Origin: Pirellulales bacterium | GTDB taxonomy: Bacteria; Planctomycetota; Planctomycetia; Pirellulales; Lacipirellulaceae | Assembly: GCA_028279215.1 (NCBI GenBank) | Contig: JANQOF010000063.1 | Location: 1-64,000, forward strand | Reading direction: 5' to 3' | Length of the DNA: 64,000 nt | Part shown: positions 1 through 64,000 of the stretch, piece after piece | How positions within the stretch are numbered: position 1 is the first letter of the stretch | Layout of the letters: every line of letters starts with the position of its first letter | Translations under genes and position numbers: made by a program | Notes under the pieces: generated by a model | The model's database searches: none | What the model saw: only the letters and a program-made list of their open reading frames with translations | What the model was told of the DNA's origin: nothing

Positions 1-424
1 TGTTGTAAGCCCAACTGTGACTGCGAATGCCGCGAAGCTTGTCGTCGGTTACAGGCTTGGCGTTGGCCGGGTCGTCGATCGGAGCAACCCACACATTCAA
101 CACGCCTTCGCCGTCCTTGTCGCCGGGCTGTTTCACGGGAGCAAGAAAACTTAGCCACGCGCCATCGGGGCTGATACGTGCTTGGGCCCGTTCCGGATTT
201 CCGAATAGCACGTCGCGGGGAATCAGAGGGACGTCGCTCGACACCGTCTTTGCATCTTCTGAAGACATCGATTCGTCTTTCGGTTCGTCTGGGGTATTTG
301 TGCTGTTGGGTGCCGCGTCCTGCTGGGTCGCCACATTCGATTCCGCGCAGCCGCTTGTGGCAATTGCCGCGACGACGAGCCATAGGGCAAATTCTGAGAA
401 AGTCATTAGCGCACTTCTTAGCAT
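1..424 (-). CDS. S9 family peptidase / prolyl-oligopeptidase-like lipoprotein, N-terminal fragment (runs off left edge)
   Basis: Manual minus-strand translation from ATG at 424: MLRSALMTFSEFALWLVVAAIATSGCAESN...LIPRDVLFGNPERAQARISPDGAWLSFLAPV...GVLNVWVAPIDDPANAKPVTDDKLRGIRSHSWAYN. Open to the edge; lipobox ATSGC; 'RDVLFGNPERAQARISPDG' is typical of planctomycete S9 peptidase N-termini. Not in the supplied ORF track because it is truncated. Confidence 0.8.
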   Translation of the reverse strand, partial: MLRSALMTFSEFALWLVVAAIATSGCAESNVATQQDAAPNSTNTPDEPKDESMSSEDAKTVSSDVPLIPRDVLFGNPERAQARISPDGAWLSFLAPVKQPGDKDGEGVLNVWVAPIDDPANAKPVTDDKLRGIRSHSWAYN

Positions 425-634
425 AGCGTGACAACCTCCGTGGTGGTGCTGGTGAGGTCTGCGGCCAAAGCCGCACCTGGGCGAGTATATCCCACTCGTG
501 TTCGGCTGGCGACCGCTGCATCGAGGCGTTCGGCGCGGACGCCGTGCTTTGGTACGCGGCACTTCGGGCAATCGTTCTCCTGTTGGCCAAGGATTCTGCT
601 AAACTGCACGCCTCGCTCCACGTGCACCTGCGAC

Positions 635-3154
635 ATGTTAAGCGGATTCCCTAATTCTGATGTAACTATCACCGACGCACCTAGCGGCGAGCGGCGAGCT
701 CCCGTTATCGCGGTCGCCGCCGCGGTGGCCGCCGGAATCGCGATCGATCGCTGGTTAGGGCCGTCCGTTCCTGGCGCGAATTGCAGCGGCTGGTGGTTGG
801 CATCCGCGGGACTGATAGTCGCCTGGTGGATGTTGCATCAACGGGGTCGGGCAGCTACCGCGAGCATAGTACTGCTCGGCTCGATAGCCGCATTGGGCGC
901 GGCCAGCCACCATTGGCAATGGAACTTGTTCGCTGACAACAACTTCGGCTTCTCGGCCACCGAACAAACCTACCCATGCTGCATCGAGGCACGCGCCGTC
1001 CACGCACCGCAACGCACGGCGGCACCGCCCACGTCGCCTTACAGGGCAATCCCTCAGGGGGAGAAGAGCCAGCTTCTTGTGCAGGTGATACGTGTTCGCA
1101 ATGGCCAGCAATGGGTCGATGCGTCTGGCAAGTGCGAAGTAATTGTCGACGGACACCTGCTGCACGTGCGTGCCGACGACCGCTTGCAGGTGTTTGGGCA
1201 ATTCCGGGCCCCGTCACCCACCCGCAATCCGGGCCAGTTCGACTACGCCGATTTTGCGCGCTCCGATCGGGAACTCTTCTTTGTGAGATGCGAATCGCCC
1301 GCTTGCGTAACAGTCCGCGAGGCCGGCAACCCGTGGCTTCCTGGTCGATGGATCGACAACCTTCGGGCTGCCTGGCAAGCACGACTGTGGAGTGCCTTGG
1401 GTAGCGACGGCGCGCCATTGGCTGCGGCGATTCTACTTGGCGACCGCAATGCCATGCCTCGTGAATCGATCGACGCGTTTCGTGTGACCGGCGCGTTGCA
1501 CGTGCTGGTCGTTTCGGGGTTGCATGCCGGGATCCTAATCACAGGAGTCTTTGCTCTACTGGGCCTGGGTTTCGTTCCTCGAAAGCTCGCCCTGGCGATT
1601 GCGATGGTGCTAGTTGCCATGTACGCCGTGTTAACCGGCGGTCACCCACCCGTCTTGCGAGCCGCGATTCTCGCCGAGTTGGCTTGTATCGCTTTGTGGT
1701 TTCACCGCAGTCCTTTTGCACTCAATTCGCTCACCGTCGCCGCCATCTTCGTGCTGGCGATGAACCCGGCGGATCTGTTTCGTACAGGCCCACAACTGAG
1801 TTTCTTGTGTGTCGCAACGCTCATATGGTTTAGTTCGGTTCGCTGGTTCTCCCCGGCCACGCCGCTCCAGATACTCATTCACAACACACGCCCATGGTAC
1901 GAGCGAACCATTATCACAGCCGGTCGTCGCGCGGGCTGGACGATGGCTGCTACGGCAGCGGTGTGGGTCGTCTCACTACCTCTGTTGATGTATCAGTTTC
2001 ACTTGGTGACGCCGGTAGCGGTTTTGGCGTGCGTGCCGTTGTTCGCGTGCCTCACCGCATCGCTGATTTCCGGATGCGCGTTCCTGATTGGCGGTTGGCT
2101 AGTGCCGGCGGCTGAATCCTGGCTCGCCGCGCCACTGGCGTTTTCGCTGAGAGGGCTGGAAAACGTGGTGCACTCTTCAAGCCGCTGGCCCGAAGCGTAC
2201 CTATGGACGCCAGGACCGTTCGCGTGGTGGGTGATCGGATGGTTCGCGCTTGCTGGCCTACTGCTGGTTGCCGGAGGTACGCGATTCGGCTGGCGGCGCA
2301 CCATCCAATTTGCGGCCGCGTGGGTAATCGTCGGCGCGGTGCCGGTTTTGGTCGATCGGTTTAGGCCGCACAACATGCAGGCCACTTTCCTCGACGTGGG
2401 GCATGGAGTCTGTGTCGTGGTTACGACACCCGACGGAACCACATTGCTGTACGACGCTGGCTCGCTTGGCTCACCTTCGTACGCCGCGGAAACGATTGCT
2501 AGTTATCTTTGGTCGCGTGGCATCCGTACTATCGATGGGATCGTCTTATCCCATCCTGATGTTGATCACTTCAACGCGGTACCGGGACTTGTCGAACGAT
2601 TCTCGATTGGCAGAGTCTTCGTTTCGCCTCACATGTTCACTCTTGTGGACGACCCACTAGATCGGTCCGCGCCAGCAGCTCTCAAGCGACTGCTCGCCGA
2701 TCGTGGCGTGCCGGTCGAGATCGTTGAGTTGGGCGACAAACTCACGCTCGACGCTTCCGCGTCGGCGTGCGTTCTCTATCCCGATCGCCTTGGCAGCTTC
2801 GGTGGCGACAACTCGAATAGCTTAGTGCTTGCGATCGAATGCGGCCCGCATCGCATTCTTCTCCCTGGCGATCTGGAAGCGCCTGGCATAGATATCGTGA
2901 TGGTCGACGAGCCGTATCCTTGCGACGTGCTACTTGCTCCACATCACGGTAGCAGGCGTAGTGATCCGCCTGGCTTCGCCGCCTGGAGCCGGCCGAAGGT
3001 TGTAGTTGTTAGCGGAAGCATGAACACGGCAGACCGCACCGTGGCCGCCAATTATCGCGAACAGGGAGCCAAACTTCTGCTCACCCGCGCATGCGGAGCG
3101 GTGAGTTTCGAATTTACTTCGACCGACATGCACATTGAGCGTTTTCGCCCATAG
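635..3154 (+). CDS. comEC: ComEC/Rec2-type DNA internalization protein (competence + MBL-fold domains)
   Basis: Motifs 'ALLLGDRNAMPRESIDAFRVTGALHVLVVSGLHAGIL' (competence domain) and 'ATFLDVGHGVCVVV...DGIVLSHPDVDHFNAVPGL...LAPHHGSRRSDP' (metallo-beta-lactamase domain). Start moved from 428 to ATG 635 (MLSGFPNS); the upstream extension looks non-coding. Confidence 0.95.
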   Translation: MLSGFPNSDVTITDAPSGERRAPVIAVAAAVAAGIAIDRWLGPSVPGANCSGWWLASAGLIVAWWMLHQRGRAATASIVLLGSIAALGAASHHWQWNLFADNNFGFSATEQTYPCCIEARAVHAPQRTAAPPTSPYRAIPQGEKSQLLVQVIRVRNGQQWVDASGKCEVIVDGHLLHVRADDRLQVFGQFRAPSPTRNPGQFDYADFARSDRELFFVRCESPACVTVREAGNPWLPGRWIDNLRAAWQARLWSALGSDGAPLAAAILLGDRNAMPRESIDAFRVTGALHVLVVSGLHAGILITGVFALLGLGFVPRKLALAIAMVLVAMYAVLTGGHPPVLRAAILAELACIALWFHRSPFALNSLTVAAIFVLAMNPADLFRTGPQLSFLCVATLIWFSSVRWFSPATPLQILIHNTRPWYERTIITAGRRAGWTMAATAAVWVVSLPLLMYQFHLVTPVAVLACVPLFACLTASLISGCAFLIGGWLVPAAESWLAAPLAFSLRGLENVVHSSSRWPEAYLWTPGPFAWWVIGWFALAGLLLVAGGTRFGWRRTIQFAAAWVIVGAVPVLVDRFRPHNMQATFLDVGHGVCVVVTTPDGTTLLYDAGSLGSPSYAAETIASYLWSRGIRTIDGIVLSHPDVDHFNAVPGLVERFSIGRVFVSPHMFTLVDDPLDRSAPAALKRLLADRGVPVEIVELGDKLTLDASASACVLYPDRLGSFGGDNSNSLVLAIECGPHRILLPGDLEAPGIDIVMVDEPYPCDVLLAPHHGSRRSDPPGFAAWSRPKVVVVSGSMNTADRTVAANYREQGAKLLLTRACGAVSFEFTSTDMHIERFRP

Positions 3155-3497
3155 GGCGCTGTTCTTTCGTGAATTGCCGGCTCGGGACGACTACAACTGA
3201 ACAGCTCTTCGCTGATTCGCGTAGAAAGGGACACGAAGATTGAGGGCGCAATTCCCACAGTGGGCTAGCCCTAGACCCCCATTTCTTCTATCTTCGTCGA
3301 AACGTCGAGCGCAGCTAGTATCGCTGCTCTCTCAACACACCTCGGCCTTGCTCCTACAGCGCTGACCCCAACTTGTCGAGCCATGTCGTGCTCGGCTCCA
3401 ACTGACCCAGCTAAGGCAATCGGGCGCTGAGCTTGCTAAACACTCTGGCCGGTGCAAAGCGTGCGTTTTCCCTTCGCTCTCGGAGACCACTCACAAG

Positions 3498-4517
3498 ATG
3501 AGTCTACATAGCTCCCCAAGTACCGACCCCGTTTCGACGGCCTCCGTGCCGACTCGCAAGGATCGATCGTCGCGCCGGCGTTCAGTCGAGAAGATCGAAC
3601 CGGAAGAACCCAAGCTGATTGACGGCCGACCGGCTGCCAACTCCAAAGAAACCTGGGCGCTGGGCCTCGACTGGCCTGTGGTAATCTGGATTGGTGTAGT
3701 TCACCTGTTCGCGGTTGCCGCACCCTTCTTCATTCGGTGGCAGGCGTTGGTGGCATGCTTGATTTTGATCATTGCTACCGGTTCGCTTGGCGTTTGCATG
3801 GGCTACCATCGCTTGTTGACGCATGGCAGCTTCAAGACCTATCGCCCGATTCGATGGCTGCTTGCGTTCCTCGGCGGCCTTAGCGGCGAAGGATCGGCGC
3901 TAGCTTGGGTGGCCAACCATCGCAAGCACCACAAATACAGCGACCATGATGGCGATCCGCACTCACCCCGCGATGGCAAGTGGTGGGCCCACATGACTTG
4001 GTTTATGCCGAATTGGGGCGAGAAGCTTAACAAAGATCTGCTAGAGCGCTACGCCAGTGACCTACTCAAAGACCCAATGATGCGATTCCTGCATAAGATG
4101 TTCTTGCCCAGTCATGTCATTCTGGGAGTTATGCTGTTTGCTCTTGGGTACTTTGGTACGTTCTTGGGCCTGAACGGGGGATGGTTCGATGGCCTCTCGA
4201 TGATGTTCTGGGGCATGGGGGTGCGAATGGTCTACGTGATGCACGTCACGTGGTTCGTCAACTCGGCAACCCACCTTTGGGGATACCGCAACTACGAAAC
4301 TAACGACGACAGCACGAATCTGTGGTGGGTCGGCTTGTTGGCATTCGGCGAAGGCTGGCACAACAACCACCACGCTTATCAGCGTGTCGCCTCGCAGGGT
4401 CACAAATGGTGGGAGTTCGACCCGACCTACTGGGTTATCTTGCTGATGGAGAAAACCGGCTTGGCTTGGGACGTGATTCGCCTGAAAGACGTCGCGCGCC
4501 GCGCGTCGGCAATCTAG
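3498..4517 (+). CDS. Acyl-CoA / fatty acid desaturase (delta-9 type)
   Basis: Three histidine boxes: HRLLTHGSF, HRKHHKYSD, HNNHHAYQ; four hydrophobic segments. Confidence 0.95.
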   Translation: MSLHSSPSTDPVSTASVPTRKDRSSRRRSVEKIEPEEPKLIDGRPAANSKETWALGLDWPVVIWIGVVHLFAVAAPFFIRWQALVACLILIIATGSLGVCMGYHRLLTHGSFKTYRPIRWLLAFLGGLSGEGSALAWVANHRKHHKYSDHDGDPHSPRDGKWWAHMTWFMPNWGEKLNKDLLERYASDLLKDPMMRFLHKMFLPSHVILGVMLFALGYFGTFLGLNGGWFDGLSMMFWGMGVRMVYVMHVTWFVNSATHLWGYRNYETNDDSTNLWWVGLLAFGEGWHNNHHAYQRVASQGHKWWEFDPTYWVILLMEKTGLAWDVIRLKDVARRASAI

Positions 4518-4541
4518 TCCTAGTTTGCCCGGACGAGAAGC

Positions 4542-4575
4542 AAAGACGACGAACCGTTCACGGTTCGTCGTCTTT
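4542..4575. terminator. Bidirectional intrinsic terminator between convergent desaturase and pgsW
   Basis: Perfect 15-bp stem AAAGACGACGAACCG-TTCA-CGGTTCGTCGTCTTT with T/A ends on both strands, between convergent genes. Confidence 0.88.
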
Positions 4576-4610
4576 TGCGTTTGTCGCGGTCCGGACCAGT
4601 CCCATTAGCC

Positions 4611-5792
4611 TCAGACCATCAACTCCGCTCCTTTTGGACCTCGGTGCAATTGCAACTCGTGCTCGGCGCCAGAAGTGGCGAGGAGTTTTAGCCGCTGCTG
4701 CACTCGCGCCCACAGGTCGGTCCACACGTAGCCACGAACCAGCCCCAGGACTAAAGCAAGCAGTACCGCGGCCATGATTCGGCTGGGTCGCGACTGGCCA
4801 AATACCTCGCCGCTACCCACCGCAGGAACGACTTCCGAGGCAATTGGCAGGCCGAACGCATTGGCAAGTGCAACGGCGTTGCCCAAGTTGACTACTGGAA
4901 TACCTTGCCGAGCAAATCGCGCGGCGACACAGTCAATTGATTCCGCGTCGGCAGGCAGGCCGATCGTCAGCCCACCTCCAAACGCTGCGCGACCGTCGTC
5001 GCCGTGAATCGAGGCGGCTCCGCCGCCAACATTTACGTAGGCCTTGATCGGGCGGCCAGCAGCCGCCACGTGGTAGGCGTCCATGCGCCGTCGGATCGAC
5101 TGCTTCAACGTGTCGATTTGTAGCATCGCGATGCCGCCACGTTCGATCGCCGCATGCAGCAACTCTTTTGATTCGGTGGACATTCCCCTTGCGCGGTCGC
5201 CAAATCCTCCTAAGGTGGCCGCTTGCGAACGAAACGAGATGATGCCTTCGTCATACAATACACGTTCCATATCGAGCCACATGAAGTCGGGTTCGTTGGC
5301 GCCAAATTGTGACGACGCGGCCGAATGGATGATGACAGGCTCAGCGCCCATGGCTTCTACGGCGGCAAACAGTGCGGTGTTGAGTGCGGGAAACGAACCG
5401 GTGCAACCAACCGCGACAACGTCCCCCTCGCCGGCACCTGCCTGTTGCAGCAACTCGATCGCGACGGCGGCAAAGTTGGGGTTGACGCTTGTCTGTTTGG
5501 CATCGAGATGCGCGGGCAAGCTGGTAACTGGAGACATCGCCGATCCCACCATGCCTGAGTCGCTTGGGTCGAATCGTGGATCGAACTGGTGTCCCTTCGC
5601 GAGTCGCGCTTCGCGTATAGCGTTCATTCCACGGGCTGCTAACTGGGCGGCCACCATTTTTGTCTGCGTGTCGTCCGCATTGCTTGTGACAGGGAATCTC
5701 TCGATCAGCAACGTGCCGCCGACGGCCACTAAGCCAATCGCAAACAATGCCGCCATGGAAATCTTCTGTGGTCGCCAATAGACGCGTTTCAT
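4611..5792 (-). CDS. pgsW: Poly-gamma-glutamate system protein (PgsW-like)
   Basis: Position immediately 3' of pgsB-pgsC; 'AARGMNAIREARLAKG...VGCTGSFPALNTALFAAVEAMGAEPVIIHSAASSQFGANEPDFMWLDMERVL' typical of the PGA system protein family; N- and C-terminal TM segments. Confidence 0.85.
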   Translation of the reverse strand: MKRVYWRPQKISMAALFAIGLVAVGGTLLIERFPVTSNADDTQTKMVAAQLAARGMNAIREARLAKGHQFDPRFDPSDSGMVGSAMSPVTSLPAHLDAKQTSVNPNFAAVAIELLQQAGAGEGDVVAVGCTGSFPALNTALFAAVEAMGAEPVIIHSAASSQFGANEPDFMWLDMERVLYDEGIISFRSQAATLGGFGDRARGMSTESKELLHAAIERGGIAMLQIDTLKQSIRRRMDAYHVAAAGRPIKAYVNVGGGAASIHGDDGRAAFGGGLTIGLPADAESIDCVAARFARQGIPVVNLGNAVALANAFGLPIASEVVPAVGSGEVFGQSRPSRIMAAVLLALVLGLVRGYVWTDLWARVQQRLKLLATSGAEHELQLHRGPKGAELMV

Positions 5793-6259
5793 CGCACCAC
5801 CTCCATCCCGATGACAATCAAGGCTAGCCGAACCACAGCCGACGCAGTGAGCACGGTGCCCAGCGTTTCAAACAGCCCCTGCCGATCGAACCAAAGGGCG
5901 ATCAATCCAGGAACGATGTAACCAATCACCGCGATCGCAGTATCGGCGGTGGCCGAATCGGTGTTGCCCATCGCGGGAATTGTCAGCAGCATCCGCACAC
6001 AATGGCCAATCACAAAACCGGTCAACAGCATCAAGACAATGCGGCGACGACCGTAGATGATGGCAAACCTCGAAACGTAGTGCACTACGATGTAGGCGGC
6101 CAACGCAACCGCGAGTGTCAGCACGATGTCGAGCGGTCGGTTGAAATTCAGAGCGAAGTAACCCGGCACGATCATTCCCCCGGCCGCTAGCCCAAAAGCC
6201 TCGGTGAACAGCAAGCTAACCACCAGTCCTAGTCCAATGGCAACGGTAAGTGGATCCAT
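5789..6259 (-). CDS. pgsC: Poly-gamma-glutamate biosynthesis protein PgsC/CapC
   Basis: Multi-TM 156 aa, 'GLAAGGMIVPGYFALNFNRPLDIVLTLAVALAAYIVV'; overlaps pgsW by 4 nt and abuts pgsB. Confidence 0.88.
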   Translation of the reverse strand: MDPLTVAIGLGLVVSLLFTEAFGLAAGGMIVPGYFALNFNRPLDIVLTLAVALAAYIVVHYVSRFAIIYGRRRIVLMLLTGFVIGHCVRMLLTIPAMGNTDSATADTAIAVIGYIVPGLIALWFDRQGLFETLGTVLTASAVVRLALIVIGMEVVR

Positions 6260-7479
6260 CAGGCGGCCTCCGCATAGCTGCGTGTGCTGCGGCGGGACTG
6301 GTTACCACGCTCGCGGAAGTAGTTAATGATCTGCATTCCCGGTCCCGCGATGTTGCCCATCCCCATCACCATTGCCGACCGGCGAGCCTGTTGCTCGATA
6401 TTGTTTAGCACGTTCTCAGTTGGCAGGCGTTCGGCACTCAGTAGGCGGGCTGGATTCATCCCGTTGGCCAGCGCCCGCTTGGCAAATACGTCGGTCGCCG
6501 ACCCGACCAACACATAGCGATCGGCGGGCTGCCACTTCAAACAGGCGTCGGCTAGTTGAATCGACCGGTCGGTACGGTCGGACCTGCAGTTAAATAGCGC
6601 CACTCGCTGATCAAATTGATCGAAGCGATTGACCACCATGTTCCAGTTATGGCCCGTCGATTCGGGGTCGTTGGCAGCAAAGCCGTTGACGAATGCGATT
6701 TCCTTTTCGCGCTCACGAACTGAGTACAACTGCAGCACCCCTGCGTCGGGTGCCGCGGACCACATGCCTTCGAGGGCGGTACGCCGCGCGACTCCCAGAT
6801 CCTGGCAAACTTTCAACGCAAGCGCAACGTTGTCGGGATGTTCGATGTGAGCAAAGCCACTCAAGTCGTCCCAGGTGACACCAGCAACGTGCTCGTCGCC
6901 GATTGCATGAACGCAAGTTCCACGGTCACGGGCAGCCATCTCGAATACTGACAGATGATCTTGCTCGGCCGTATAGAACTTGCCGCCGATAGGCATGGTG
7001 CCAGCCATGGCAAGTGCCACATCCCGCTCGGTCGGGCCCATCACGTCCAAGTGATCTGGGCGTGCATTAGTTACGATACCGTGCGTGCTCTTGACAATTC
7101 GGGTTTCGCACACGCTTTGCAGTTGGGGGTTGAGCGCCATGCACTCGATCACCAGCGCCTGGGCACCGGCCGCAGCAGCAGCTTTCACCACGCGAAGCTG
7201 TTCGATGATATTCGACCGCGACGGACGATAGACCGGATACTCGGTTCCGTCCGGAAAGATCATCCTTGGCACTGTTCCCGTGGTCTTCGCACAAGTGGGA
7301 ATCCCCCCAGCTCGTAATCCGGCGGCAATGAGCCGAGTAACGCTACTCTTGCCGCGCGTGCCATTGACGTGAATGCGGTAAGGTATCTTGCGTAATAGGC
7401 GATTGTGCCGATGCGACTCGATGGCACCAGCCACCGTGAGCATCGCCGATGCACCGGCGAGAAGAAAAGCGCCTTCCAT
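6259..7479 (-). CDS. pgsB: Poly-gamma-glutamate synthase PgsB/CapB (Mur-ligase-like amide ligase)
   Basis: P-loop 'HVNGTRGKSSVTRLIAAGLR', 'VIECMALNPQLQ', 'NARPDHLDVMGPT', 'NGFAANDPEST' characteristic of CapB/PgsB. Confidence 0.93.
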   Translation of the reverse strand: MEGAFLLAGASAMLTVAGAIESHRHNRLLRKIPYRIHVNGTRGKSSVTRLIAAGLRAGGIPTCAKTTGTVPRMIFPDGTEYPVYRPSRSNIIEQLRVVKAAAAAGAQALVIECMALNPQLQSVCETRIVKSTHGIVTNARPDHLDVMGPTERDVALAMAGTMPIGGKFYTAEQDHLSVFEMAARDRGTCVHAIGDEHVAGVTWDDLSGFAHIEHPDNVALALKVCQDLGVARRTALEGMWSAAPDAGVLQLYSVREREKEIAFVNGFAANDPESTGHNWNMVVNRFDQFDQRVALFNCRSDRTDRSIQLADACLKWQPADRYVLVGSATDVFAKRALANGMNPARLLSAERLPTENVLNNIEQQARRSAMVMGMGNIAGPGMQIINYFRERGNQSRRSTRSYAEAA

Positions 7480-7839
7480 ATTTGGCTTCCTCCGTGAAGT
7501 CTCTGGTCGGCTGGGCGGCCAACCTCATATGTCGCTAAGTGTGCGAAATGCCCACCCACTCCATGGGTGCAAGCACTTCTCCGACGCGAATGTGAGACAG
7601 CAAACGAAGTACCAAATGTTGTGGATCATCCAGAGAAAGTCATGTTTTGCACCTTGGAAACACCTCAGGCGTTAATCTATGGCAGACGCGAAAACTATGC
7701 GGCCCGAGAGATGGTAAATTGGGTGGCACTCGACGGTATTTACTCCGCTGGCTCCGTGGTAGGAATTGCAACACCTAACCAAGGCGTTACAACTGGGCAC
7801 AACAGTAGCTAGCTCCAACCCCACCCAATCTCTGCGATC

Positions 7840-8343
7840 ATGTCCGCGACCAAGGATGATTGGATCCAAGTGCTCGATCTCCAGCCGCATCCTGAAGGCG
7901 GCTGGTATCGCGAAATTTATCGAGCCAATGAGGCCGTTCGTCAAGATGCGCTTCCAACGCGTTTTGCCAGCGATCGAGCTTTTTCAACCGCCATCTACTA
8001 CCTGCTGGGCCAAAGCGACTTCTCAGCACTGCATCGAATTCACCAGGACGAGATTTGGCACTTCTATGACGGCGCGCCGTTGGCGGTGGAGGTGATCCAC
8101 CCGAACGGGTCGACAGAGACGCTACAACTAGGGCGAAATCTGCACGCTGGCGAGCGCCCATTCGCAGTCGTGCCGGCAGGTTGCTGGTTCGGAGCCAGGC
8201 CCAAGCCAGGCCCCGAATACTCGCTGGTCGGCTGCACCGTTGCTCCTGGATTCGACTTTGACGATTTCGAGCTTGCAAACCGGGCCAATCTGATCGAAGT
8301 CTTCCCGCAGCATCGCCAGCTCATCGAGCAACTGACGCGTTGA
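7840..8343 (+). CDS. Cupin domain-containing protein (DUF985/Cupin_5)
   Basis: 'LDLQPHPEGGWYREIYRAN...TAIYYLLGQSDFSALHRIHQDEIWHFYDG...VGCTVAPGFDFDDFELA'. Confidence 0.92.
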   Translation: MSATKDDWIQVLDLQPHPEGGWYREIYRANEAVRQDALPTRFASDRAFSTAIYYLLGQSDFSALHRIHQDEIWHFYDGAPLAVEVIHPNGSTETLQLGRNLHAGERPFAVVPAGCWFGARPKPGPEYSLVGCTVAPGFDFDDFELANRANLIEVFPQHRQLIEQLTR

Positions 8344-8422
8344 TCGCTGATGGTTTTGTGGCGTTTGCTAGCAGTCAACTGGCGTTCGCGGCGCGCGCAC
8401 GTTGCTGTATCATCCGCCCGTT

Positions 8423-9160
8423 ATGTCACTCAATCCGCTTATCCCCGTTACCGATTACCAGTCGATGCTCAACCGCATCTTCTGGTTCACGTCTGCGGCG
8501 GCGTTGGTGGCCGTGTGGATATTGCGGCAGCATCTCGACGCGGTTGAGTCCGCCCTCGTCCAATTCGATGCCAGCGTCGAGTTAGACGGCGACAAGATTC
8601 TACCTGTTCCGGGCGGCTATCTCGTTCCAGCATTGGCTGTAGGATTCATATCGCGCGTGTTTCGCATCCATAGCATGATCGCCGACTGGCTTGGCATCCG
8701 CGAACGATTCGAGATCGACGTCATCATACGCGAACTCGCGCTGCGCGCGGGCGTCAACTTCGACGCTGTCGACGGCGCACAGCTTGTACGCTATCGCTAT
8801 AGAATCATGCGAAATGGCTTCTACTCGTTCGTCAGTGGACGCAACCCGCAGATCGACGAATTGCTCATTGGGCGAGCGCTCGACATGTGGAGCTGGTTTT
8901 GGATCGGCCTGGAAGCCGCCGTTGTATTTGTATTGACTGGCTTCGTCCTGATCGCCAGCGGAGTCCAGCAGACCGGCTTGATCGTCGTCCTCTCGGCACT
9001 CACGCTTTCGGCGGTCTCGCTGCCGGCAATTCGAAACGAGTGCCGTCGCTACGCAATTGCCCAGGTGCGAGCCATCGTCGACGACCACCAGCGGGCTGCC
9101 CAAGTCCGCAAAGCGTTCGAGTGCGTCGTGCCCCAAGTGGCATCGAATCGGGCTGCCTGA
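8423..9160 (+). CDS. Membrane protein of unknown function
   Basis: Intact ORF with N-terminal TM (FWFTSAAALVAVWIL) and two C-proximal TMs; start set at MSLNPLIP. No family recognised. Confidence 0.7.
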   Translation: MSLNPLIPVTDYQSMLNRIFWFTSAAALVAVWILRQHLDAVESALVQFDASVELDGDKILPVPGGYLVPALAVGFISRVFRIHSMIADWLGIRERFEIDVIIRELALRAGVNFDAVDGAQLVRYRYRIMRNGFYSFVSGRNPQIDELLIGRALDMWSWFWIGLEAAVVFVLTGFVLIASGVQQTGLIVVLSALTLSAVSLPAIRNECRRYAIAQVRAIVDDHQRAAQVRKAFECVVPQVASNRAA

Positions 9161-9275
9161 CTTCTCTGGCAGATTTCTCACATCGACCGCCAAGGACGAT
9201 CCTCCGCGAGCGAATAGCTTTCTAGCGGCTGCGATTGCCGCGGCAATTTCTTTCCTCGCACAAGGAGACTGGGTG

Positions 9276-9998
9276 ATGTGGTACGCGAATCGACTCGCAG
9301 GGCGGCTTGGCCGCGTGGTCCTCAGGGGGGCGCTAATGTCGGCCCTGGCAGTTTTGATTTCGAGTTACACAGCGTACGGGCAATCGCCGGCGGATTCCTC
9401 CACCGCTGGGCGGGTGGCGTTCGACATCCCTGACGTCCCCCCCGCTACCGTAGAGATCGACCTGGGCAAAGGACTCATTCGGCACGCAGTGGGATTGGGA
9501 GATGCCGCGGTTGCTGGTTTCCTCGAGGGGCTCACCAGCTCGCCCGACTCACAATCGTCGGAAAACGTTCAATTCTTGGCACAGCAACTTACTTCGGCTC
9601 GGGAACTGGGAGATGTGGTAAGCGAAGTTGTTCAAGAAATCCACGTCCGCGTCTGGGACAACTTGCCCGCAGAAAGCCAGCTCGCCGAGCGAGCTGTGGC
9701 TCACTTCGACACCACTCTGGTCGGCGCTGGATGGGAACCAGCATTGCGAGTACAGGAACGCAACAACCTCGTGCGAGCTTATGTCCACCGCCAAGGCGAA
9801 TCGATCAGCGGCGTGCTGTTCATCGCAGGCGAAGGCAACGACGTCGTATTGGCAAACGTAATTGGCGACTTGTCGCCCGAAAAAGTTCACAAGCTGACCA
9901 GTACTGCCACGGAGATTGCCGTTACGCTGGGACTCGATAAGGAAATCAACAGGGCCGTTGAGCAACTCAAGCGTGAGATGCAGCGCGCTCACGATTAA
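9276..9998 (+). CDS. Secreted DUF4252-like protein
   Basis: ATG 9276 preceded by AAGGAG at 9262-9267; signal peptide; 'ATVEIDLGKGLIRHAV...EIHVRVWD...WEPALRVQERNNLVRAYVHRQGESISGVLFIAGEGNDVVLANVIGDLSPEKVHKL' resembles DUF4252. Upstream ORF extension to 9057 overlaps the preceding gene and is unlikely. Confidence 0.75.
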   Translation: MWYANRLAGRLGRVVLRGALMSALAVLISSYTAYGQSPADSSTAGRVAFDIPDVPPATVEIDLGKGLIRHAVGLGDAAVAGFLEGLTSSPDSQSSENVQFLAQQLTSARELGDVVSEVVQEIHVRVWDNLPAESQLAERAVAHFDTTLVGAGWEPALRVQERNNLVRAYVHRQGESISGVLFIAGEGNDVVLANVIGDLSPEKVHKLTSTATEIAVTLGLDKEINRAVEQLKREMQRAHD

Positions 9999-10033
9999 GC
10001 ACAAGCCTGTGGAGTGTGGCGGTCCGGTGCGAG

Positions 10034-10672
10034 CTAATCCATTTCCATCTCGTGCTGGACCGCCCACACAGCGGCTTGCGTCCGATCGCTGACGCCTAAT
10101 TTGCGTAGTACGTGTTGGACGTGTTCTTTCACCGTTTCGTAGCTGATGCCAAGCGCTTCGGCAATTTCCTTGTTCGTGAGACCGAAGGATAGCTGCTTCA
10201 ACACTTCGAGTTCCCGCTTGGTAAGCGGCACCTCGATCTCCAAATCGGAATCCGAATCACCCAGTGGCCCTGAAACCCTTCGCAAGTCGTCCCTCGACCA
10301 AGCCGTACCCCCATTGGCGACCTCGGTGATCGCCGTAGTCAATTCGTCGCGCTTGACATCTTTTGTCAGGTAACCCGCGGCGCCGAGGGCCACCGCGCGG
10401 GCGATGTAGGTCGGCAGTCCGTACGCCGAGAACATCAATACCGGTAGCTGCGGTTTGAGCTTTCTGATTTCCGCGAGGCACCTCAGGCCGTCGATCTCAG
10501 GCATCCGAACGTCGAGCAGCACGACGTCGAGCTGGATTTTCTTGACATACGCGAGTGCCTCGGCTCCGTTCTCCGCCTCGGCAACGATGTGTATGTCGGC
10601 GGGCGACAGCATCTGCCTTACGCCGACCCTCACGACTGGGTGGTCGTCGACCACCAGCAGCTTGATCGCCAT
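10034..10672 (-). CDS. NarL/FixJ-family response regulator (REC + LuxR HTH)
   Basis: 'LLVVDDHPVVRVGVRQML...DVVLLDVRMPEIDGL...LTKREREVL-like LTKRELEVLKQLSFGLTNKEIAEALGISYETVKEHVQHVLRKLGVSDRTQAAVWAV'. Confidence 0.96.
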   Translation of the reverse strand: MAIKLLVVDDHPVVRVGVRQMLSPADIHIVAEAENGAEALAYVKKIQLDVVLLDVRMPEIDGLRCLAEIRKLKPQLPVLMFSAYGLPTYIARAVALGAAGYLTKDVKRDELTTAITEVANGGTAWSRDDLRRVSGPLGDSDSDLEIEVPLTKRELEVLKQLSFGLTNKEIAEALGISYETVKEHVQHVLRKLGVSDRTQAAVWAVQHEMEMD

Positions 10673-10941
10673 GGGATTCGGTCCTTACCACAGCGCGCGA
10701 CACCCAATCCAGAGCTGGCTGTGGAATTGAAAAGTTGGGAAACGGGCCCTATACGATTCACTATGGTCCCCCAACCATGCTAGTACCACTCTACCATATG
10801 TGCGGCTTCTCGCAAGCAAAGAGGCAATATGCTGGGGCTCGAAAAAGTTCGTTTGTTGTCGCCAAAGGTACTACGACTGCGATAGTTGTTACGTGCCAAA
10901 TCGCTGTTGCCTGCTACTGGTGAATCTCACATACTTTCGAC

Positions 10942-10965
10942 CTTGCCATCGTTACCGATGGCAAG
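10942..10965 (+). terminator. Terminator-like hairpin
   Basis: Perfect 10-bp stem CTTGCCATCG-TTAC-CGATGGCAAG followed by TTTGTCTTGCTTT; lies just upstream of the gene at 10972. Confidence 0.5.
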
Positions 10966-10971
10966 TTTGTC

Positions 10972-11859
10972 TTGCTTTACCCGCTATCATCTGCCACGCA
11001 TCTGCCCATGCTGCCCACGCCAGCGCTCTCGGTCAACGAACTCACTACCTATCGTTGGACCTTGGACGAGGACATCTACTTCGCGAAGAGAACGGGCTTC
11101 AACGCCATTGGCCTTTGGCGGCGAAAGGTCAGCGACTTCGGCGAAGCGCGTGCCATCGAGTTGCTCGCCGATTCGGGATTGGCGGTTAGCTGCTTGGGTT
11201 GGGCCGGCGGGTTCACCGGCGGCGATGGTCGCTCGCTCGAAGAGAGTATTCGCGATGGCCTGGCCGCCGTGGGCATGGCGGCGCGAGTGAATGCGGATTG
11301 CCTGATTGTGGTAGCCGGTGGGCAAAACAACCACATCCGTGCCCACCGCGACCGGCTGTTTCGGCAGGCGCTCGACGATTTGTTGATGGCCGCCGAAGTG
11401 GCCAACGTGCCGCTTGCACTCAAGCCAATGCATCCAAATTGTGGCCGCGATTGGACGTTCCAAAGTGATTTGGAAGAGGCGATCGAGTTTGTGTCGAGTT
11501 ATCGCTCGCCCTATTTGCGGTTGATCTACGATCATTACCAGTTCCCAGAAGTTGCTAACGACCCGTCGTTGCTTGGCGACTTGGTGCCTCACTTGGCCCT
11601 CGTGCAACTTGGCGACGCTCGCCTGCCACATAGTATCGATCAAGAACGCTGCCCGCTCGGCCGGGGAGTCTTGCCCGTGTGGCGCACAGTCAACGCACTG
11701 CTTGGTGCCGGGTATGCCGGTATGTTCGACGTCGAGTTGATGGGTGCCGAGATCGAGTCGTCCGACTACGAGCAATTGCTCCTCGACACGCGCCGAGCGT
11801 TTGACGCCAGTCTGCCATCGGCACTTCGCATGGCCGAGTTGGCCGAGCGATCGGATTGA
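10972..11859 (+). CDS. Sugar phosphate isomerase/epimerase-like TIM-barrel protein
   Basis: 'ELTTYRWTLDEDIYFAKRTGFNAIGLWRRKVSDFGEARAIELLADSGLAVSCLGWAGGFTG...IYDHYQF...LVQLGDAR...FDVELMG' AP-endonuclease-2/xylose-isomerase-like fold. Start could be 10999. Confidence 0.85.
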   Translation: MLYPLSSATHLPMLPTPALSVNELTTYRWTLDEDIYFAKRTGFNAIGLWRRKVSDFGEARAIELLADSGLAVSCLGWAGGFTGGDGRSLEESIRDGLAAVGMAARVNADCLIVVAGGQNNHIRAHRDRLFRQALDDLLMAAEVANVPLALKPMHPNCGRDWTFQSDLEEAIEFVSSYRSPYLRLIYDHYQFPEVANDPSLLGDLVPHLALVQLGDARLPHSIDQERCPLGRGVLPVWRTVNALLGAGYAGMFDVELMGAEIESSDYEQLLLDTRRAFDASLPSALRMAELAERSD

Positions 11860-11868
11860 TCGACTTTC

Positions 11869-12300
11869 GTGCAAGACTTCTTGGTCATCAACGATCGGAT
11901 CGCCATCCGTCGCGACGAGTTGCAATTCTCCTTCTCGCGTAGTCCTGGGCCCGGCGGCCAAAACGTCAACAAGGTGAACTCCAAGGCAACTCTCAAATGG
12001 CGCTACGCCGACTCGCCGTGGCTGCCGGACGATGTCAAGCAGCGATTTGGCAAGCTGTTTGCCAAGCGAATCAACGCCGATGGCAACCTGATTCTCTCTA
12101 GCAGCCGCTTTCGCGAGCAGCGACGCAACATCGACGACTGCTTGGAAAAGCTCAAGCAGTTGGTCTCGGCGGCGACCGTGGTGCCGCGGGTACGCAAGCG
12201 GCCCAAGAAGTCGGCTGCCGCGAACGCCCGGCGGCTGGAAGAAAAACGGCGCCGTGCGGATCGGAAGCAGAGTCGACGTCCGCCCAAGTTCGACGACTAG
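11869..12300 (+). CDS. arfB: Alternative ribosome-rescue factor (GGQ class-I RF-like, ArfB/YaeJ)
   Basis: 'ELQFSFSRSPGPGGQNVNKVNSKATLKW' GGQ motif and Lys/Arg-rich C-terminal tail; GTG start. Confidence 0.88.
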   Translation: MQDFLVINDRIAIRRDELQFSFSRSPGPGGQNVNKVNSKATLKWRYADSPWLPDDVKQRFGKLFAKRINADGNLILSSSRFREQRRNIDDCLEKLKQLVSAATVVPRVRKRPKKSAAANARRLEEKRRRADRKQSRRPPKFDD

Positions 12301-12458
12301 AGCGTGCTTCGGATAGCTGTAGCGATGTTGGCGCAAACGAGTCAAGTCCGGCGAGGCGGCCGAAGCACGCGAATCTGCATGATTCGTCGATGCAGGCCAA
12401 CGTAGCCGGATGCACACGCCGTAAGCGGGCACGCTACAGATAGGCGAAGGGCGCTCTA
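12298..12458. repeat. MITE-like element with 27-bp imperfect terminal inverted repeats
   Basis: Left end TAGAGCGTGCTTCGGATAGCTGTAGCG (12298-12324) vs reverse complement of right end TAGAGCGCCCTTCGCCTATCTGTAGCG (12432-12458): 22/27 identical; TA at both outer ends; no coding content. Confidence 0.55.
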
Positions 12459-12561
12459 GTGCGTGCCAACTCTTGAAGGGGCGATCGATTGACGCCATGT
12501 TGTGGGGGTTCGACAAACAGTCGTTCTTGCCTTCCACGTATTCATCCGGAGTTCGCTCGCC

Positions 12562-13665
12562 ATGCGGTACGACCAAGCCATCGACTCGCTGTTGGAAACC
12601 AATCTCGCCTGCAAGCCCGGCGAGCGGCTGGCGATCGTCACCGACACGGCGCCCTTCACAACAAGCGATTCGCTGATTCCCGCACGAGTCGCGCTGGCGG
12701 AACGAATCGCCGAAATGGCGGGCGAGCGCTCGGTCGACACGTTGGTGGCCACGTATCCTGGCGGCCAGGAATCGGGGGCCGAACCGCCAATCAACGTCTT
12801 CCAAGCGGTTTATCCGACCGGCTTCACCGAATACCTCGAAGAAACCAATCTGCGAGCACCGCTGCTCGATAAGAGCGTCACCCCCGGCGACCTTGCCAAG
12901 CTCGAAAAGTACGTGTCCGCGGCGAGCGACGCGATCGACGTGTTGCTGGTCCTCTCGGGCTCGAGCATTTCGCACACCAATTTCCGCAGACTGCTCACGC
13001 GAACCGGCGTGGCCCGTGCGGCAACGATGCCTGGCGTCGAGCTCGAGATGTTCGCCGGAGTGATGACCGCCAACTGGCAGCTGGTCGAACGACGCAGCCA
13101 GGCCGCTGCCGAGGCCTTGACCACCGCAGAGTCGGCCGTAGTGCACAGCGCCGGTGGTCGGGTACTGCGGTTTTCGCTCGCCGGCCGCGATGGCATCGCC
13201 GATACCGGCATCATCAACTCCGCTGGCCAGTTCGGAAACCTGCCAGGCGGCGAAGGCTTCATCGCTCCGATCGAGGGCACCGCCGAAGGCCAACTGTCGG
13301 TCGGCCCGCCGGATGAACCTGGCAAGTGGTGGTTCCAATTCGAGAGGGGTAACCTCGTTTCGGTCCACGGCGATCCTCCGTTCGCCCAAACACTGGACGA
13401 GGTGTTCGCCGCCCATCCTCTGGCCCGCAACCTTGCTGAGCTCGGTGTCGGCACCAACGAAAAAGCCAAACCTTGCGACAGCGTCTTGGAGGCCGAGAAG
13501 ATCCTCGGTACCATCCATCTGGCCGTTGGCGATAACGCGGGCTTCGGCGGCAATGTCAGCGTGCCGTACCACCAAGACTTCATCGTGTACCAGCCAACGC
13601 TCGTGCTGCACAGTTCGAGCGGCGAACAGCGATTGGTGGACGCCGGCAACTTGACGGTCGATTGA
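12562..13665 (+). CDS. Aminopeptidase (M29 family-like)
   Basis: 'MRYDQAIDSLLETNLACKPGERLAIVTDT...GVELEMFAGVMTANW...GRVLRFSLAGRDGIADTGIINSAGQFGNLPGGEGFIAPIEGTAEGQL...LAELGVGTNEKAKPCDSVLEAEKILGTIHLAVGDNAGFGGNVSVPYHQDFIV' M29 signature. Confidence 0.88.
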   Translation: MRYDQAIDSLLETNLACKPGERLAIVTDTAPFTTSDSLIPARVALAERIAEMAGERSVDTLVATYPGGQESGAEPPINVFQAVYPTGFTEYLEETNLRAPLLDKSVTPGDLAKLEKYVSAASDAIDVLLVLSGSSISHTNFRRLLTRTGVARAATMPGVELEMFAGVMTANWQLVERRSQAAAEALTTAESAVVHSAGGRVLRFSLAGRDGIADTGIINSAGQFGNLPGGEGFIAPIEGTAEGQLSVGPPDEPGKWWFQFERGNLVSVHGDPPFAQTLDEVFAAHPLARNLAELGVGTNEKAKPCDSVLEAEKILGTIHLAVGDNAGFGGNVSVPYHQDFIVYQPTLVLHSSSGEQRLVDAGNLTVD

Positions 13666-13676
13666 CCGACGGTCAC

Positions 13677-13829
13677 CTATTTCAACACGAAGAACATCGC
13701 GACGAGCACCAAGATCGAAAGCGTCAGTTCGCCGACGTGATCGGCGCCGATATCGATGCCCGACAGGTCGAACGGCGTAACACCGGTCGCGGCGATCAGA
13801 ATGGCGGCAATCACAATCAGCGGACGCAT
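13677..13829 (-). CDS. Small two-TM membrane protein (50 aa)
   Basis: Manual translation: MRPLIVIAAILIAATGVTPFDLSGIDIGADHVGELTLSILVLVAMFFVLK*; two hydrophobic helices. Below the ORF-track length cutoff; no clear SD. Confidence 0.5.
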   Translation of the reverse strand: MRPLIVIAAILIAATGVTPFDLSGIDIGADHVGELTLSILVLVAMFFVLK

Positions 13830-14044
13830 TGGCAGGGAGACTCGTCGGGAAAAGCGGCAGATTCTTCATGAAGCGTAGCTCATCGGCGGCCGACTGTTGT
13901 TCAGCGAAACGCAATTTTCGGATTTGACGATTGCAGGGCGCGGCCAGGATCCACCAATGTCGACCAATTCTGAGTTCCGCCCCGTTTACTCCCCACTGTG
14001 AAAAAAACCCTTCTCCTAAACCGTTGCGGGCCAAAGCTTTCGGT

Positions 14045-14100
14045 TTTTGCCCCAAGAGCGCCATTCGAAACACGATTCATTGGGGCAAAACTCCACTCGT
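14045..14100. repeat. Inverted repeat (11-bp arms)
   Basis: TTTTGCCCCAA (14045-14055) / TTGGGGCAAAA (14090-14100); a further copy of TTGGGGCAAAA at 14199-14209. Confidence 0.6.
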
Positions 14101-14232
14101 GTCGTGAGCCAGCGAACCTCTAAACCGTTTCCCTTAAACAATTTGTGGATTCGGGAGTCCATCGACCCAACCAGATTTAGCCCCAGTGTTTCCCACAGTT
14201 GGGGCAAAACCAAACGTGAGTGCCAATCGGGA

Positions 14233-14286
14233 GGGTGCGTGCAAAGCACCGCCGCAGGGAGACAACCCGGGTGGTTGCACGCACCC
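14233..14286. repeat. Inverted repeat / long hairpin (12-bp perfect arms)
   Basis: GGGTGCGTGCAA (14233-14244) and TTGCACGCACCC (14275-14286), 30-nt loop. Confidence 0.7.
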
Positions 14287-14613
14287 CACCTGCAACCAGC
14301 ACTCGCCACTACACAACCAAGTTTCCAAAGAGCTGCCCAAAGAAGGATGCACCTTCATGATCAAGCACATCCATTAGATCAATTTGGTCGTCGGATTCCA
14401 CAACGATTTTTGGCCATCTTTGGCGGAGCAGAGACAAAAACGAGGCACCTACTCTTGGACAATTGCGGAAGTGCCGAACGTGCCTCCGCGTTTCACGCCG
14501 GGGATTCCCTATACGCCAACGGCGTTGACAGCCACGGCTTTAACTCGACGGCGTCGTCCTACTCAGCCTGTTCCGAGCCAGCGTAAGTGCATCAACAGGG
14601 CCTCCAGCGCCCT

Positions 14614-14733
14614 ACGGTACAAAATCGCACGAATCTGAGCGGTACCCTAGAATAGAATTGGGCGTAGCCATTATCGCGGGTGAAAAACCGCGCGCCCCCG
14701 TGGGGCACGAAAGGTGAATCATTAAGGACCTGC
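14614..14733. repeat. ~120-bp direct repeat, copy 1
   Basis: ACGGTACAAAATCGCACgAATCtGA...CCCTAGAATAGAATtg.GGCGTAGCCA...TGAAAA..CGCGCGCCCCCGTGGGGCACGAAAGGTGAATCaTTAAGGACCTGC; aligns end to end with 16437-16557. Confidence 0.85.
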
Positions 14734-14776
14734 AGAGGTGATGTCTACCGTGGTGCCGCCATGCGTCAGACGCCGT

Positions 14777-16267
14777 CTAGTTAGCAAACTTCCAGTGTCC
14801 GTCGAAGTAATAGAAGCGAAGCGCTTCTCGTGTCTGGGGAGAACCCAAAACCGTTGTTCTTCCGGTCAACTCCATGTTCCGTCGATCGATGCCTTTGAGT
14901 GTTTCACTGAAGTGTCTATAGCCATGTCTCTTTCGTTCGAACTGACTCAGCCAGTGCCCTTGGACTATCGCAGACTCGACATCGTTTGGCGTAACGAGTT
15001 CACAAAGCAAAGCCCAGGCATCAGCGGCTTCCATTGGTTTTCCAAGTCGCACAATCAAGTTGTCCAGATCGGCGTGCAGTTGGCTAGTAAGCTTGGCATC
15101 GTCAGACCAATCCTCGCCGTCATCGGGCAGGGGGAGATTGTCAAATCGCGCATCCGTCTGTCCCTGAAACCCCGGATGGAGCAATCGAAGGTGGCCTAAC
15201 CGCGCAATCGTGCGCACGCGGACATCCTCGTCTTGTTCCAGACGCGCCATTGCAGCAACTAGTTGCTTGGCGCCGGGGCGGTCGCACAATCGGCTGACGA
15301 TAACTGCCGCAGATAGTCGTTCATCCGCATCCTCATCGGACATTCGCTTCTCAACAGTGGCAAATAGTCGCCTCGACGACGTCTCGCCAATCTCGGTGAG
15401 CGCCCACGCAGCCGTCAATCGGAGATGGATCGACTTTGGCGCACGTCCAAAGACTCTCGGATGTTGCAGTGCTTCGCCAGGACGGACTCTTGTGAAGACA
15501 TCTTCGTACTCGATTGGTTGGTTGAGAATCCCAATTAGGTCTTCACTGGCGGAAACCGCGGACTTTCCGGCCCTCGCCAGCCGTTTGCTGGCCGCCAGTT
15601 GGTATGCTGGACTATCGTTTTCGCGCAACAACGATCGACATAGACGGATCGTGCCTTCCGAATCGTCAAGCGCGGCTATCCAGTCGGTCGATGCTGGAAA
15701 CTCTTTTTGCTGCAGAGCATGCAGAAGCACTTCCTGCTGTTCTGTGCTGCCTCGAGTCACGCGAACGAAGGCGCTTAGCGCTGATTGGCGTATTTGTCGT
15801 GAAGAGGCGTCCTTCCTCAGGTCTCTTAGTCGTGGGGCCGCATCATACGCCGGGGGTCCAATCGTACCCAAAGCAATCGTGGTCGCTGACTTAACCAATT
15901 GGTTAGCGTCATCCAACGCCGCAATAAGATCTGGAAGGAAATCCTTGACGAAGGAAGCCTTCCGTTGTCCAAAGACGCCGAGTGCCTGGGCCGCGCTCGC
16001 TCTCACGACGGGATCGGAGTCTCTCAATGCTGTCTTGAATTCGGGCAAGAGTGCTTCAGGCCGATTCGCGTAGCGGGCAATGTCCATCATCGCGCCGGTT
16101 CTAGCCTGGCGGCGGCCAAGATCGCGGAGGGAAGCGACAACTGACTCAAACGGCCTCCCATTAATTGAATCCACCTCGGATTCAGCTGACGGACCTGCAT
16201 GCGATCGCACTGCCAGGGCACAGGAGAATACTACCGTTAACGCCAATGTTGAAAGTCGAAGCGCCAT
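14777..16267 (-). CDS. Secreted HEAT-repeat protein
   Basis: Signal peptide MALRLSTLALTVVFSCALAVRSHA; repeated 'LPEFKTALRDSDPVVRASAAQALGVFG', 'LIAALDDANQLVKSATTIALGTIG', 'RLTAAWALTEIG'. Start shortened from 16336 to ATG at 16267. Confidence 0.85.
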   Translation of the reverse strand: MALRLSTLALTVVFSCALAVRSHAGPSAESEVDSINGRPFESVVASLRDLGRRQARTGAMMDIARYANRPEALLPEFKTALRDSDPVVRASAAQALGVFGQRKASFVKDFLPDLIAALDDANQLVKSATTIALGTIGPPAYDAAPRLRDLRKDASSRQIRQSALSAFVRVTRGSTEQQEVLLHALQQKEFPASTDWIAALDDSEGTIRLCRSLLRENDSPAYQLAASKRLARAGKSAVSASEDLIGILNQPIEYEDVFTRVRPGEALQHPRVFGRAPKSIHLRLTAAWALTEIGETSSRRLFATVEKRMSDEDADERLSAAVIVSRLCDRPGAKQLVAAMARLEQDEDVRVRTIARLGHLRLLHPGFQGQTDARFDNLPLPDDGEDWSDDAKLTSQLHADLDNLIVRLGKPMEAADAWALLCELVTPNDVESAIVQGHWLSQFERKRHGYRHFSETLKGIDRRNMELTGRTTVLGSPQTREALRFYYFDGHWKFAN

Positions 16268-16436
16268 GGTGACCCCTGAGATTCGCGATGTGCATGAATT
16301 GACCTCACTTGCGGATTGTATCCGCGAGCAGTTCAACAGACCATTTCTTCAACGGATAGCGGCTTTCACACAGGGAGAATGCTGTGTTGTGCGCGGCATC
16401 GACGTTCGACACCTACTCGTCGAGCCATGGTGCGTC

Positions 16437-16557
16437 ACGGTACAAAATCGCACAAATCCGAACCTTCCCCTAGAATAGAATCACGGCGTAGCCAGTACTG
16501 AAAGTGAAAAGACGCGCGCCCCCGTGGGGCACGAAAGGTGAATCGTTAAGGACCTGC
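16437..16557. repeat. ~120-bp direct repeat, copy 2
   Basis: See copy 1 (14614-14733); same orientation, 1823 bp apart. Confidence 0.85.
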
Positions 16558-16714
16558 CGAGTCGCATCAGGCCCACCACGAGACGATCACCTACCTACAG
16601 GGGCGCGCTTGTCTTCACGTCGGCTAGTAATCCCCGCCCACCCCGCCCAACCGATCTGTCCACCTCGGTTGGGCGAGGTCACCCGGCGCGTGCGGGGGGG
16701 AAACGCGTCGGGGG

Positions 16715-18103
16715 TTAGGCGGAGCCTCTTGACCGGAGCGCCGCAAATCCAAACAAACTGGCCAAGGCCGACAGCGCGACGCTCGCCGGCTCTGGTATCC
16801 GTGCAACGAACGGGCGGTTGGCGATGTACTCGGCCACGTCGCTGCCGAGAACTTGTCCCTCCAGATCATCGAAGAAGAAGTGAACTCCTAGGTACACCCG
16901 GCTGCGTCCGTTCTCTTCCATGGCTTGGCTGAACGATGTAAACGAACGCTCGACGCCTGGCAGCTCCTCCGACGTGAGCGTGAACGCCACGTCGTCGGTG
17001 CCGTAGAAGTCCGCGAGCGTCGAGAACAATGCCCCACCAAACGTCGCGTGTCCCGACACATAGGTAGGGAAGGGCGGCGTGAAGTCGTCGGTCGAACTAT
17101 TCGGATCGTCGCCCGGCGACCCAAGCGGCACCCAATCGGGATCGATCTCGGTCAATGGGTTGCCGTCTTCGTCCGCGCGACGAATCGCGGAGATGGGCCG
17201 CCAAAAGTCGTAGTCGTACTTGGAAGTCCACGACACGATGCCGGCATCAACCATAGCCACGGTTGCGCGAGCAAAGAGCTCGGCGTTTTCGTCCGCCGTG
17301 TTGCCCTGCTGGTCGGCAACCGCTTGCAGCACTTGATTGAACAGCCGCATGGGTGTTCCCAACCCAAAGCGATCGTACGCCCAGAACAACCCAATCTCGG
17401 TTTCCTCGTCGGTGCGCGAAGAATTTTGAAGCGCGCCTTTGTCTTTCACCTCGTTAAAGGCTTGGGCATACTCTGGACTCGTTAGTGCGGGAATCGGCGG
17501 AGCCGTGAACTGGTCGCCCGACTGAATCGAGAACGGTCGAACGTCGCCCCACACCGGGCCCCAAGCCTCCTGATCTGGGTTCAATAGATCGGGCTCCCAG
17601 CGCCCCACATCGCCGCTGGGCACAAACTGCACGTCGGCGTCGTAACCATCGCCGGCGCGTCGCGCAACGATGGACGAGCCTATCGACGCGCCCAGTTGCG
17701 TGCCGGCCACCTTATCCGGGCCGTCGGGAATATTGTCAAGACTATCGGCCAGGTCGACAGCAAGTGTCGGCTCTAGCGCCGGATAGTTCGAGCTCAATAC
17801 GGTATAAGCCGCTTGTGCCGCGGCCGCGTCGCGAGACACGGCGCCAAAGACTGGGGCAATTTCGCCGGTATAATCGTAGAACGGTTTGCCTGCAGCAGCC
17901 GAAAGCTGAAATGCGTCGTAGATGGCCAAGTTCGTCATCGCCATCGTACGCGATGCTTGACCGGGGTGCTGTTCGACCAGATCGGCGGCGAGTACATCCG
18001 CCGCGATCCGATTCCAATCGATCACAATGTCTGCCCTGGCGAATTGGCAGAATGAAGAAACTACGGCGCAAAACAACAACCATCGAAAAAGATTGCCATG
18101 CAT
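16715..18103 (-). CDS. Vanadium-dependent haloperoxidase / PAP2-like protein with PEP-CTERM sorting signal
   Basis: 'YDYDFWRPISAIRRADEDGNP', 'PPFPTYVSGHATFGGALFSTLADFYG', 'SRVYLGVHFFFDDLEGQVLGSDVAEYI' and C-terminal 'IPEPASVALSALASLFGFAALRSRGSA'. ATG 18103 with AGGAG upstream. Confidence 0.9.
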   Translation of the reverse strand: MHGNLFRWLLFCAVVSSFCQFARADIVIDWNRIAADVLAADLVEQHPGQASRTMAMTNLAIYDAFQLSAAAGKPFYDYTGEIAPVFGAVSRDAAAAQAAYTVLSSNYPALEPTLAVDLADSLDNIPDGPDKVAGTQLGASIGSSIVARRAGDGYDADVQFVPSGDVGRWEPDLLNPDQEAWGPVWGDVRPFSIQSGDQFTAPPIPALTSPEYAQAFNEVKDKGALQNSSRTDEETEIGLFWAYDRFGLGTPMRLFNQVLQAVADQQGNTADENAELFARATVAMVDAGIVSWTSKYDYDFWRPISAIRRADEDGNPLTEIDPDWVPLGSPGDDPNSSTDDFTPPFPTYVSGHATFGGALFSTLADFYGTDDVAFTLTSEELPGVERSFTSFSQAMEENGRSRVYLGVHFFFDDLEGQVLGSDVAEYIANRPFVARIPEPASVALSALASLFGFAALRSRGSA

Positions 18104-18356
18104 CTTCTCGCTCCTGGCTTCGTGAACTGAATTTAGAAATCGCAACGGTGGACAGAAAAGCCTCGGTGGGACGTTCCCCCCACCTACCACCTGCACAGTT
18201 CACACGATTGAATCGGCGCCAGACTCATCGCGTCCCTGTTCCGGAAAGGAAGGTTAACACCGTTCAGCCAGATTGCCATAAGCTGTCAGAAAAAATTTGC
18301 AAGAAACCGGCGATGTGCTGGCGCTAGAGAAGGTGGCGAAGCAACGCAAGCTTCCG

Positions 18357-20207
18357 CTACTGAACCGCCCGCACGTCGCCCAACCGTCCGCTTGGGGTCG
18401 GCAACGTAACTTCAACCGGCACTTGGGTTTGGTCGCCGGCAACATTGCCCGCCTGATCGCGAACTTCGAGGCGGACATAGAACTTCCGCGGGAGATGTCG
18501 GGCGAGCCGCCAGGCGTAGCGGCCGTTGTTTGGAATATTTGCCGCGGCAGTCACCCATGGCCCAGATGGGTGGTTGCTGTACGCCAACGACGCCTTCTCA
18601 TCGGTTGCCAAACTTTGGGCTGGCTGCCACTGGACCATCAGATGGTCGGCGTGCGCGCCTGTGCCCTGCGATATGCCGGTCAGCTTGGCGACCGGCGGCG
18701 TCGTGTCGATTCGCACGAGCATCTCCGGACGATCGCCGGGCCGCGGGCGGACTGGGTCGATTCCGCCCGCGGTCTCAACGACGATCTTCAATCCATAGTC
18801 ACCCGGCGCAGGTACGGCCGCCAAGATGGGGCTGTGATTGTCGGTGTCGACACTCAATCGCTGCCAACTACCACCACCGTTGGACGTGCCCCACAGTTCG
18901 ACACGCGTGACACCCATCGTACCAGCGGTGTCGACGTCGTACCCGATCTCAAAGTCGAGGCTATTGATATGTTGCACATGCCGGGGCTGGAGAGCGCTAA
19001 CGCCAGTTTCTGGAATTGCCTGCCCAGACGACCTTGGAAGCGTCGGCAGATTGCGCCAACGTGCTTGCGGAGCAGTTGATGGATAGGCCGATGGCGGCGC
19101 GCCGGCACGTGGCCCTAAGGATGCCGTTTGCGTGCTTGCCAAACTACGTTCGGCGCTCGGCAATTGAAACGGTGATCGCAAGGCGTCGTTGGCTAGCTGC
19201 GCGCCAGGTGCGTTTGGTGAAGTGGAGGATGTCGGCTGCCCACTCGCCAAGCTACGGGTCGCACCAAGCGGCGCGGCACCAGCCGTCGTGTCTGGCGCTG
19301 CCTGACCGCGCGGGGAACCCAACGGTACTGGCGATTCTCCGTCGCTCGGCCACGGTTGCGCAGGCGGCAAGGCGGCGTCAACAGTGGATGGGTATCGATT
19401 GGACGCCGTGGCAGGTAGTGCCCGCCAGCCAGCACCTGGAAGCGGTGGCAACTCTCTTGGCGGCTGATGACTTGATGACGCGAGCTGTGCGGCGGGCGTT
19501 GCCTGCGTTAATGCTTCGGCGCCCGCTTCACGTCCGTTGCCGGCCTTGTCGCGAACAACCAGGCGAGCCACAAAACTGGTGGTGCCTTTGGGTACCTGCC
19601 ACGTCGCGCGACCTTCGGCATGTCCTACCGCCGGTGCATGGTTGGAAACGTTGGGAACGTCGCGCCATGCGCTGTCGTTAGGAATTCGATACTGCAGCAC
19701 CAAACCGGGATTGCTAATGTTCGGATCGCTTGCTTGCCAGGCCGCCGCGGCGGTGCCATCGGCGCGAAGCTGGGCGTTGAACGACGTTACCATTGGATTC
19801 TGTGTGTCCACGATCACCCGCAATTCGGCCTGATGAGGCCCATCGGGCCAAGCACGGCCAGCCGAGTCGATCGTTCGCATCGAAAACCAGTACTCGCCAT
19901 CGCACGGCGCGTGGTAGTTGAAGAACTGAACCTCCGGCTTGGCGTCGGATATCTCCTGCCAGGTTTGACCACGATCACGCGAAAGGTACAGCTTTACGGC
20001 CGAGGCTCCCGTGGCCGTACTACCACTGTCCCACTTATAGGGAATCAGAAAAAGCTGTTGCGACCAATAGACGGGCTCTGGCAACGCGGCTCCCGAGGTG
20101 GGTTGGGTCGTCGGGAAAGTGGGCTGCGCGTGGACCGACAGCATAATGCCCATCGCCGTTGCAGCGAGCACTACCTTCGCAATGGATTCTCGCACGTGAA
20201 TTCGCAC
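18357..20207 (-). CDS. Secreted protein of unknown function with Pro/Ser/Ala-rich linker between Ig-like regions
   Basis: Putative GTG start at 20207 giving VRIHVRESIAKVVLAATAMGIMLSVHAQ signal peptide; paired segments 'LYLSRDRGQTWQEI...DGEYWFSMRTIDSAGRAWP' and 'VELWGTSNGGGSWQRL...PGDYGLKIVVETAGG'. Exact start uncertain. Confidence 0.7.
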   Translation of the reverse strand: MRIHVRESIAKVVLAATAMGIMLSVHAQPTFPTTQPTSGAALPEPVYWSQQLFLIPYKWDSGSTATGASAVKLYLSRDRGQTWQEISDAKPEVQFFNYHAPCDGEYWFSMRTIDSAGRAWPDGPHQAELRVIVDTQNPMVTSFNAQLRADGTAAAAWQASDPNISNPGLVLQYRIPNDSAWRDVPNVSNHAPAVGHAEGRATWQVPKGTTSFVARLVVRDKAGNGREAGAEALTQATPAAQLASSSHQPPRELPPLPGAGWRALPATASNRYPSTVDAALPPAQPWPSDGESPVPLGSPRGQAAPDTTAGAAPLGATRSLASGQPTSSTSPNAPGAQLANDALRSPFQLPSAERSLASTQTASLGPRAGAPPSAYPSTAPQARWRNLPTLPRSSGQAIPETGVSALQPRHVQHINSLDFEIGYDVDTAGTMGVTRVELWGTSNGGGSWQRLSVDTDNHSPILAAVPAPGDYGLKIVVETAGGIDPVRPRPGDRPEMLVRIDTTPPVAKLTGISQGTGAHADHLMVQWQPAQSLATDEKASLAYSNHPSGPWVTAAANIPNNGRYAWRLARHLPRKFYVRLEVRDQAGNVAGDQTQVPVEVTLPTPSGRLGDVRAVQ

Positions 20208-20443
20208 AGCAACTTGCTTCGAGCTGCACCGGCAAGGCCGGTGCCTAGTTCGTCGCAGGTTGCCGCGGCAACCCACTTGCTGCCCGAACGCGCTGGCAGC
20301 CCCCCGCACGACTTTATCGGTTAGGCGAGCGGTACGGCTTTGGTGGAAATTCGCCGCGATGGGGCGTCGCAGGCACTTGTTAAGACAGGCAATGTGGACG
20401 CAATCGGCCTATGTGGCCATAATTAGCAGAGAGAGGGTACCCG

Positions 20444-20815
20444 ATGGCTGGCAAGGGACAGGGCACCCCAACCATGGGACGCCTGGACTTGCAAGTGCTG
20501 GGATTGAATGCGTCAATTTGGTCGAAGAATGCATATGGGCTGGTAGAGGCCAGTTTATGGTTTGCACTTATCTTCATCCTTCTAGCCGGGGCGTTCACCC
20601 TGGCGCGAAGATACCGAGAGCACGGATCGATCCTGCGAAGATTGCGCGATAACACCACCCAAGACGAGGACGACCCCGGGCAACTGCTCACCAAGTTTCG
20701 AGATTTGCACTCTCGGGGTACGCTCAGCGACGGCGAATACCGAACAATAAAAGCGAAGCTAGCTACGCAAATCCAAGACGGACTGACGAACCACAGTCGA
20801 AGCGATGATAGCTAG
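20444..20815 (+). CDS. Membrane protein with SHOCT-like C-terminal motif
   Basis: One TM (LWFALIFILLAGAFTLA) and 'LTKFRDLHSRGTLSDGEYRTIKAKLATQI'. Confidence 0.75.
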   Translation: MAGKGQGTPTMGRLDLQVLGLNASIWSKNAYGLVEASLWFALIFILLAGAFTLARRYREHGSILRRLRDNTTQDEDDPGQLLTKFRDLHSRGTLSDGEYRTIKAKLATQIQDGLTNHSRSDDS

Positions 20816-21231
20816 AGCTTCACTGACTGCCGTGATTCGATAGCCGACGATAAACCGTAACGACCACCCCACTTGTGAGCATTGCGACTTCGGAGGGTGG
20901 CCCAACCGCCTACAGCGGTTGTGATTGCCAACCAAAGTCCGCTGGCCCCGCTAGCGTTGGGTGGACGATGAACGGAATCCAAACCAACTGCGTATCGGAG
21001 TTTGAACACTGCTCGACAGAGCGTGGACAGGAAGCCTCGCCTCGCGTGAAGGCACGAAGAATCGCCAAACTTTGAGTCCAGCCCTCCCAGCAACGCCTCG
21101 TCGGGACGACGAGATGTGGGCTCAACAGTGAGGCCGTTCGATTCGTGTCATCGAGCGACACCTAAGGAAGCCCCCGAATGGTACCTCTGTGGAGGTTCCT
21201 TTCGGGCACACGAGACGGGGAAGGAGCAACC

Positions 21232-22515
21232 ATGCCCTCAAGCAGGGATCTAACCAGCACACGCCGTGGCGGTACTTCGAAGAAGAACGCCTTCTGTTCG
21301 TTCTGTCGCAAGAGCTATCGGGACGTCGGCCCCTTGGTCGAGGGCCCCGGCGACGTTTACATCTGCGGTGAATGCATCGAGCTGTGTCAGAGCATTCTCG
21401 ATCAGGAGCGCAAACGACGTGGCGGTAGCAAGCAACTGTTCACCAAGATACCCTCGCCTCGCGAGATTGTCGCCGAACTCGAGAACTACGTCATTGGTCA
21501 AGACTCGGCCAAGCGTGTTCTCGCCGTTGCGGTTCACAGCCACTACAAGCGACTGCTTGTGGCCGACGACGAGCACGATATCGAAATCGACAAGTCGAAC
21601 ATCTTGCTTGTCGGTCCCACGGGCTGCGGCAAGACGTTGCTCGCTCGCACCTTGGCGCGCAGCTTGAATGTACCGTTCGCCATTGGCGACGCAACGACGC
21701 TGACCGAGGCCGGTTATGTGGGCGAAGACGTCGAGAACCTGCTGTTGAAGTTGCTGCACGCGGCCGATTTCGACATCGAAGCAGCCCAGCGCGGCATTCT
21801 ATACATCGACGAGATCGACAAGATTGGCAAAACGAGCCAAAACGTGTCGATCACCCGCGACGTGTCGGGCGAAGGTGTGCAGCAGGCTCTGCTGAAGATG
21901 CTCGAGGGCACCACGGCAAACGTCCCGCCACAAGGTGGCCGCAAGCATCCTGAGCAGCAGTACATTCAACTTGATACCACGAACATCCTGTTCATTTGCG
22001 GTGGAACCTTCGCCGGCATCGAAGAGGTGGTTCGCAAACGGCTGGGCTGCCGAAGCATTGGCTTTACCCAGGGCGACGCTTCTGGCAGCGAGTTGAGCCT
22101 TGGCGAAGCGCTAGCGCAAGTCGAGGCCGACGACCTAATCGAGTTCGGTTTGATTCCCGAACTGGTGGGCCGTCTGCCGGTGGTCACTTCGCTGCAACCG
22201 CTACCCGAGGATGCGTTGGTGCGAGTTCTCACCGAACCTCGCAACGCTCTGACGCGTCAGTACAAGCACATCTTCGGAATGGAAGATGCCGATTTGCAGT
22301 TCACCGAAAAAGCGCTGAAGGCAATCGCTCGACGGGCCGCCGAACGCGAAACCGGCGCTCGCGGGTTGCGATCGATCATCGAAACGGTGATGCTCGACAT
22401 TATGTTCGATTTACCCGATCAGCCACGCGGCCAGCGCTACGTGATTACCGACGACATCGTAGAAGGTCGCGCCAAGTTGTTCGACGCTGACGAACCTGTA
22501 AACAAGAGTGCCTAA
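21232..22515 (+). CDS. clpX: ATP-dependent Clp protease ATP-binding subunit ClpX
   Basis: Zinc-binding N-domain '[31 protein letters not shown]', Walker A '[15 protein letters not shown]', Walker B '[11 protein letters not shown]', [11 protein letters not shown] motifs; SD AAGGAG 21221-21226. Confidence 0.98.
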
Positions 22516-22593
22516 CTCTAACGACTCCACGGATGGAAGACGTTCAAGCCCGGGGCTACGGCCGCCGGAGGTTAAGTCTCCATCAATCAAAGC

Positions 22594-22625
22594 GAGCCCG
22601 GGCAATCGTGCCCGGGCTCTTTTTC
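22594..22625 (+). terminator. Intrinsic terminator downstream of clpX
   Basis: 11-bp perfect stem GAGCCCGGGCA-ATCG-TGCCCGGGCTC followed by TTTTT. Confidence 0.92.
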
Positions 22626-22657
22626 TCTTGCGACTTGGTTGTCGCTCGACAGCTAGG

Positions 22658-23038
22658 CTATACTTGCGAGTATAATCCGATCATGTTGCCTTCAGTGTCG
22701 CTCGCAATCGCAATGAAGCCATATTGTCCGATTGAGAACTTCGGCTGGCAGAGTTTACCTCCAGCAGCTTCGACGCGCGAAGCCTCGGTCGCACAGTCTT
22801 GGCAATTAAAGTAGACCATGGTGCTGTTGCCACCAGGCGACACGTCACCCATCTTGCACAAGGCACCTGTCGCGCCGATGGCTTCCATATCCATCGGAAA
22901 CGCCATCATCTCGATCTCCGCATTAGGCGATTCAAGTTTGCTAAGCTCCACGCCAAGCACCGTTTCATAGAACTTGGTCGCCCGCGCGAGATCTTCCACG
23001 TAGATCTCGAACCAACCAACAGGATTCATCTTCATCAC
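22658..23038 (-). CDS. VOC family (glyoxalase/bleomycin-resistance-like) protein
   Basis: 'MNPVGWFEIYVEDLARATKFYETVLGVELSKLE...GGKLCQPKFSIGQYGFIAIASDTEGNMIGLYS'. Confidence 0.92.
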   Translation of the reverse strand: MMKMNPVGWFEIYVEDLARATKFYETVLGVELSKLESPNAEIEMMAFPMDMEAIGATGALCKMGDVSPGGNSTMVYFNCQDCATEASRVEAAGGKLCQPKFSIGQYGFIAIASDTEGNMIGLYSQV

Positions 23039-23105
23039 CAGTGTCCCCTTGTAGAATGGAAGTCAAGCATTGCCACCGCGGACATAGGATAGCACGGCGG
23101 ACGAG

Positions 23106-23837
23106 CTATCGCGAGGCGTTCGCTTCTACCGGCAATTGGACCTCGCTCCATCGGTCCTTTCCAGGTACATCGGGGCCGTTGTATCCCATGATGCGCGGGT
23201 CGCCCGCCGGGGTCCACTCGTCCGACTCAGCGAGCGCCTTACTAAGCACTTGCAAAGCCGCGTCGATCTTCTCGCGCGTCGCGTCGCCTCGAACACCGGT
23301 CGCGATTACGGTCACTGGCTCAGCGTCTTCAACCGTGATGTTGGCATACGACTCCGTCTGTCCCAGCGACTTGTTTCGGTAAAGAAACGACATATTCCAC
23401 GCGTCGATTCCGTCGGTGTCGCCTGGCTCGAGGCCTTGGTACTCGATCTCGACAGGGGCCGTCATGGCGATTCCACGCGACTTGATATGCCCGAACAACG
23501 GCCAGAATCCGACAGCCGAGTTTCTCATTCCGTCGGGCCCTGAGCCCTTGCCAGCGAAAGTCGCCCGCCGCACCTCGGGGTACTTCTTGACCTCCACCAC
23601 CTCGGGCGGCGTCGGTCGCGGGTACCCTTCAGGCAGCGGAGTGGTCACACGCTGCACGCCCGCCTTGTAGAAAGTACTGCCATCCGGTTGCGGCGTCTCC
23701 TCCACCTCCACATCGCCCGACAAGCGTTCGACAACTTCTCCCGGCGTCGGCGGTGCCGCGGTTGCCGATTCGTCGGCACGGACCTTGAACGATGCCAGAA
23801 ATCCTATTCCGATAATCCAGAGTGTACGTAGCAGCAT
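23106..23837 (-). CDS. SOUL-family heme-binding-like secreted protein
   Basis: 'FWPLFGHIKSRGIAMTAPVEIEY...NMSFLYRNKSLG...RIMGYNGPDVPGKDRWSEVQLPV' matches the SOUL/HEBP pattern; signal peptide. Confidence 0.85.
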   Translation of the reverse strand: MLLRTLWIIGIGFLASFKVRADESATAAPPTPGEVVERLSGDVEVEETPQPDGSTFYKAGVQRVTTPLPEGYPRPTPPEVVEVKKYPEVRRATFAGKGSGPDGMRNSAVGFWPLFGHIKSRGIAMTAPVEIEYQGLEPGDTDGIDAWNMSFLYRNKSLGQTESYANITVEDAEPVTVIATGVRGDATREKIDAALQVLSKALAESDEWTPAGDPRIMGYNGPDVPGKDRWSEVQLPVEANASR

Positions 23838-23954
23838 GGCCGATTCTCCTAGTGGTTTTATGAGCATAGGAGACTATGGCGCTAACCGACAGAACGACAA
23901 GCCGATACCATCGCATTCCGTTGCAACAAAGCCATCGTCCTCTCAATTGGACCT

Positions 23955-24524
23955 CTACCGCGAGGCATGCTGCACGCGCTCAGGAGACCAAGTCTCCATA
24001 ACGTGGCGAATGTGACCCCTCATTTGCCGCCGGACGAGCCAGTGCTTTAGTGCAATGGCCGCAGGGACGACCCAAAGCACCGGCATTAGCAAGCCGATGG
24101 CAATCCAGCATCCCAACAGTTGCCAGTTCAACGTCGCAGATTCGTAGTCATCGGTGATGTTGCGTAAGTAATCTTGCTTTGCGATCTGCGAGTCGTCGCG
24201 TGACATTCGACTCACTTCATCAGCAAATGCAGAGAACCGATGTCGGAGCGCGGCAACTTTAGCCAAGTTGAGCGAGTCGGGAGTCGCGGACGTCGAGAGG
24301 ACGCCCTTCCAGCCACCGGTTTGGGCGCGTCGTACTCCAGCATAGGCCCCCAAAATAGCGCCTGCTGGGACGGTCAAGATGGTCAAAATGGCGAACGGAG
24401 TCCCTATGCCGTTTGCCCGCTCCCCCTCATGCCAAACAATGAACATTACCATCGCGACGGGTAGCACCAAACCCAGCGCCGCACCAGCCATCAAACCGAA
24501 GACCGTCCAGAGGACATGCTTCAT
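23955..24524 (-). CDS. Membrane protein of unknown function
   Basis: Hydrophobic N-terminal region with two TMs plus a C-proximal TM; 4-nt overlap with the upstream Uma2 gene. Confidence 0.65.
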   Translation of the reverse strand: MKHVLWTVFGLMAGAALGLVLPVAMVMFIVWHEGERANGIGTPFAILTILTVPAGAILGAYAGVRRAQTGGWKGVLSTSATPDSLNLAKVAALRHRFSAFADEVSRMSRDDSQIAKQDYLRNITDDYESATLNWQLLGCWIAIGLLMPVLWVVPAAIALKHWLVRRQMRGHIRHVMETWSPERVQHASR

Positions 24525-25159
24525 GCCGTTCCGCCACTCGTCCGCGTTTCTGGCGGCAGCATGTCCGCAACTCGTAGCTTGGCGTCCGACTTCTCAAGAG
24601 GCGAGATAGAGCCCGCTTCGTCCACGGTCGCTACATTGTCGTAGCGATATCCAAACTCAGCCTTACCATCAGCAACAGCTTCGCGATGCACGATTAGCTG
24701 TCGGTTAATCAGATCAAGCACCCAATAGTCGGAAACACCCGCGCTCGCGTAAGCATGTGGCTTGGTCGTCGTATCGCACTCAAGCGACGTCTCGGAAACT
24801 TCGACAACCAGCACCCCCGTTGTAGGATGATCTTGGTAGTCGAACCGCGAGCCCCTTACGACACTGACGTCCGGCTCCGGCTCCCCATCGTTAGGAATGC
24901 TCAATGGCGCTCGATGCCGCACCCAGTAGCCATCGCCGAAAACCTGCCGCAGCTGCGCAGCAATCCCATCGGACGAGAAGTAGTGCGGGTAACTCTGTGG
25001 CGACATCATGACGATTTCGCCCCCCAATAGCTCAACCCGCTGGCCTATGAAGAAGCCCTTGTCCGCCAACCGATAGTACTCCTCGCGTGTCCACCGCTTA
25101 GGTCTTACACCGACTGGAACGGCTGGCGCTACGGATATTTGGGTTTCGGTTGTGCTCAT
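24521..25159 (-). CDS. Uma2 family (putative restriction-like endonuclease) protein
   Basis: 'WTREEYYRLADKGFFIGQRVELLGGEIVMMSPQSYPHY...PEPDVSVVRG...LVVEVSETSLECDTTTKPHAYASAGVSDYWVLDLINRQLIVHR'. Confidence 0.9.
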   Translation of the reverse strand: MSTTETQISVAPAVPVGVRPKRWTREEYYRLADKGFFIGQRVELLGGEIVMMSPQSYPHYFSSDGIAAQLRQVFGDGYWVRHRAPLSIPNDGEPEPDVSVVRGSRFDYQDHPTTGVLVVEVSETSLECDTTTKPHAYASAGVSDYWVLDLINRQLIVHREAVADGKAEFGYRYDNVATVDEAGSISPLEKSDAKLRVADMLPPETRTSGGTA

Positions 25160-25218
25160 ATCATCATTCCATAACACCCACGCTTGTCGTACAAACATGC
25201 CGCGCCGCCAACCAACAC

Positions 25219-26769
25219 TTACTCCCACTCAATCGTAGCCGGCGGCTTGCTGCTGATATCATAAACCACTCGGTTCACTCCCTTCACCTCGTTGATAATC
25301 CGCGTCGCGATGCGGCTCAGTAGTTCGTGGGGTAGGTGGCTCCAGTCGGCGGTCATGAAGTCGTCGGTGTTGACGCTGCGGACGCAGATCGCGTTGTCAT
25401 AGGTACGGCTGTCGCCCATGACGCCAACGCTTTGCACCGGTAGTAGCACGGCAAAAGCCTGGCTCGTGGCGCGGTACAGCCCTTCGGCCTTGATCTCGCC
25501 CACCACAATCGCGTCGGCTTCGCGAAGCATGTCGAGCTTCTCGCGGGTGACTTCGCCAAGGCAACGCACCGCCAGACCCGGCCCAGGGAAAGGATGCCGC
25601 CAGACGATTTCCTCTGGCAGGCCCAACTGCAAACCGAGCTGGCGAACCTCGTCTTTGAATAAGTCGCGTAGCGGCTCGATGAGGTCGAATCCAAGCTCCT
25701 CGGGCAGGCCACCGACATTGTGGTGCAGCTTAATCGTGTCGGCCGGGCCGTCGGCCGACGCACCGCTCTCGATCACATCGGGGTACAAGGTGCCTTGCGC
25801 CAAGTACCTGGCGTCTTTGATCTTGTCGGCCTCTTCCTTGAAGCAAGCGATGAACTCGTGCCCGATCCGGCGTCGCTTCTCCTGTGGATCAACGATGCCT
25901 GTGAGTTGCCTTAGGAATCGCTCCTCCGCCTTCACCACGTGCAAGTCGGTTTGAAAGTGCGTGGAGAACTCTTCGACGACCGCCCGCTCTTCGTCCTTTC
26001 GCAATAGGCCGTTGTCGACCAGAATGCACGAGAGCTGTGGGCCAATCGCCCGAGCCAACAGCGCGGCGACGACCGACGAATCGACGCCGCCGCTCAGCCC
26101 GCAGATGACGCGGTCGCTGCCGACTTGGTCACGGACGCGAGTGATCGTTTCGTCAGCAAAGTCACCAAGCCGCCAAGTACCGGCACAGCCGCAGACGTTG
26201 CGAACGAAGTTCGCCAACAGCGTCTTGCCTTCGACCGTGTGGGTAACTTCTGGATGAAACTGCAACCCATACACCGGCGAGCGCTTGTGCCGCACTGCCG
26301 CATAAGGACAGGTGCCTGTGTGGGCGAGCGGCTCAAAGTCGTCGGCGATGGCAGTCACCTGGTCGCCGTGGCTCATCCACACTTCCGTTTCGCGATGAAC
26401 ACCGGCAAACAGATCGCTGGCGTCGTCGACCTGCAAATGAGCGCGGCCGTACTCACGGCTTGGCACATTCTTCACCTCGCCACCAAGCGCTTGGCAGGCG
26501 AGCTGCATGCCGTAGCAAATACCAAGAACCGGGATGCCCAGTTCGAACAGCCTAGGGTCGCACTGCGGCGCCCCTTCGTCGTAGACGCTGTTCGGTCCAC
26601 CTGAGAGGATGATTCCCTTGGGCGCCAACTCCTTGAGCCGCTCGGCGGTGATGTCGTGCCGGACAATCTCACAGTACACATGCTGTTCGCGAACTCGCCG
26701 GGCAATAAGCTGGGCGAGCTGCGAGCCAAAGTCGAGGACCAGGACACGTTCGTTTGCGACGGAGGACAT
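25219..26769 (-). CDS. guaA: GMP synthase (glutamine-hydrolyzing)
   Basis: '[20 protein letters not shown]', '[11 protein letters not shown]', '[20 protein letters not shown]', C-terminal '[19 protein letters not shown]'. Start at MSSVANERV. Confidence 0.98.
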
Positions 26770-26931
26770 TGGGCGAGAGGAAAGGGTGGGGGAAACGTCC
26801 ATCACGGAAAACTGGTCATTGTAGCATCTGCCAATCAAAGGACTATCCGCACCGTTGCTGCAAAGTAGATCGCTGCGCTATAGTGAGGCCGTCGCTACGA
26901 AACACGCCCCCGCATCCACGCTCTGCCCACC

Positions 26932-27708
26932 ATGCTGATCCTGCTGACCAACGACGACGGAATCTATGCCCCAGGGCTAGCGGCGATGGAGCGGGCGCTC
27001 AAGCGGCTGGGCGATGTCGTGGTGGTGGCGCCGGCTACCGAACAGAGCGGCGTGGGACACTCGATTACGTTCCTTACCCCGTTGATGGCCAAGGAGGCGT
27101 ACGATGGCGAGCGACGCCGTGGCTGGGCGGTTGAGGGAAGCCCGGCAGACTGTGTCAAGCTGGCGGTCGCGGAATTTTGCCCTGGCATACCCGATCTGGT
27201 TGTCAGTGGAATCAATGGCGGCCTGAACGTAGGCATCAACGTGCTCTATTCCGGCACCGTCGCCGCCGCTACTGAGGGGGCGCTGTACGACATTCCGAGC
27301 ATCGCAGTGTCGCTCGAATACGACGAGCACGCCCGGTTCGATCGGGCGGCGGAGATGGGTGTGGGAGTCATCCAGCAGTTGCTCGATTGCGATGCGTTTG
27401 CCGATCAGAAACTGTACAATCTAAACATGTCCACCGAATCGACGCTGCGTCCGGCAGACAACCCGCCGGAACTCCACATAGTGCCAATGGGTGTCGCGCG
27501 TTGGCCGGCCGAGTTCGAGGAGCGCCGCGATCCCAAGGGGCGTCGTTACTTCTGGGCGGCTGGCACACCACCAATGGAGTTTCCGATAGAAACCGATTTG
27601 AACGCCATTCTCGAAGGGCACGTGACGCTCACGCCACTTACCGTCGATCGCACACAACCCAGCCACTTTGCGGAGATGAAGTCATGGAACATCAAGATTT
27701 TGGGGTAG
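26932..27708 (+). CDS. surE: 5'-nucleotidase SurE
   Basis: 'MLILLTNDDGIYAPGLAAMERALK...VVVAPATEQSGVGHSIT...VVSGINGGLNVGINVLYSGTVAAATEGAL'. Confidence 0.97.
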   Translation: MLILLTNDDGIYAPGLAAMERALKRLGDVVVVAPATEQSGVGHSITFLTPLMAKEAYDGERRRGWAVEGSPADCVKLAVAEFCPGIPDLVVSGINGGLNVGINVLYSGTVAAATEGALYDIPSIAVSLEYDEHARFDRAAEMGVGVIQQLLDCDAFADQKLYNLNMSTESTLRPADNPPELHIVPMGVARWPAEFEERRDPKGRRYFWAAGTPPMEFPIETDLNAILEGHVTLTPLTVDRTQPSHFAEMKSWNIKILG

Positions 27709-28154
27709 GGGGCAGGGGCCCGGTCATGATGTTGCTCGTGGCTGTCGTCGGTTTGACCATTGGGTGCGAGCCGTCGGAGGAAATTCAGGCGACTGCTCCC
27801 ACGCCGGCGGTCAAGGAACCTGCGGCCAAGGCCGACATGGCTGAAGGCGACAAGCGAGTCGAGTTGAACAAGCCTGTTGAACAAGGGAACCGAACGGGTG
27901 GCTATCTTGGCGCCGTAGCCGGTGGCTATCGCAGCGCGCGGGAAGAAATCGAGAGCTGGGCCATTCGACAAGAGATCGAACACTACAAGGCGAACACCGG
28001 ACGCTATCCAAAGTCGCATGAAGAGTTCATGGAGAAGGCGCTGCAAAGTCAGCTTCCAGAAGTTGAAGAGGGATACGAGCTTCGCTACTTCCCGGAAGAG
28101 CACAAGGTATTCAAAGTTCCAATTCAAACCGAACCGAGTCACGCAGTCGAGTAA
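27684..28154 (+). CDS. Small lipoprotein of unknown function
   Basis: Signal/lipobox MMLLVAVVGLTIGC; 'SWAIRQEIEHYKANTGRYPKSHEEFMEKAL'. Start 27684 (overlapping surE by 25 nt) or 27726; ORF-track start 27387 lies inside surE in another frame and is rejected. Confidence 0.78.
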   Translation: MEHQDFGVGGRGPVMMLLVAVVGLTIGCEPSEEIQATAPTPAVKEPAAKADMAEGDKRVELNKPVEQGNRTGGYLGAVAGGYRSAREEIESWAIRQEIEHYKANTGRYPKSHEEFMEKALQSQLPEVEEGYELRYFPEEHKVFKVPIQTEPSHAVE

Positions 28155-28322
28155 TTCGCTGTGGCTGCCCGCCAAAGCGTGCTCTCCAGGTAGCACAATC
28201 GTCACAATCATCACGGTCGCGACGCCGTAACGTGATTCTAGGCCGTTTTTCTTGGGTCGCGAGCGCCGGGTGATTAATCTGGAGGTAGATTCCCCGCCAC
28301 GCCCCTCCAGCACTACAGCCCG

Positions 28323-28886
28323 ATGACCTTCTCCTGCTCCCCACGTACCCAACGCCTGACGTTGTCTGCCTCCGTTGTTTGCCTTCTGGCGGTTGCGAGC
28401 GCCGCTTCGGCACAGGATTGCTGCGAACAGCCGAGGTGGATCTTCGACCGCAGTACGTTCTCGCACGATCCGGAGACCGGAGCCCGCGTCGCGCAGTACG
28501 AACCGATTGCGCCGGTTGAGGACTTGCCCGACCCGCGGCTGGTTACCAGCGGATATGTGCGTTCGCGGACCAACCTGCGGGGCCGCGATGGCAACATCGA
28601 CTCTTACTATCAAGTTCAGAGTTACGGAAACGGTCGCGGCGGACTCGATGCCGAGTGGGAACGGTTCAACGACGCTTGGCAGCAATCGTTCCTAACTGGC
28701 AGTTACTTCGACGAATCGCGGTACGACTACCGACGACCACGTTATCGCCGCCGATACGAACCGCGCCACGGCTACGGTCCTTGGCACCAGCCGTACTTCC
28801 CGCACCATCAACCGTATGGCCCGCACGATTACACATCCCCAGGTCCGGGGCCATCCGGCGCAGGGGGCCATCCGCCCGGCGAGTAA
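28323..28886 (+). CDS. Secreted protein with Tyr/His/Pro/Arg-rich C-terminus
   Basis: Signal peptide (LSASVVCLLAVASAASAQ); tail 'YRRRYEPRHGYGPWHQPYFPHHQPYGPHDYTSPGPGPSGAGGHPPGE'. Confidence 0.7.
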   Translation: MTFSCSPRTQRLTLSASVVCLLAVASAASAQDCCEQPRWIFDRSTFSHDPETGARVAQYEPIAPVEDLPDPRLVTSGYVRSRTNLRGRDGNIDSYYQVQSYGNGRGGLDAEWERFNDAWQQSFLTGSYFDESRYDYRRPRYRRRYEPRHGYGPWHQPYFPHHQPYGPHDYTSPGPGPSGAGGHPPGE

Positions 28887-28888
28887 CC

Positions 28889-29437
28889 TCATCGCATCAG
28901 CTTGGCTGCCTCGGCATCGAAGTCCCTACTGGAGTGGAAGTTCTCGATGCGCCAACGGTGCTCGTCGCGGACGAGTTCGACGGTAACCGGGAATATGTCT
29001 CCGCCCGTCATACCGCTGTCGTGCTTGGCGTGGAAGAAACCGTCAAAATTTGCCGTGGCCTTCTTTGGATCCTTCGGATCGTCCAACTCGATTTCGATCT
29101 CACCGATGATATTGGCTTTGTTGATTTCGAGTTCCGGCATCAACTTTTCGGCCATCGCCCGCGTGCGGGTCGCGGTTGGCGACAGGTACTCGAGCACTCT
29201 TGGCAAATCATTATCCTCGGCCGCGTCGGTAATGCCGGTGATCGCGACTTCCACCATTTCTCGCTCCGTGTAAACAAGCTGCTCCATTACCAAACACGAT
29301 AGCGTCACTACGACGATCACCACCGACGCCACGAACGCCCCCACGCTCCGCGTGGTGTAATACAGCACTGCCGCGAACGTAAACGCCACCGCGCCAGTCA
29401 TCAGCATCGGAATCGGGTTTTCGAATAGGTATTGCAT
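28889..29437 (-). CDS. Membrane-anchored protein of unknown function
   Basis: MQYLFENPIPMLMTGAVAFTFAAVLYY...; two TMs then soluble NTF2-like-looking domain 'MVEVAITGITDAAEDNDLPRVLEYLSP'. Start shortened to 29437. Confidence 0.72.
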   Translation of the reverse strand: MQYLFENPIPMLMTGAVAFTFAAVLYYTTRSVGAFVASVVIVVVTLSCLVMEQLVYTEREMVEVAITGITDAAEDNDLPRVLEYLSPTATRTRAMAEKLMPELEINKANIIGEIEIELDDPKDPKKATANFDGFFHAKHDSGMTGGDIFPVTVELVRDEHRWRIENFHSSRDFDAEAAKLMR

Positions 29438-29577
29438 GATATTGTGTTGTGGCAACCTTGGTACGGGGTTTGTGACCGTTTGGCTTAGTATCAGATGAAG
29501 ACGACGTTCGGCCGAGAAACTGACAGCTCCACCAGATAACACTCTATCATCGAACTTCGGTTGTTATAATCGCCCCA

Positions 29578-30063
29578 ATGGACGTCGATCGAATTCTCAT
29601 GATCTTCAACGAACAGCAGGTCGAGTACCTGTTGGTTGGCGGTGTGAATTTTCTCCTCCAACATGAACCCGTACTCACCTATGATGTCGATCTATGGGTG
29701 GAGCCTTCGGCGGCGAATCGAACGCGGTGCGAAGCCGCCTTGATCGCGTTGGATGCAGAGTGGGGTAAGACGGAAGAAACCTGGACAAATGTTTCCAGCC
29801 TTCCCACAGGATGGCTCAATGGCGCGCAAAGCGTATACTGTGTTGCAAGTCCGGTGGGGGCAATTGATGTCTTCCTGGAACTCAAGGGGCTTGGAACGTG
29901 GCAGAACAGCCGTTTGACTAGCGTTGAAGTACACACCGCTATTGGAACTGTATGCCGTGGACTGAACGACGACGACATGCTAGCCTGCCAGTTGGCTTTG
30001 GAATCTGGGGAACGAAGACAGGGCCGGGTCGACTATTTTCAACGACGTAAAGGTAACAAGTAG
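29578..30063 (+). CDS. Nucleotidyltransferase-fold (MNT-like) protein
   Basis: Signature 'LLVGGVNFLLQHEPVLTYDVDLWV' (hGG..Dh[DE]h), typical of minimal nucleotidyltransferases. Confidence 0.8.
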   Translation: MDVDRILMIFNEQQVEYLLVGGVNFLLQHEPVLTYDVDLWVEPSAANRTRCEAALIALDAEWGKTEETWTNVSSLPTGWLNGAQSVYCVASPVGAIDVFLELKGLGTWQNSRLTSVEVHTAIGTVCRGLNDDDMLACQLALESGERRQGRVDYFQRRKGNK

Positions 30064-30068
30064 CATCC

Positions 30069-30248
30069 ATGGCAATCTCCGACGTCAAGCAATACGAAGA
30101 AGCCAAACGGGAGCGGTGCTACAATGCTCTACAGCGTTGGACTGCAATCCTCGCCGTCATACGGTTTGCCGACGCGCAGCAACCGATTTCGCGCAACTCG
30201 AAGACCCGCTGCTTGGAACTGCAGCGCAAGCACCTGTCTTCCTCGTAG
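30069..30248 (+). CDS. 59-aa helical small ORF paired with MNT-like gene
   Basis: Manual translation MAISDVKQYEEAKRERCYNALQRWTAILAVIRFADAQQPISRNSKTRCLELQRKHLSSS*; starts 5 nt after the preceding stop; just below the ORF-track cutoff. Confidence 0.6.
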   Translation: MAISDVKQYEEAKRERCYNALQRWTAILAVIRFADAQQPISRNSKTRCLELQRKHLSSS

Positions 30249-30281
30249 TACAGCGGCGACTCTTGATCGCCTGCCAGTAGT

Positions 30282-30968
30282 TCATTCGCGGCGCACCCAC
30301 TGCCTTATTCGCTCCAGGATCAGGCGAATCCACGCCGGCCGTTTGGGTTCAGTGACAGCCCAATGGGAATCCCGGAACCAAAGCGGCATTTGCGAAGCCG
30401 CCGCCGCTTCGGCTTCGTGAGAGCGGTCTACGTGTTGGGAAAAGCGTGATAGTCGATTGCGAAAGCTGTCACCAGGACTTTCGCTGACCATTGCGGCCAA
30501 TTGCAGGTCGTCTGGATAGTCAGTCGCCAACCGACGCAATCGCGGCCAGCACTCAACGCGGCGGAGCGCGCGGGCAAAGTGCCTTCGCGCCTTTGACGAG
30601 CCTCCAACGGGAAGCTCATCCAATATGTACGTCGCTTGACTGGTTGCACAGTGCCCCAACAGCCATACGCCAATCAAGAACGTAGGATGCTCCGGTGGGC
30701 ACACGCCGAGAAACTCACGCAATCCAGCACACGGCCGATAGCTCATGATATGCCGAAAGTCGTCGCGAAATGGCAGTAACCATCCAAAACGGCTCCGATT
30801 GTTGCTCACCAGTTCTCGCTGGTATTTCCCCAACTCAATCAGAAACCGTTCGAGAGCCAGATCGCCAGCAAAGTAGCGAATGCGCACAGGAACATTGCGA
30901 ACTCCTGCTCGAGCATGATCACCCACGGTAATCCTGAATCGAGGTCGGCTTGTTAGTACCGCTGCCAT
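30282..30968 (-). CDS. Hypothetical protein
   Basis: Intact 228-aa ORF filling the gap between genes; no recognised motif. Confidence 0.6.
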   Translation of the reverse strand: MAAVLTSRPRFRITVGDHARAGVRNVPVRIRYFAGDLALERFLIELGKYQRELVSNNRSRFGWLLPFRDDFRHIMSYRPCAGLREFLGVCPPEHPTFLIGVWLLGHCATSQATYILDELPVGGSSKARRHFARALRRVECWPRLRRLATDYPDDLQLAAMVSESPGDSFRNRLSRFSQHVDRSHEAEAAAASQMPLWFRDSHWAVTEPKRPAWIRLILERIRQWVRRE

Positions 30969-31057
30969 GGTTGGTGCTAAGCGTGTAACATTGACGATCC
31001 GCGCTGGGCATTGTAGCCTCTGCGGACAGGCAATTGAACCAAAACTTCACCTCTGCA

Positions 31058-32734
<1,677 letters not shown>

Positions 32735-32748
32735 GCGCAGTCGGAGAC

Positions 32749-33750
32749 TCACTCGTTCTCGGTTTCGCCGCGCAGCTCGTCGGCCAGGTCGAGCAACAGC
32801 GACGTGAACGAATCGCTCGCTAGGAATGTGAGTAGTTCGGCGAAGATGTCGCGTATCACTTGACGGACTGCGTCGCCTGGACATTCTTGTTCTTGATCAG
32901 TTGGCGTTTCGTCGCCTGGCGTCTCGTCGGACGGATCTCCACCGCCGGGTATCTCACCCCCAGGGATTTCGTCGCCGGGTATCTCATCAGGGATTTCTCC
33001 ACCAGGTATTTCGCCTCCGGGTACGTCTACGGCTGCAATACCATCGATCCATGCAGCAAACGTGTCGACCCGGGCGTTGAACGCGGTGTCGCCGAGAGAG
33101 GCTTCGGCGCTGGTGCCGCCCGAAGTCACCGACGCGATGAACATTTCACCCGCAACCTCGATGAATCCTGGTCCGCCCGAATCGCCGGGTGCGGTGTTCG
33201 ACTCGTCGGGGCTATCAAAATCCCAGAAGATGAATAAGTCGTTCACTTCGTCGATGAATGTCACCCCAACCATCTTTTCACCGAATGCTCCGGTGGCGCC
33301 GCCCTCGGGTGTACCGCCAGCTCCGAAGCCAACAATGGTTAGTTCGTCTCCAACCAGCGGCGTTCCTCGAAATATCTGAGCCGGCTCTACACCTGCGACT
33401 GGCTCGGCCAGTTCGAGAATGGCGACGTCGTTCTCCAGCGTGATGGCGTCGAACGCTGGATGGATGTCGATCCGCGTCGTGGCGTATGTTGTGCCATCGA
33501 CTTCGAACGTGCCGGCGGTGTCGCCATCGATAAACTGCGCACAGTGCCCGGCGGTGAGCACGTGAATTGGCGAAATGAGCGTGCCCGTGCAAAAGCCACC
33601 GGCGTCGGTGCTGCCGACAATACCCACCGCCTCGAAGTTGGCGGTCGGTTGCCCGTTGATGATGCGTGCGATCGGTGTTTGCGCCGCCACGAATGTCGTC
33701 AGAAAGACAATTACGCAACAGCCCAGCAATGGTTTAGTCCTTCGACTCAT
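32749..33750 (-). CDS. Secreted trypsin-like serine protease with Gly/Glu/Pro repeat linker
   Basis: 'CTGTLISPIHVLTAGHCAQF', 'ENDVAILELAEPV', 'APGDSGGPGFI' catalytic triad motifs; signal peptide. Confidence 0.93.
   Translation of the reverse strand: MSRRTKPLLGCCVIVFLTTFVAAQTPIARIINGQPTANFEAVGIVGSTDAGGFCTGTLISPIHVLTAGHCAQFIDGDTAGTFEVDGTTYATTRIDIHPAFDAITLENDVAILELAEPVAGVEPAQIFRGTPLVGDELTIVGFGAGGTPEGGATGAFGEKMVGVTFIDEVNDLFIFWDFDSPDESNTAPGDSGGPGFIEVAGEMFIASVTSGGTSAEASLGDTAFNARVDTFAAWIDGIAAVDVPGGEIPGGEIPDEIPGDEIPGGEIPGGGDPSDETPGDETPTDQEQECPGDAVRQVIRDIFAELLTFLASDSFTSLLLDLADELRGETENE
32905..33022. repeat. In-frame short tandem repeat encoding (G)GEIP/DEIPG/DETPG units
   Basis: ~15-bp units encoding GGEIPGGEIPDEIPGDEIPGGEIPGGGDPSDETPGDETP. 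Confidence 0.8.
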
Positions 33751-33977
33751 CCCTCATGCTCCTTCTAACTCCTTGTCGGGAAATCCGCAGCGACTCCAAA
33801 CTATCGGACACGAACCCCGCTACATCCACAAGGTGACGTTCCAGAATCGAAGCGTGAAGAATTCGCGCCGCTTGCGGTTGTGTTGGAGGGCCGTATTCTC
33901 TAGATTTCGTGCAGCTTACCTGGATTACGAATGCCGACTGGCTATCAGGCAAATCAAACCGAAAGAGGACATCGACA

Positions 33978-34178
33978 ATGAGTGTGGTACGTATGGGTTC
34001 AACCAAGAAGTTTGCGGACAACTGGGACAAGGTATTTGGCGGGTCCACGGGGAGCAAGAAGAAAGCGACTGGCAGGTCTGGTAACACTGCTAAAAAGGTG
34101 ACAAAGAAAAAGGCAAAATCGAGTACCAAAGCGGCTACTCGGAAGACGCCCAAGAAGAAGACTTCCAAGCGGAAGTAG
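33978..34178 (+). CDS. Small Lys-rich basic protein
   Basis: MSVVRMGSTKKFADNWDKVFGGSTGSKKKATGRSGNTAKKVTKKKAKSSTKAATRKTPKKKTSKRK; AGAGG upstream of ATG 33978. Confidence 0.8.
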   Translation: MSVVRMGSTKKFADNWDKVFGGSTGSKKKATGRSGNTAKKVTKKKAKSSTKAATRKTPKKKTSKRK

Positions 34179-34327
34179 CGGCTCTCAAACGATTTGCTGG
34201 CGAACTGGGAGCCCGTTGGCTAGACTGAGTGGGGGGAACTTCCTGACTCGTCGCGAAGCACCCCTCCTATCTGCGATCCCACATCCGCGTAGCTGCTCGC
34301 CGTACTCACTCCGCCCGACCCTCTATC

Positions 34328-36243
34328 ATGATTCGCCGCTGGCTCTGCTGCCAAGCCACTCTACTGGCAGCCACGATTGCCCCATTTGCTGCTGGACAAG
34401 TCCTGGACGTCTCCACGCTAACCAAGTACTTGGATCCGCTGCCCATTCCTGAACCAATACAGTCTACGGGAATGCTGGACGGCGTGCCGCTGTATGAGGT
34501 GTCGGTTTCGCAGTTCACGCAGCAGTTGCACAGCCAGATTCCGGCTACCACCTTGTGGGGCTACAACGGGAGTTTTCCCGGCCCGACCTTTGAGGTGAAT
34601 CGCGACGAAACGATCAAGGTCCGCTGGACGAACGACTTGTCCAATCAGCGGGAACGGCTTTAGATCACATCCTGCCGTACGACAATACCATTCACGGTGC
34701 AGCGGCGATGTTCCCCGAGGCGCGCATGGTGCCACACTTGCATGGTGCCGTTACCGACGAGGCAAGCGACGGCTTTCCTGAGTGGTGGGTGTCGCCCGAT
34801 GCCAACGCGCCAGGCAATATTTTTGGCGGGCCCGCCGGCAACAGCATCCTGACCACCTACACCAACAACCAACGCGCTGCGGGCAATTGGTACCACGATC
34901 ATTCGATGGGCATCACGCGACTTAACGTCTACGCCGGAATGGCAGGGCTGTACAACATTCGAGATTCGGAGGAAGCGGCGCTTGGCCTCCCGTCGGGCGA
35001 CTATGAAATCCCGCTGGTACTGCAAGACCGTTCGTTTTACGAAAACGGCGACCTGTTCTATCCAAGAGGTCCAGGTGATCTGTTTGACCCGGGTGGCGAC
35101 GACCCGCTCGGGAACATCGACGAGAGTTTTCCGGACGACGAGTCCCAGGTGAGTCGTTTTGTTGCCGACGCCAACTTGGTGAACGGCAAAGTATGGCCCT
35201 ATCTGGAGGTGGAACCTCGCAAGTATCGTTTCCGGTTACTCAACGGTGCGAACACTCGTTCTTATGATCTAACGCTCGAGCCGCAGCCGGGTGCCGCGAG
35301 CACCGATCCGATTCCGTTCTACCAAATCGGCACCGATAGCGGATTGCTCACCACTACGTCGCAGCGAGACTCTGTTGCCATTTCGCCGGCCGATCGAGTG
35401 GACACCGTCGTTGACTTCTCGAGCTTCGACGTCGGCGATACGATCTTGCTCCGGAACAACGATTTCGAAGCGACTAACGGCACCACAGACCAGGTGATGG
35501 AAATTCGCGTAGTCGAGTCGACAGACCCCGACACGAGCAGTCTGCCGACGCAGCTGTCAACCTTCGATCGCTACCAGGAACAGGACGCCGTTCGAACCCG
35601 CACGCTCACGCTCGACATGACGATAGACCAGTATGGCCGACCAGAACTCTTGTTAGATGGTAAGAAGTGGACCGATCCCAACACCGAGACGGTCGTGCTT
35701 GGCGAAATGGAAATCTGGGAGTTTGTGAACAACACGGGAATGTCTCATCCAATGCACTTGCATATGGATGCATTTCAAGTGCTCGATAGGAGAGACCGGA
35801 ACGGCAACGTTGTACCGTTGGAAGACTACGAACTAGGTTTTGAAGACACGGTAACGGTAGGGGGGCGTGAGACGGTGCGCATTATGGTGCAATTCAACCA
35901 GTACACCGGCACGTTCGTGTGGCACTGTCACATTCTGGAACATGAAGACCTCGAGATGATGCGAACGTTCCGTATTGTGTCGCCAGGCGACTACGACCAG
36001 GACGGCGATGTCGACACCAACGACTATGATCTGTGGAAGAACACATTTGGAACCACCGGCGAAGACCTGGCTGCGGATGGCAATAACGATGGTGTGGTTA
36101 ACCTAGCCGACTACACCGTGTGGCGCGACCATCTCACTGGGCCTTCTGGCGCCCTGACATCGCTCCAGGTACCCGAGCCCACCACCTTGGTGCCGGCGCT
36201 AGCGGGTATGCTAGGTGCGGTTTGCTGGCGAAAGCGGGCGTAA
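34328..36243 (+). pseudogene. Multicopper oxidase (CotA/laccase-like) with dockerin-like and PEP-CTERM tail, interrupted by a single-nucleotide frameshift near 34647
   Basis: ORF 34328-34663 encodes signal peptide and first cupredoxin part (...WGYNGSFPGPTFEVNRDETIKVRWTNDLSNQ|RERL*). The +1 frame continues GTALDHILPYDNTIHGAAAMFPEARMVPHLHG into ORF 34708-36243 with HLHG, WYHDHSMG, HPMHLHMD, HCHILEHEDLEMM copper motifs, then 'GDYDQDGDVDTNDYDLWKN...DGNNDGVVNLADYTVWRDH' and 'VPEPTTLVPALAGMLGAVCWRKRA'. Confidence 0.85.
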
Positions 36244-36484
36244 AGCACCACCCCCCTCCACAGCAGGGTATCCTGAAGAGACTTTCGCTACAGCCGCTAT
36301 CGCCGCGCCAGTTAATGCCCTGGTGCCATACGATTTGCCCGGTTTTCTTATCCAAGTCTCCTTTTTTGGCCGATTCCTCTAGATGGAATTCTCCGATAGC
36401 GCCATAATGTGGGGCTACGAGCAATCGCGGTGCGGCCTTGGCCTCACCAACCAACCAAAACACTTGATTGAGGAGTGGCAAATC

Positions 36485-36811
36485 ATGGGTACCTTTCAAG
36501 CAGCGTGGGAGGACGAAGAAAACAATCGCCGAGTCGACTTGGTAGTCGCTTACCAAGTCGCCGGTGGCCAGGTCGAAATCGACCAAGTCACTCCCCATCG
36601 CGTGCACTTCGCCTGCCCTAACACTGGCGACAACCTTCGCACCATTGGCGTTCACACCGAAACTGGCAAGCAATTACTTCTGGAGCGAGCGCTGGCTGCC
36701 GGCGCCGTCGAGCGCATTCGTCACCGTCTAAACGACAACGACGTGCACGACATCCGGCACGATGCCGACCTGGTGCACGATCCAGCCGAAGCGCCGGTCG
36801 TAACCGTCTAA
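36485..36811 (+). CDS. Hypothetical conserved small protein
   Basis: MGTFQAAWEDEENNRRVDLVVAYQVAGGQVEIDQVTPHRVHF...; start shortened from 36383; followed by a hairpin terminator. Confidence 0.7.
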   Translation: MGTFQAAWEDEENNRRVDLVVAYQVAGGQVEIDQVTPHRVHFACPNTGDNLRTIGVHTETGKQLLLERALAAGAVERIRHRLNDNDVHDIRHDADLVHDPAEAPVVTV

Positions 36812-36835
36812 CCAAAACCCGAAAAGCAACCTACG

Positions 36836-36867
36836 ATAGGCCGCGAACCAACAGGTTCGCGGCCTAT
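36836..36867. terminator. Terminator-like hairpin upstream of pcm
   Basis: Perfect 14-bp stem ATAGGCCGCGAACC-AACA-GGTTCGCGGCCTAT; short T tract. Confidence 0.75.
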
Positions 36868-36887
36868 TTGCGTGTTATGCTGAAAGC

Positions 36888-37508
36888 ATGCTCGACCAGC
36901 GGCTTGCGAAACTAGGCATTACCGAACCGAACGTGCTCGAGGCGATGCGCAAGGTGCCACGCCACGAGTTCGTACCCGCTTACCTAAGAAAGCAAGCCTA
37001 CGAAAACAGACCGTTGCCAATCGGCTTCGAACAAACGATTTCGCAGCCTCTGGTGGTTGCCGAAATGATGCAACTTGCCGGTCCGCACTCTGCGGCGAAG
37101 GCGCTCGACGTCGGAACCGGATCGGGTTACCAAGCGGCCATCTTGGCGGAGTTGGTCAATCACGTCTACAGCATCGAGATCGTCGAGCCGCTGGCAACGA
37201 CGGCGCGTGAGCGACTGTCGTCCCTCGGCTACCGCAATGTCACCGTTCGCCATGGCAATGGACGACAAGGTTGGCCCGATGAGTCGCCCTTCGACCTAAT
37301 CGTCGTTGCCGCTGCCCCAAGGAGGATTCCGCCGATGCTTATTGAACAGCTCGCGCCGGGCGGGCGCCTCGTGCTACCGGTCGGCGATGCCGCGTATCAG
37401 CAGCTGGTGGTTGTCGAAAAGGTAGCCGACGGTTCGGTCTGCGAGCATTCCGTCGCATCGGTGGCGTTCGTACCACTGACCGGGAGCGACAACCATCGGG
37501 AGAAGTAA
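36888..37508 (+). CDS. pcm: Protein-L-isoaspartate O-methyltransferase
   Basis: 'VPRHEFVPAYLRKQAYENRPLPIGFEQTISQPLVVAEMMQL...ALDVGTGSGYQAAILAEL'. Confidence 0.95.
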   Translation: MLDQRLAKLGITEPNVLEAMRKVPRHEFVPAYLRKQAYENRPLPIGFEQTISQPLVVAEMMQLAGPHSAAKALDVGTGSGYQAAILAELVNHVYSIEIVEPLATTARERLSSLGYRNVTVRHGNGRQGWPDESPFDLIVVAAAPRRIPPMLIEQLAPGGRLVLPVGDAAYQQLVVVEKVADGSVCEHSVASVAFVPLTGSDNHREK

Positions 37509-37533
37509 GCAACAAAGATCAACGTCGAACTGA

Positions 37534-38097
37534 CTACGCACGTCCCAAGAACTCGTGCGTTCGCGTGTCGACTTTGATCCTCTCGCCCTCCTTCAAGTAC
37601 TCGGGCACCTGGATCTGACAGCCCGTCTCCAGCGTCGCTGGTTTGGTGCGGCCGGTGGCGCTGTTGCCTTTCACGCCCGGATCGGTTTGCGAAATCGTTA
37701 ACTCAACCGTAGCCGGAACCTGCACACCAACGCACTCGCCGTTGTAAACCAGCGCGATCAGGCCTTCCAGGCCCTCACACACATACTTCATCTCGTTCTC
37801 GACATCGGCCAAGGCGATTGAGTACTGGTTGTAGTCGACCGCATCGAGCAGGTGCACCGCTTCGGCGTCGGTGTACATGAGCGTCACGTCCCGCTTTTGA
37901 AAGTCGGCATCTTCAAGCTGGTCGGTTCCCTTGCATACCAAGTCGGACTTCTGTTTCGTTACCAAATTGCGAGCGCGGAACTTGTACAACGTGTTGCCGC
38001 CCCGAGCAGAAGGCGACTGGACGGTTACCGACTCGAGAATGTGGGGAGCGTCGTTGTACTTGAACACGACGCCCGGCTTGAGGTCTTTGGCAAGCAT
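37534..38097 (-). CDS. efpL: Elongation factor P-like protein (EfpL/YeiP type)
   Basis: 'LKPGVVFKYNDAPHILESVTVQSPSARGGNTLYKFRARNL' with Arg at the tip and C-terminal 'PGVKGNSATGRTKPATLETGCQIQVPEYLKEGERIKVDTRTHEFLGRA', matching the YeiP/EfpL subfamily. Start at MLAKDLKPG (38097). Confidence 0.9.
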   Translation of the reverse strand: MLAKDLKPGVVFKYNDAPHILESVTVQSPSARGGNTLYKFRARNLVTKQKSDLVCKGTDQLEDADFQKRDVTLMYTDAEAVHLLDAVDYNQYSIALADVENEMKYVCEGLEGLIALVYNGECVGVQVPATVELTISQTDPGVKGNSATGRTKPATLETGCQIQVPEYLKEGERIKVDTRTHEFLGRA

Positions 38098-38214
38098 GAT
38101 TGAACGGGATGGTGGAAGTGGATCGTGGAGTCTTCTACCGACAGAACATATCAACGAAGAGCTCGATAGGGGAAGAGTGCGAGCCGGAACACGACGAGCC
38201 CATACTGAAACGAC

Positions 38215-38721
38215 TCAAGCCATGATATCGCCATCGGCGGGGTCGAATGCCAATCCGCCGGTCAGCTTCGCCAGGGCGTCGACCACGGTAATCAAGCTCG
38301 CGGGGTCGAAAACATCGGCAAACATTTCCTCGTCGTCTTCGCCAGCAATTTGAGCATCGTCTTCAAAACCTTCGGCGAGCCGCTCGAAGTGCATCACGTC
38401 CAGGCGGGCATCGGCGCGCAGCAGCCGCGCCAACTGTTCGTCGTCCAATTGCTTGCGAAGCCGTTTGGCTAGTTCGGTACTCTGTTCTACGACCAGTTCG
38501 CCCGCCTCGTAGCTGATTTCCATCGCGGCGCTGTCTTCTGGCGCCTGCACCACTGCTGATACAAATTGGCCATCGTCGTTGGCTTCCAAATTGCTGACCG
38601 CAAGACGACTGCTGGCGTCGGTGATTGCGGCCTCGACTTGGGCAAGCGTCGGGCGGTCGTTGGCCTGAAACAGCACGAAATAAGTCTCGCGCCAGGCTAA
38701 TTGTTCGCCGTCGTCATCCAT
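38215..38721 (-). CDS. Hypothetical acidic protein
   Basis: Intact 168-aa ORF 'MDDDGEQLAWRETYFVLFQANDRPTLAQVEAAI...'. Confidence 0.7.
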   Translation of the reverse strand: MDDDGEQLAWRETYFVLFQANDRPTLAQVEAAITDASSRLAVSNLEANDDGQFVSAVVQAPEDSAAMEISYEAGELVVEQSTELAKRLRKQLDDEQLARLLRADARLDVMHFERLAEGFEDDAQIAGEDDEEMFADVFDPASLITVVDALAKLTGGLAFDPADGDIMA

Positions 38722-38762
38722 TGTTGCATTCCTGTTCGGCAGTTACGCGATCGACGATCGCT

Positions 38763-38999
38763 TCACCATTCCTCGTCGTCTTCCGAGATCCCCTCACCGC
38801 CTTGCCACGCTTCGAGCTTGTAGAGCATGTCGTCGCGCTCTTTCTGGTTCGCCCACACGCTTTCGCCCTGTTCCAAGCGAATCTCATAGTATCCTTCGCG
38901 TACACAATCCTCTTCGCCGCAAAAATGCGGCGTGGCGGCGACCCACATCACGCGATAGAGCGGTACTTGTTTGTCGTCGACGAGGCACAGGATCGACAT
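38763..38999 (-). CDS. Hypothetical small protein
   Basis: MSILCLVDDKQVPLYRVMWVAATPHFCGEEDCVREGYYEIRLEQGESVWANQKERDDMLYKLEAWQGGEGISEDDEEW; start shortened from 39044. Confidence 0.65.
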   Translation of the reverse strand: MSILCLVDDKQVPLYRVMWVAATPHFCGEEDCVREGYYEIRLEQGESVWANQKERDDMLYKLEAWQGGEGISEDDEEW

Positions 39000-39030
39000 G
39001 AGTAATGGCTCCAAAGTTGACGTACTTAAC

Positions 39031-39852
39031 CTACGATTGCCCAAGCTCCCGCGACCTCGCCGCGGCAGCCTTCACCGCGGCGACAAACGCCGCCCGCATG
39101 CCTGCCTGTTCCAGTGCTTCCAGTCCGGCGGTGGTCGTACCGCCAGGACTTGTGACTGCCTCACGGAGCTGTGCCGGATGACGATCGGTCGCGAGCACCA
39201 TTTGTGCCGCACCCGCTACCGTTTGCGCCGCGAGCAGGTGTGCAACGTCGCGCGGCAAACCGGCTGCGACACCACCGTCGCTCAAGGCCTCTATCATAGT
39301 ATACACAAACGCTGGTCCCGACCCCGATAGCCCCGTTACCGCATCGAGCAAACGCTCGGGCAACTCTACGGCGACGCCAACGGCGCTAAGCATGTCGCCA
39401 ACCGCCGTGAGGTCGGCTGCCGTGGCCTGGCGGCCACCGCTGTAGCCGCTCGCGCCGAGCCCGACCAGGCAAGGAGTATTGGGCATCACCCGTACCACCC
39501 GAGCAGAAGGCCCCAAAGCTGTCTCAATCTTGGCGAGCGGGACACCTGCGGCGATCGACACCACCAGCGGTTCGACTCCTCTTTCGACGCTGAAGTCGGA
39601 GAGCACATCGGCCATTACCTGCGGTTTGACGGCTAGCACGACGGTGTCCGCAGACGAAAACACCTTGTTATTTTCGCCGCCTATCACCGCGCCCGGCACC
39701 GCTGCGGAAAACGCCAGGCGAACGTCGGAATTGGGATCGCTGGCAACCAATTCACGTCCCTCCACCAGCCCAGCCTCAACCAGCGCGCCAGCAAGCGCCG
39801 TCGCCATCCGCCCTGCGCCCACGAATCCATATTTGTACGTCGCCATCGACAT
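39031..39852 (-). CDS. proC: Pyrroline-5-carboxylate reductase
   Basis: 'YGFVGAGRMATALAGALVEAGL...VLAVKPQVMADVL...VRVMPNTPCLVGLGASG...LSGSGPAFVYTMIEALSDGGVAAGLPRDVAHLLAAQTVAGAAQMV...VTSPGGTTTAGLEALE'. Confidence 0.97.
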   Translation of the reverse strand: MSMATYKYGFVGAGRMATALAGALVEAGLVEGRELVASDPNSDVRLAFSAAVPGAVIGGENNKVFSSADTVVLAVKPQVMADVLSDFSVERGVEPLVVSIAAGVPLAKIETALGPSARVVRVMPNTPCLVGLGASGYSGGRQATAADLTAVGDMLSAVGVAVELPERLLDAVTGLSGSGPAFVYTMIEALSDGGVAAGLPRDVAHLLAAQTVAGAAQMVLATDRHPAQLREAVTSPGGTTTAGLEALEQAGMRAAFVAAVKAAAARSRELGQS

Positions 39853-40090
39853 GACCTCGGTGTCGCAAAGTACGAAAATTGGGAAGTCCAGCGAGAGGCA
39901 GTGCTAGCTTGGTCATTCCCGCCAAACTGCCGCTTCCTCCACACTACGCTGGGGTGCCGTTGTACACAAGCTGGATTACAAGCGTCGCTTTCCGTTGCTC
40001 GTGATTGGCCTAGACGCGGTGGCGACCGCCTGAGACACTTCGCCCCGATTTTCGCAAGCCACCATTCCCGGGTAGTCAGGAGCCGGAAGA

Positions 40091-40651
40091 ATGATCCACG
40101 CCAAAGCAGGTCACATAGTTGTATCGCTGATTGTATTCGCCACATCGCAGCTCGCGGCCGCTGACGACAACGGTTGGCGCAGCATCTTCGGTTTGCGAGA
40201 GAGTGAGCAAGAGGTTGAGTCGCCCATGGACGACCAGCGGCTCTTGATGGGCGACCCCGCGATTGAGCAAACTCCTGCAGAAGAGGACAAAGCATGGATG
40301 ATCACTTCGCCGTTCGCGAATGTCAGTTGGCCAGAGATCAAGATGCCCCGATTCGATTTCAACCCTCCCTGGCGAAGTGATGATGGGCAAGCGAGTTGGT
40401 TTGCTGAATCGCTCGCGAAAGCTCGAAACACGACTCGAGGCGCGATGCTACGGACTCGATCGGCTTGGAACGGCACCATCGAACGCATGAAGTTCACGCT
40501 GCCTGGACGCGCTAACGATACCCAAACTCAGATTGCCGATGGCAACCAACCCGGCTTCTGGGATCGCTCGCCGGGCTCCGACGAGCAGCCGACGGAAACC
40601 GATGACGTCGTCGAGATGATGGCTCGCGAACAGGCAACCATACAGCGGTAG
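40091..40651 (+). CDS. Secreted protein of unknown function
   Basis: Signal peptide HIVVSLIVFATSQLAAA; intact 186-aa ORF. Confidence 0.65.
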   Translation: MIHAKAGHIVVSLIVFATSQLAAADDNGWRSIFGLRESEQEVESPMDDQRLLMGDPAIEQTPAEEDKAWMITSPFANVSWPEIKMPRFDFNPPWRSDDGQASWFAESLAKARNTTRGAMLRTRSAWNGTIERMKFTLPGRANDTQTQIADGNQPGFWDRSPGSDEQPTETDDVVEMMAREQATIQR

Positions 40652-40697
40652 CCGCGAACCGGATCACCATCCCTCTTCTCAAGACCAAAATCGCTGC

Positions 40698-40904
40698 ATG
40701 GCTAAACTCATCATCACGCGACTGCTACTCGTTGGCGCTATGGCCCTCGCTGCCGCAGGGTGCCAAATGTACCGAGCCCCTGGCAACCTGCTGCCAAGCC
40801 TTGCAACGGCACGGCAGGATCGGTCGATCGCCGAATACGCCGAGACCAGTTCGTTTCCTTCGCCCAGTGACGTGGGACTCACGCCCGAACATCCGGCCGA
40901 GTGA
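40698..40904 (+). CDS. Small lipoprotein
   Basis: MAKLIITRLLLVGAMALAAAGCQMYRAPG...; lipobox LAAAGC. Confidence 0.75.
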   Translation: MAKLIITRLLLVGAMALAAAGCQMYRAPGNLLPSLATARQDRSIAEYAETSSFPSPSDVGLTPEHPAE

Positions 40905-41016
40905 AGTATAAATGCGTCGTGGCTCGGTGCGCCCCTCGCCGATCGCAACATGGGTGGGCTAGACTGGTGGATTCGATCGCCGATCCGCCGCATTCCAACC
41001 ACGGGGCGAATGTTCG

Positions 41017-42108
41017 TTGTCTTTGTCGATTCTGTTTGGGATTATTGGTGGATTCATCGCGCTGATTGGCGGGGGCGAGTTGCTGGTGCGGGGTGCGTCG
41101 AACCTTGCCGCCGCGATGCGCATATCGCCGTTGATCATCGGACTCACCGTGGTCGCACTGGGGACTAGCGCGCCGGAACTCGCGGTGTCGGTGATTTCCT
41201 GCTACCAGGGCAACACCGGCCTCGCGGTTGGCAACGCTGTGGGCAGCAACATTTCGAACCTGCTACTGATCCTAGGCTGCGCGGCGTTAGCCACACCGCT
41301 GGCCGTAAGTGTAAGACTGTTTCGTCTCGATATCCCCGCCATGGTCGTGGCTGCGGTTGCCTTGTGGGTGTTTGGACTCAATGGACGTCTCGACCGCTTG
41401 GAAGGCGTGATCTTTGTTCTTTCCCTAGTCGCCTATCTCGTGTTTACGGTTCGGCAAGGGCGGCGCGAATCGGCAATCGCGGCTGCCGAAGCACAGATTG
41501 CCGAGAGCGAGATCACCTACGACCCAACGACTAGCAATTGGAAGTCTCTGGCTCTAGATGCCGTTAGACTGATCGCAGGGCTAGCGCTCCTGGTTCAAGG
41601 AGCCAATTGGCTCGTCGACGCATGTGTAGCGCTGGCTGTGAAGTTTGGCCTGAGCGACCTGGTGATCGGCTTGACGGTCGTCGCCATTGGCACTTCGCTG
41701 CCCGAACTCGTCACGTCGCTCGTGGCAAGCTTACGCGGTCAGCGCGATTTGGCTGTTGGTAATGTGGTGGGAAGCAACATCCTCAATATCTTACTTGTGC
41801 TAGGAGTTTCGGCCGTCGTTGCGCCGCGAGGCGTGCAAGTCGACCCACAGTCCCTAGCGTTCGATATCCCCGTGCTGATTGCGATTTCGCTGGCTGTAAT
41901 TCCGATCTTCTTCTCCGGCCTCGGAATCACTCGCATCGAGGGGTGCTCAATGGTATTGTATTATGCGGCGTACTTGATCTATCTGGTTTGGCACGCCATG
42001 CAGTCGGGCGGCGCGGTGACTTCGAGGACGGAGTTGCTTTGGTTTCTCGCACCGCTCATCCCGCTTGTGACCGTTGGCAGCTTCCACAAGCCAAAGAAGA
42101 CCCCGTAA
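41017..42108 (+). CDS. Calcium/sodium antiporter (CaCA family, YrbG-like)
   Basis: Two alpha repeats 'VVALGTSAPELAVSVISCYQGNTGLAVGNAVGSNISNLLLILG' and 'VVAIGTSLPELVTSLVASLRGQRDLAVGNVVGSNILNILLVLG'; TTG start. Confidence 0.95.
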   Translation: MSLSILFGIIGGFIALIGGGELLVRGASNLAAAMRISPLIIGLTVVALGTSAPELAVSVISCYQGNTGLAVGNAVGSNISNLLLILGCAALATPLAVSVRLFRLDIPAMVVAAVALWVFGLNGRLDRLEGVIFVLSLVAYLVFTVRQGRRESAIAAAEAQIAESEITYDPTTSNWKSLALDAVRLIAGLALLVQGANWLVDACVALAVKFGLSDLVIGLTVVAIGTSLPELVTSLVASLRGQRDLAVGNVVGSNILNILLVLGVSAVVAPRGVQVDPQSLAFDIPVLIAISLAVIPIFFSGLGITRIEGCSMVLYYAAYLIYLVWHAMQSGGAVTSRTELLWFLAPLIPLVTVGSFHKPKKTP

Positions 42109-42153
42109 CCTTGTCACTGACCATCGGCATCGTGCCGCAAGGAGTTTCTCTCT

Positions 42154-43650
42154 ATGTCTAGCGTGCAATTGCGTTTGCAGGTGATGATGTTCCTCCAGTT
42201 CTTTGTCTGGGGAGCTTGGTTCGCGACGCTCGGCCTATGCCTTGGAGCGAACGGCATGGAAGGCTTCATCGGCGCGGCCTATAGCACGGCACCAGTCGCA
42301 GCTATCATTGCGCCACTGTTTCTCGGGCTAGTTGCCGATCGATTCTTCGCATCCGAACGTGTGATGGGGCTACTGTTCCTGGTGGGCGGAGCCATCATGT
42401 GTGTGGTGCCATCCTACGTTCAGTCAGGCAATACCAATATGTTGTATTGGCTATTCCTTGGTCACTTGCTGTGCTACATGCCCAGTCTGGGATTGAGCAA
42501 TACGATTGCGTTTACCAACATCCCCGATCAAAACGAGTTTCCGAAAATTCGGGTGTGGGGTACGATCGGTTGGATTGCTGCGGGCTTAGTGGTGGGATTC
42601 TCTGCATGGTCGGCAACGCCCAACATTTTCTGGCTGGCAGGTGTCGCTTCGATCGCCATGGGGTTATACAGTTTCACGTTGCCACACACGCCGCCGCCGG
42701 CGAGAGGCAAACCCGCCGACCTGCGAACCATCTTTATGGTCGACGCACTGCAGTTGTTATCCAATCCCCCATTCTTCGTCTTCATACTTTGTTCAACTCT
42801 TATCTGTATCCCGCTCGCCTACTACTACGGTTTTACGTCCAACTTGTTGGGCCAAGTCGGTTACCAGGCTGCTGCGTCGACGATGACCCTTGGTCAGATG
42901 AGTGAGATCTTCTTTATGCTGCTGATTCCGTTCTTTTTCAGACGGCTCGGCGTGAAATGGATGATACTCGTTGGCATGGCCGCTTGGGTATTACGCTACT
43001 TGTTGTTCGCGTTTGCCGCTCCAGACCAAGTTCGGTGGATGATCTTGCTCGCTGTTCTACTTCACGGCGTGTGCTACGACTTCTTCTTTGTCACCGGTTT
43101 TATGTACACCGACCAGAAAGCCGGTAAGGATATCCGTGGCCAAGCGCAGGGAATGCTTGTGTTTTTCACCCAAGGTGTCGGCATGTACTTCGGCTACATG
43201 GTTGCGGGCATACTGTTTAACTCCACTATGACGAACTACGCAGCCCTCGACTTGGACACTCAGGTAGCACGTGCTGAGCAACTGGTAGCAAACGCCGAGG
43301 ACCAGACATCGACGGACACCATTCAGTCTGCAATTGCCAACGCCGATGCCGCAATATCCGAAGGCGACGCGGAGGCTATAAAAAGAGCCGGTGCCGAGCT
43401 TGCCGCCGCAGTGAATGAACTATCAGGTGCAACGGCACCAAGCTTCGCTCAGCAACTGGGGCAGATGTTTACCGCAGAGTTGCCCGACGGTATCGATCAG
43501 CAGTTGCTTGCAGGGACGATGCGGCAATGGAAGGAATTCTGGCTTGCTCCGGCCGGCATGGCCGCCGCCATCATGGTGCTCTTCGCGCTGACGTTTCACG
43601 ATCGTGGCTCCTCCCAAGACACGGAAGATGCGGGCGATCCCCAGTCCTAG
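42154..43650 (+). CDS. MFS nucleoside permease-like transporter
   Basis: 12-TM protein; 'FFVWGAWFATLG...YSTAPVAAIIAPLFLGLVADRFFASERVMGLL...AFTNIPDQNEFPKIRVWGTIGWIAAG' NupG-like. Confidence 0.87.
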   Translation: MSSVQLRLQVMMFLQFFVWGAWFATLGLCLGANGMEGFIGAAYSTAPVAAIIAPLFLGLVADRFFASERVMGLLFLVGGAIMCVVPSYVQSGNTNMLYWLFLGHLLCYMPSLGLSNTIAFTNIPDQNEFPKIRVWGTIGWIAAGLVVGFSAWSATPNIFWLAGVASIAMGLYSFTLPHTPPPARGKPADLRTIFMVDALQLLSNPPFFVFILCSTLICIPLAYYYGFTSNLLGQVGYQAAASTMTLGQMSEIFFMLLIPFFFRRLGVKWMILVGMAAWVLRYLLFAFAAPDQVRWMILLAVLLHGVCYDFFFVTGFMYTDQKAGKDIRGQAQGMLVFFTQGVGMYFGYMVAGILFNSTMTNYAALDLDTQVARAEQLVANAEDQTSTDTIQSAIANADAAISEGDAEAIKRAGAELAAAVNELSGATAPSFAQQLGQMFTAELPDGIDQQLLAGTMRQWKEFWLAPAGMAAAIMVLFALTFHDRGSSQDTEDAGDPQS

Positions 43651-43784
43651 GGGTTTGCTTGGTAGGCAGCTTGGTGTACGGCAGGCATTACATGGCGATG
43701 GTCGGCATGACACTCCGGTTCTTGAAATCGGGCGGATTCGTCCAGTCGACAATTGCCGGCATGGCCGAGCGCGCGGCATACTTG

Positions 43785-43810
43785 TCGGTGTAAACTGAGG
43801 TTTACACCGA
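43785..43810. repeat. Short perfect inverted repeat (11-bp arms)
   Basis: TCGGTGTAAAC-TGAG-GTTTACACCGA in the intergenic region; no T tract, function unclear. Confidence 0.65.
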
Positions 43811-44206
43811 TCCACCGTTTCTCGTTTCGCGTGGCACTGGTACTTGAGAAGTCAACTTGAGCCATTATAGTCAGCGGTAGGGGGGGAGGGTTTTCTCTCC
43901 CAAACTCAGGCTATACCCACCGCAGGCGACATTCAGCGCCCAGTGCCATTTCATTAGAAGTACCTGGCACCTTAATCATCAGTTACGAACACAACTTGTA
44001 GTCGTTTGCCTTCAAGCGGTAACCACCACAAGTAACGATCAGGCACTGGGCTAAAGTCGACTTTGAAACTGCGACGCGATGACGCGAGGTTTCGCTGGTC
44101 GGGTGGGTAGCTGAATGACATAGCCAATGTCATGGAGACATGGATTGTCTTGTGACGATATCGGCTGGCACACCTTGACGTTGACTGCATCGATGGGAAT
44201 CGCGCC

Positions 44207-44989
44207 ATGTTTAGCGAGCAATCTAATGACGGAGTCGCGCCAACAAGTTTGGGCCTCGATACTGCGGATCGCACATCTCCACTGCAAACCAGCTTGCGAC
44301 GAGGGACTTGGCAACTGCTCCAGGCTCACGAGTACGCCGTAGATCTCGCACGCGATCCATGGGACTTTGCCGTCGAGGTGTTCGCGCTTCGATCCTCTGG
44401 TGTGACAATGGCCGACTTGCGTTGGCTCATCTACAAGGGATTCGCGAACCACGGACGGGAATTCACGGTTGCAGGCGACACCGAACGGCGGATCCAGAAG
44501 GGAGGACAATTTCTCCCCACGAATCGCAGTTGCATGGTGTTGACCGATGCGGGCGTCGAGTTTGCTCGTACTTTGCGACTTGGAGAGCCCAAAAAGCCTT
44601 TGGAACGGGCCGTTGTCCTCGACATCGGCGAAGATCGCTGCGGGCCGTCCGGCGCAAACTCGTGTGGTGAGCCACCTATTCCTCCATGGAACAGTCTTCC
44701 CAAGTGGGACCGCAACCGTAGGGAGCTTTGGTACAACGGGCAACTGGTGAAACAGTTCAAGCTACCATCTGCGAATCAAGAGACCATCATCATGGCATTC
44801 GAGGAGGAAAGTTGGGCACCCCGTGTCGACGACCCGCTACCGCCTGCTCCAGATATCGACCCTAAACGTCGGCTCAACGATGCGATCAAAGGACTCAACC
44901 GTCGCCAAAAGAACCAGTGCATCCGATTCATGGGCGATGGCCGTGGACTTGGGATCATTTGGGAAGGGGTCGGGGGTGTGGCCAAATAG
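44207..44989 (+). CDS. Protein of unknown function
   Basis: Intact ORF; C-terminal block 'PKWDRNRRELWYNGQLVKQFKLPSANQETIIMAFEEESWAPRVDDPLPPAPDIDPKRRLNDAIKGLNRRQKNQCIRFMGDGRGLGIIWE' looks like a winged-helix-type domain. Start uncertain. Confidence 0.7.
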   Translation: MFSEQSNDGVAPTSLGLDTADRTSPLQTSLRRGTWQLLQAHEYAVDLARDPWDFAVEVFALRSSGVTMADLRWLIYKGFANHGREFTVAGDTERRIQKGGQFLPTNRSCMVLTDAGVEFARTLRLGEPKKPLERAVVLDIGEDRCGPSGANSCGEPPIPPWNSLPKWDRNRRELWYNGQLVKQFKLPSANQETIIMAFEEESWAPRVDDPLPPAPDIDPKRRLNDAIKGLNRRQKNQCIRFMGDGRGLGIIWEGVGGVAK

Positions 44990-45229
44990 ATGGGCTCCGT
45001 GAGCGACCAACGAGAGCGTCACATGCAGGCGTTGCCGCCGGCCACTCAAAACGCTTCAAGAAGTTATCACGCCGCTCGTCGCCGTAACAATTTCTGAAGC
45101 AAGACGCCCTAAACGTCCCCCACAGCTTCCGTAGGGCCCCTGTTCTACCCAGCGTAAATTGGCTGACTTGCGGGATGCCGATCTTGGTACCCCCCCTACG
45201 GGCGAAACGTGTGAGTGAGAAGTTTGAGC

Positions 45230-46771
45230 ATGTTCGACGCGACGCAATCGACTCTACGCATATCCGATGTTCTTCAGGTGCTGCATAGGCAAAGAAAGAA
45301 GATCGCGTGGTTTTCTGGAACGGTGCTTGCGGTCACCGTGGCGGTGATTGTGTTTTGGCCTCGCACTTACGAATCCGAAGCGAAGTTGTTCGTCCGACTC
45401 GGTCGTGAAAACGTCACTCTGGATCCTACCGCCACCACCGGGCAAGTCGTCAGTATTCAGTCCTCGCGCGAGTTGGAAATGCAGTCGGTAATCGAGCTGC
45501 TAGAAAGCCGTTTTGTGGCCGCGGGCGTGGTTGAGCAGATTGGTGCCGAAACGATTCTGGAATCGGGTGCCGGCAGCGGAATGTCGAACGTGATTGGTGG
45601 CGCCGTCGGAACCGCGTTTGGCTTATTCGATTTCGACGGCGAACCGGATGAGAACAAGGTGAAGGAGGCGGCGATTGATAGCGTCATGGGCGCGCTCCAC
45701 GCCACTTCGCCGAACCGCTCCGCGGTTGTCAACATCACCTGCCAGGCAACAAATCCAGAGTTCGCTCAGGTCCTCACGTCGACGATCGTCGACGTGTACC
45801 GCAATGAACATAGCCGACTAAATCGCACTGCGCGTTCCGATGAGTTCTTCGAGCAGCAGACGAAGTTGATCGACAATCAACTTCAAAAAACCGCCGGAGA
45901 ACTGCGAGACGCTAAGAACGAAAGGGGCATCGGTTCGGTGGAAAGCCACCTCATCTTCCTAGAATCGCAGAAGTCGGAAGTGGAGCAGGAACGCCTCCGC
46001 AACGCACGCCTCTTGTCCGAAGCAAAGGCCCGCCGTCAGGCGTTACAAGCGTCACTCAAGAGTTTGGACCCGGAGCAACTCACCGCTCGCACCGAAGGCT
46101 TACCGAATGGCGCCGCCGACGACATGCGTCAGCAACTCTACACTTTGGAAATCAAGGAGCGAGAGCTTCTCTCGTTGTATCCGGAAACTCATCCGCTTGT
46201 AGTTGCCGTCCGCAGGCAAGTCGAAAACGTTAGAGAGATCTATTCAGGCGAAGCTGGAACCCGCAGCCAAAGCACCTTCTCGGCCAACCCAACCTATACC
46301 GCATTAGATTTACAAGCTTCCCAAAACGCGGTGGACATTGACGCCTTTGAAGCCCTCAACCAGTCGCTGAACACGCAGTACGATGCAATTGTCAGCGATC
46401 TAAAGGAACTCAACGACTACTCGGTGCGGCTCAAGGACCTGGAGCTGAAGAGGGAGCTTCTAGAACAAAGTTACCGGACGTACGCCGAGAATCTGGAACA
46501 AGCTCGCATCGGTGCCGAGCTTGAGTCGGAGCAGATTACTAACGTCAACGTCGCCCAAGAAGCGCCGCTGGTGGTCGTTCCAGCAAGTCCCAACAAGAGA
46601 CTCACGGCATGCTTGGGACTGCTGATCGCTGTGTTTGGGGGAGTGGCAGTGGGTCTATTTGCCGAGCAACTTGAGCAGCGACTAAGATCGCCGGCGCAAG
46701 TCGAAGCCGCATTGGGCGTCCCCGTACTGGCAACGATTCCACGTGCCACTCGCGAGCGCGCGGGAGTCTAG
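45230..46771 (+). CDS. Polysaccharide co-polymerase, Wzz/GNVR-type chain length determinant
   Basis: N-terminal TM with 'FWPRTYESEAKLFVRLGRENVTLDPTATTGQ', long coiled coil, C-terminal 'VVVPASPNKRLTACLGLLIAVFGGVAVGLF' TM. Confidence 0.92.
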   Translation: MFDATQSTLRISDVLQVLHRQRKKIAWFSGTVLAVTVAVIVFWPRTYESEAKLFVRLGRENVTLDPTATTGQVVSIQSSRELEMQSVIELLESRFVAAGVVEQIGAETILESGAGSGMSNVIGGAVGTAFGLFDFDGEPDENKVKEAAIDSVMGALHATSPNRSAVVNITCQATNPEFAQVLTSTIVDVYRNEHSRLNRTARSDEFFEQQTKLIDNQLQKTAGELRDAKNERGIGSVESHLIFLESQKSEVEQERLRNARLLSEAKARRQALQASLKSLDPEQLTARTEGLPNGAADDMRQQLYTLEIKERELLSLYPETHPLVVAVRRQVENVREIYSGEAGTRSQSTFSANPTYTALDLQASQNAVDIDAFEALNQSLNTQYDAIVSDLKELNDYSVRLKDLELKRELLEQSYRTYAENLEQARIGAELESEQITNVNVAQEAPLVVVPASPNKRLTACLGLLIAVFGGVAVGLFAEQLEQRLRSPAQVEAALGVPVLATIPRATRERAGV

Positions 46772-46788
46772 CAACAAGGGATAGCCGC

Positions 46789-47508
46789 ATGAATGCCGCG
46801 TACAGCACGTCGGACGCTGGTGGTACGGGGGAACTGCCTTCAAGCAGCTCGTATTTCTCAGCCCTTGCTCGCTATCTGCAATCGCAGGTAGGAACCGACG
46901 ATCGTGAATCGCTTCGCACCATTGGTGTGATCAGTTGCACCGCGGGCGAGGGCGTGACGACGGTCGCAACCAACCTCGCCATCGCGGCCGCAGGCGACCA
47001 CTTCGGTCCAGTATTGCTGGTGGACGCAAATCTCCAGCAACCCGACATAGCGACCCTATTCGGCGTCGATTCGCACCTTGGTTTGGCAAACGTATTGAAC
47101 CGTGATCGCGCCGCTATGGAGGTTCTCAAATCGTCACCTGTTGAGAACCTCTCGCTCATGTTGGCTGGCGAATATGACAGCGAACACAGTGCACTCGTCG
47201 ACGCGCAGGTTGCCCAAGATCTATTTGAAGTGCTTGCAGACGTCTTCAAGCTCACGATTGTCGACCTCCCGCCCTTAAGCCAGTCGAGCATCAGCGGAGT
47301 GCTTGTCGCACAACTCGAAGGGATATTAGTGGTCGTCGAAGAGGGGTGCGTGGAGGAGCCCGCCGCACGTGAGATTCGCCAGCAGCTCTTGGAAGTGGGT
47401 GCGCATCTACTTGGGGTCGTGTACAACAAGGCCACCCGAGTAGCTTCCACGATACCAGGCAGTTCCCCGAGCGACGGTTTCCGCCGAGACTTCGCTTCTA
47501 ACAGCTAA
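46789..47508 (+). CDS. CpsD/CapB BY-kinase-like P-loop ATPase with degenerate Walker A
   Basis: 'IGVISCTAGEGVTTVATNLAIAAAGDHFGPVLLVDANLQQPDIATLFG' and 'FKLTIVDLPPL'; the Walker A Lys position is Val. Confidence 0.88.
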   Translation: MNAAYSTSDAGGTGELPSSSSYFSALARYLQSQVGTDDRESLRTIGVISCTAGEGVTTVATNLAIAAAGDHFGPVLLVDANLQQPDIATLFGVDSHLGLANVLNRDRAAMEVLKSSPVENLSLMLAGEYDSEHSALVDAQVAQDLFEVLADVFKLTIVDLPPLSQSSISGVLVAQLEGILVVVEEGCVEEPAAREIRQQLLEVGAHLLGVVYNKATRVASTIPGSSPSDGFRRDFASNS

Positions 47509-47522
47509 TTTCGAGAACTGCC

Positions 47523-48587
47523 GTGATTCAGTCATTGACCCAGTTATTTCGACGACCGCCAACAGACCAATGCACGCCGCCCACTGTCGAAGATTTTAGA
47601 ATCGTACTGGGACGGGAACGCGACCGATCGGACCGCACTCAAGCTCCGGTGTCGCTAGTGTCGTTGGATTACAACCAATCGCCGGAAGTCAAACACTTGA
47701 TGCCCACAACCGTCGCGTTTCTTCGCGGGCGCCTGCGATCGACCGACGATTTTGGCCTGCTCGACACGAATCGGCTCGGAATCGTATTGCCAGCGACTGA
47801 TTCTATGGGCGCGTGGACCGTGGCATTAGACGTATGCGGCGCAATTGAGTGCTTACCGCGGCAACTGAACTGCGAGGTGTTTGAGTATCCAGATCCAAGT
47901 GACTTCGATGGCGACTCGATCGACAATCTAGACATGAACGACGGGATCCCGAGCCCCTCACGACCACTGGCCGAACTCTTTTGCAGACCGATGCCTCTTT
48001 GGAAACGTGGCGTCGATGTGTTTGGCGCGGGGATCGGTTTGTTGCTATGCGGTCCGCTTTTCTGTCTGGTCGCGATTGCGATTAAGGCGACGTCCAAGGG
48101 ACCTGTGTTCTTCCGCCAGACGCGGAGCGGATTGGGCCGTAAGCCATTCATAATGTACAAGTTTCGGACAATGGTCGTGGATGCCGAGCAACGGCAAGCT
48201 GCTCTGCGAGACGACAGCGACCAAGACGGCCCGGCCTTCAAGCTACAAAACGACCCACGAATCACGAGTATCGGGCACTTGCTGCGTAAGACCAGCATCG
48301 ACGAATTGCCCCAACTGTGGAATGTGCTTTGCGGGCAAATGTCGCTGGTCGGACCGCGACCGCTGCCATGCTCCGAAACCGACGCCTGCGAATCGTGGCA
48401 CCATCGCAGGCTCGACACCACGCCCGGACTCACCTGTATTTGGCAGGTATCGCGTCACTCGTTCATACATTTCGACGACTGGATGCGGATGGACGTTCGC
48501 TATGTTCGTTCACAAACCCCAGTGAACGACGCAAAGCTGTTGGCGCGAACCATTCCGGCCGTCGTCATGCGACGTGGGGCCCACTAA
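47523..48587 (+). CDS. Bacterial sugar transferase (WbaP/PssY-type initiating transferase) with N-terminal GGDEF-like region
   Basis: C-terminal 'KRGVDVFGAGIGLLLCGPLFCLVAIAIKATSKGPVFFRQTRSGLGRKPFIMYKFRTMVVDAE...LRKTSIDELPQLWNVLCGQMSLVGPRPLP'; N-terminal region has GGDEF-fold-like pattern. Confidence 0.93.
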   Translation: MIQSLTQLFRRPPTDQCTPPTVEDFRIVLGRERDRSDRTQAPVSLVSLDYNQSPEVKHLMPTTVAFLRGRLRSTDDFGLLDTNRLGIVLPATDSMGAWTVALDVCGAIECLPRQLNCEVFEYPDPSDFDGDSIDNLDMNDGIPSPSRPLAELFCRPMPLWKRGVDVFGAGIGLLLCGPLFCLVAIAIKATSKGPVFFRQTRSGLGRKPFIMYKFRTMVVDAEQRQAALRDDSDQDGPAFKLQNDPRITSIGHLLRKTSIDELPQLWNVLCGQMSLVGPRPLPCSETDACESWHHRRLDTTPGLTCIWQVSRHSFIHFDDWMRMDVRYVRSQTPVNDAKLLARTIPAVVMRRGAH

Positions 48588-48643
48588 CGAAGGCGTTCTA
48601 CGCCGCCCAAAATGATCACTTGAGAACTATCGACTAGCCAAGC

Positions 48644-50119
48644 ATGGCGGATGATATTGCAACGCGGACACCAGACCACTCCGCATCGAACGAACACTTG
48701 AACAGTGATTCTGACGGTTCGCCGGACTCGCGCGCCGCGAGGCGGCGCGTGGGCATGAAGGTCGGCGGGCTGGCGATCCTAGAGCAGGGCACCAAGGGGG
48801 TCACTAATCTGGCGTCGATTGCCACCATTGGGCGATGGTGTGGGACGGACGATTTGGGCGTGTTCGCACTGGGACTAACGATCGTTTTCCTGGCACAGTC
48901 AATCCAAGAAGCACTCATCACAACTCCGTTTACTCTGTTCAACATCCGCTATAGCGACGCCCGCAAGAGGTCGTATCGCGGAACTTGTCTGCTTTGCCAC
49001 CTCGCGCTAGCTGGAACGGCTATGCTGTCGCTCCTTGCGGGCGGAGTTGTCCTCTACTGCGTCGCAGCGCCGGAATGGCTAGTAACCATCGTCTTGTCAA
49101 CCGCATTCGTAGTGCCTGCCTGGCTACTTCGCGAATTGGTGCGCCGGTTTGCCCTTGCCGAGTTCGACCTTCGTGCAGCCCTTACCATCAGTGTACTGGT
49201 CGCCGTCGTGCAACTGACACTTTTGGTGACGATTTTGTGTTCGGGTTACCTCTCAGTTGCGACTGCGTTTCTTTCGGTGTTCATCGGTAATGGACTGGTG
49301 TCTGCAGCGTGGCTCTGGTGGCAGCGAAGTTCGATCACCATCTCCGCGAGTGACTTCTGGCCCGCGGTGCAGCAGAACTGGGAGCAGGGAAAATGGCTGC
49401 TATCCGCTCAAGGCGTCGCATCGATTAGCCGGAATGCCGTTCCGTGGATTGTCGTTGGCCAGTTGGGTACTGGAGCGACTGGTGTGTTCGCAGCTTGCGA
49501 CGCCGTACTGCGTTTCGCAAACCCCGTCATTACCGCCTTGACTAATGTCTTTACTCCTGGTGTGGCTCACGCGTTCGCCGAGGGAGGGCGAGAGCGAGTG
49601 CGCGCGTTTGTTGGTCGCATGACGTTGATGCTGGTCGCGATTATGTCTGTATTCTGCTTGATAGTCACCGTGTGCGGCGACTGGCTCTTGCTCGTTGTGC
49701 TGAGTGAGCAGATTCCTGGAGCCGCGCAAACGCTCACAATACTCACGCTGGCCATGGCGACCGCTCGATTGGCGCTGGGACCGTTGCACGGTCTGATGGC
49801 GCTGGAACGTGCGGACGTCTGCGTACGAGCGGATGCGTTGGAATGTATCGTCACACTCACCATGGCGCTACTGCTCATTGGAACGTGGGGAATCACCGGA
49901 GTCGCCGTTGCGGTGCTTTGCGGTGGAGTTACCCTGTCGTTCGCGATGACCTGGGCCTACCTGGAAGTCGATACAAACCTCTCCAAAGGGTCGAACGCTA
50001 CGGGGCGACCTCAAGGTGGTAGCCAAGACGGAGCACAGCGACCGACGACGAGCACCATCGTACCGTGTATGCCAGATCTGGCTGGTAACTGCGCGGTGGA
50101 AACCGACGTGGCGAGCTGA
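48644..50119 (+). CDS. Polysaccharide flippase (MOP superfamily, Wzx-like)
   Basis: ~12 TM segments, 'GGLAILEQGTKGVTNLASIATIGRWCGTDDLGVFALGLTIVFL'; locus context. Confidence 0.85.
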   Translation: MADDIATRTPDHSASNEHLNSDSDGSPDSRAARRRVGMKVGGLAILEQGTKGVTNLASIATIGRWCGTDDLGVFALGLTIVFLAQSIQEALITTPFTLFNIRYSDARKRSYRGTCLLCHLALAGTAMLSLLAGGVVLYCVAAPEWLVTIVLSTAFVVPAWLLRELVRRFALAEFDLRAALTISVLVAVVQLTLLVTILCSGYLSVATAFLSVFIGNGLVSAAWLWWQRSSITISASDFWPAVQQNWEQGKWLLSAQGVASISRNAVPWIVVGQLGTGATGVFAACDAVLRFANPVITALTNVFTPGVAHAFAEGGRERVRAFVGRMTLMLVAIMSVFCLIVTVCGDWLLLVVLSEQIPGAAQTLTILTLAMATARLALGPLHGLMALERADVCVRADALECIVTLTMALLLIGTWGITGVAVAVLCGGVTLSFAMTWAYLEVDTNLSKGSNATGRPQGGSQDGAQRPTTSTIVPCMPDLAGNCAVETDVAS

Positions 50120-50171
50120 CACGACACACAATCAGTCGTACGGACCACACCGATACTAACTACCAACGAAC

Positions 50172-51518
50172 ATGATACAGGCCTCTGCTGCACCGTACCC
50201 GACCACTGCCCACGAGCCAAGAATCTGGCTCGATTGGCTGGTGCCGGCATTGGTGATCGCATATCTGACCATGAGCCGCACTTTTGCCCACATTGGCATT
50301 GGTCCGCTTTACGTGGGAGAAATCGCTTTGGGGGCAATACTCATCGCGGCGCCGCAGGCAATCGTTCGTCCCTGGCTGCAGGCGTGTGCCCGTCGCTCTC
50401 CCTTCAGCAACGTTGCGTTGTGGATGTACGTGTTCATTGCGTATGGCGCCATCCAAGCCGTGCGCGGCGTGATGAATGGCTATAACCCAATGATTGCGCT
50501 GCAGAACTTGGTTTTCCACGTCTATCCGCTCTTCTTCTTCGTCGGCGTCTGGGTAGGTGTTCGGCATCCAAACATGTTGCCCAAGCTGATCCGCGTGCTG
50601 GCGTGGATCCATGGAGTTTACGGTTTGCTCTTTGTCTGCTTGCTCTCGCCGATGGGACTTGGTGAGCTATCCGAGGGTGAAGATCCCGTAATGGGTTACA
50701 TCGGCTGGTTCGGGAATCCATCTGGCGCGGCACTCGTGCTACTGGGTCTGCTATGCTTCGAACGCAACCTAACGCGAGTCTGGATCCCACTCTTACTAAA
50801 CGTATTTGTACTCATCGCCATGATGGTGCGAGCGTCGTGGATTGGCTTCGCCTTGGCGGTGTCCACATGGGCGATTCTCTCGGGCCGAACAATGCAGGCG
50901 TTCAAGATCGCCACGTTGGTTGCCGTAGTGCTGCTCATTGGTTGCGCTCTTGATGTACGACTGCCTGGGCCTCAAGGGGGTGAGAAGTATATTGCGGCTC
51001 GTGAAGTCGTCGGACGGATTGTGGCCATTGTGAATCCCGAACTTGCCGCAGACTTCACTGAGAATGCAGCATTTCACGCGGGAACGCTGGACTGGCGAAC
51101 CACTTGGTGGACCAGCATTGTGGACAACGTCCACGAGCGTTCCGACTGGACTTGGTTTGGCCCAGGCTATGGTTACCCAATTTGGGACTTGCCACCGGTC
51201 GCCGAACAGATGAAAGGCCGGGCGATGCGTACTCCCCACAATATCTTCGTCCATTGCCTTGGTTACACAGGTTGGGTCGGAGTAATGGTATTCGTTGTAT
51301 TCCTGCTAGCCCTGTTTGTATTGATGTGGACAGTCTATCAGCAGACCGGTCAACCATTTGGCATCTGCTACCTCGTACTGATCCTTTTTTGGGCCACGTT
51401 TGACGATATCCTGGAGGCTCCTTATCGCGCCATTCCCTTCTACCTTCTCCTCGGGCTCGCCGCGGCACCGATCAAGAACTTGATGGACTCGCGTCGTGAA
51501 CAACAGGAGCATCCATGA
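50172..51518 (+). CDS. O-antigen ligase / Wzy-type polymerase family membrane protein
   Basis: Polytopic protein with large periplasmic loop 'DWTWFGPGYGYPIWDLPPVAEQMKGRAMRTPHNIFVHCLGYTGWVGV' (H-N motif). Confidence 0.85.
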   Translation: MIQASAAPYPTTAHEPRIWLDWLVPALVIAYLTMSRTFAHIGIGPLYVGEIALGAILIAAPQAIVRPWLQACARRSPFSNVALWMYVFIAYGAIQAVRGVMNGYNPMIALQNLVFHVYPLFFFVGVWVGVRHPNMLPKLIRVLAWIHGVYGLLFVCLLSPMGLGELSEGEDPVMGYIGWFGNPSGAALVLLGLLCFERNLTRVWIPLLLNVFVLIAMMVRASWIGFALAVSTWAILSGRTMQAFKIATLVAVVLLIGCALDVRLPGPQGGEKYIAAREVVGRIVAIVNPELAADFTENAAFHAGTLDWRTTWWTSIVDNVHERSDWTWFGPGYGYPIWDLPPVAEQMKGRAMRTPHNIFVHCLGYTGWVGVMVFVVFLLALFVLMWTVYQQTGQPFGICYLVLILFWATFDDILEAPYRAIPFYLLLGLAAAPIKNLMDSRREQQEHP

Positions 51519-52555
51519 ACGAAACATCCGGAAATCACACACCGGCAGTAAGCATCGGCATGCCCGTTTACAACGGCGAGAACTACATTCAGCAAGCGGT
51601 GGATTCGCTGCTTGCGCAGACGTTCACCGACTTCGAACTCATCATCTCCGATAATCACTCCACCGACGATACCGAAGAACTTTGCCGCGCTTACGCGGCG
51701 CGGGATCATCGTGTGCGATACCATCGCGCGGATAAGAACCTGGGACTGGCGAGGAACTTCAACCGGTGCGTCGAGTTGGCTCGTGGGGAGTGGTTTACCT
51801 GGAAGTGCCACGATGACGTGTGCGCACCGACTTGGCTTGAGCGATGCGTCGAGACTTTCGGCAACGACGACGAATTGGTGTGGGTCCATTCGCGATGCCG
51901 ATACATCGACGAGCGCGGCGATCTAATTGCCGGTCCGGATGGTCCGGTGGAAATGAGTTATCTCCCTGCCGAGGCCGAACGAGCAACGTCAGGTAGGTCG
52001 GTTGTATCGCGATCGGCTAGCACGCCTACCCGGCGATTTCGGTCGGTGCTCTCAACGAGCGATACCGGCGATTTCTTCGGCCTTTATCGAACGAAAGTGC
52101 TTCGCGAAACACGACTACACGCCCCCTACTATGGTGGCGATCAAGTGTTGATGGCGGAACTGAGTTTGCATGGAACCTACGCTGAAGTACCCGATCCGCT
52201 ATTCTTTCAGCGCCGACACTCCTCGCAATCGCAATGGACGCGAACTGCTCGCAAGCAATACGAGCTTACCGCGGGGCGCCCCGCTCCTTGGCTACTGATG
52301 CCTCGGCGGATCAGCTGCGTCCTTGGGCGTGTTGGAGCTATATCTCGATCTCCCATTCGCTTGACGCAAAAGCTGCGGTGCTACGTGGCAGTCGTTAGCT
52401 TTGTGCTTCACGAAAAACGGTGGCGGCGAATGGCAGTCGATTGGTTGCGCGGAATGGGTTTCGGGTTTAGCGTTCCAGAGGACGTGATCGACCCACGGCG
52501 ACGTCCAAAAAAGGAAAGGTCCACATCCCGCCAACTCGCCCAAGTACCGGACTAG
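51515..52555 (+). CDS. Family 2 glycosyltransferase
   Basis: 'VSIGMPVYNGENYIQQAVDSLLAQTFTDFELIISDNHSTDDTEELCRAYAARD'; 4-nt overlap with the preceding gene. Confidence 0.93.
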   Translation: MNETSGNHTPAVSIGMPVYNGENYIQQAVDSLLAQTFTDFELIISDNHSTDDTEELCRAYAARDHRVRYHRADKNLGLARNFNRCVELARGEWFTWKCHDDVCAPTWLERCVETFGNDDELVWVHSRCRYIDERGDLIAGPDGPVEMSYLPAEAERATSGRSVVSRSASTPTRRFRSVLSTSDTGDFFGLYRTKVLRETRLHAPYYGGDQVLMAELSLHGTYAEVPDPLFFQRRHSSQSQWTRTARKQYELTAGRPAPWLLMPRRISCVLGRVGAISRSPIRLTQKLRCYVAVVSFVLHEKRWRRMAVDWLRGMGFGFSVPEDVIDPRRRPKKERSTSRQLAQVPD

Positions 52556-52624
52556 CGGCAAAGGCACGACGACGTCAGAGAGAATAAACCAGGCTAAACA
52601 GCATAGCAACAGCAATAGGGAAAA

Positions 52625-53503
52625 ATGACAACGACAGACGCAACGATTGAGTGGCCCGCAAAGTACGACGTGCTCGGTGTTGGCGTTTCCGCGACCACCT
52701 ATGAGCAGGCAACAGATTTGATCGTCCAATCCGCCAAGACGCAACAATCCAGCGTCACTTCTTTACATGCGGTCCACGCCATCGTGACGACGTGCCTGGA
52801 ACCGGACCTGAAGCGAGAGGTAAGCAACTTCGACATCGTCGCTCCCGACGGCCAACCGGTGCGGTGGGCACTCAACTTGCTATACGGCGTGGACCTTCCG
52901 GATCGTGTCTACGGCCCTGAATTGACTCTCCGCCTGTGCGAACGCGCGAGTCGCGAAGGCGTATCGATTTACCTTTACGGCAGCACGCCAGATGTGCTTG
53001 AAGAGTTGGAAACCAACCTGTGCAACCGCTATCCGGGCCTACGCATCGCCGGTTCCGAGTCGCCACCGTTTCGAGCGCTCACGGCAGAGGAAAGCGAAGA
53101 GGTGGTTCAACGTATCAACAATAGCGGTGCTGGCATCGTGTTTGTTGGCTTGGGCTGTCCCAAGCAGGACTACTTCGCCGCCCGATACCGCGATCGAATC
53201 CACGCCGCACTGGTCTGTGTCGGTGCCGCATTCGACTTTCACGCAGGAACAAAACGAATCGCACCCTCATGGATGCAGAATCGGGGCCTGGAATGGCTCT
53301 TCCGCTTGTGCGAGGAACCCAAGCGATTGTGGCGTCGCTATCTATTTACAAACTCTATCTTCGTACAGCGGTTGTTTCGCCAATGGCTCTACAAGAAGAG
53401 GCAACGACTTGACGACGCCACGGAACCCACCCACCTTCCTATGGATAACATCGCCGAAGCACCTGTCGCAAAACCTGAGCCGGCAACCGCTATGGCCGAC
53501 TGA
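52625..53503 (+). CDS. WecG/TagA/CpsF family glycosyltransferase (GT26)
   Basis: 'FDIVAPDGQPVRWALNLLYG...DRVYGPELTLRLCERASREGVSIYLYGSTPDVLEELE...IVFVGLGCPKQDYFAARYRDRIHAALVCVGAAFDFHAGTKRIAPSWMQNRGLEWLFRL'. Confidence 0.95.
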   Translation: MTTTDATIEWPAKYDVLGVGVSATTYEQATDLIVQSAKTQQSSVTSLHAVHAIVTTCLEPDLKREVSNFDIVAPDGQPVRWALNLLYGVDLPDRVYGPELTLRLCERASREGVSIYLYGSTPDVLEELETNLCNRYPGLRIAGSESPPFRALTAEESEEVVQRINNSGAGIVFVGLGCPKQDYFAARYRDRIHAALVCVGAAFDFHAGTKRIAPSWMQNRGLEWLFRLCEEPKRLWRRYLFTNSIFVQRLFRQWLYKKRQRLDDATEPTHLPMDNIAEAPVAKPEPATAMAD

Positions 53504-53575
53504 TGGTTCCCAGGACGGTTGGCACCCTATTTCAAGAAGCGAACACTACCCAAAGGCACCTTTGAGCAGGACTGA

Positions 53576-54709
53576 ATGAACACACAGGCACTACCAGAAA
53601 TGACGGCCGAAGATGTCGTCGCTACCGACCTTGATTACATGCTGGACGCTTTGCAGCACGAGTTGACCCAAATGGCGGGGACCAGCGTTCTGATGACCGG
53701 CGGCGCGGGCTTTCTTGGTCACTACCTAATTCAGGTGATCCTGGCGTGGAACGATCGCGTCGACGCAACGCAGCAGATCGCACTGACCGTATTCGACAAC
53801 TACGCCCGTGGCGTGCCCGCATGGCTCGAGAATTTGCGTGACCATCCGCAATTGAAGCTCGAGAAGTACGATATCATCGAGCCTTTGCCGGAAAACATGC
53901 CCGACTTCCAGTACATCATTCACGCCGCCGGCATCGCCTCGCCACGCTACTACCGCGAACATCCTTTGGAAACGATGGATGCGAACATCTCGGGCCTCCG
54001 GTCGCTTCTCGAGTACGCTCGAAATCAAAAAGAAAATGGGAAGCCGTTCCACAGTTTCTTGTTCTTCTCCAGCAGCGAGATCTACGGCGACCCGGATGCA
54101 AGCCATATCCCAACCGCGGAGACCTATCGAGGCAACGTGTCGTGCACCGGCCCTCGTGCGTGCTACGACGAATCGAAACGCTATGGAGAAACACTGTGCG
54201 TGGTGTTCGCTCAGCAGTACAACGTGCCTGTTAAGGTAGCTCGCCCGTTCAATAACTACGGCCCGGGCCTGAAGATCAGCGACCGCCGCGTACTGCCCGA
54301 CTTTGCCCGCGATGTGCTGGCGGGCGAATCAATCGTGATGCTCTCCGACGGCGCGCCTAGCCGCACGTTCTGCTATGCCGCCGACGCGATTGTTGGTTAC
54401 TTGAAAGTACTCGTCCGCGGCGGTGCAGGCGAAGCGTACAACATCGGCATTGAGGAACCGGAAATCTCGATCGCCAACTTGGCCAAGCTCGTAGTACAAA
54501 CAGGCCGTGAACTATTTGACTACGAGGGCGAAGTGGTGTTCAAGAAGAGCGACGAGCGAGACTACTTGGTCGACAATCCCCAGCGTCGCTGTCCCAACAT
54601 CGACAAAGCGCGTCGCGAGTTGGATTACCACCCGTCGATTGGCCTGGAAGAAGGGGTCAAGCGGTCGTTGATTTGGTACAGCTCGAACTCCGAGGCGGAG
54701 GATTCCTGA
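53576..54709 (+). CDS. NAD-dependent epimerase/dehydratase (UDP-glucuronate decarboxylase-like SDR)
   Basis: 'VLMTGGAGFLGHYLIQVIL', 'SSSEIYGDP', 'YDESKRYGETL', 'RPFNNYGPGL'. Confidence 0.92.
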   Translation: MNTQALPEMTAEDVVATDLDYMLDALQHELTQMAGTSVLMTGGAGFLGHYLIQVILAWNDRVDATQQIALTVFDNYARGVPAWLENLRDHPQLKLEKYDIIEPLPENMPDFQYIIHAAGIASPRYYREHPLETMDANISGLRSLLEYARNQKENGKPFHSFLFFSSSEIYGDPDASHIPTAETYRGNVSCTGPRACYDESKRYGETLCVVFAQQYNVPVKVARPFNNYGPGLKISDRRVLPDFARDVLAGESIVMLSDGAPSRTFCYAADAIVGYLKVLVRGGAGEAYNIGIEEPEISIANLAKLVVQTGRELFDYEGEVVFKKSDERDYLVDNPQRRCPNIDKARRELDYHPSIGLEEGVKRSLIWYSSNSEAEDS

Positions 54710-56046
54710 TGCGAGTATCGATTATCGGAACAGGCTACGTCGGCTTGATCACGGGCGTTTGCTTGGCCGAAAAAGGTCACCACGTGGTCTGCGTCGACGT
54801 CGACTCCGACAAGGTCGCGCAGATTAATCGTGGCATTCCACCGATCTACGAACAAGACCTCGAACCGCTCCTCGAGAGAAACGTCGGTAGTCATTTTGCT
54901 GCAACCACCGACCTTGAGAAAGCGGTTCTGGAGACTGAGTTGACACTAATAGCCGTTGGCACACCATTCGACGGCGAGCAAATCGACCTGCAATACGTCA
55001 AGAACGTAGCGGCCCAAATCGGCGAGACCCTGTCGCAGAAAGACGAGTACCACATGGTGATCGTCAAGAGCACGGTTGTGCCGGGTACGACCGAAAAGGT
55101 CGTGATGCCGATCGTCGCCGAGACGTCCGGCAAAACGCCAGGCAAGGACTTCGGCGTGGGCGTGAATCCCGAATTTCTAAGTGAAGGCGTAGCCGTTTAC
55201 GACTTTATGAACCCCGATCGACTGGTGCTCGGCAGCTACGACCAGCGAGGTTTGGCGTTGCTAGAAGAACTCTATGCGGCGTTTCCGGAGGTGCCGCGGG
55301 TCAAGGTGAATTTGGGCACGGCCGAGATGATCAAGTACGCTTCGAACTCCGTGCTGGCTACGTTGATCTCTTTCTCCAACGAGATTGGCAACCTCTGTTC
55401 AACGTTGGGCGGAATCGACGTAGTCGACGTAATGCGAGGCCTGCATCTCTCGCAATACCTTAGCCCCGTGGTAGAACCGGTAGGCCGTGTCACCGCTCCC
55501 ATTACCGCGTTCCTTGGCGCCGGGTGTGGCTACGGGGGTAGTTGTCTGCCCAAGGACGTGCAAGCGCTCGTGCACCACGGCGAAGTGGCTGGTCAACCGA
55601 TGCCACTGCTGCGAGCGGTGACCTCGATCAACGACGCCCAGACAAAACAAATGGTCGGGCTGCTGAAAAAGCACTTTGACTCATTAGCCGATGTGAAAGT
55701 CGCTGTATTGGGGCTGGCATTCAAGCCAGGCACCGACGACATGCGGCAGTCGCCCTCGATCAAGTTGATACGACACTTGGTCGACCAAAAGGCCCTGGTA
55801 ACCGCGTACGATCCAATCGTCAATGGCAACGCACGCGACGTGCTCGATCGTCCGAACGTGAACCTCGCCGGTAACCTGGAAACCGCAGTGGCTAATGCCG
55901 ATGCGTTGATGCTGGTTACCGCGTGGGACGAGTTTCGCCAAGTACCCGAAATGGTCGTGTCGCGAACCCCTCAACCAGTTTGCATCGATGGTCGGCGGAT
56001 GTGGTCGCCTCGACTGCTGCTGCGGTACGAAGGAATTGGAATCTAG
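54709..56046 (+). CDS. UDP-glucose/GDP-mannose dehydrogenase family protein
   Basis: 'MRVSIIGTGYVGLITGVCLAEKGHHVVCVDVD', 'FLGAGCGYGGSCLPKDVQAL', 'LGLAFKPGTDDMRQSPSI'; TGATG overlap with the upstream gene. Confidence 0.95.
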   Translation: MRVSIIGTGYVGLITGVCLAEKGHHVVCVDVDSDKVAQINRGIPPIYEQDLEPLLERNVGSHFAATTDLEKAVLETELTLIAVGTPFDGEQIDLQYVKNVAAQIGETLSQKDEYHMVIVKSTVVPGTTEKVVMPIVAETSGKTPGKDFGVGVNPEFLSEGVAVYDFMNPDRLVLGSYDQRGLALLEELYAAFPEVPRVKVNLGTAEMIKYASNSVLATLISFSNEIGNLCSTLGGIDVVDVMRGLHLSQYLSPVVEPVGRVTAPITAFLGAGCGYGGSCLPKDVQALVHHGEVAGQPMPLLRAVTSINDAQTKQMVGLLKKHFDSLADVKVAVLGLAFKPGTDDMRQSPSIKLIRHLVDQKALVTAYDPIVNGNARDVLDRPNVNLAGNLETAVANADALMLVTAWDEFRQVPEMVVSRTPQPVCIDGRRMWSPRLLLRYEGIGI

Positions 56047-56049
56047 CGG

Positions 56050-56616
56050 ATGAAATTCAAGGAAACACAACTGCCTGGCGGATTCGTTCTTGAAATCGAA
56101 CGGCGTGGCGACGACCGAGGCTATTTTGCTCGCGCCTGGTGCCAAACCGAACTCGCCGCGTACGGGCTCGACCCAACTGCTGTGCAGGCCAACGTTGGAT
56201 TCAGCCAGCGACGTGGAACGCTACGCGGCATGCATTTTCAACGAGCCCCGCATGCCGAAGTGAAGATCGTCCGCTGCACTCGGGGAGCCGTGTTCGACGT
56301 AATGATCGACTTGCGGCCCAACTCGCCAGCCGAAGGGCAATGGGTTGGAGTCGAGTTGACCGCGGAGAATGGCAAGTTGCTCTACATCCCCGAAGGCTTC
56401 GCCCACGGTTACCAAACCCTCACCGACGAAGCGGAGATTCACTACATGACCTCGAAGGCCTACGCGCCTGACGCGGCAGCCGGGGTCCGTTACAACGATC
56501 CAGCCTTCAACATCGCATGGCCGCTTGAGGTTGCGTCGATCTCCGACGCCGATCGCAGCTGGCCAGACTACGGCACTTCGCTCAAGGACGAATCCATCAA
56601 GGAGATGCAATTATGA
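56050..56616 (+). CDS. dTDP-4-dehydrorhamnose 3,5-epimerase family protein (RmlC-like)
   Basis: 'VQANVGFSQRRGTLRGMHFQRAPHAEVKIVRCTRGAVFDVMIDLRPNSP...LLYIPEGFAHGYQTLTDEAEIHYMTSKAYAPDAAAGVRYNDPAFNIAWP'. Confidence 0.93.
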   Translation: MKFKETQLPGGFVLEIERRGDDRGYFARAWCQTELAAYGLDPTAVQANVGFSQRRGTLRGMHFQRAPHAEVKIVRCTRGAVFDVMIDLRPNSPAEGQWVGVELTAENGKLLYIPEGFAHGYQTLTDEAEIHYMTSKAYAPDAAAGVRYNDPAFNIAWPLEVASISDADRSWPDYGTSLKDESIKEMQL

Positions 56617-57956
56617 TTATCGTCGACACCGCGCTGCGGAAACGCGAGGCGCTGGACCAGCCGATTCGGGTGGGCCTAGTTGGCGTAGGCTACATGGGCC
56701 GTGGGATCGCCCAACAATTGCTGACGCCGCTCCGCGGAATCCGGCTGGTGGCCATGTCGAATCGAACGCTCTCCCGGTGCGAACGAGTGCTTGCGGACGC
56801 GGGCGTCGAATCGCCGCTCCACGTTTCCAACTCCAGCCGCCTCGAAGATGCGATCGAAACGGGCAATCTCGCCATCACCGATGACCCGATGCTGCTCTGC
56901 GAGGCCGAGAACATCGACCTATTGATCGAGTCGACAGGCAACGTGGAGTTTGGGGCACAGTTTTCCACCAAGGCAATCGATCATGGCAAACATCTCGTGT
57001 TGGTGAACGCCGAGCTCGATGCAGTGGTCGGCCCGATCTTGAAAGCTCGAGCCGAACGCGCCGGCGTTGTACTGACGAATACCGATGGCGACGAGCCTGG
57101 CGTCGCCATGAATCTTCTACGGTTCGTCGACACCATCGGCTACCGCCCCGTGATGGCGGGTAACATCAAGGGCTTCTACGACCCGCATCGAAACCCTGAC
57201 ACCCAGCGCGGCTTCGCCGAAGAGGTGAATCAAAACGTTCATATGATTACGTCGTTTGCCGATGGCACCAAGTTGTCAATGGAAACGACTCTGTTGGCGA
57301 ACGCGGCGGGACTCGGCGTGCTCAAGCGAGGGATGCATGGTCACCGTTGCGAACACGTGAAGGACATTCTGGATCACTTCTCGCCTGATGAGCTCTTAAA
57401 CCAGGGCGCCGTGGAGTTTGTACTTGGCGCCGAGCCAGGTACGGGGGCCTTTGTCGTGGGCTACAACGAAGACCCCATCAAACAAGAGTATATGCAGTAC
57501 TTCAAAATGGGAGACGGTCCTTTGTATTTGTTCTATACGCCATACCACCTTCCTCAAGTGCAAGTGGCCGTCACGATAGGCCGGGCGGCGCTCTTTCACG
57601 ATGCGGCGGTCACACCAATCGGTCGTCCCATGTGCGACGTGGTCACCATGGCCAAGCGGAACCTGAAGGCGGGCCAAACACTCGACGGCATTGGTGGGTT
57701 CGACGCGTACGGCACGATCGAAAACGCGGATATCAGCCAGGCCAACGAACTCTTGCCGATGAGCCTGTCTGCCGACTGCCGGTTAACCCGCGATGTGGCA
57801 CAAGACGAGCCAATTAGCTACGCCGATGTGACTTTGCCTGCCAATCGCTTGTGCGACCAGTTACGTGCAGAGCAGAACGAGCACTTTTTCCCTTTCCCTT
57901 CCAACGGAAGTGACGCCGAGTGGTCGATGTCAACTCCCACAGCATCTACAAAGTGA
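56613..57956 (+). CDS. NAD(P)-dependent oxidoreductase with C-terminal SAF-like domain (homoserine-dehydrogenase-like / StrU-like)
   Basis: 'IRVGLVGVGYMGRGIAQQLL', 'VLTNTDGDEPGVAMNLLRFVDTIGYRPVMAGNIKGFYDPHRNP', C-terminal 'AKRNLKAGQTLDGIGGFDAYGTIENADIS...LPMSLSADCRLTRDVAQDEPISYADVTLP'. Confidence 0.85.
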   Translation: MIIVDTALRKREALDQPIRVGLVGVGYMGRGIAQQLLTPLRGIRLVAMSNRTLSRCERVLADAGVESPLHVSNSSRLEDAIETGNLAITDDPMLLCEAENIDLLIESTGNVEFGAQFSTKAIDHGKHLVLVNAELDAVVGPILKARAERAGVVLTNTDGDEPGVAMNLLRFVDTIGYRPVMAGNIKGFYDPHRNPDTQRGFAEEVNQNVHMITSFADGTKLSMETTLLANAAGLGVLKRGMHGHRCEHVKDILDHFSPDELLNQGAVEFVLGAEPGTGAFVVGYNEDPIKQEYMQYFKMGDGPLYLFYTPYHLPQVQVAVTIGRAALFHDAAVTPIGRPMCDVVTMAKRNLKAGQTLDGIGGFDAYGTIENADISQANELLPMSLSADCRLTRDVAQDEPISYADVTLPANRLCDQLRAEQNEHFFPFPSNGSDAEWSMSTPTASTK

Positions 57957-57963
57957 GACGATC

Positions 57964-58824
57964 ATGAAGGTGGTACTCTTCTGTGGCGGATTCGGCATGC
58001 GGATGCGCGAGTACTCCGAAGCCATCCCCAAACCGATGGTTTCCATCGGTCACCGGCCCATCCTATGGCACGTGATGAAGTACTACGCCCACTACGGGCA
58101 CACCGATTTCATTCTTTGCCTTGGCTGGAAGAGCCAAGTCGTGAAAGACTACTTTCTGCGGTACGACGAGTGCGTATCGAACGACTTCGTGCTCTCCTCA
58201 GGAGGGACTCGAATCGACCTATTGAACAGCGATATTGACGATTGGACGATTACGTTCGTCGATACGGGGGCGAAGTCAAACATCGGTCAGCGCCTCAAAG
58301 CGGTCGAACCGCACTTGCGGGGCGAAGAGACCTTTTTGGCCAACTACACCGATGGCCTGACCGATATGAATCTGCCGGATCTCATCGACTTTCACGACCA
58401 GCAAGCTGCCGTCGCGACTTTCCTGAGCGTTCCACCACAGCAAAGTTTCCACACGGTGAACGTATCCGACGACGGCTATGTCGAGAGCGTGTGTGCGATC
58501 AACCGGTCGGGAGTCTGGATGAATGGTGGTTTCTTCGTACTACAGAACGAGATATTCGATCACATGCGGGCGGGCGAAGAGCTAGTCGTCGAACCATTCG
58601 CGCGGCTGGTCGAACAACGACGACTGGCCACCATGAAGCACAACGGCTTCTGGGGCTGCATGGACACCTACAAAGAGAAGCAACTACTGGATGAGATGTA
58701 CGACCAGGGCGACACCCCTTGGGAGGTGTGGCGTAACGATCACGTCGTCGACCCGCTAGAGACGCCAACCGTCGGAGTATTTCGCGCCTCCGAGGTGGCG
58801 CTTCCGGCGAGGAGACTCAAATGA
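57964..58824 (+). CDS. rfbF: Glucose-1-phosphate cytidylyltransferase
   Basis: 'MKVVLFCGGFGMRMREYSEAIPKPMVSIGHRPILWHVMKYYAHYGHTDFILCLGWKSQVVKDYFL...DTGAKSNIGQRLKAVEPHL'; start moved from 57865 to 57964. Confidence 0.93.
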   Translation: MKVVLFCGGFGMRMREYSEAIPKPMVSIGHRPILWHVMKYYAHYGHTDFILCLGWKSQVVKDYFLRYDECVSNDFVLSSGGTRIDLLNSDIDDWTITFVDTGAKSNIGQRLKAVEPHLRGEETFLANYTDGLTDMNLPDLIDFHDQQAAVATFLSVPPQQSFHTVNVSDDGYVESVCAINRSGVWMNGGFFVLQNEIFDHMRAGEELVVEPFARLVEQRRLATMKHNGFWGCMDTYKEKQLLDEMYDQGDTPWEVWRNDHVVDPLETPTVGVFRASEVALPARRLK

Positions 58825-60008
58825 CTGACGAGGCGAATCCAAGCATCGCGCTGTTCGACTACCGGGTCACGCCGACCAACCCCACGGGCGGATGCAACCG
58901 GCGCGTCCTTGGAAATCTGGCCGACGATTTCGACTTCACCGTGTTTGCGGTCGAATTCGATAACCCGCGGCCCGATCGAATCAAGTTCGTGCGCATTCCT
59001 GTGCCGCGGCGCCCGCTGTGTCTGCAATTCGTCTGCTTCCATTTGCTAGCTCCGATCTACTACTACCTGCATCGAGTATTCAAACGACAGCACTTCGACC
59101 TCGTCGAGAAGTGCGAAAGCAATCTGCTGTTGGGCAATATCTCTTACGCCCATTTTTGCCATAGGTCGTTCCTCAAACACCAATGGAAGGGAGCACGCCC
59201 CACGGGCGTTCGAGGTCCCTTTCGCTGGCTCGACCACTACCTGCATGCGTTGCTTGAACCAATCGTCTATCGCAGCGCGAAACACATTGTGGTTCCTTCA
59301 CAAGGACTACGCCGCGAACTAGCCAAAGAGTATCCCGAAGTTGCGGACAAGGTGACGCTCATCTACAACCCGGTGGATCTCGACCGGATGAAGATGCCGC
59401 CGGACTTCGACCGGCAAGCGTTTCGGAGCGAGCTTGGCTTCTGTGAGGCCGACACCGTGCTGGTGTTTGCCGCATTGGGACAATTCGAACGTAAGGGATT
59501 GCCGCATGTGTTCGCTGCCCTTGGAGCTTGCGCCAAGCCAACGCTCAAGCTTCTGGTGGTAGGTGGTGCTTCCGACCTAGTGGCGGAATACGAGCGTCGC
59601 GCCAAACGCATGGGCATCAGCAGCCAAACGAAGTTTGTCGGACATCAGGAAGGCATACGGAGTCATGTATGGTCGGCCGATGCGCTGATCTTCCCTACGT
59701 CGTATGAAGTGTTTCCGCTCGTCTCGCTCGAAGCAGCAGCAGCCGGCTTGCCGCTGATCGTCACGCCCGTCAACGGTATTGAAGAGTTCGTGGTGGATGG
59801 GAAGAACGGAATCGTGATCGAACGTTCCGACGAGGGTGTCGCGGCGGGACTATCCCGGTTCTTAGCATTGTCGCGGGAAGAGCGGCGAGAGATGGGTGAG
59901 CAAGCCCGCAAGGACGTTGCGAAGTACTCGGTTCCACGTTTCGTCTCGGCATGGCATCAGCTCTACGACTCGGAATTGGAACGCCCGCAAGTTGCGCTTG
60001 AATGCTAG
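58821..60008 (+). CDS. Family 4 glycosyltransferase
   Basis: 'HIVVPSQGLRRELAKEYPEVADKVTLIYNPVDLDRMK...ALIFPTSYEVFPLVSLEAAAAGLPLIVTPVNGIEEFV'. Confidence 0.93.
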   Translation: MTDEANPSIALFDYRVTPTNPTGGCNRRVLGNLADDFDFTVFAVEFDNPRPDRIKFVRIPVPRRPLCLQFVCFHLLAPIYYYLHRVFKRQHFDLVEKCESNLLLGNISYAHFCHRSFLKHQWKGARPTGVRGPFRWLDHYLHALLEPIVYRSAKHIVVPSQGLRRELAKEYPEVADKVTLIYNPVDLDRMKMPPDFDRQAFRSELGFCEADTVLVFAALGQFERKGLPHVFAALGACAKPTLKLLVVGGASDLVAEYERRAKRMGISSQTKFVGHQEGIRSHVWSADALIFPTSYEVFPLVSLEAAAAGLPLIVTPVNGIEEFVVDGKNGIVIERSDEGVAAGLSRFLALSREERREMGEQARKDVAKYSVPRFVSAWHQLYDSELERPQVALEC

Positions 60009-60053
60009 AGCGCGATGCTGCACACAGAAGCTACAACCCGAGGGCTACTCTGA

Positions 60054-60695
60054 ATGATACAGACACGATTCGATGGTCTGAAACGTGTGCTATGCCTTGG
60101 CGCTCACGCCGACGACATTGAAATAGGTTGCGGTGCAACCGTGCTGAAGCTGCTCGACGAGCAGCCGGGCTTGGAAGTCTGTTGGGTGGTACTTGGCAGC
60201 AATGAGATTCGCCGAGAAGAAGCCATTGCAAGCGGAGAATCGTTTTTGGCAAACGCGGGTCGCGGAGAAATCATCGTGAAGGGATTTCACGATAGCTATT
60301 TTCCGTGTCAGTGGGAACCGATAAAGGACTTCTTTCACGAACTATCGTCCCGATTCTCCCCGGACTTGGTCTTCACGCACTATCGAAACGACGCTCATCA
60401 GGATCATCGAGTCTTATCGGAACTCACTGGCTGCGCGTTCCGAAACCACACGGTGATGGAATACGAGATTCCAAAATACGATGGTGACCTCGGACAGCCC
60501 AACGTCTATGCCCCAGTAAGCCGAGAGACGGCGCAAAAGAAAATCGACATGACGCTCGGTGCCTTCAAGTCGCAGCTCGACAAACCTTGGTTCACCGAAG
60601 ATACGCTGCGGGCGCTGCTTCGCCTGCGGGGAATCGAGTGTAACTCGCCAAGTGGCTTTGCCGAAGCGTTTCACGGTCGCAAGATATCTATTTGA
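60054..60695 (+). CDS. PIG-L/LmbE family deacetylase
   Basis: 'VLCLGAHADDIEIGCGATVLKL', 'DLVFTHYRNDAHQDHRVLSELTGCAFR'. Confidence 0.93.
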   Translation: MIQTRFDGLKRVLCLGAHADDIEIGCGATVLKLLDEQPGLEVCWVVLGSNEIRREEAIASGESFLANAGRGEIIVKGFHDSYFPCQWEPIKDFFHELSSRFSPDLVFTHYRNDAHQDHRVLSELTGCAFRNHTVMEYEIPKYDGDLGQPNVYAPVSRETAQKKIDMTLGAFKSQLDKPWFTEDTLRALLRLRGIECNSPSGFAEAFHGRKISI

Positions 60696-61885
60696 AGCTC
60701 ATTCGCATGACGTTGACCTTGGAAGAACCAACGACGGCTCGGCCAGCAACGGATGCACCGCCGCCGGCGCGAACCAAGCTATTGGCCATCCTGCAACTTC
60801 CGCCACCGGTGCACGGTGCCGCGGTGATCAATCAGCAAGTTGTCAAATCGGCTGCCATCGGCGACAAGTTTGACATCGACGTGCTGCCGATTCAGGCGGC
60901 CAACGCAATCTCCGACGTGGGTCGCTTTCGAGTTGCCAAGGTGTGGAAGGGCGTCTCTCAGATAGCTCATTTGCTATCGACCCTCATCCGCCGACGGCCC
61001 GACATGGCTTACTACGTGCTGGCGTCGCCAACAGGGTTGTCGTTCTATCGCGATGTACTGTCAGTGGCCTTATTGAGGTGCTTTCGAACGCGCGTGGTTT
61101 ACCATCTGCATAGCAAAGGTTTCAAACAGGCTGCGTCAAGCTCACGCTATCGTCGACTGTACCGTTGGCTATTTCAAGACAGCGACGTCATCCTGCTGTC
61201 ACGATTGTTGTATGACGACGTCCAACCGTTTGTACCGGGGAAGCGCTGCCGCTATTTGCCCAATGGAATCCCCGCGCCCGCACAGGCACCCACCCGTGGC
61301 GACATCGAAACGAGTGACGATTGCATTCGCCTGCTCTATCTTTCGAACATGATCTACGAAAAGGGACCGATTGTATTCGCTCAGGCGCTGGCGACTCTAA
61401 AGCGGCGAGGCGTGCCGTTCAAAGCCGTATTTGCGGGAGCGGCAAACTCCGAAGAGTGCCAAGCAGAGTTTCAGTCCATCCTCGATAACCACGACTTGAG
61501 GGACGACGTTTCGTACGTCGGGCCCCGATACGGTGAAGACAAAACGAAGCTGTACACGCAAAGCGACGTGCTCGTGTTTCCGACTTTCTATCCCTTGGAG
61601 TGCTTTCCTGTCGTCGTCCTCGAAGCGATGAGCAACGGATTAGCCGTTGTGTCGACTCGCGAGGGCGCCATTTCGGAGATCGTGGACGACGGAGTAACGG
61701 GATTGCTGACCGAGACGTACGACTCAGAAGACCTGGCCAACAAGCTCGAGCGCCTGATTCGCGATCGGGACTTGCAGCGGTCGATGGGGCAGGCGGGACT
61801 GCGCAAGTTCCACCAGCAGTACACCATCGAGCGATTTGAGCGCGGCATGGCGCAAACGCTGTTGGAATGTTCGCGCCGCGGATAA
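60692..61885 (+). CDS. Family 4 glycosyltransferase
   Basis: 'LLAILQLPPPVHGAAVINQQVV...VLVFPTFYPLECFPVVVLEAMSNGLAVVSTREGAISEIVDDGVTGLL'; 4-nt overlap with the upstream gene. Confidence 0.93.
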   Translation: MKLIRMTLTLEEPTTARPATDAPPPARTKLLAILQLPPPVHGAAVINQQVVKSAAIGDKFDIDVLPIQAANAISDVGRFRVAKVWKGVSQIAHLLSTLIRRRPDMAYYVLASPTGLSFYRDVLSVALLRCFRTRVVYHLHSKGFKQAASSSRYRRLYRWLFQDSDVILLSRLLYDDVQPFVPGKRCRYLPNGIPAPAQAPTRGDIETSDDCIRLLYLSNMIYEKGPIVFAQALATLKRRGVPFKAVFAGAANSEECQAEFQSILDNHDLRDDVSYVGPRYGEDKTKLYTQSDVLVFPTFYPLECFPVVVLEAMSNGLAVVSTREGAISEIVDDGVTGLLTETYDSEDLANKLERLIRDRDLQRSMGQAGLRKFHQQYTIERFERGMAQTLLECSRRG

Positions 61886-61910
61886 GGACGCGGCACCATG
61901 GGGCGGGGCA

Positions 61911-64000
61911 TCACAATTCTTCAGGCAGTTCCGCAAACGCTGCTTCCAGAGCCTCATCGTTTTTCGATTCGCCGTCCAGTTCGCTCAAGCCGCCGTTCGC
62001 CAACGACAGGCTTGTGTCGTCTTCAACGGGCTCATCGGATGCCAAGACCAGATCTGCAAGCTCCGCTTCGATTGCGTCGGCGGATGTATCGGTAGCGGAG
62101 TCGTCATCTGCAACCAATCCCGTGCCAGAACTTGTAGTGGTCGCGGTCAGCCCGGGCAGGCCAAACGCCAGGCTGAGGTTGCTCGCCGTGCTGGATTCAT
62201 CGATCGTCAGGAGCCTAGCATCGGCCCAGTCTGCGTGATCGTAACTTAGCCCATCTCCACCATCGGTTACGACCAGCCGAAGATCGCTGCCGCCAGCCAC
62301 ATTGACATCGACGGATGAGGTTGCGGATGAACCGGTCACGACACCGCTGTCGTAAACCTGCAGTCCGTCGAGCCACACTTCAAACGTAACCTGGCCAAGG
62401 TTCCCAACTTCGTCGTCCACGCCCACATCGGAAACGAAACGGTCGTACTGTCCCTGCAGGTCGAACACGATCTCGGATGCGGAATGAACTCCAAGACCTT
62501 TCGCATAGGTCGTGCCATTGAGCGTCAGCATGTTTCCGTCGGTGCTGCCCTGTTCACCATTGCTGCGGTCTCTCTCCACGGGCCCCCACCCGTTGATCGG
62601 GGTACCTACGAAGGGCAGATCGCTAAGGTAGGTTTGCGTGAAGCTCCCCACCCCCTGAATCGTAATGGTCAACGTAGCGGAATCGACGCCTCCGTTGCCA
62701 TCGGCGATCGCATAACTAAACACGTCGGTGGCCGTTTCGCCGCTAACCAAGGTCTGCACCACCGCATTGGTGTTGTCGAGCGTATAAGCATAGCCTCCAG
62801 CGGTGCTCCAATCGAGCGTACCGAAAACACCCACCACGGCGACCGCTGCGTCGGTTTCGCCGTTCACCGAGGCGACGGTAAGGAGATCTTCGTCAGGATC
62901 GCTGTCGTTCTGAAGCAAGTCACCCGTTGCTGGCGCGATGTCGCCCTCGGTCACCGAGTTGACATCGTCCACCGCCTCTGGCGCGAAGTTAACGCTTGCA
63001 AGACTTACCAGCTTGGCATCTGCCCAGTTGGCATGGTCGTAGGCGAGGCCATCGCCACCGTCGGTGACGACCAACCTCAGTAGAGTGCCGCCCGCAACGC
63101 TTACCCCCACAGTTTGCGTTAGAGAGGAACCAGTCATGACGCCACTATCGAAAATCTGCACGCCATCGAGCCATACTTCGAACGTTACTTGGCCAAGGTT
63201 TCCAACTTCGTCATCAACTCCAATGTCGGCGACGAACTGATCGAATTGCTCTTGGAGGTCAAACACCAATTCCGATGCGGAGTGAACGCCGAAACCCTTT
63301 GTGTAGGTCGTGCCTTCGAGCGTTAGCGTGTTGCCGTCCGCCGGGCCGTTCTCGCCGTTGCTCCTGTCGCGTTCCACCGGCCCGAAACCATTGACGGGCG
63401 GAGAGGCAAACGGCCAATCGCTTAGATACACCGACTCGGTGTTGTCCACTCCTTGGATAGTAACCGTCAATGTTGAAGTGTCCGTACCACCATTTCCGTC
63501 GGCAATGGTGTAGTCGAATACATCCGTCAACACCTCTCCCAAACCTAAGGCCAAGACGACGGGATTGTTATTGTCGACTCGATAGATGTAAGTTCCTGAA
63601 CCGTCCCAGTCGAGTGTGCCGTAGGCACCGGCCACATTGACTTGGTCGTCAGCAGACGCCGCGACCGACTGGATGACCAACAGGTCGTCGTTGGGATCGC
63701 TGTCGTTCACCAGCAGGTCGCCGGCGACCGGATCCGTCTCTCCTTCAGCGATGGAGTTTAAGTCGGCCGCTGCCACCGGCGGTAGATTCGCGGACGGAGA
63801 GGCCAACAACTTGGCGTCCGCCCAATCGGCGTGGTCGTAGCTGGCGCCATCGTCAGCGTCCGTGACGATGAGTCGGAGTTCTGTTCCGCCTGCCACACTT
63901 ACATCGATCGATTCCGTCGGCGACGCGCCGGTAAGTACACCGCTACCATAAACCTGGGTGCCGTCGAGCCACACTTCGAATGTGACAGACCCAAGCCCGT
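61911..64000 (-). CDS. Large surface protein with repeated NPCBM-like and cadherin/VCBS-type domains (C-terminal part, runs off right edge)
   Basis: Repeats of 'GWGPVERDRSNGE...LTLNGTTYAKGLGVHSASEIVFDLQGQYDRFVSDVGVDDEVGNLGQVTFEVWLDG' alternating with 'DDVNSVTEGDIAPATGDLLQNDSDPDEDLLTV...FSYAIADGNGGVDSATLTITI'. Frame open to 64000. Confidence 0.92.
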   Translation of the reverse strand, partial: GLGSVTFEVWLDGTQVYGSGVLTGASPTESIDVSVAGGTELRLIVTDADDGASYDHADWADAKLLASPSANLPPVAAADLNSIAEGETDPVAGDLLVNDSDPNDDLLVIQSVAASADDQVNVAGAYGTLDWDGSGTYIYRVDNNNPVVLALGLGEVLTDVFDYTIADGNGGTDTSTLTVTIQGVDNTESVYLSDWPFASPPVNGFGPVERDRSNGENGPADGNTLTLEGTTYTKGFGVHSASELVFDLQEQFDQFVADIGVDDEVGNLGQVTFEVWLDGVQIFDSGVMTGSSLTQTVGVSVAGGTLLRLVVTDGGDGLAYDHANWADAKLVSLASVNFAPEAVDDVNSVTEGDIAPATGDLLQNDSDPDEDLLTVASVNGETDAAVAVVGVFGTLDWSTAGGYAYTLDNTNAVVQTLVSGETATDVFSYAIADGNGGVDSATLTITIQGVGSFTQTYLSDLPFVGTPINGWGPVERDRSNGEQGSTDGNMLTLNGTTYAKGLGVHSASEIVFDLQGQYDRFVSDVGVDDEVGNLGQVTFEVWLDGLQVYDSGVVTGSSATSSVDVNVAGGSDLRLVVTDGGDGLSYDHADWADARLLTIDESSTASNLSLAFGLPGLTATTTSSGTGLVADDDSATDTSADAIEAELADLVLASDEPVEDDTSLSLANGGLSELDGESKNDEALEAAFAELPEEL

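What the first reader, a model, noticed from the sequence alone, without database searches (positions are those of the whole stretch)
53576..58824. Nucleotide-sugar sub-cluster with RfbF but no CDP-glucose 4,6-dehydratase: SDR - UGD - RmlC-like - SAF oxidoreductase - RfbF
Five tightly packed genes (TGATG or ~4-nt overlaps at several junctions) encode an SDR, a UDP-sugar dehydrogenase, an RmlC-like 3,5-epimerase, a homoserine-dehydrogenase-like NAD(P) oxidoreductase with SAF-like C-terminus, and glucose-1-phosphate cytidylyltransferase. RfbF normally feeds CDP-glucose to an RfbG 4,6-dehydratase, which I cannot see here; the only SDR looks UDP-glucuronate-decarboxylase-like. From memory, the combination CDP-glucose synthase + RmlC-like + unusual oxidoreductase parallels strQ/strX/strU proposed for N-methyl-L-glucosamine in streptomycin clusters, which raises the possibility of an uncharacterised CDP-activated sugar in a planctomycete EPS. 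A PIG-L deacetylase follows at 60054. The pathway assignment is inference.
Basis: partly seen in the sequence, partly recalled or inferred. Interest (0 to 1): 0.68.

Follow-up and report, generated by a model that had tools for sequence, protein, structure and literature searches.

The report
Mix-and-match rare-sugar pathway, pentose version
Five neighbouring genes in a planctomycete appear to build an unusual activated sugar for a surface polysaccharide by a modular route found in many bacterial phyla, ending with an uncharacterised enzyme that resembles one from isoprenoid synthesis; what that last enzyme does is now directly testable.

Summary
In detail: five tightly packed genes (SDR, UGD, RmlC-like, NAD(P) oxidoreductase, RfbF-like) lie in an EPS cluster, with no RfbG in the window or the 95%-complete genome. 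The oxidoreductase is not a homoserine dehydrogenase but a DRL/DXR-II-fold protein ('DLO'; PF21135, model matches 3UPL at TM 0.9). Across 85 loci from many phyla, RmlC-like + DLO is constant (80/85), RfbF usual (66), and one of three '4-ketone generators' accompanies them: RfbG (17), a Cj1427-like C4-dehydrogenase usually with L-2-hydroxyglutarate oxidase (38), or the window's UGD + UXS-like SDR (16). Only one locus has two. So UGD + a decarboxylating SDR probably replace the 'missing' dehydratase. Best reading: NDP (probably CDP)-pentos-4-ulose, epimerised at C3, then reduced by DLO. Rival and most novel reading: DLO is a ring-contracting reductoisomerase, the missing enzyme for dihydrohydroxystreptose; accession arithmetic places DLO1 genes beside that pathway and near strR. 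The window's RfbF is divergent (below family cut-off, conserved lysine lost, always near PIG-L), so CDP-glucose synthesis is not assured.

The parts
53576..54709 (+). UXS-like SDR (extended, 377 aa) with a ~35-aa N-terminal extension conserved in its clade; proposed NDP-glucuronate decarboxylase releasing the 4-keto-pentose
   Evidence: best solved relative human UXS1, keeps (S)SE, YDESK and the Arg; 17 sequences with the same motifs; genome has another UXS-type paralogue at C41 (35%); best plasmid hits only ~37% identical
54709..56046 (+). UDP-glucose 6-dehydrogenase family (UGD); proposed NDP-glucose 6-dehydrogenase
   Evidence: TIGR03026, 401 bits; GYGGSCLPKD catalytic Cys present; second UGD elsewhere in genome (41%)
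56050..56616 (+). RmlC-like 3(,5)-epimerase, the only RmlC homologue found in the genome
   Evidence: His62 and Tyr132 near-invariant in 80+ homologues, matching H60/Y130 of CBU1838 (PMC9095892)
56613..57956 (+). DXR-II-like (DRL) oxidoreductase, 'DLO': Rossmann + DRL catalytic + SAF; proposed terminal NAD(P)H-dependent enzyme
57964..58824 (+). Divergent RfbF-like nucleotidyltransferase; EKP-motif Lys replaced by a hydrophobic residue
58821..60008 (+). GT4 glycosyltransferase, overlaps RfbF by 4 nt; candidate user of the product (inference)
   Evidence: PF00534
60054..60695 (+). PIG-L/LmbE-type deacetylase, present with every RfbF-like gene of this divergent clade
60692..61885 (+). GT4 glycosyltransferase

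Best explanation
The five genes are one version of a widespread modular nucleotide-sugar pathway: (1) activation of a hexose-1-phosphate, by CTP in most loci; (2) a '4-ketone generator'; (3) modification at C3 (and C5 where possible) of the 4-keto sugar by an RmlC-like epimerase; (4) a terminal NAD(P)H-dependent step by the DXR-II-like oxidoreductase (DLO). In the window step 2 is UGD plus the UXS-like SDR: NDP-glucose to NDP-glucuronate to NDP-pentos-4-ulose with loss of CO2, the SDR releasing the ketone as ArnA does rather than reducing it to xylose. RmlC-like then epimerises C3. DLO most likely reduces the C4 ketone, giving an NDP-pentose of the ribo/lyxo series for the EPS. Shown here by sequence: the parts, the co-conservation, the exclusive swapping of generators, absence of RfbG and of a C4-dehydrogenase orthologue from the genome. 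Inferred: the reactions, the nucleotide and the product.
For: 85 loci: RmlC 80, RfbF 66; generators UXS+UGD 16, RfbG 17, C4DH 38, two generators in one locus only (L027, second one on the opposite strand ~9.6 kb away). With 48 representatives under 75% identity, 37 loci have exactly one generator against 20.9 expected, and 1 has two against 8.6 expected. On the DLO tree the generator label changes many times (22 in all, 6-8 forced per type), e.g. L041 RfbG beside L047 UXS at 100/100. C4DH's best solved relative is 6VO6/6VO8, which I know as Cj1427, a C4-dehydrogenase whose NADH is recycled by alpha-ketoglutarate to L-2-hydroxyglutarate (PMC10680097). L-2-HG oxidase occurs in 28 of 38 C4DH loci and 0 of 47 others. 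In that pathway a dehydrogenase, an RmlC-like epimerase and a C4-reductase follow in order; DLO stands in the reductase slot. In L107 and L082, which have DLO but no RmlC detected, a sugar 3-C-methyltransferase is present, and 3-C-methylated 4-ketoses are normally reduced at C4. In L134 canonical RfbF, the same SDR and UGD sit with a 3-C-methyltransferase (best relative MtmC) and an aminotransferase, so SDR+UGD are linked to RfbF and to a 4-ketose-using enzyme. The genome has other UGD and UXS paralogues, so the window pair is extra.
Against: No biochemistry. The window's RfbF-like protein lost the EKP lysine and scores below cut-off, and no other RfbF was found, so the nucleotide may be UDP or another. 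Two UXS-type loci (L042, L066) show no RmlC, though their contigs are cut upstream. A plain reductase does not explain why a DXR-type fold was recruited instead of an SDR, nor the DLO1 gene apparently beside CBU1838. The 85 loci were chosen by DLO similarity and are rich in cyanobacteria.
Confidence: 0.55

Rival explanations
1. Same pathway, but DLO is a reductoisomerase like DXR-II: it moves C2 from C3 to C4 (alpha-ketol ring contraction) and reduces the expelled C3 aldehyde. Products are 3-C-hydroxymethyl furanoses: apiose-like from the window's pentose, dihydrohydroxystreptose (DHHS) from C4DH loci, dihydrostreptose from RfbG loci.
For: Nearest fold and sequence is the DXP reductoisomerase DRL. 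K193, D225, K228, E232, N238 and H323 are kept while two of three fosmidomycin anchors (K191, T229) are lost, as expected if phosphosugar is exchanged for NDP-sugar. PMC9095892 says DHHS needs a C4 oxidase, the double epimerase CBU1838 and an unknown ring-contracting enzyme. The C. burnetii RSA 493 DLO1 NP_820815 works out as CBU_1836 by accession arithmetic (NP_820808 = CBU_1829 from two sorted lists), next to SDR CBU_1837 and CBU1838. S. griseus, which makes streptose, also has a DLO1, at SGR_5914.
Against: A 3-C-methylated substrate (L107, L082) could not give an aldehyde on rearrangement. A pentose route to apiose would not need an epimerase, yet RmlC is kept. Four tested DLO1/DLO2 proteins failed to complement a DXR mutant, which tests another substrate. 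The locus numbers are inferred, not read from a record.
Confidence: 0.3
2. UGD + SDR only make UDP-xylose for another residue of the EPS; RfbF/RmlC/DLO form a separate pathway whose ketone generator lies elsewhere.
For: UXS and UGD families normally make UDP-xylose; the window SDR keeps UXS residues.
Against: The genome already has UGD and a UXS-type paralogue. This SDR clade replaces RfbG or C4DH in 16 loci. No RfbG over cut-off or C4DH orthologue (best 39.6 bits) in the genome. L134 has RfbF-SDR-UGD contiguous.
Confidence: 0.1
3. One reading: a CDP-L-hexosamine route like the one proposed for N-methyl-L-glucosamine (strQ/strX/strU), with PIG-L deacetylating an N-acetyl intermediate.
For: Conserved trio; DLO1 near strR in S. 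griseus by arithmetic; PIG-L with every divergent RfbF.
Confidence: 0.05

Closest known systems
Campylobacter jejuni GDP-heptose pathway Cj1427 (C4-dehydrogenase) / Cj1430 (3,5-epimerase) / C4-reductase (PMC10680097)
   Same: Order of chemistry: 4-ketone, RmlC-like epimerase, terminal reductase. The C4DH-type sister loci have a Cj1427-like enzyme and usually an L-2-HG oxidase
   Different: The terminal enzyme is a DRL-fold protein, not an SDR. The window makes its ketone by UGD + decarboxylase. Activation appears to be CDP, not GDP
DXR-II / DRL (Brucella 3UPL/3UPY) and its sister groups DLO1/DLO2 (PMC3847144)
   Same: Fold, domain order and several catalytic-domain residues
   Different: Two of three fosmidomycin-anchoring residues lost; the orthologues examined lie in nucleotide-sugar clusters
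ArnA/UXS route to UDP-4-keto-pentose (from knowledge)
   Same: UGD plus decarboxylating SDR with SE, YxxxK and Arg motifs
   Different: Distinct SDR clade with N-terminal extension, linked to RmlC-like + DLO
Anabaena HEP island alr2825-alr2831 (PMC4390870)
   Different: C4DH type; product not identified
Streptomycin strQ/strX/strU
   Same: A DLO1 gene appears to lie near strR
   Different: Sequences not available here; product is a hexosamine

Membership tests
DXR-II (DXP reductoisomerase type II) | DRL catalytic domain and overall fold | tested here: met
   PF21135 1e-45; Foldseek 3upl TM 0.89/0.91
DXR-II (DXP reductoisomerase type II) | Fosmidomycin anchors K191, K193, T229 | tested here: not met
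   N184, K186, L221 in the window protein; N184 and K186 invariant in orthologues
DXR-II (DXP reductoisomerase type II) | Makes MEP from DXP | not testable with these tools
   Four DLO1/2 proteins failed complementation in the literature
DLO1 (sister of DXR-II) | Hydrophobic residue at position 229; falls in DLO1 clade | tested here: inconclusive
   L221 fits; position 250 is His in this copy, unlike the hydrophobic residues described; no tree with reference DLO1 sequences was run
Glucose-1-phosphate cytidylyltransferase RfbF | TIGR02623 equivalog cut-off (300 bits) | tested here: not met
   224 bits
Glucose-1-phosphate cytidylyltransferase RfbF | EKP-motif Lys (equivalent of catalytic RmlA K162, by knowledge of the family) | tested here: not met
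   Ile/Val/Met in all 8 members of this clade in the alignment
RmlC-type epimerase | Family score and His/Tyr pair | tested here: met
   174.6 bits > 155.75; H62, Y132
UDP-glucuronate decarboxylase (UXS/ArnA) | (S/T)SE, YxxxK and Arg motifs | tested here: met
   no NCBIfam equivalog over cut-off
CDP-3,6-dideoxyhexose route | RfbG CDP-glucose 4,6-dehydratase | tested here: not met
   None over cut-off in the genome; present in 17 sister loci
Cj1427-type C4-dehydrogenase route | C4-dehydrogenase orthologue | tested here: not met
   Best genome hit 39.6 bits
Streptomycin StrU | Sequence homology to StrU | not testable with these tools
   Only accession arithmetic

The most novel reading that the evidence does not exclude
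DLO enzymes are nucleotide-sugar reductoisomerases, a DXR-like solution to sugar ring contraction, and are the missing enzyme of dihydrohydroxystreptose (and perhaps streptose) biosynthesis. The window would carry a pentose version making an apiose-like branched sugar on CDP, from a protein family unrelated to UDP-apiose synthase.
Probability: 0.3. Interest if true: 0.85.

Novelty: new variant of a known kind. Interest (0 to 1): 0.62.

Why it matters
It gives an uncharacterised enzyme group (DLO) a concrete slot in a pathway spread over many phyla, including the heterocyst envelope island of Anabaena. It shows that three chemically different ketone-makers swap into the same pathway, which predicts the substrate at each step. 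It also offers a named candidate for the open ring-contraction step in dihydrohydroxystreptose biosynthesis. One in-vitro experiment separates the two main readings.

Tried and rejected
MEP-like idea (DLO makes a polyol phosphate that an IspD-like RfbF activates): dropped, because DLO loci carry NDP-sugar 4-ketone generators and RmlC. Homoserine dehydrogenase: only the NAD domain matches. Type-specific residues in RmlC: only one weak column separates the generator types, so substrate cannot be read from it. DLO residues separating types (P314 in UXS type against C; L296 in C4DH type against Y) were noted but do not decide chemistry. A first relatives survey at PF21135 level gave 5 of 118 genomes, showing the gene is sporadic.

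Full report
Observation. The five genes are present as described, tightly packed on the + strand, with small start-site corrections. They sit in an EPS cluster with an initiating sugar transferase (47523-48587, PF02397), a Wzy_C-type ligase/polymerase (50172-51518), a GT2, a WecG/TagA-type transferase and two GT4 enzymes.

The oxidoreductase. 56613-57956 matches PF21135, the catalytic domain of Brucella DRL (1e-45), and solved chains 3UPL/3UPY (E 2e-67). An AlphaFold model (pLDDT 91, pTM 0.88) matches those at TM 0.89/0.91, and the next best listed matches do not exceed 0.50. DRL is DXR-II, a reductoisomerase. Compared with it, the window protein and its orthologues keep K193, D225, K228, E232, N238 and H323 but lose K191 and T229, two of three residues said to anchor fosmidomycin. 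PMC3847144 describes two uncharacterised sister groups, DLO1 and DLO2; four tested members did not complement a DXR mutant. I call the window protein DLO; formal placement in DLO1 was not done.

Conserved neighbourhood. 80 genome loci and five plasmid loci were analysed with the same gene queries. RmlC-like is present in 80 of 85. Among 55 loci with enough flank it is present in 54, and the exception, L082, has a sugar C-methyltransferase instead. RfbF is present in 66. The interesting part is the enzyme that could make a 4-keto sugar: RfbG in 17, a C4-dehydrogenase-like SDR in 38, UXS-like SDR in 16 (all with UGD). Two occur together in one locus only, and there the second is far away on the other strand. 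Label shuffles with 48 representatives under 75% identity expect 8.6 loci with two generators and 20.9 with exactly one; 1 and 37 are seen. On the DLO tree the generator type is clustered but has changed repeatedly. The shuffles ignore relatedness; the tree and the reduced set address that in part.

Why a 4-ketone. The C4-dehydrogenase-like SDR has 6VO6/6VO8 as best solved relative; that this is Cj1427 is my knowledge. Cj1427 oxidises C4 of a GDP-heptose, and its tightly bound NADH is re-oxidised by alpha-ketoglutarate to L-2-hydroxyglutarate (PMC10680097). An L-2-hydroxyglutarate oxidase is found in 28 of 38 such loci and in none of the other 47, which fits disposal of that by-product. The next enzymes in Campylobacter are an RmlC-like epimerase and a C4-reductase. 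DLO occupies the last slot.

The window type. The genome has no RfbG over cut-off, no C4-dehydrogenase orthologue, no other RmlC and no other RfbF. It has another UGD and a second UXS-type SDR with the canonical TSE motif, so the window pair are extra paralogues. The window SDR belongs to a clade with an N-terminal extension, found at 53-72% identity in DLO loci, while the best plasmid UXS hits are ~37%. In another planctomycete (L134) this SDR and UGD follow a canonical RfbF and precede an aminotransferase and a sugar 3-C-methyltransferase closest to the D-mycarose 3-C-methyltransferase 4RV9. A methyltransferase of that family needs a 4-ketone (knowledge), so the SDR probably releases one.

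What DLO does. Plain C4 reduction is favoured by the Campylobacter parallel and by L107 and L082, where a 3-C-methyltransferase is present and no RmlC was found. Ring contraction is favoured by DRL ancestry and by C. burnetii: PMC9095892 states that the C4 oxidase and the ring-contracting enzyme for dihydrohydroxystreptose are unknown, and that CBU1838 is the epimerase. PMC3847144 lists NP_820815 as a DLO1. Since NP_820808 pairs with CBU_1829 in PMC10740251 when its two lists are matched in order, NP_820815 should be CBU_1836 if numbering is continuous, beside SDR CBU_1837. In the same way YP_001827426 is SGR_5914 (SGR_905 = YP_001822417), near strR SGR_5931. These are inferences from numbering. 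I put reduction at about 0.55 and ring contraction at about 0.3.

The RfbF-like protein. It belongs to a small clade (8 sequences, plus L107) that scores below the family cut-off in the window copy, has Ile/Val/Met at the EKP lysine in the 8 aligned, and has a PIG-L deacetylase close by in every case; canonical RfbF loci have PIG-L once in 59. It occupies the activation slot in its loci, but its substrate is open. This is the weakest link in calling the product CDP-activated.

Verdict. An ordinary-looking sugar cassette that turns out to be one version of a modular, widely spread and uncharacterised pathway. New variant of a known kind; the terminal enzyme could be more than that.

Noticed in passing
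57964-58824; L015, L016, L017, L019, L038, L043, L082, L107: A divergent RfbF-like clade lacks the EKP lysine and is linked to a PIG-L deacetylase in every case seen; with canonical RfbF only 1 of 59 loci has PIG-L. Substrate unknown.
   Followed up: partly
L010, L011, L050, L051 and other C4DH loci: L-2-hydroxyglutarate oxidase genes sit in sugar clusters beside a Cj1427-like C4-dehydrogenase, apparently to dispose of L-2-HG made during NADH recycling.
   Followed up: yes
L107 6389-7951; L082 5698-7029; L134 4669-5907: A sugar 3-C-methyltransferase is present in loci where no RmlC was found.
   Followed up: partly
L134 (G205:C1:570000-588000): RfbF-SDR-UGD-class IV aminotransferase-3-C-methyltransferase without DLO: a probable route to a 3-C-methyl (perhaps amino) pentose.
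   Followed up: partly
L135 9286-11553: A 755-aa ORF whose C-terminal half is the same SDR type (45%); the N-terminal half has no Pfam match.
   Followed up: no
61911-63974 (-): Large protein with NPCBM/NEW2, Big_9 and cadherin-like domains at the end of the EPS cluster.
   Followed up: no
34708-36243: Multicopper-oxidase-domain protein with a sub-threshold PEP-CTERM match.
   Followed up: no
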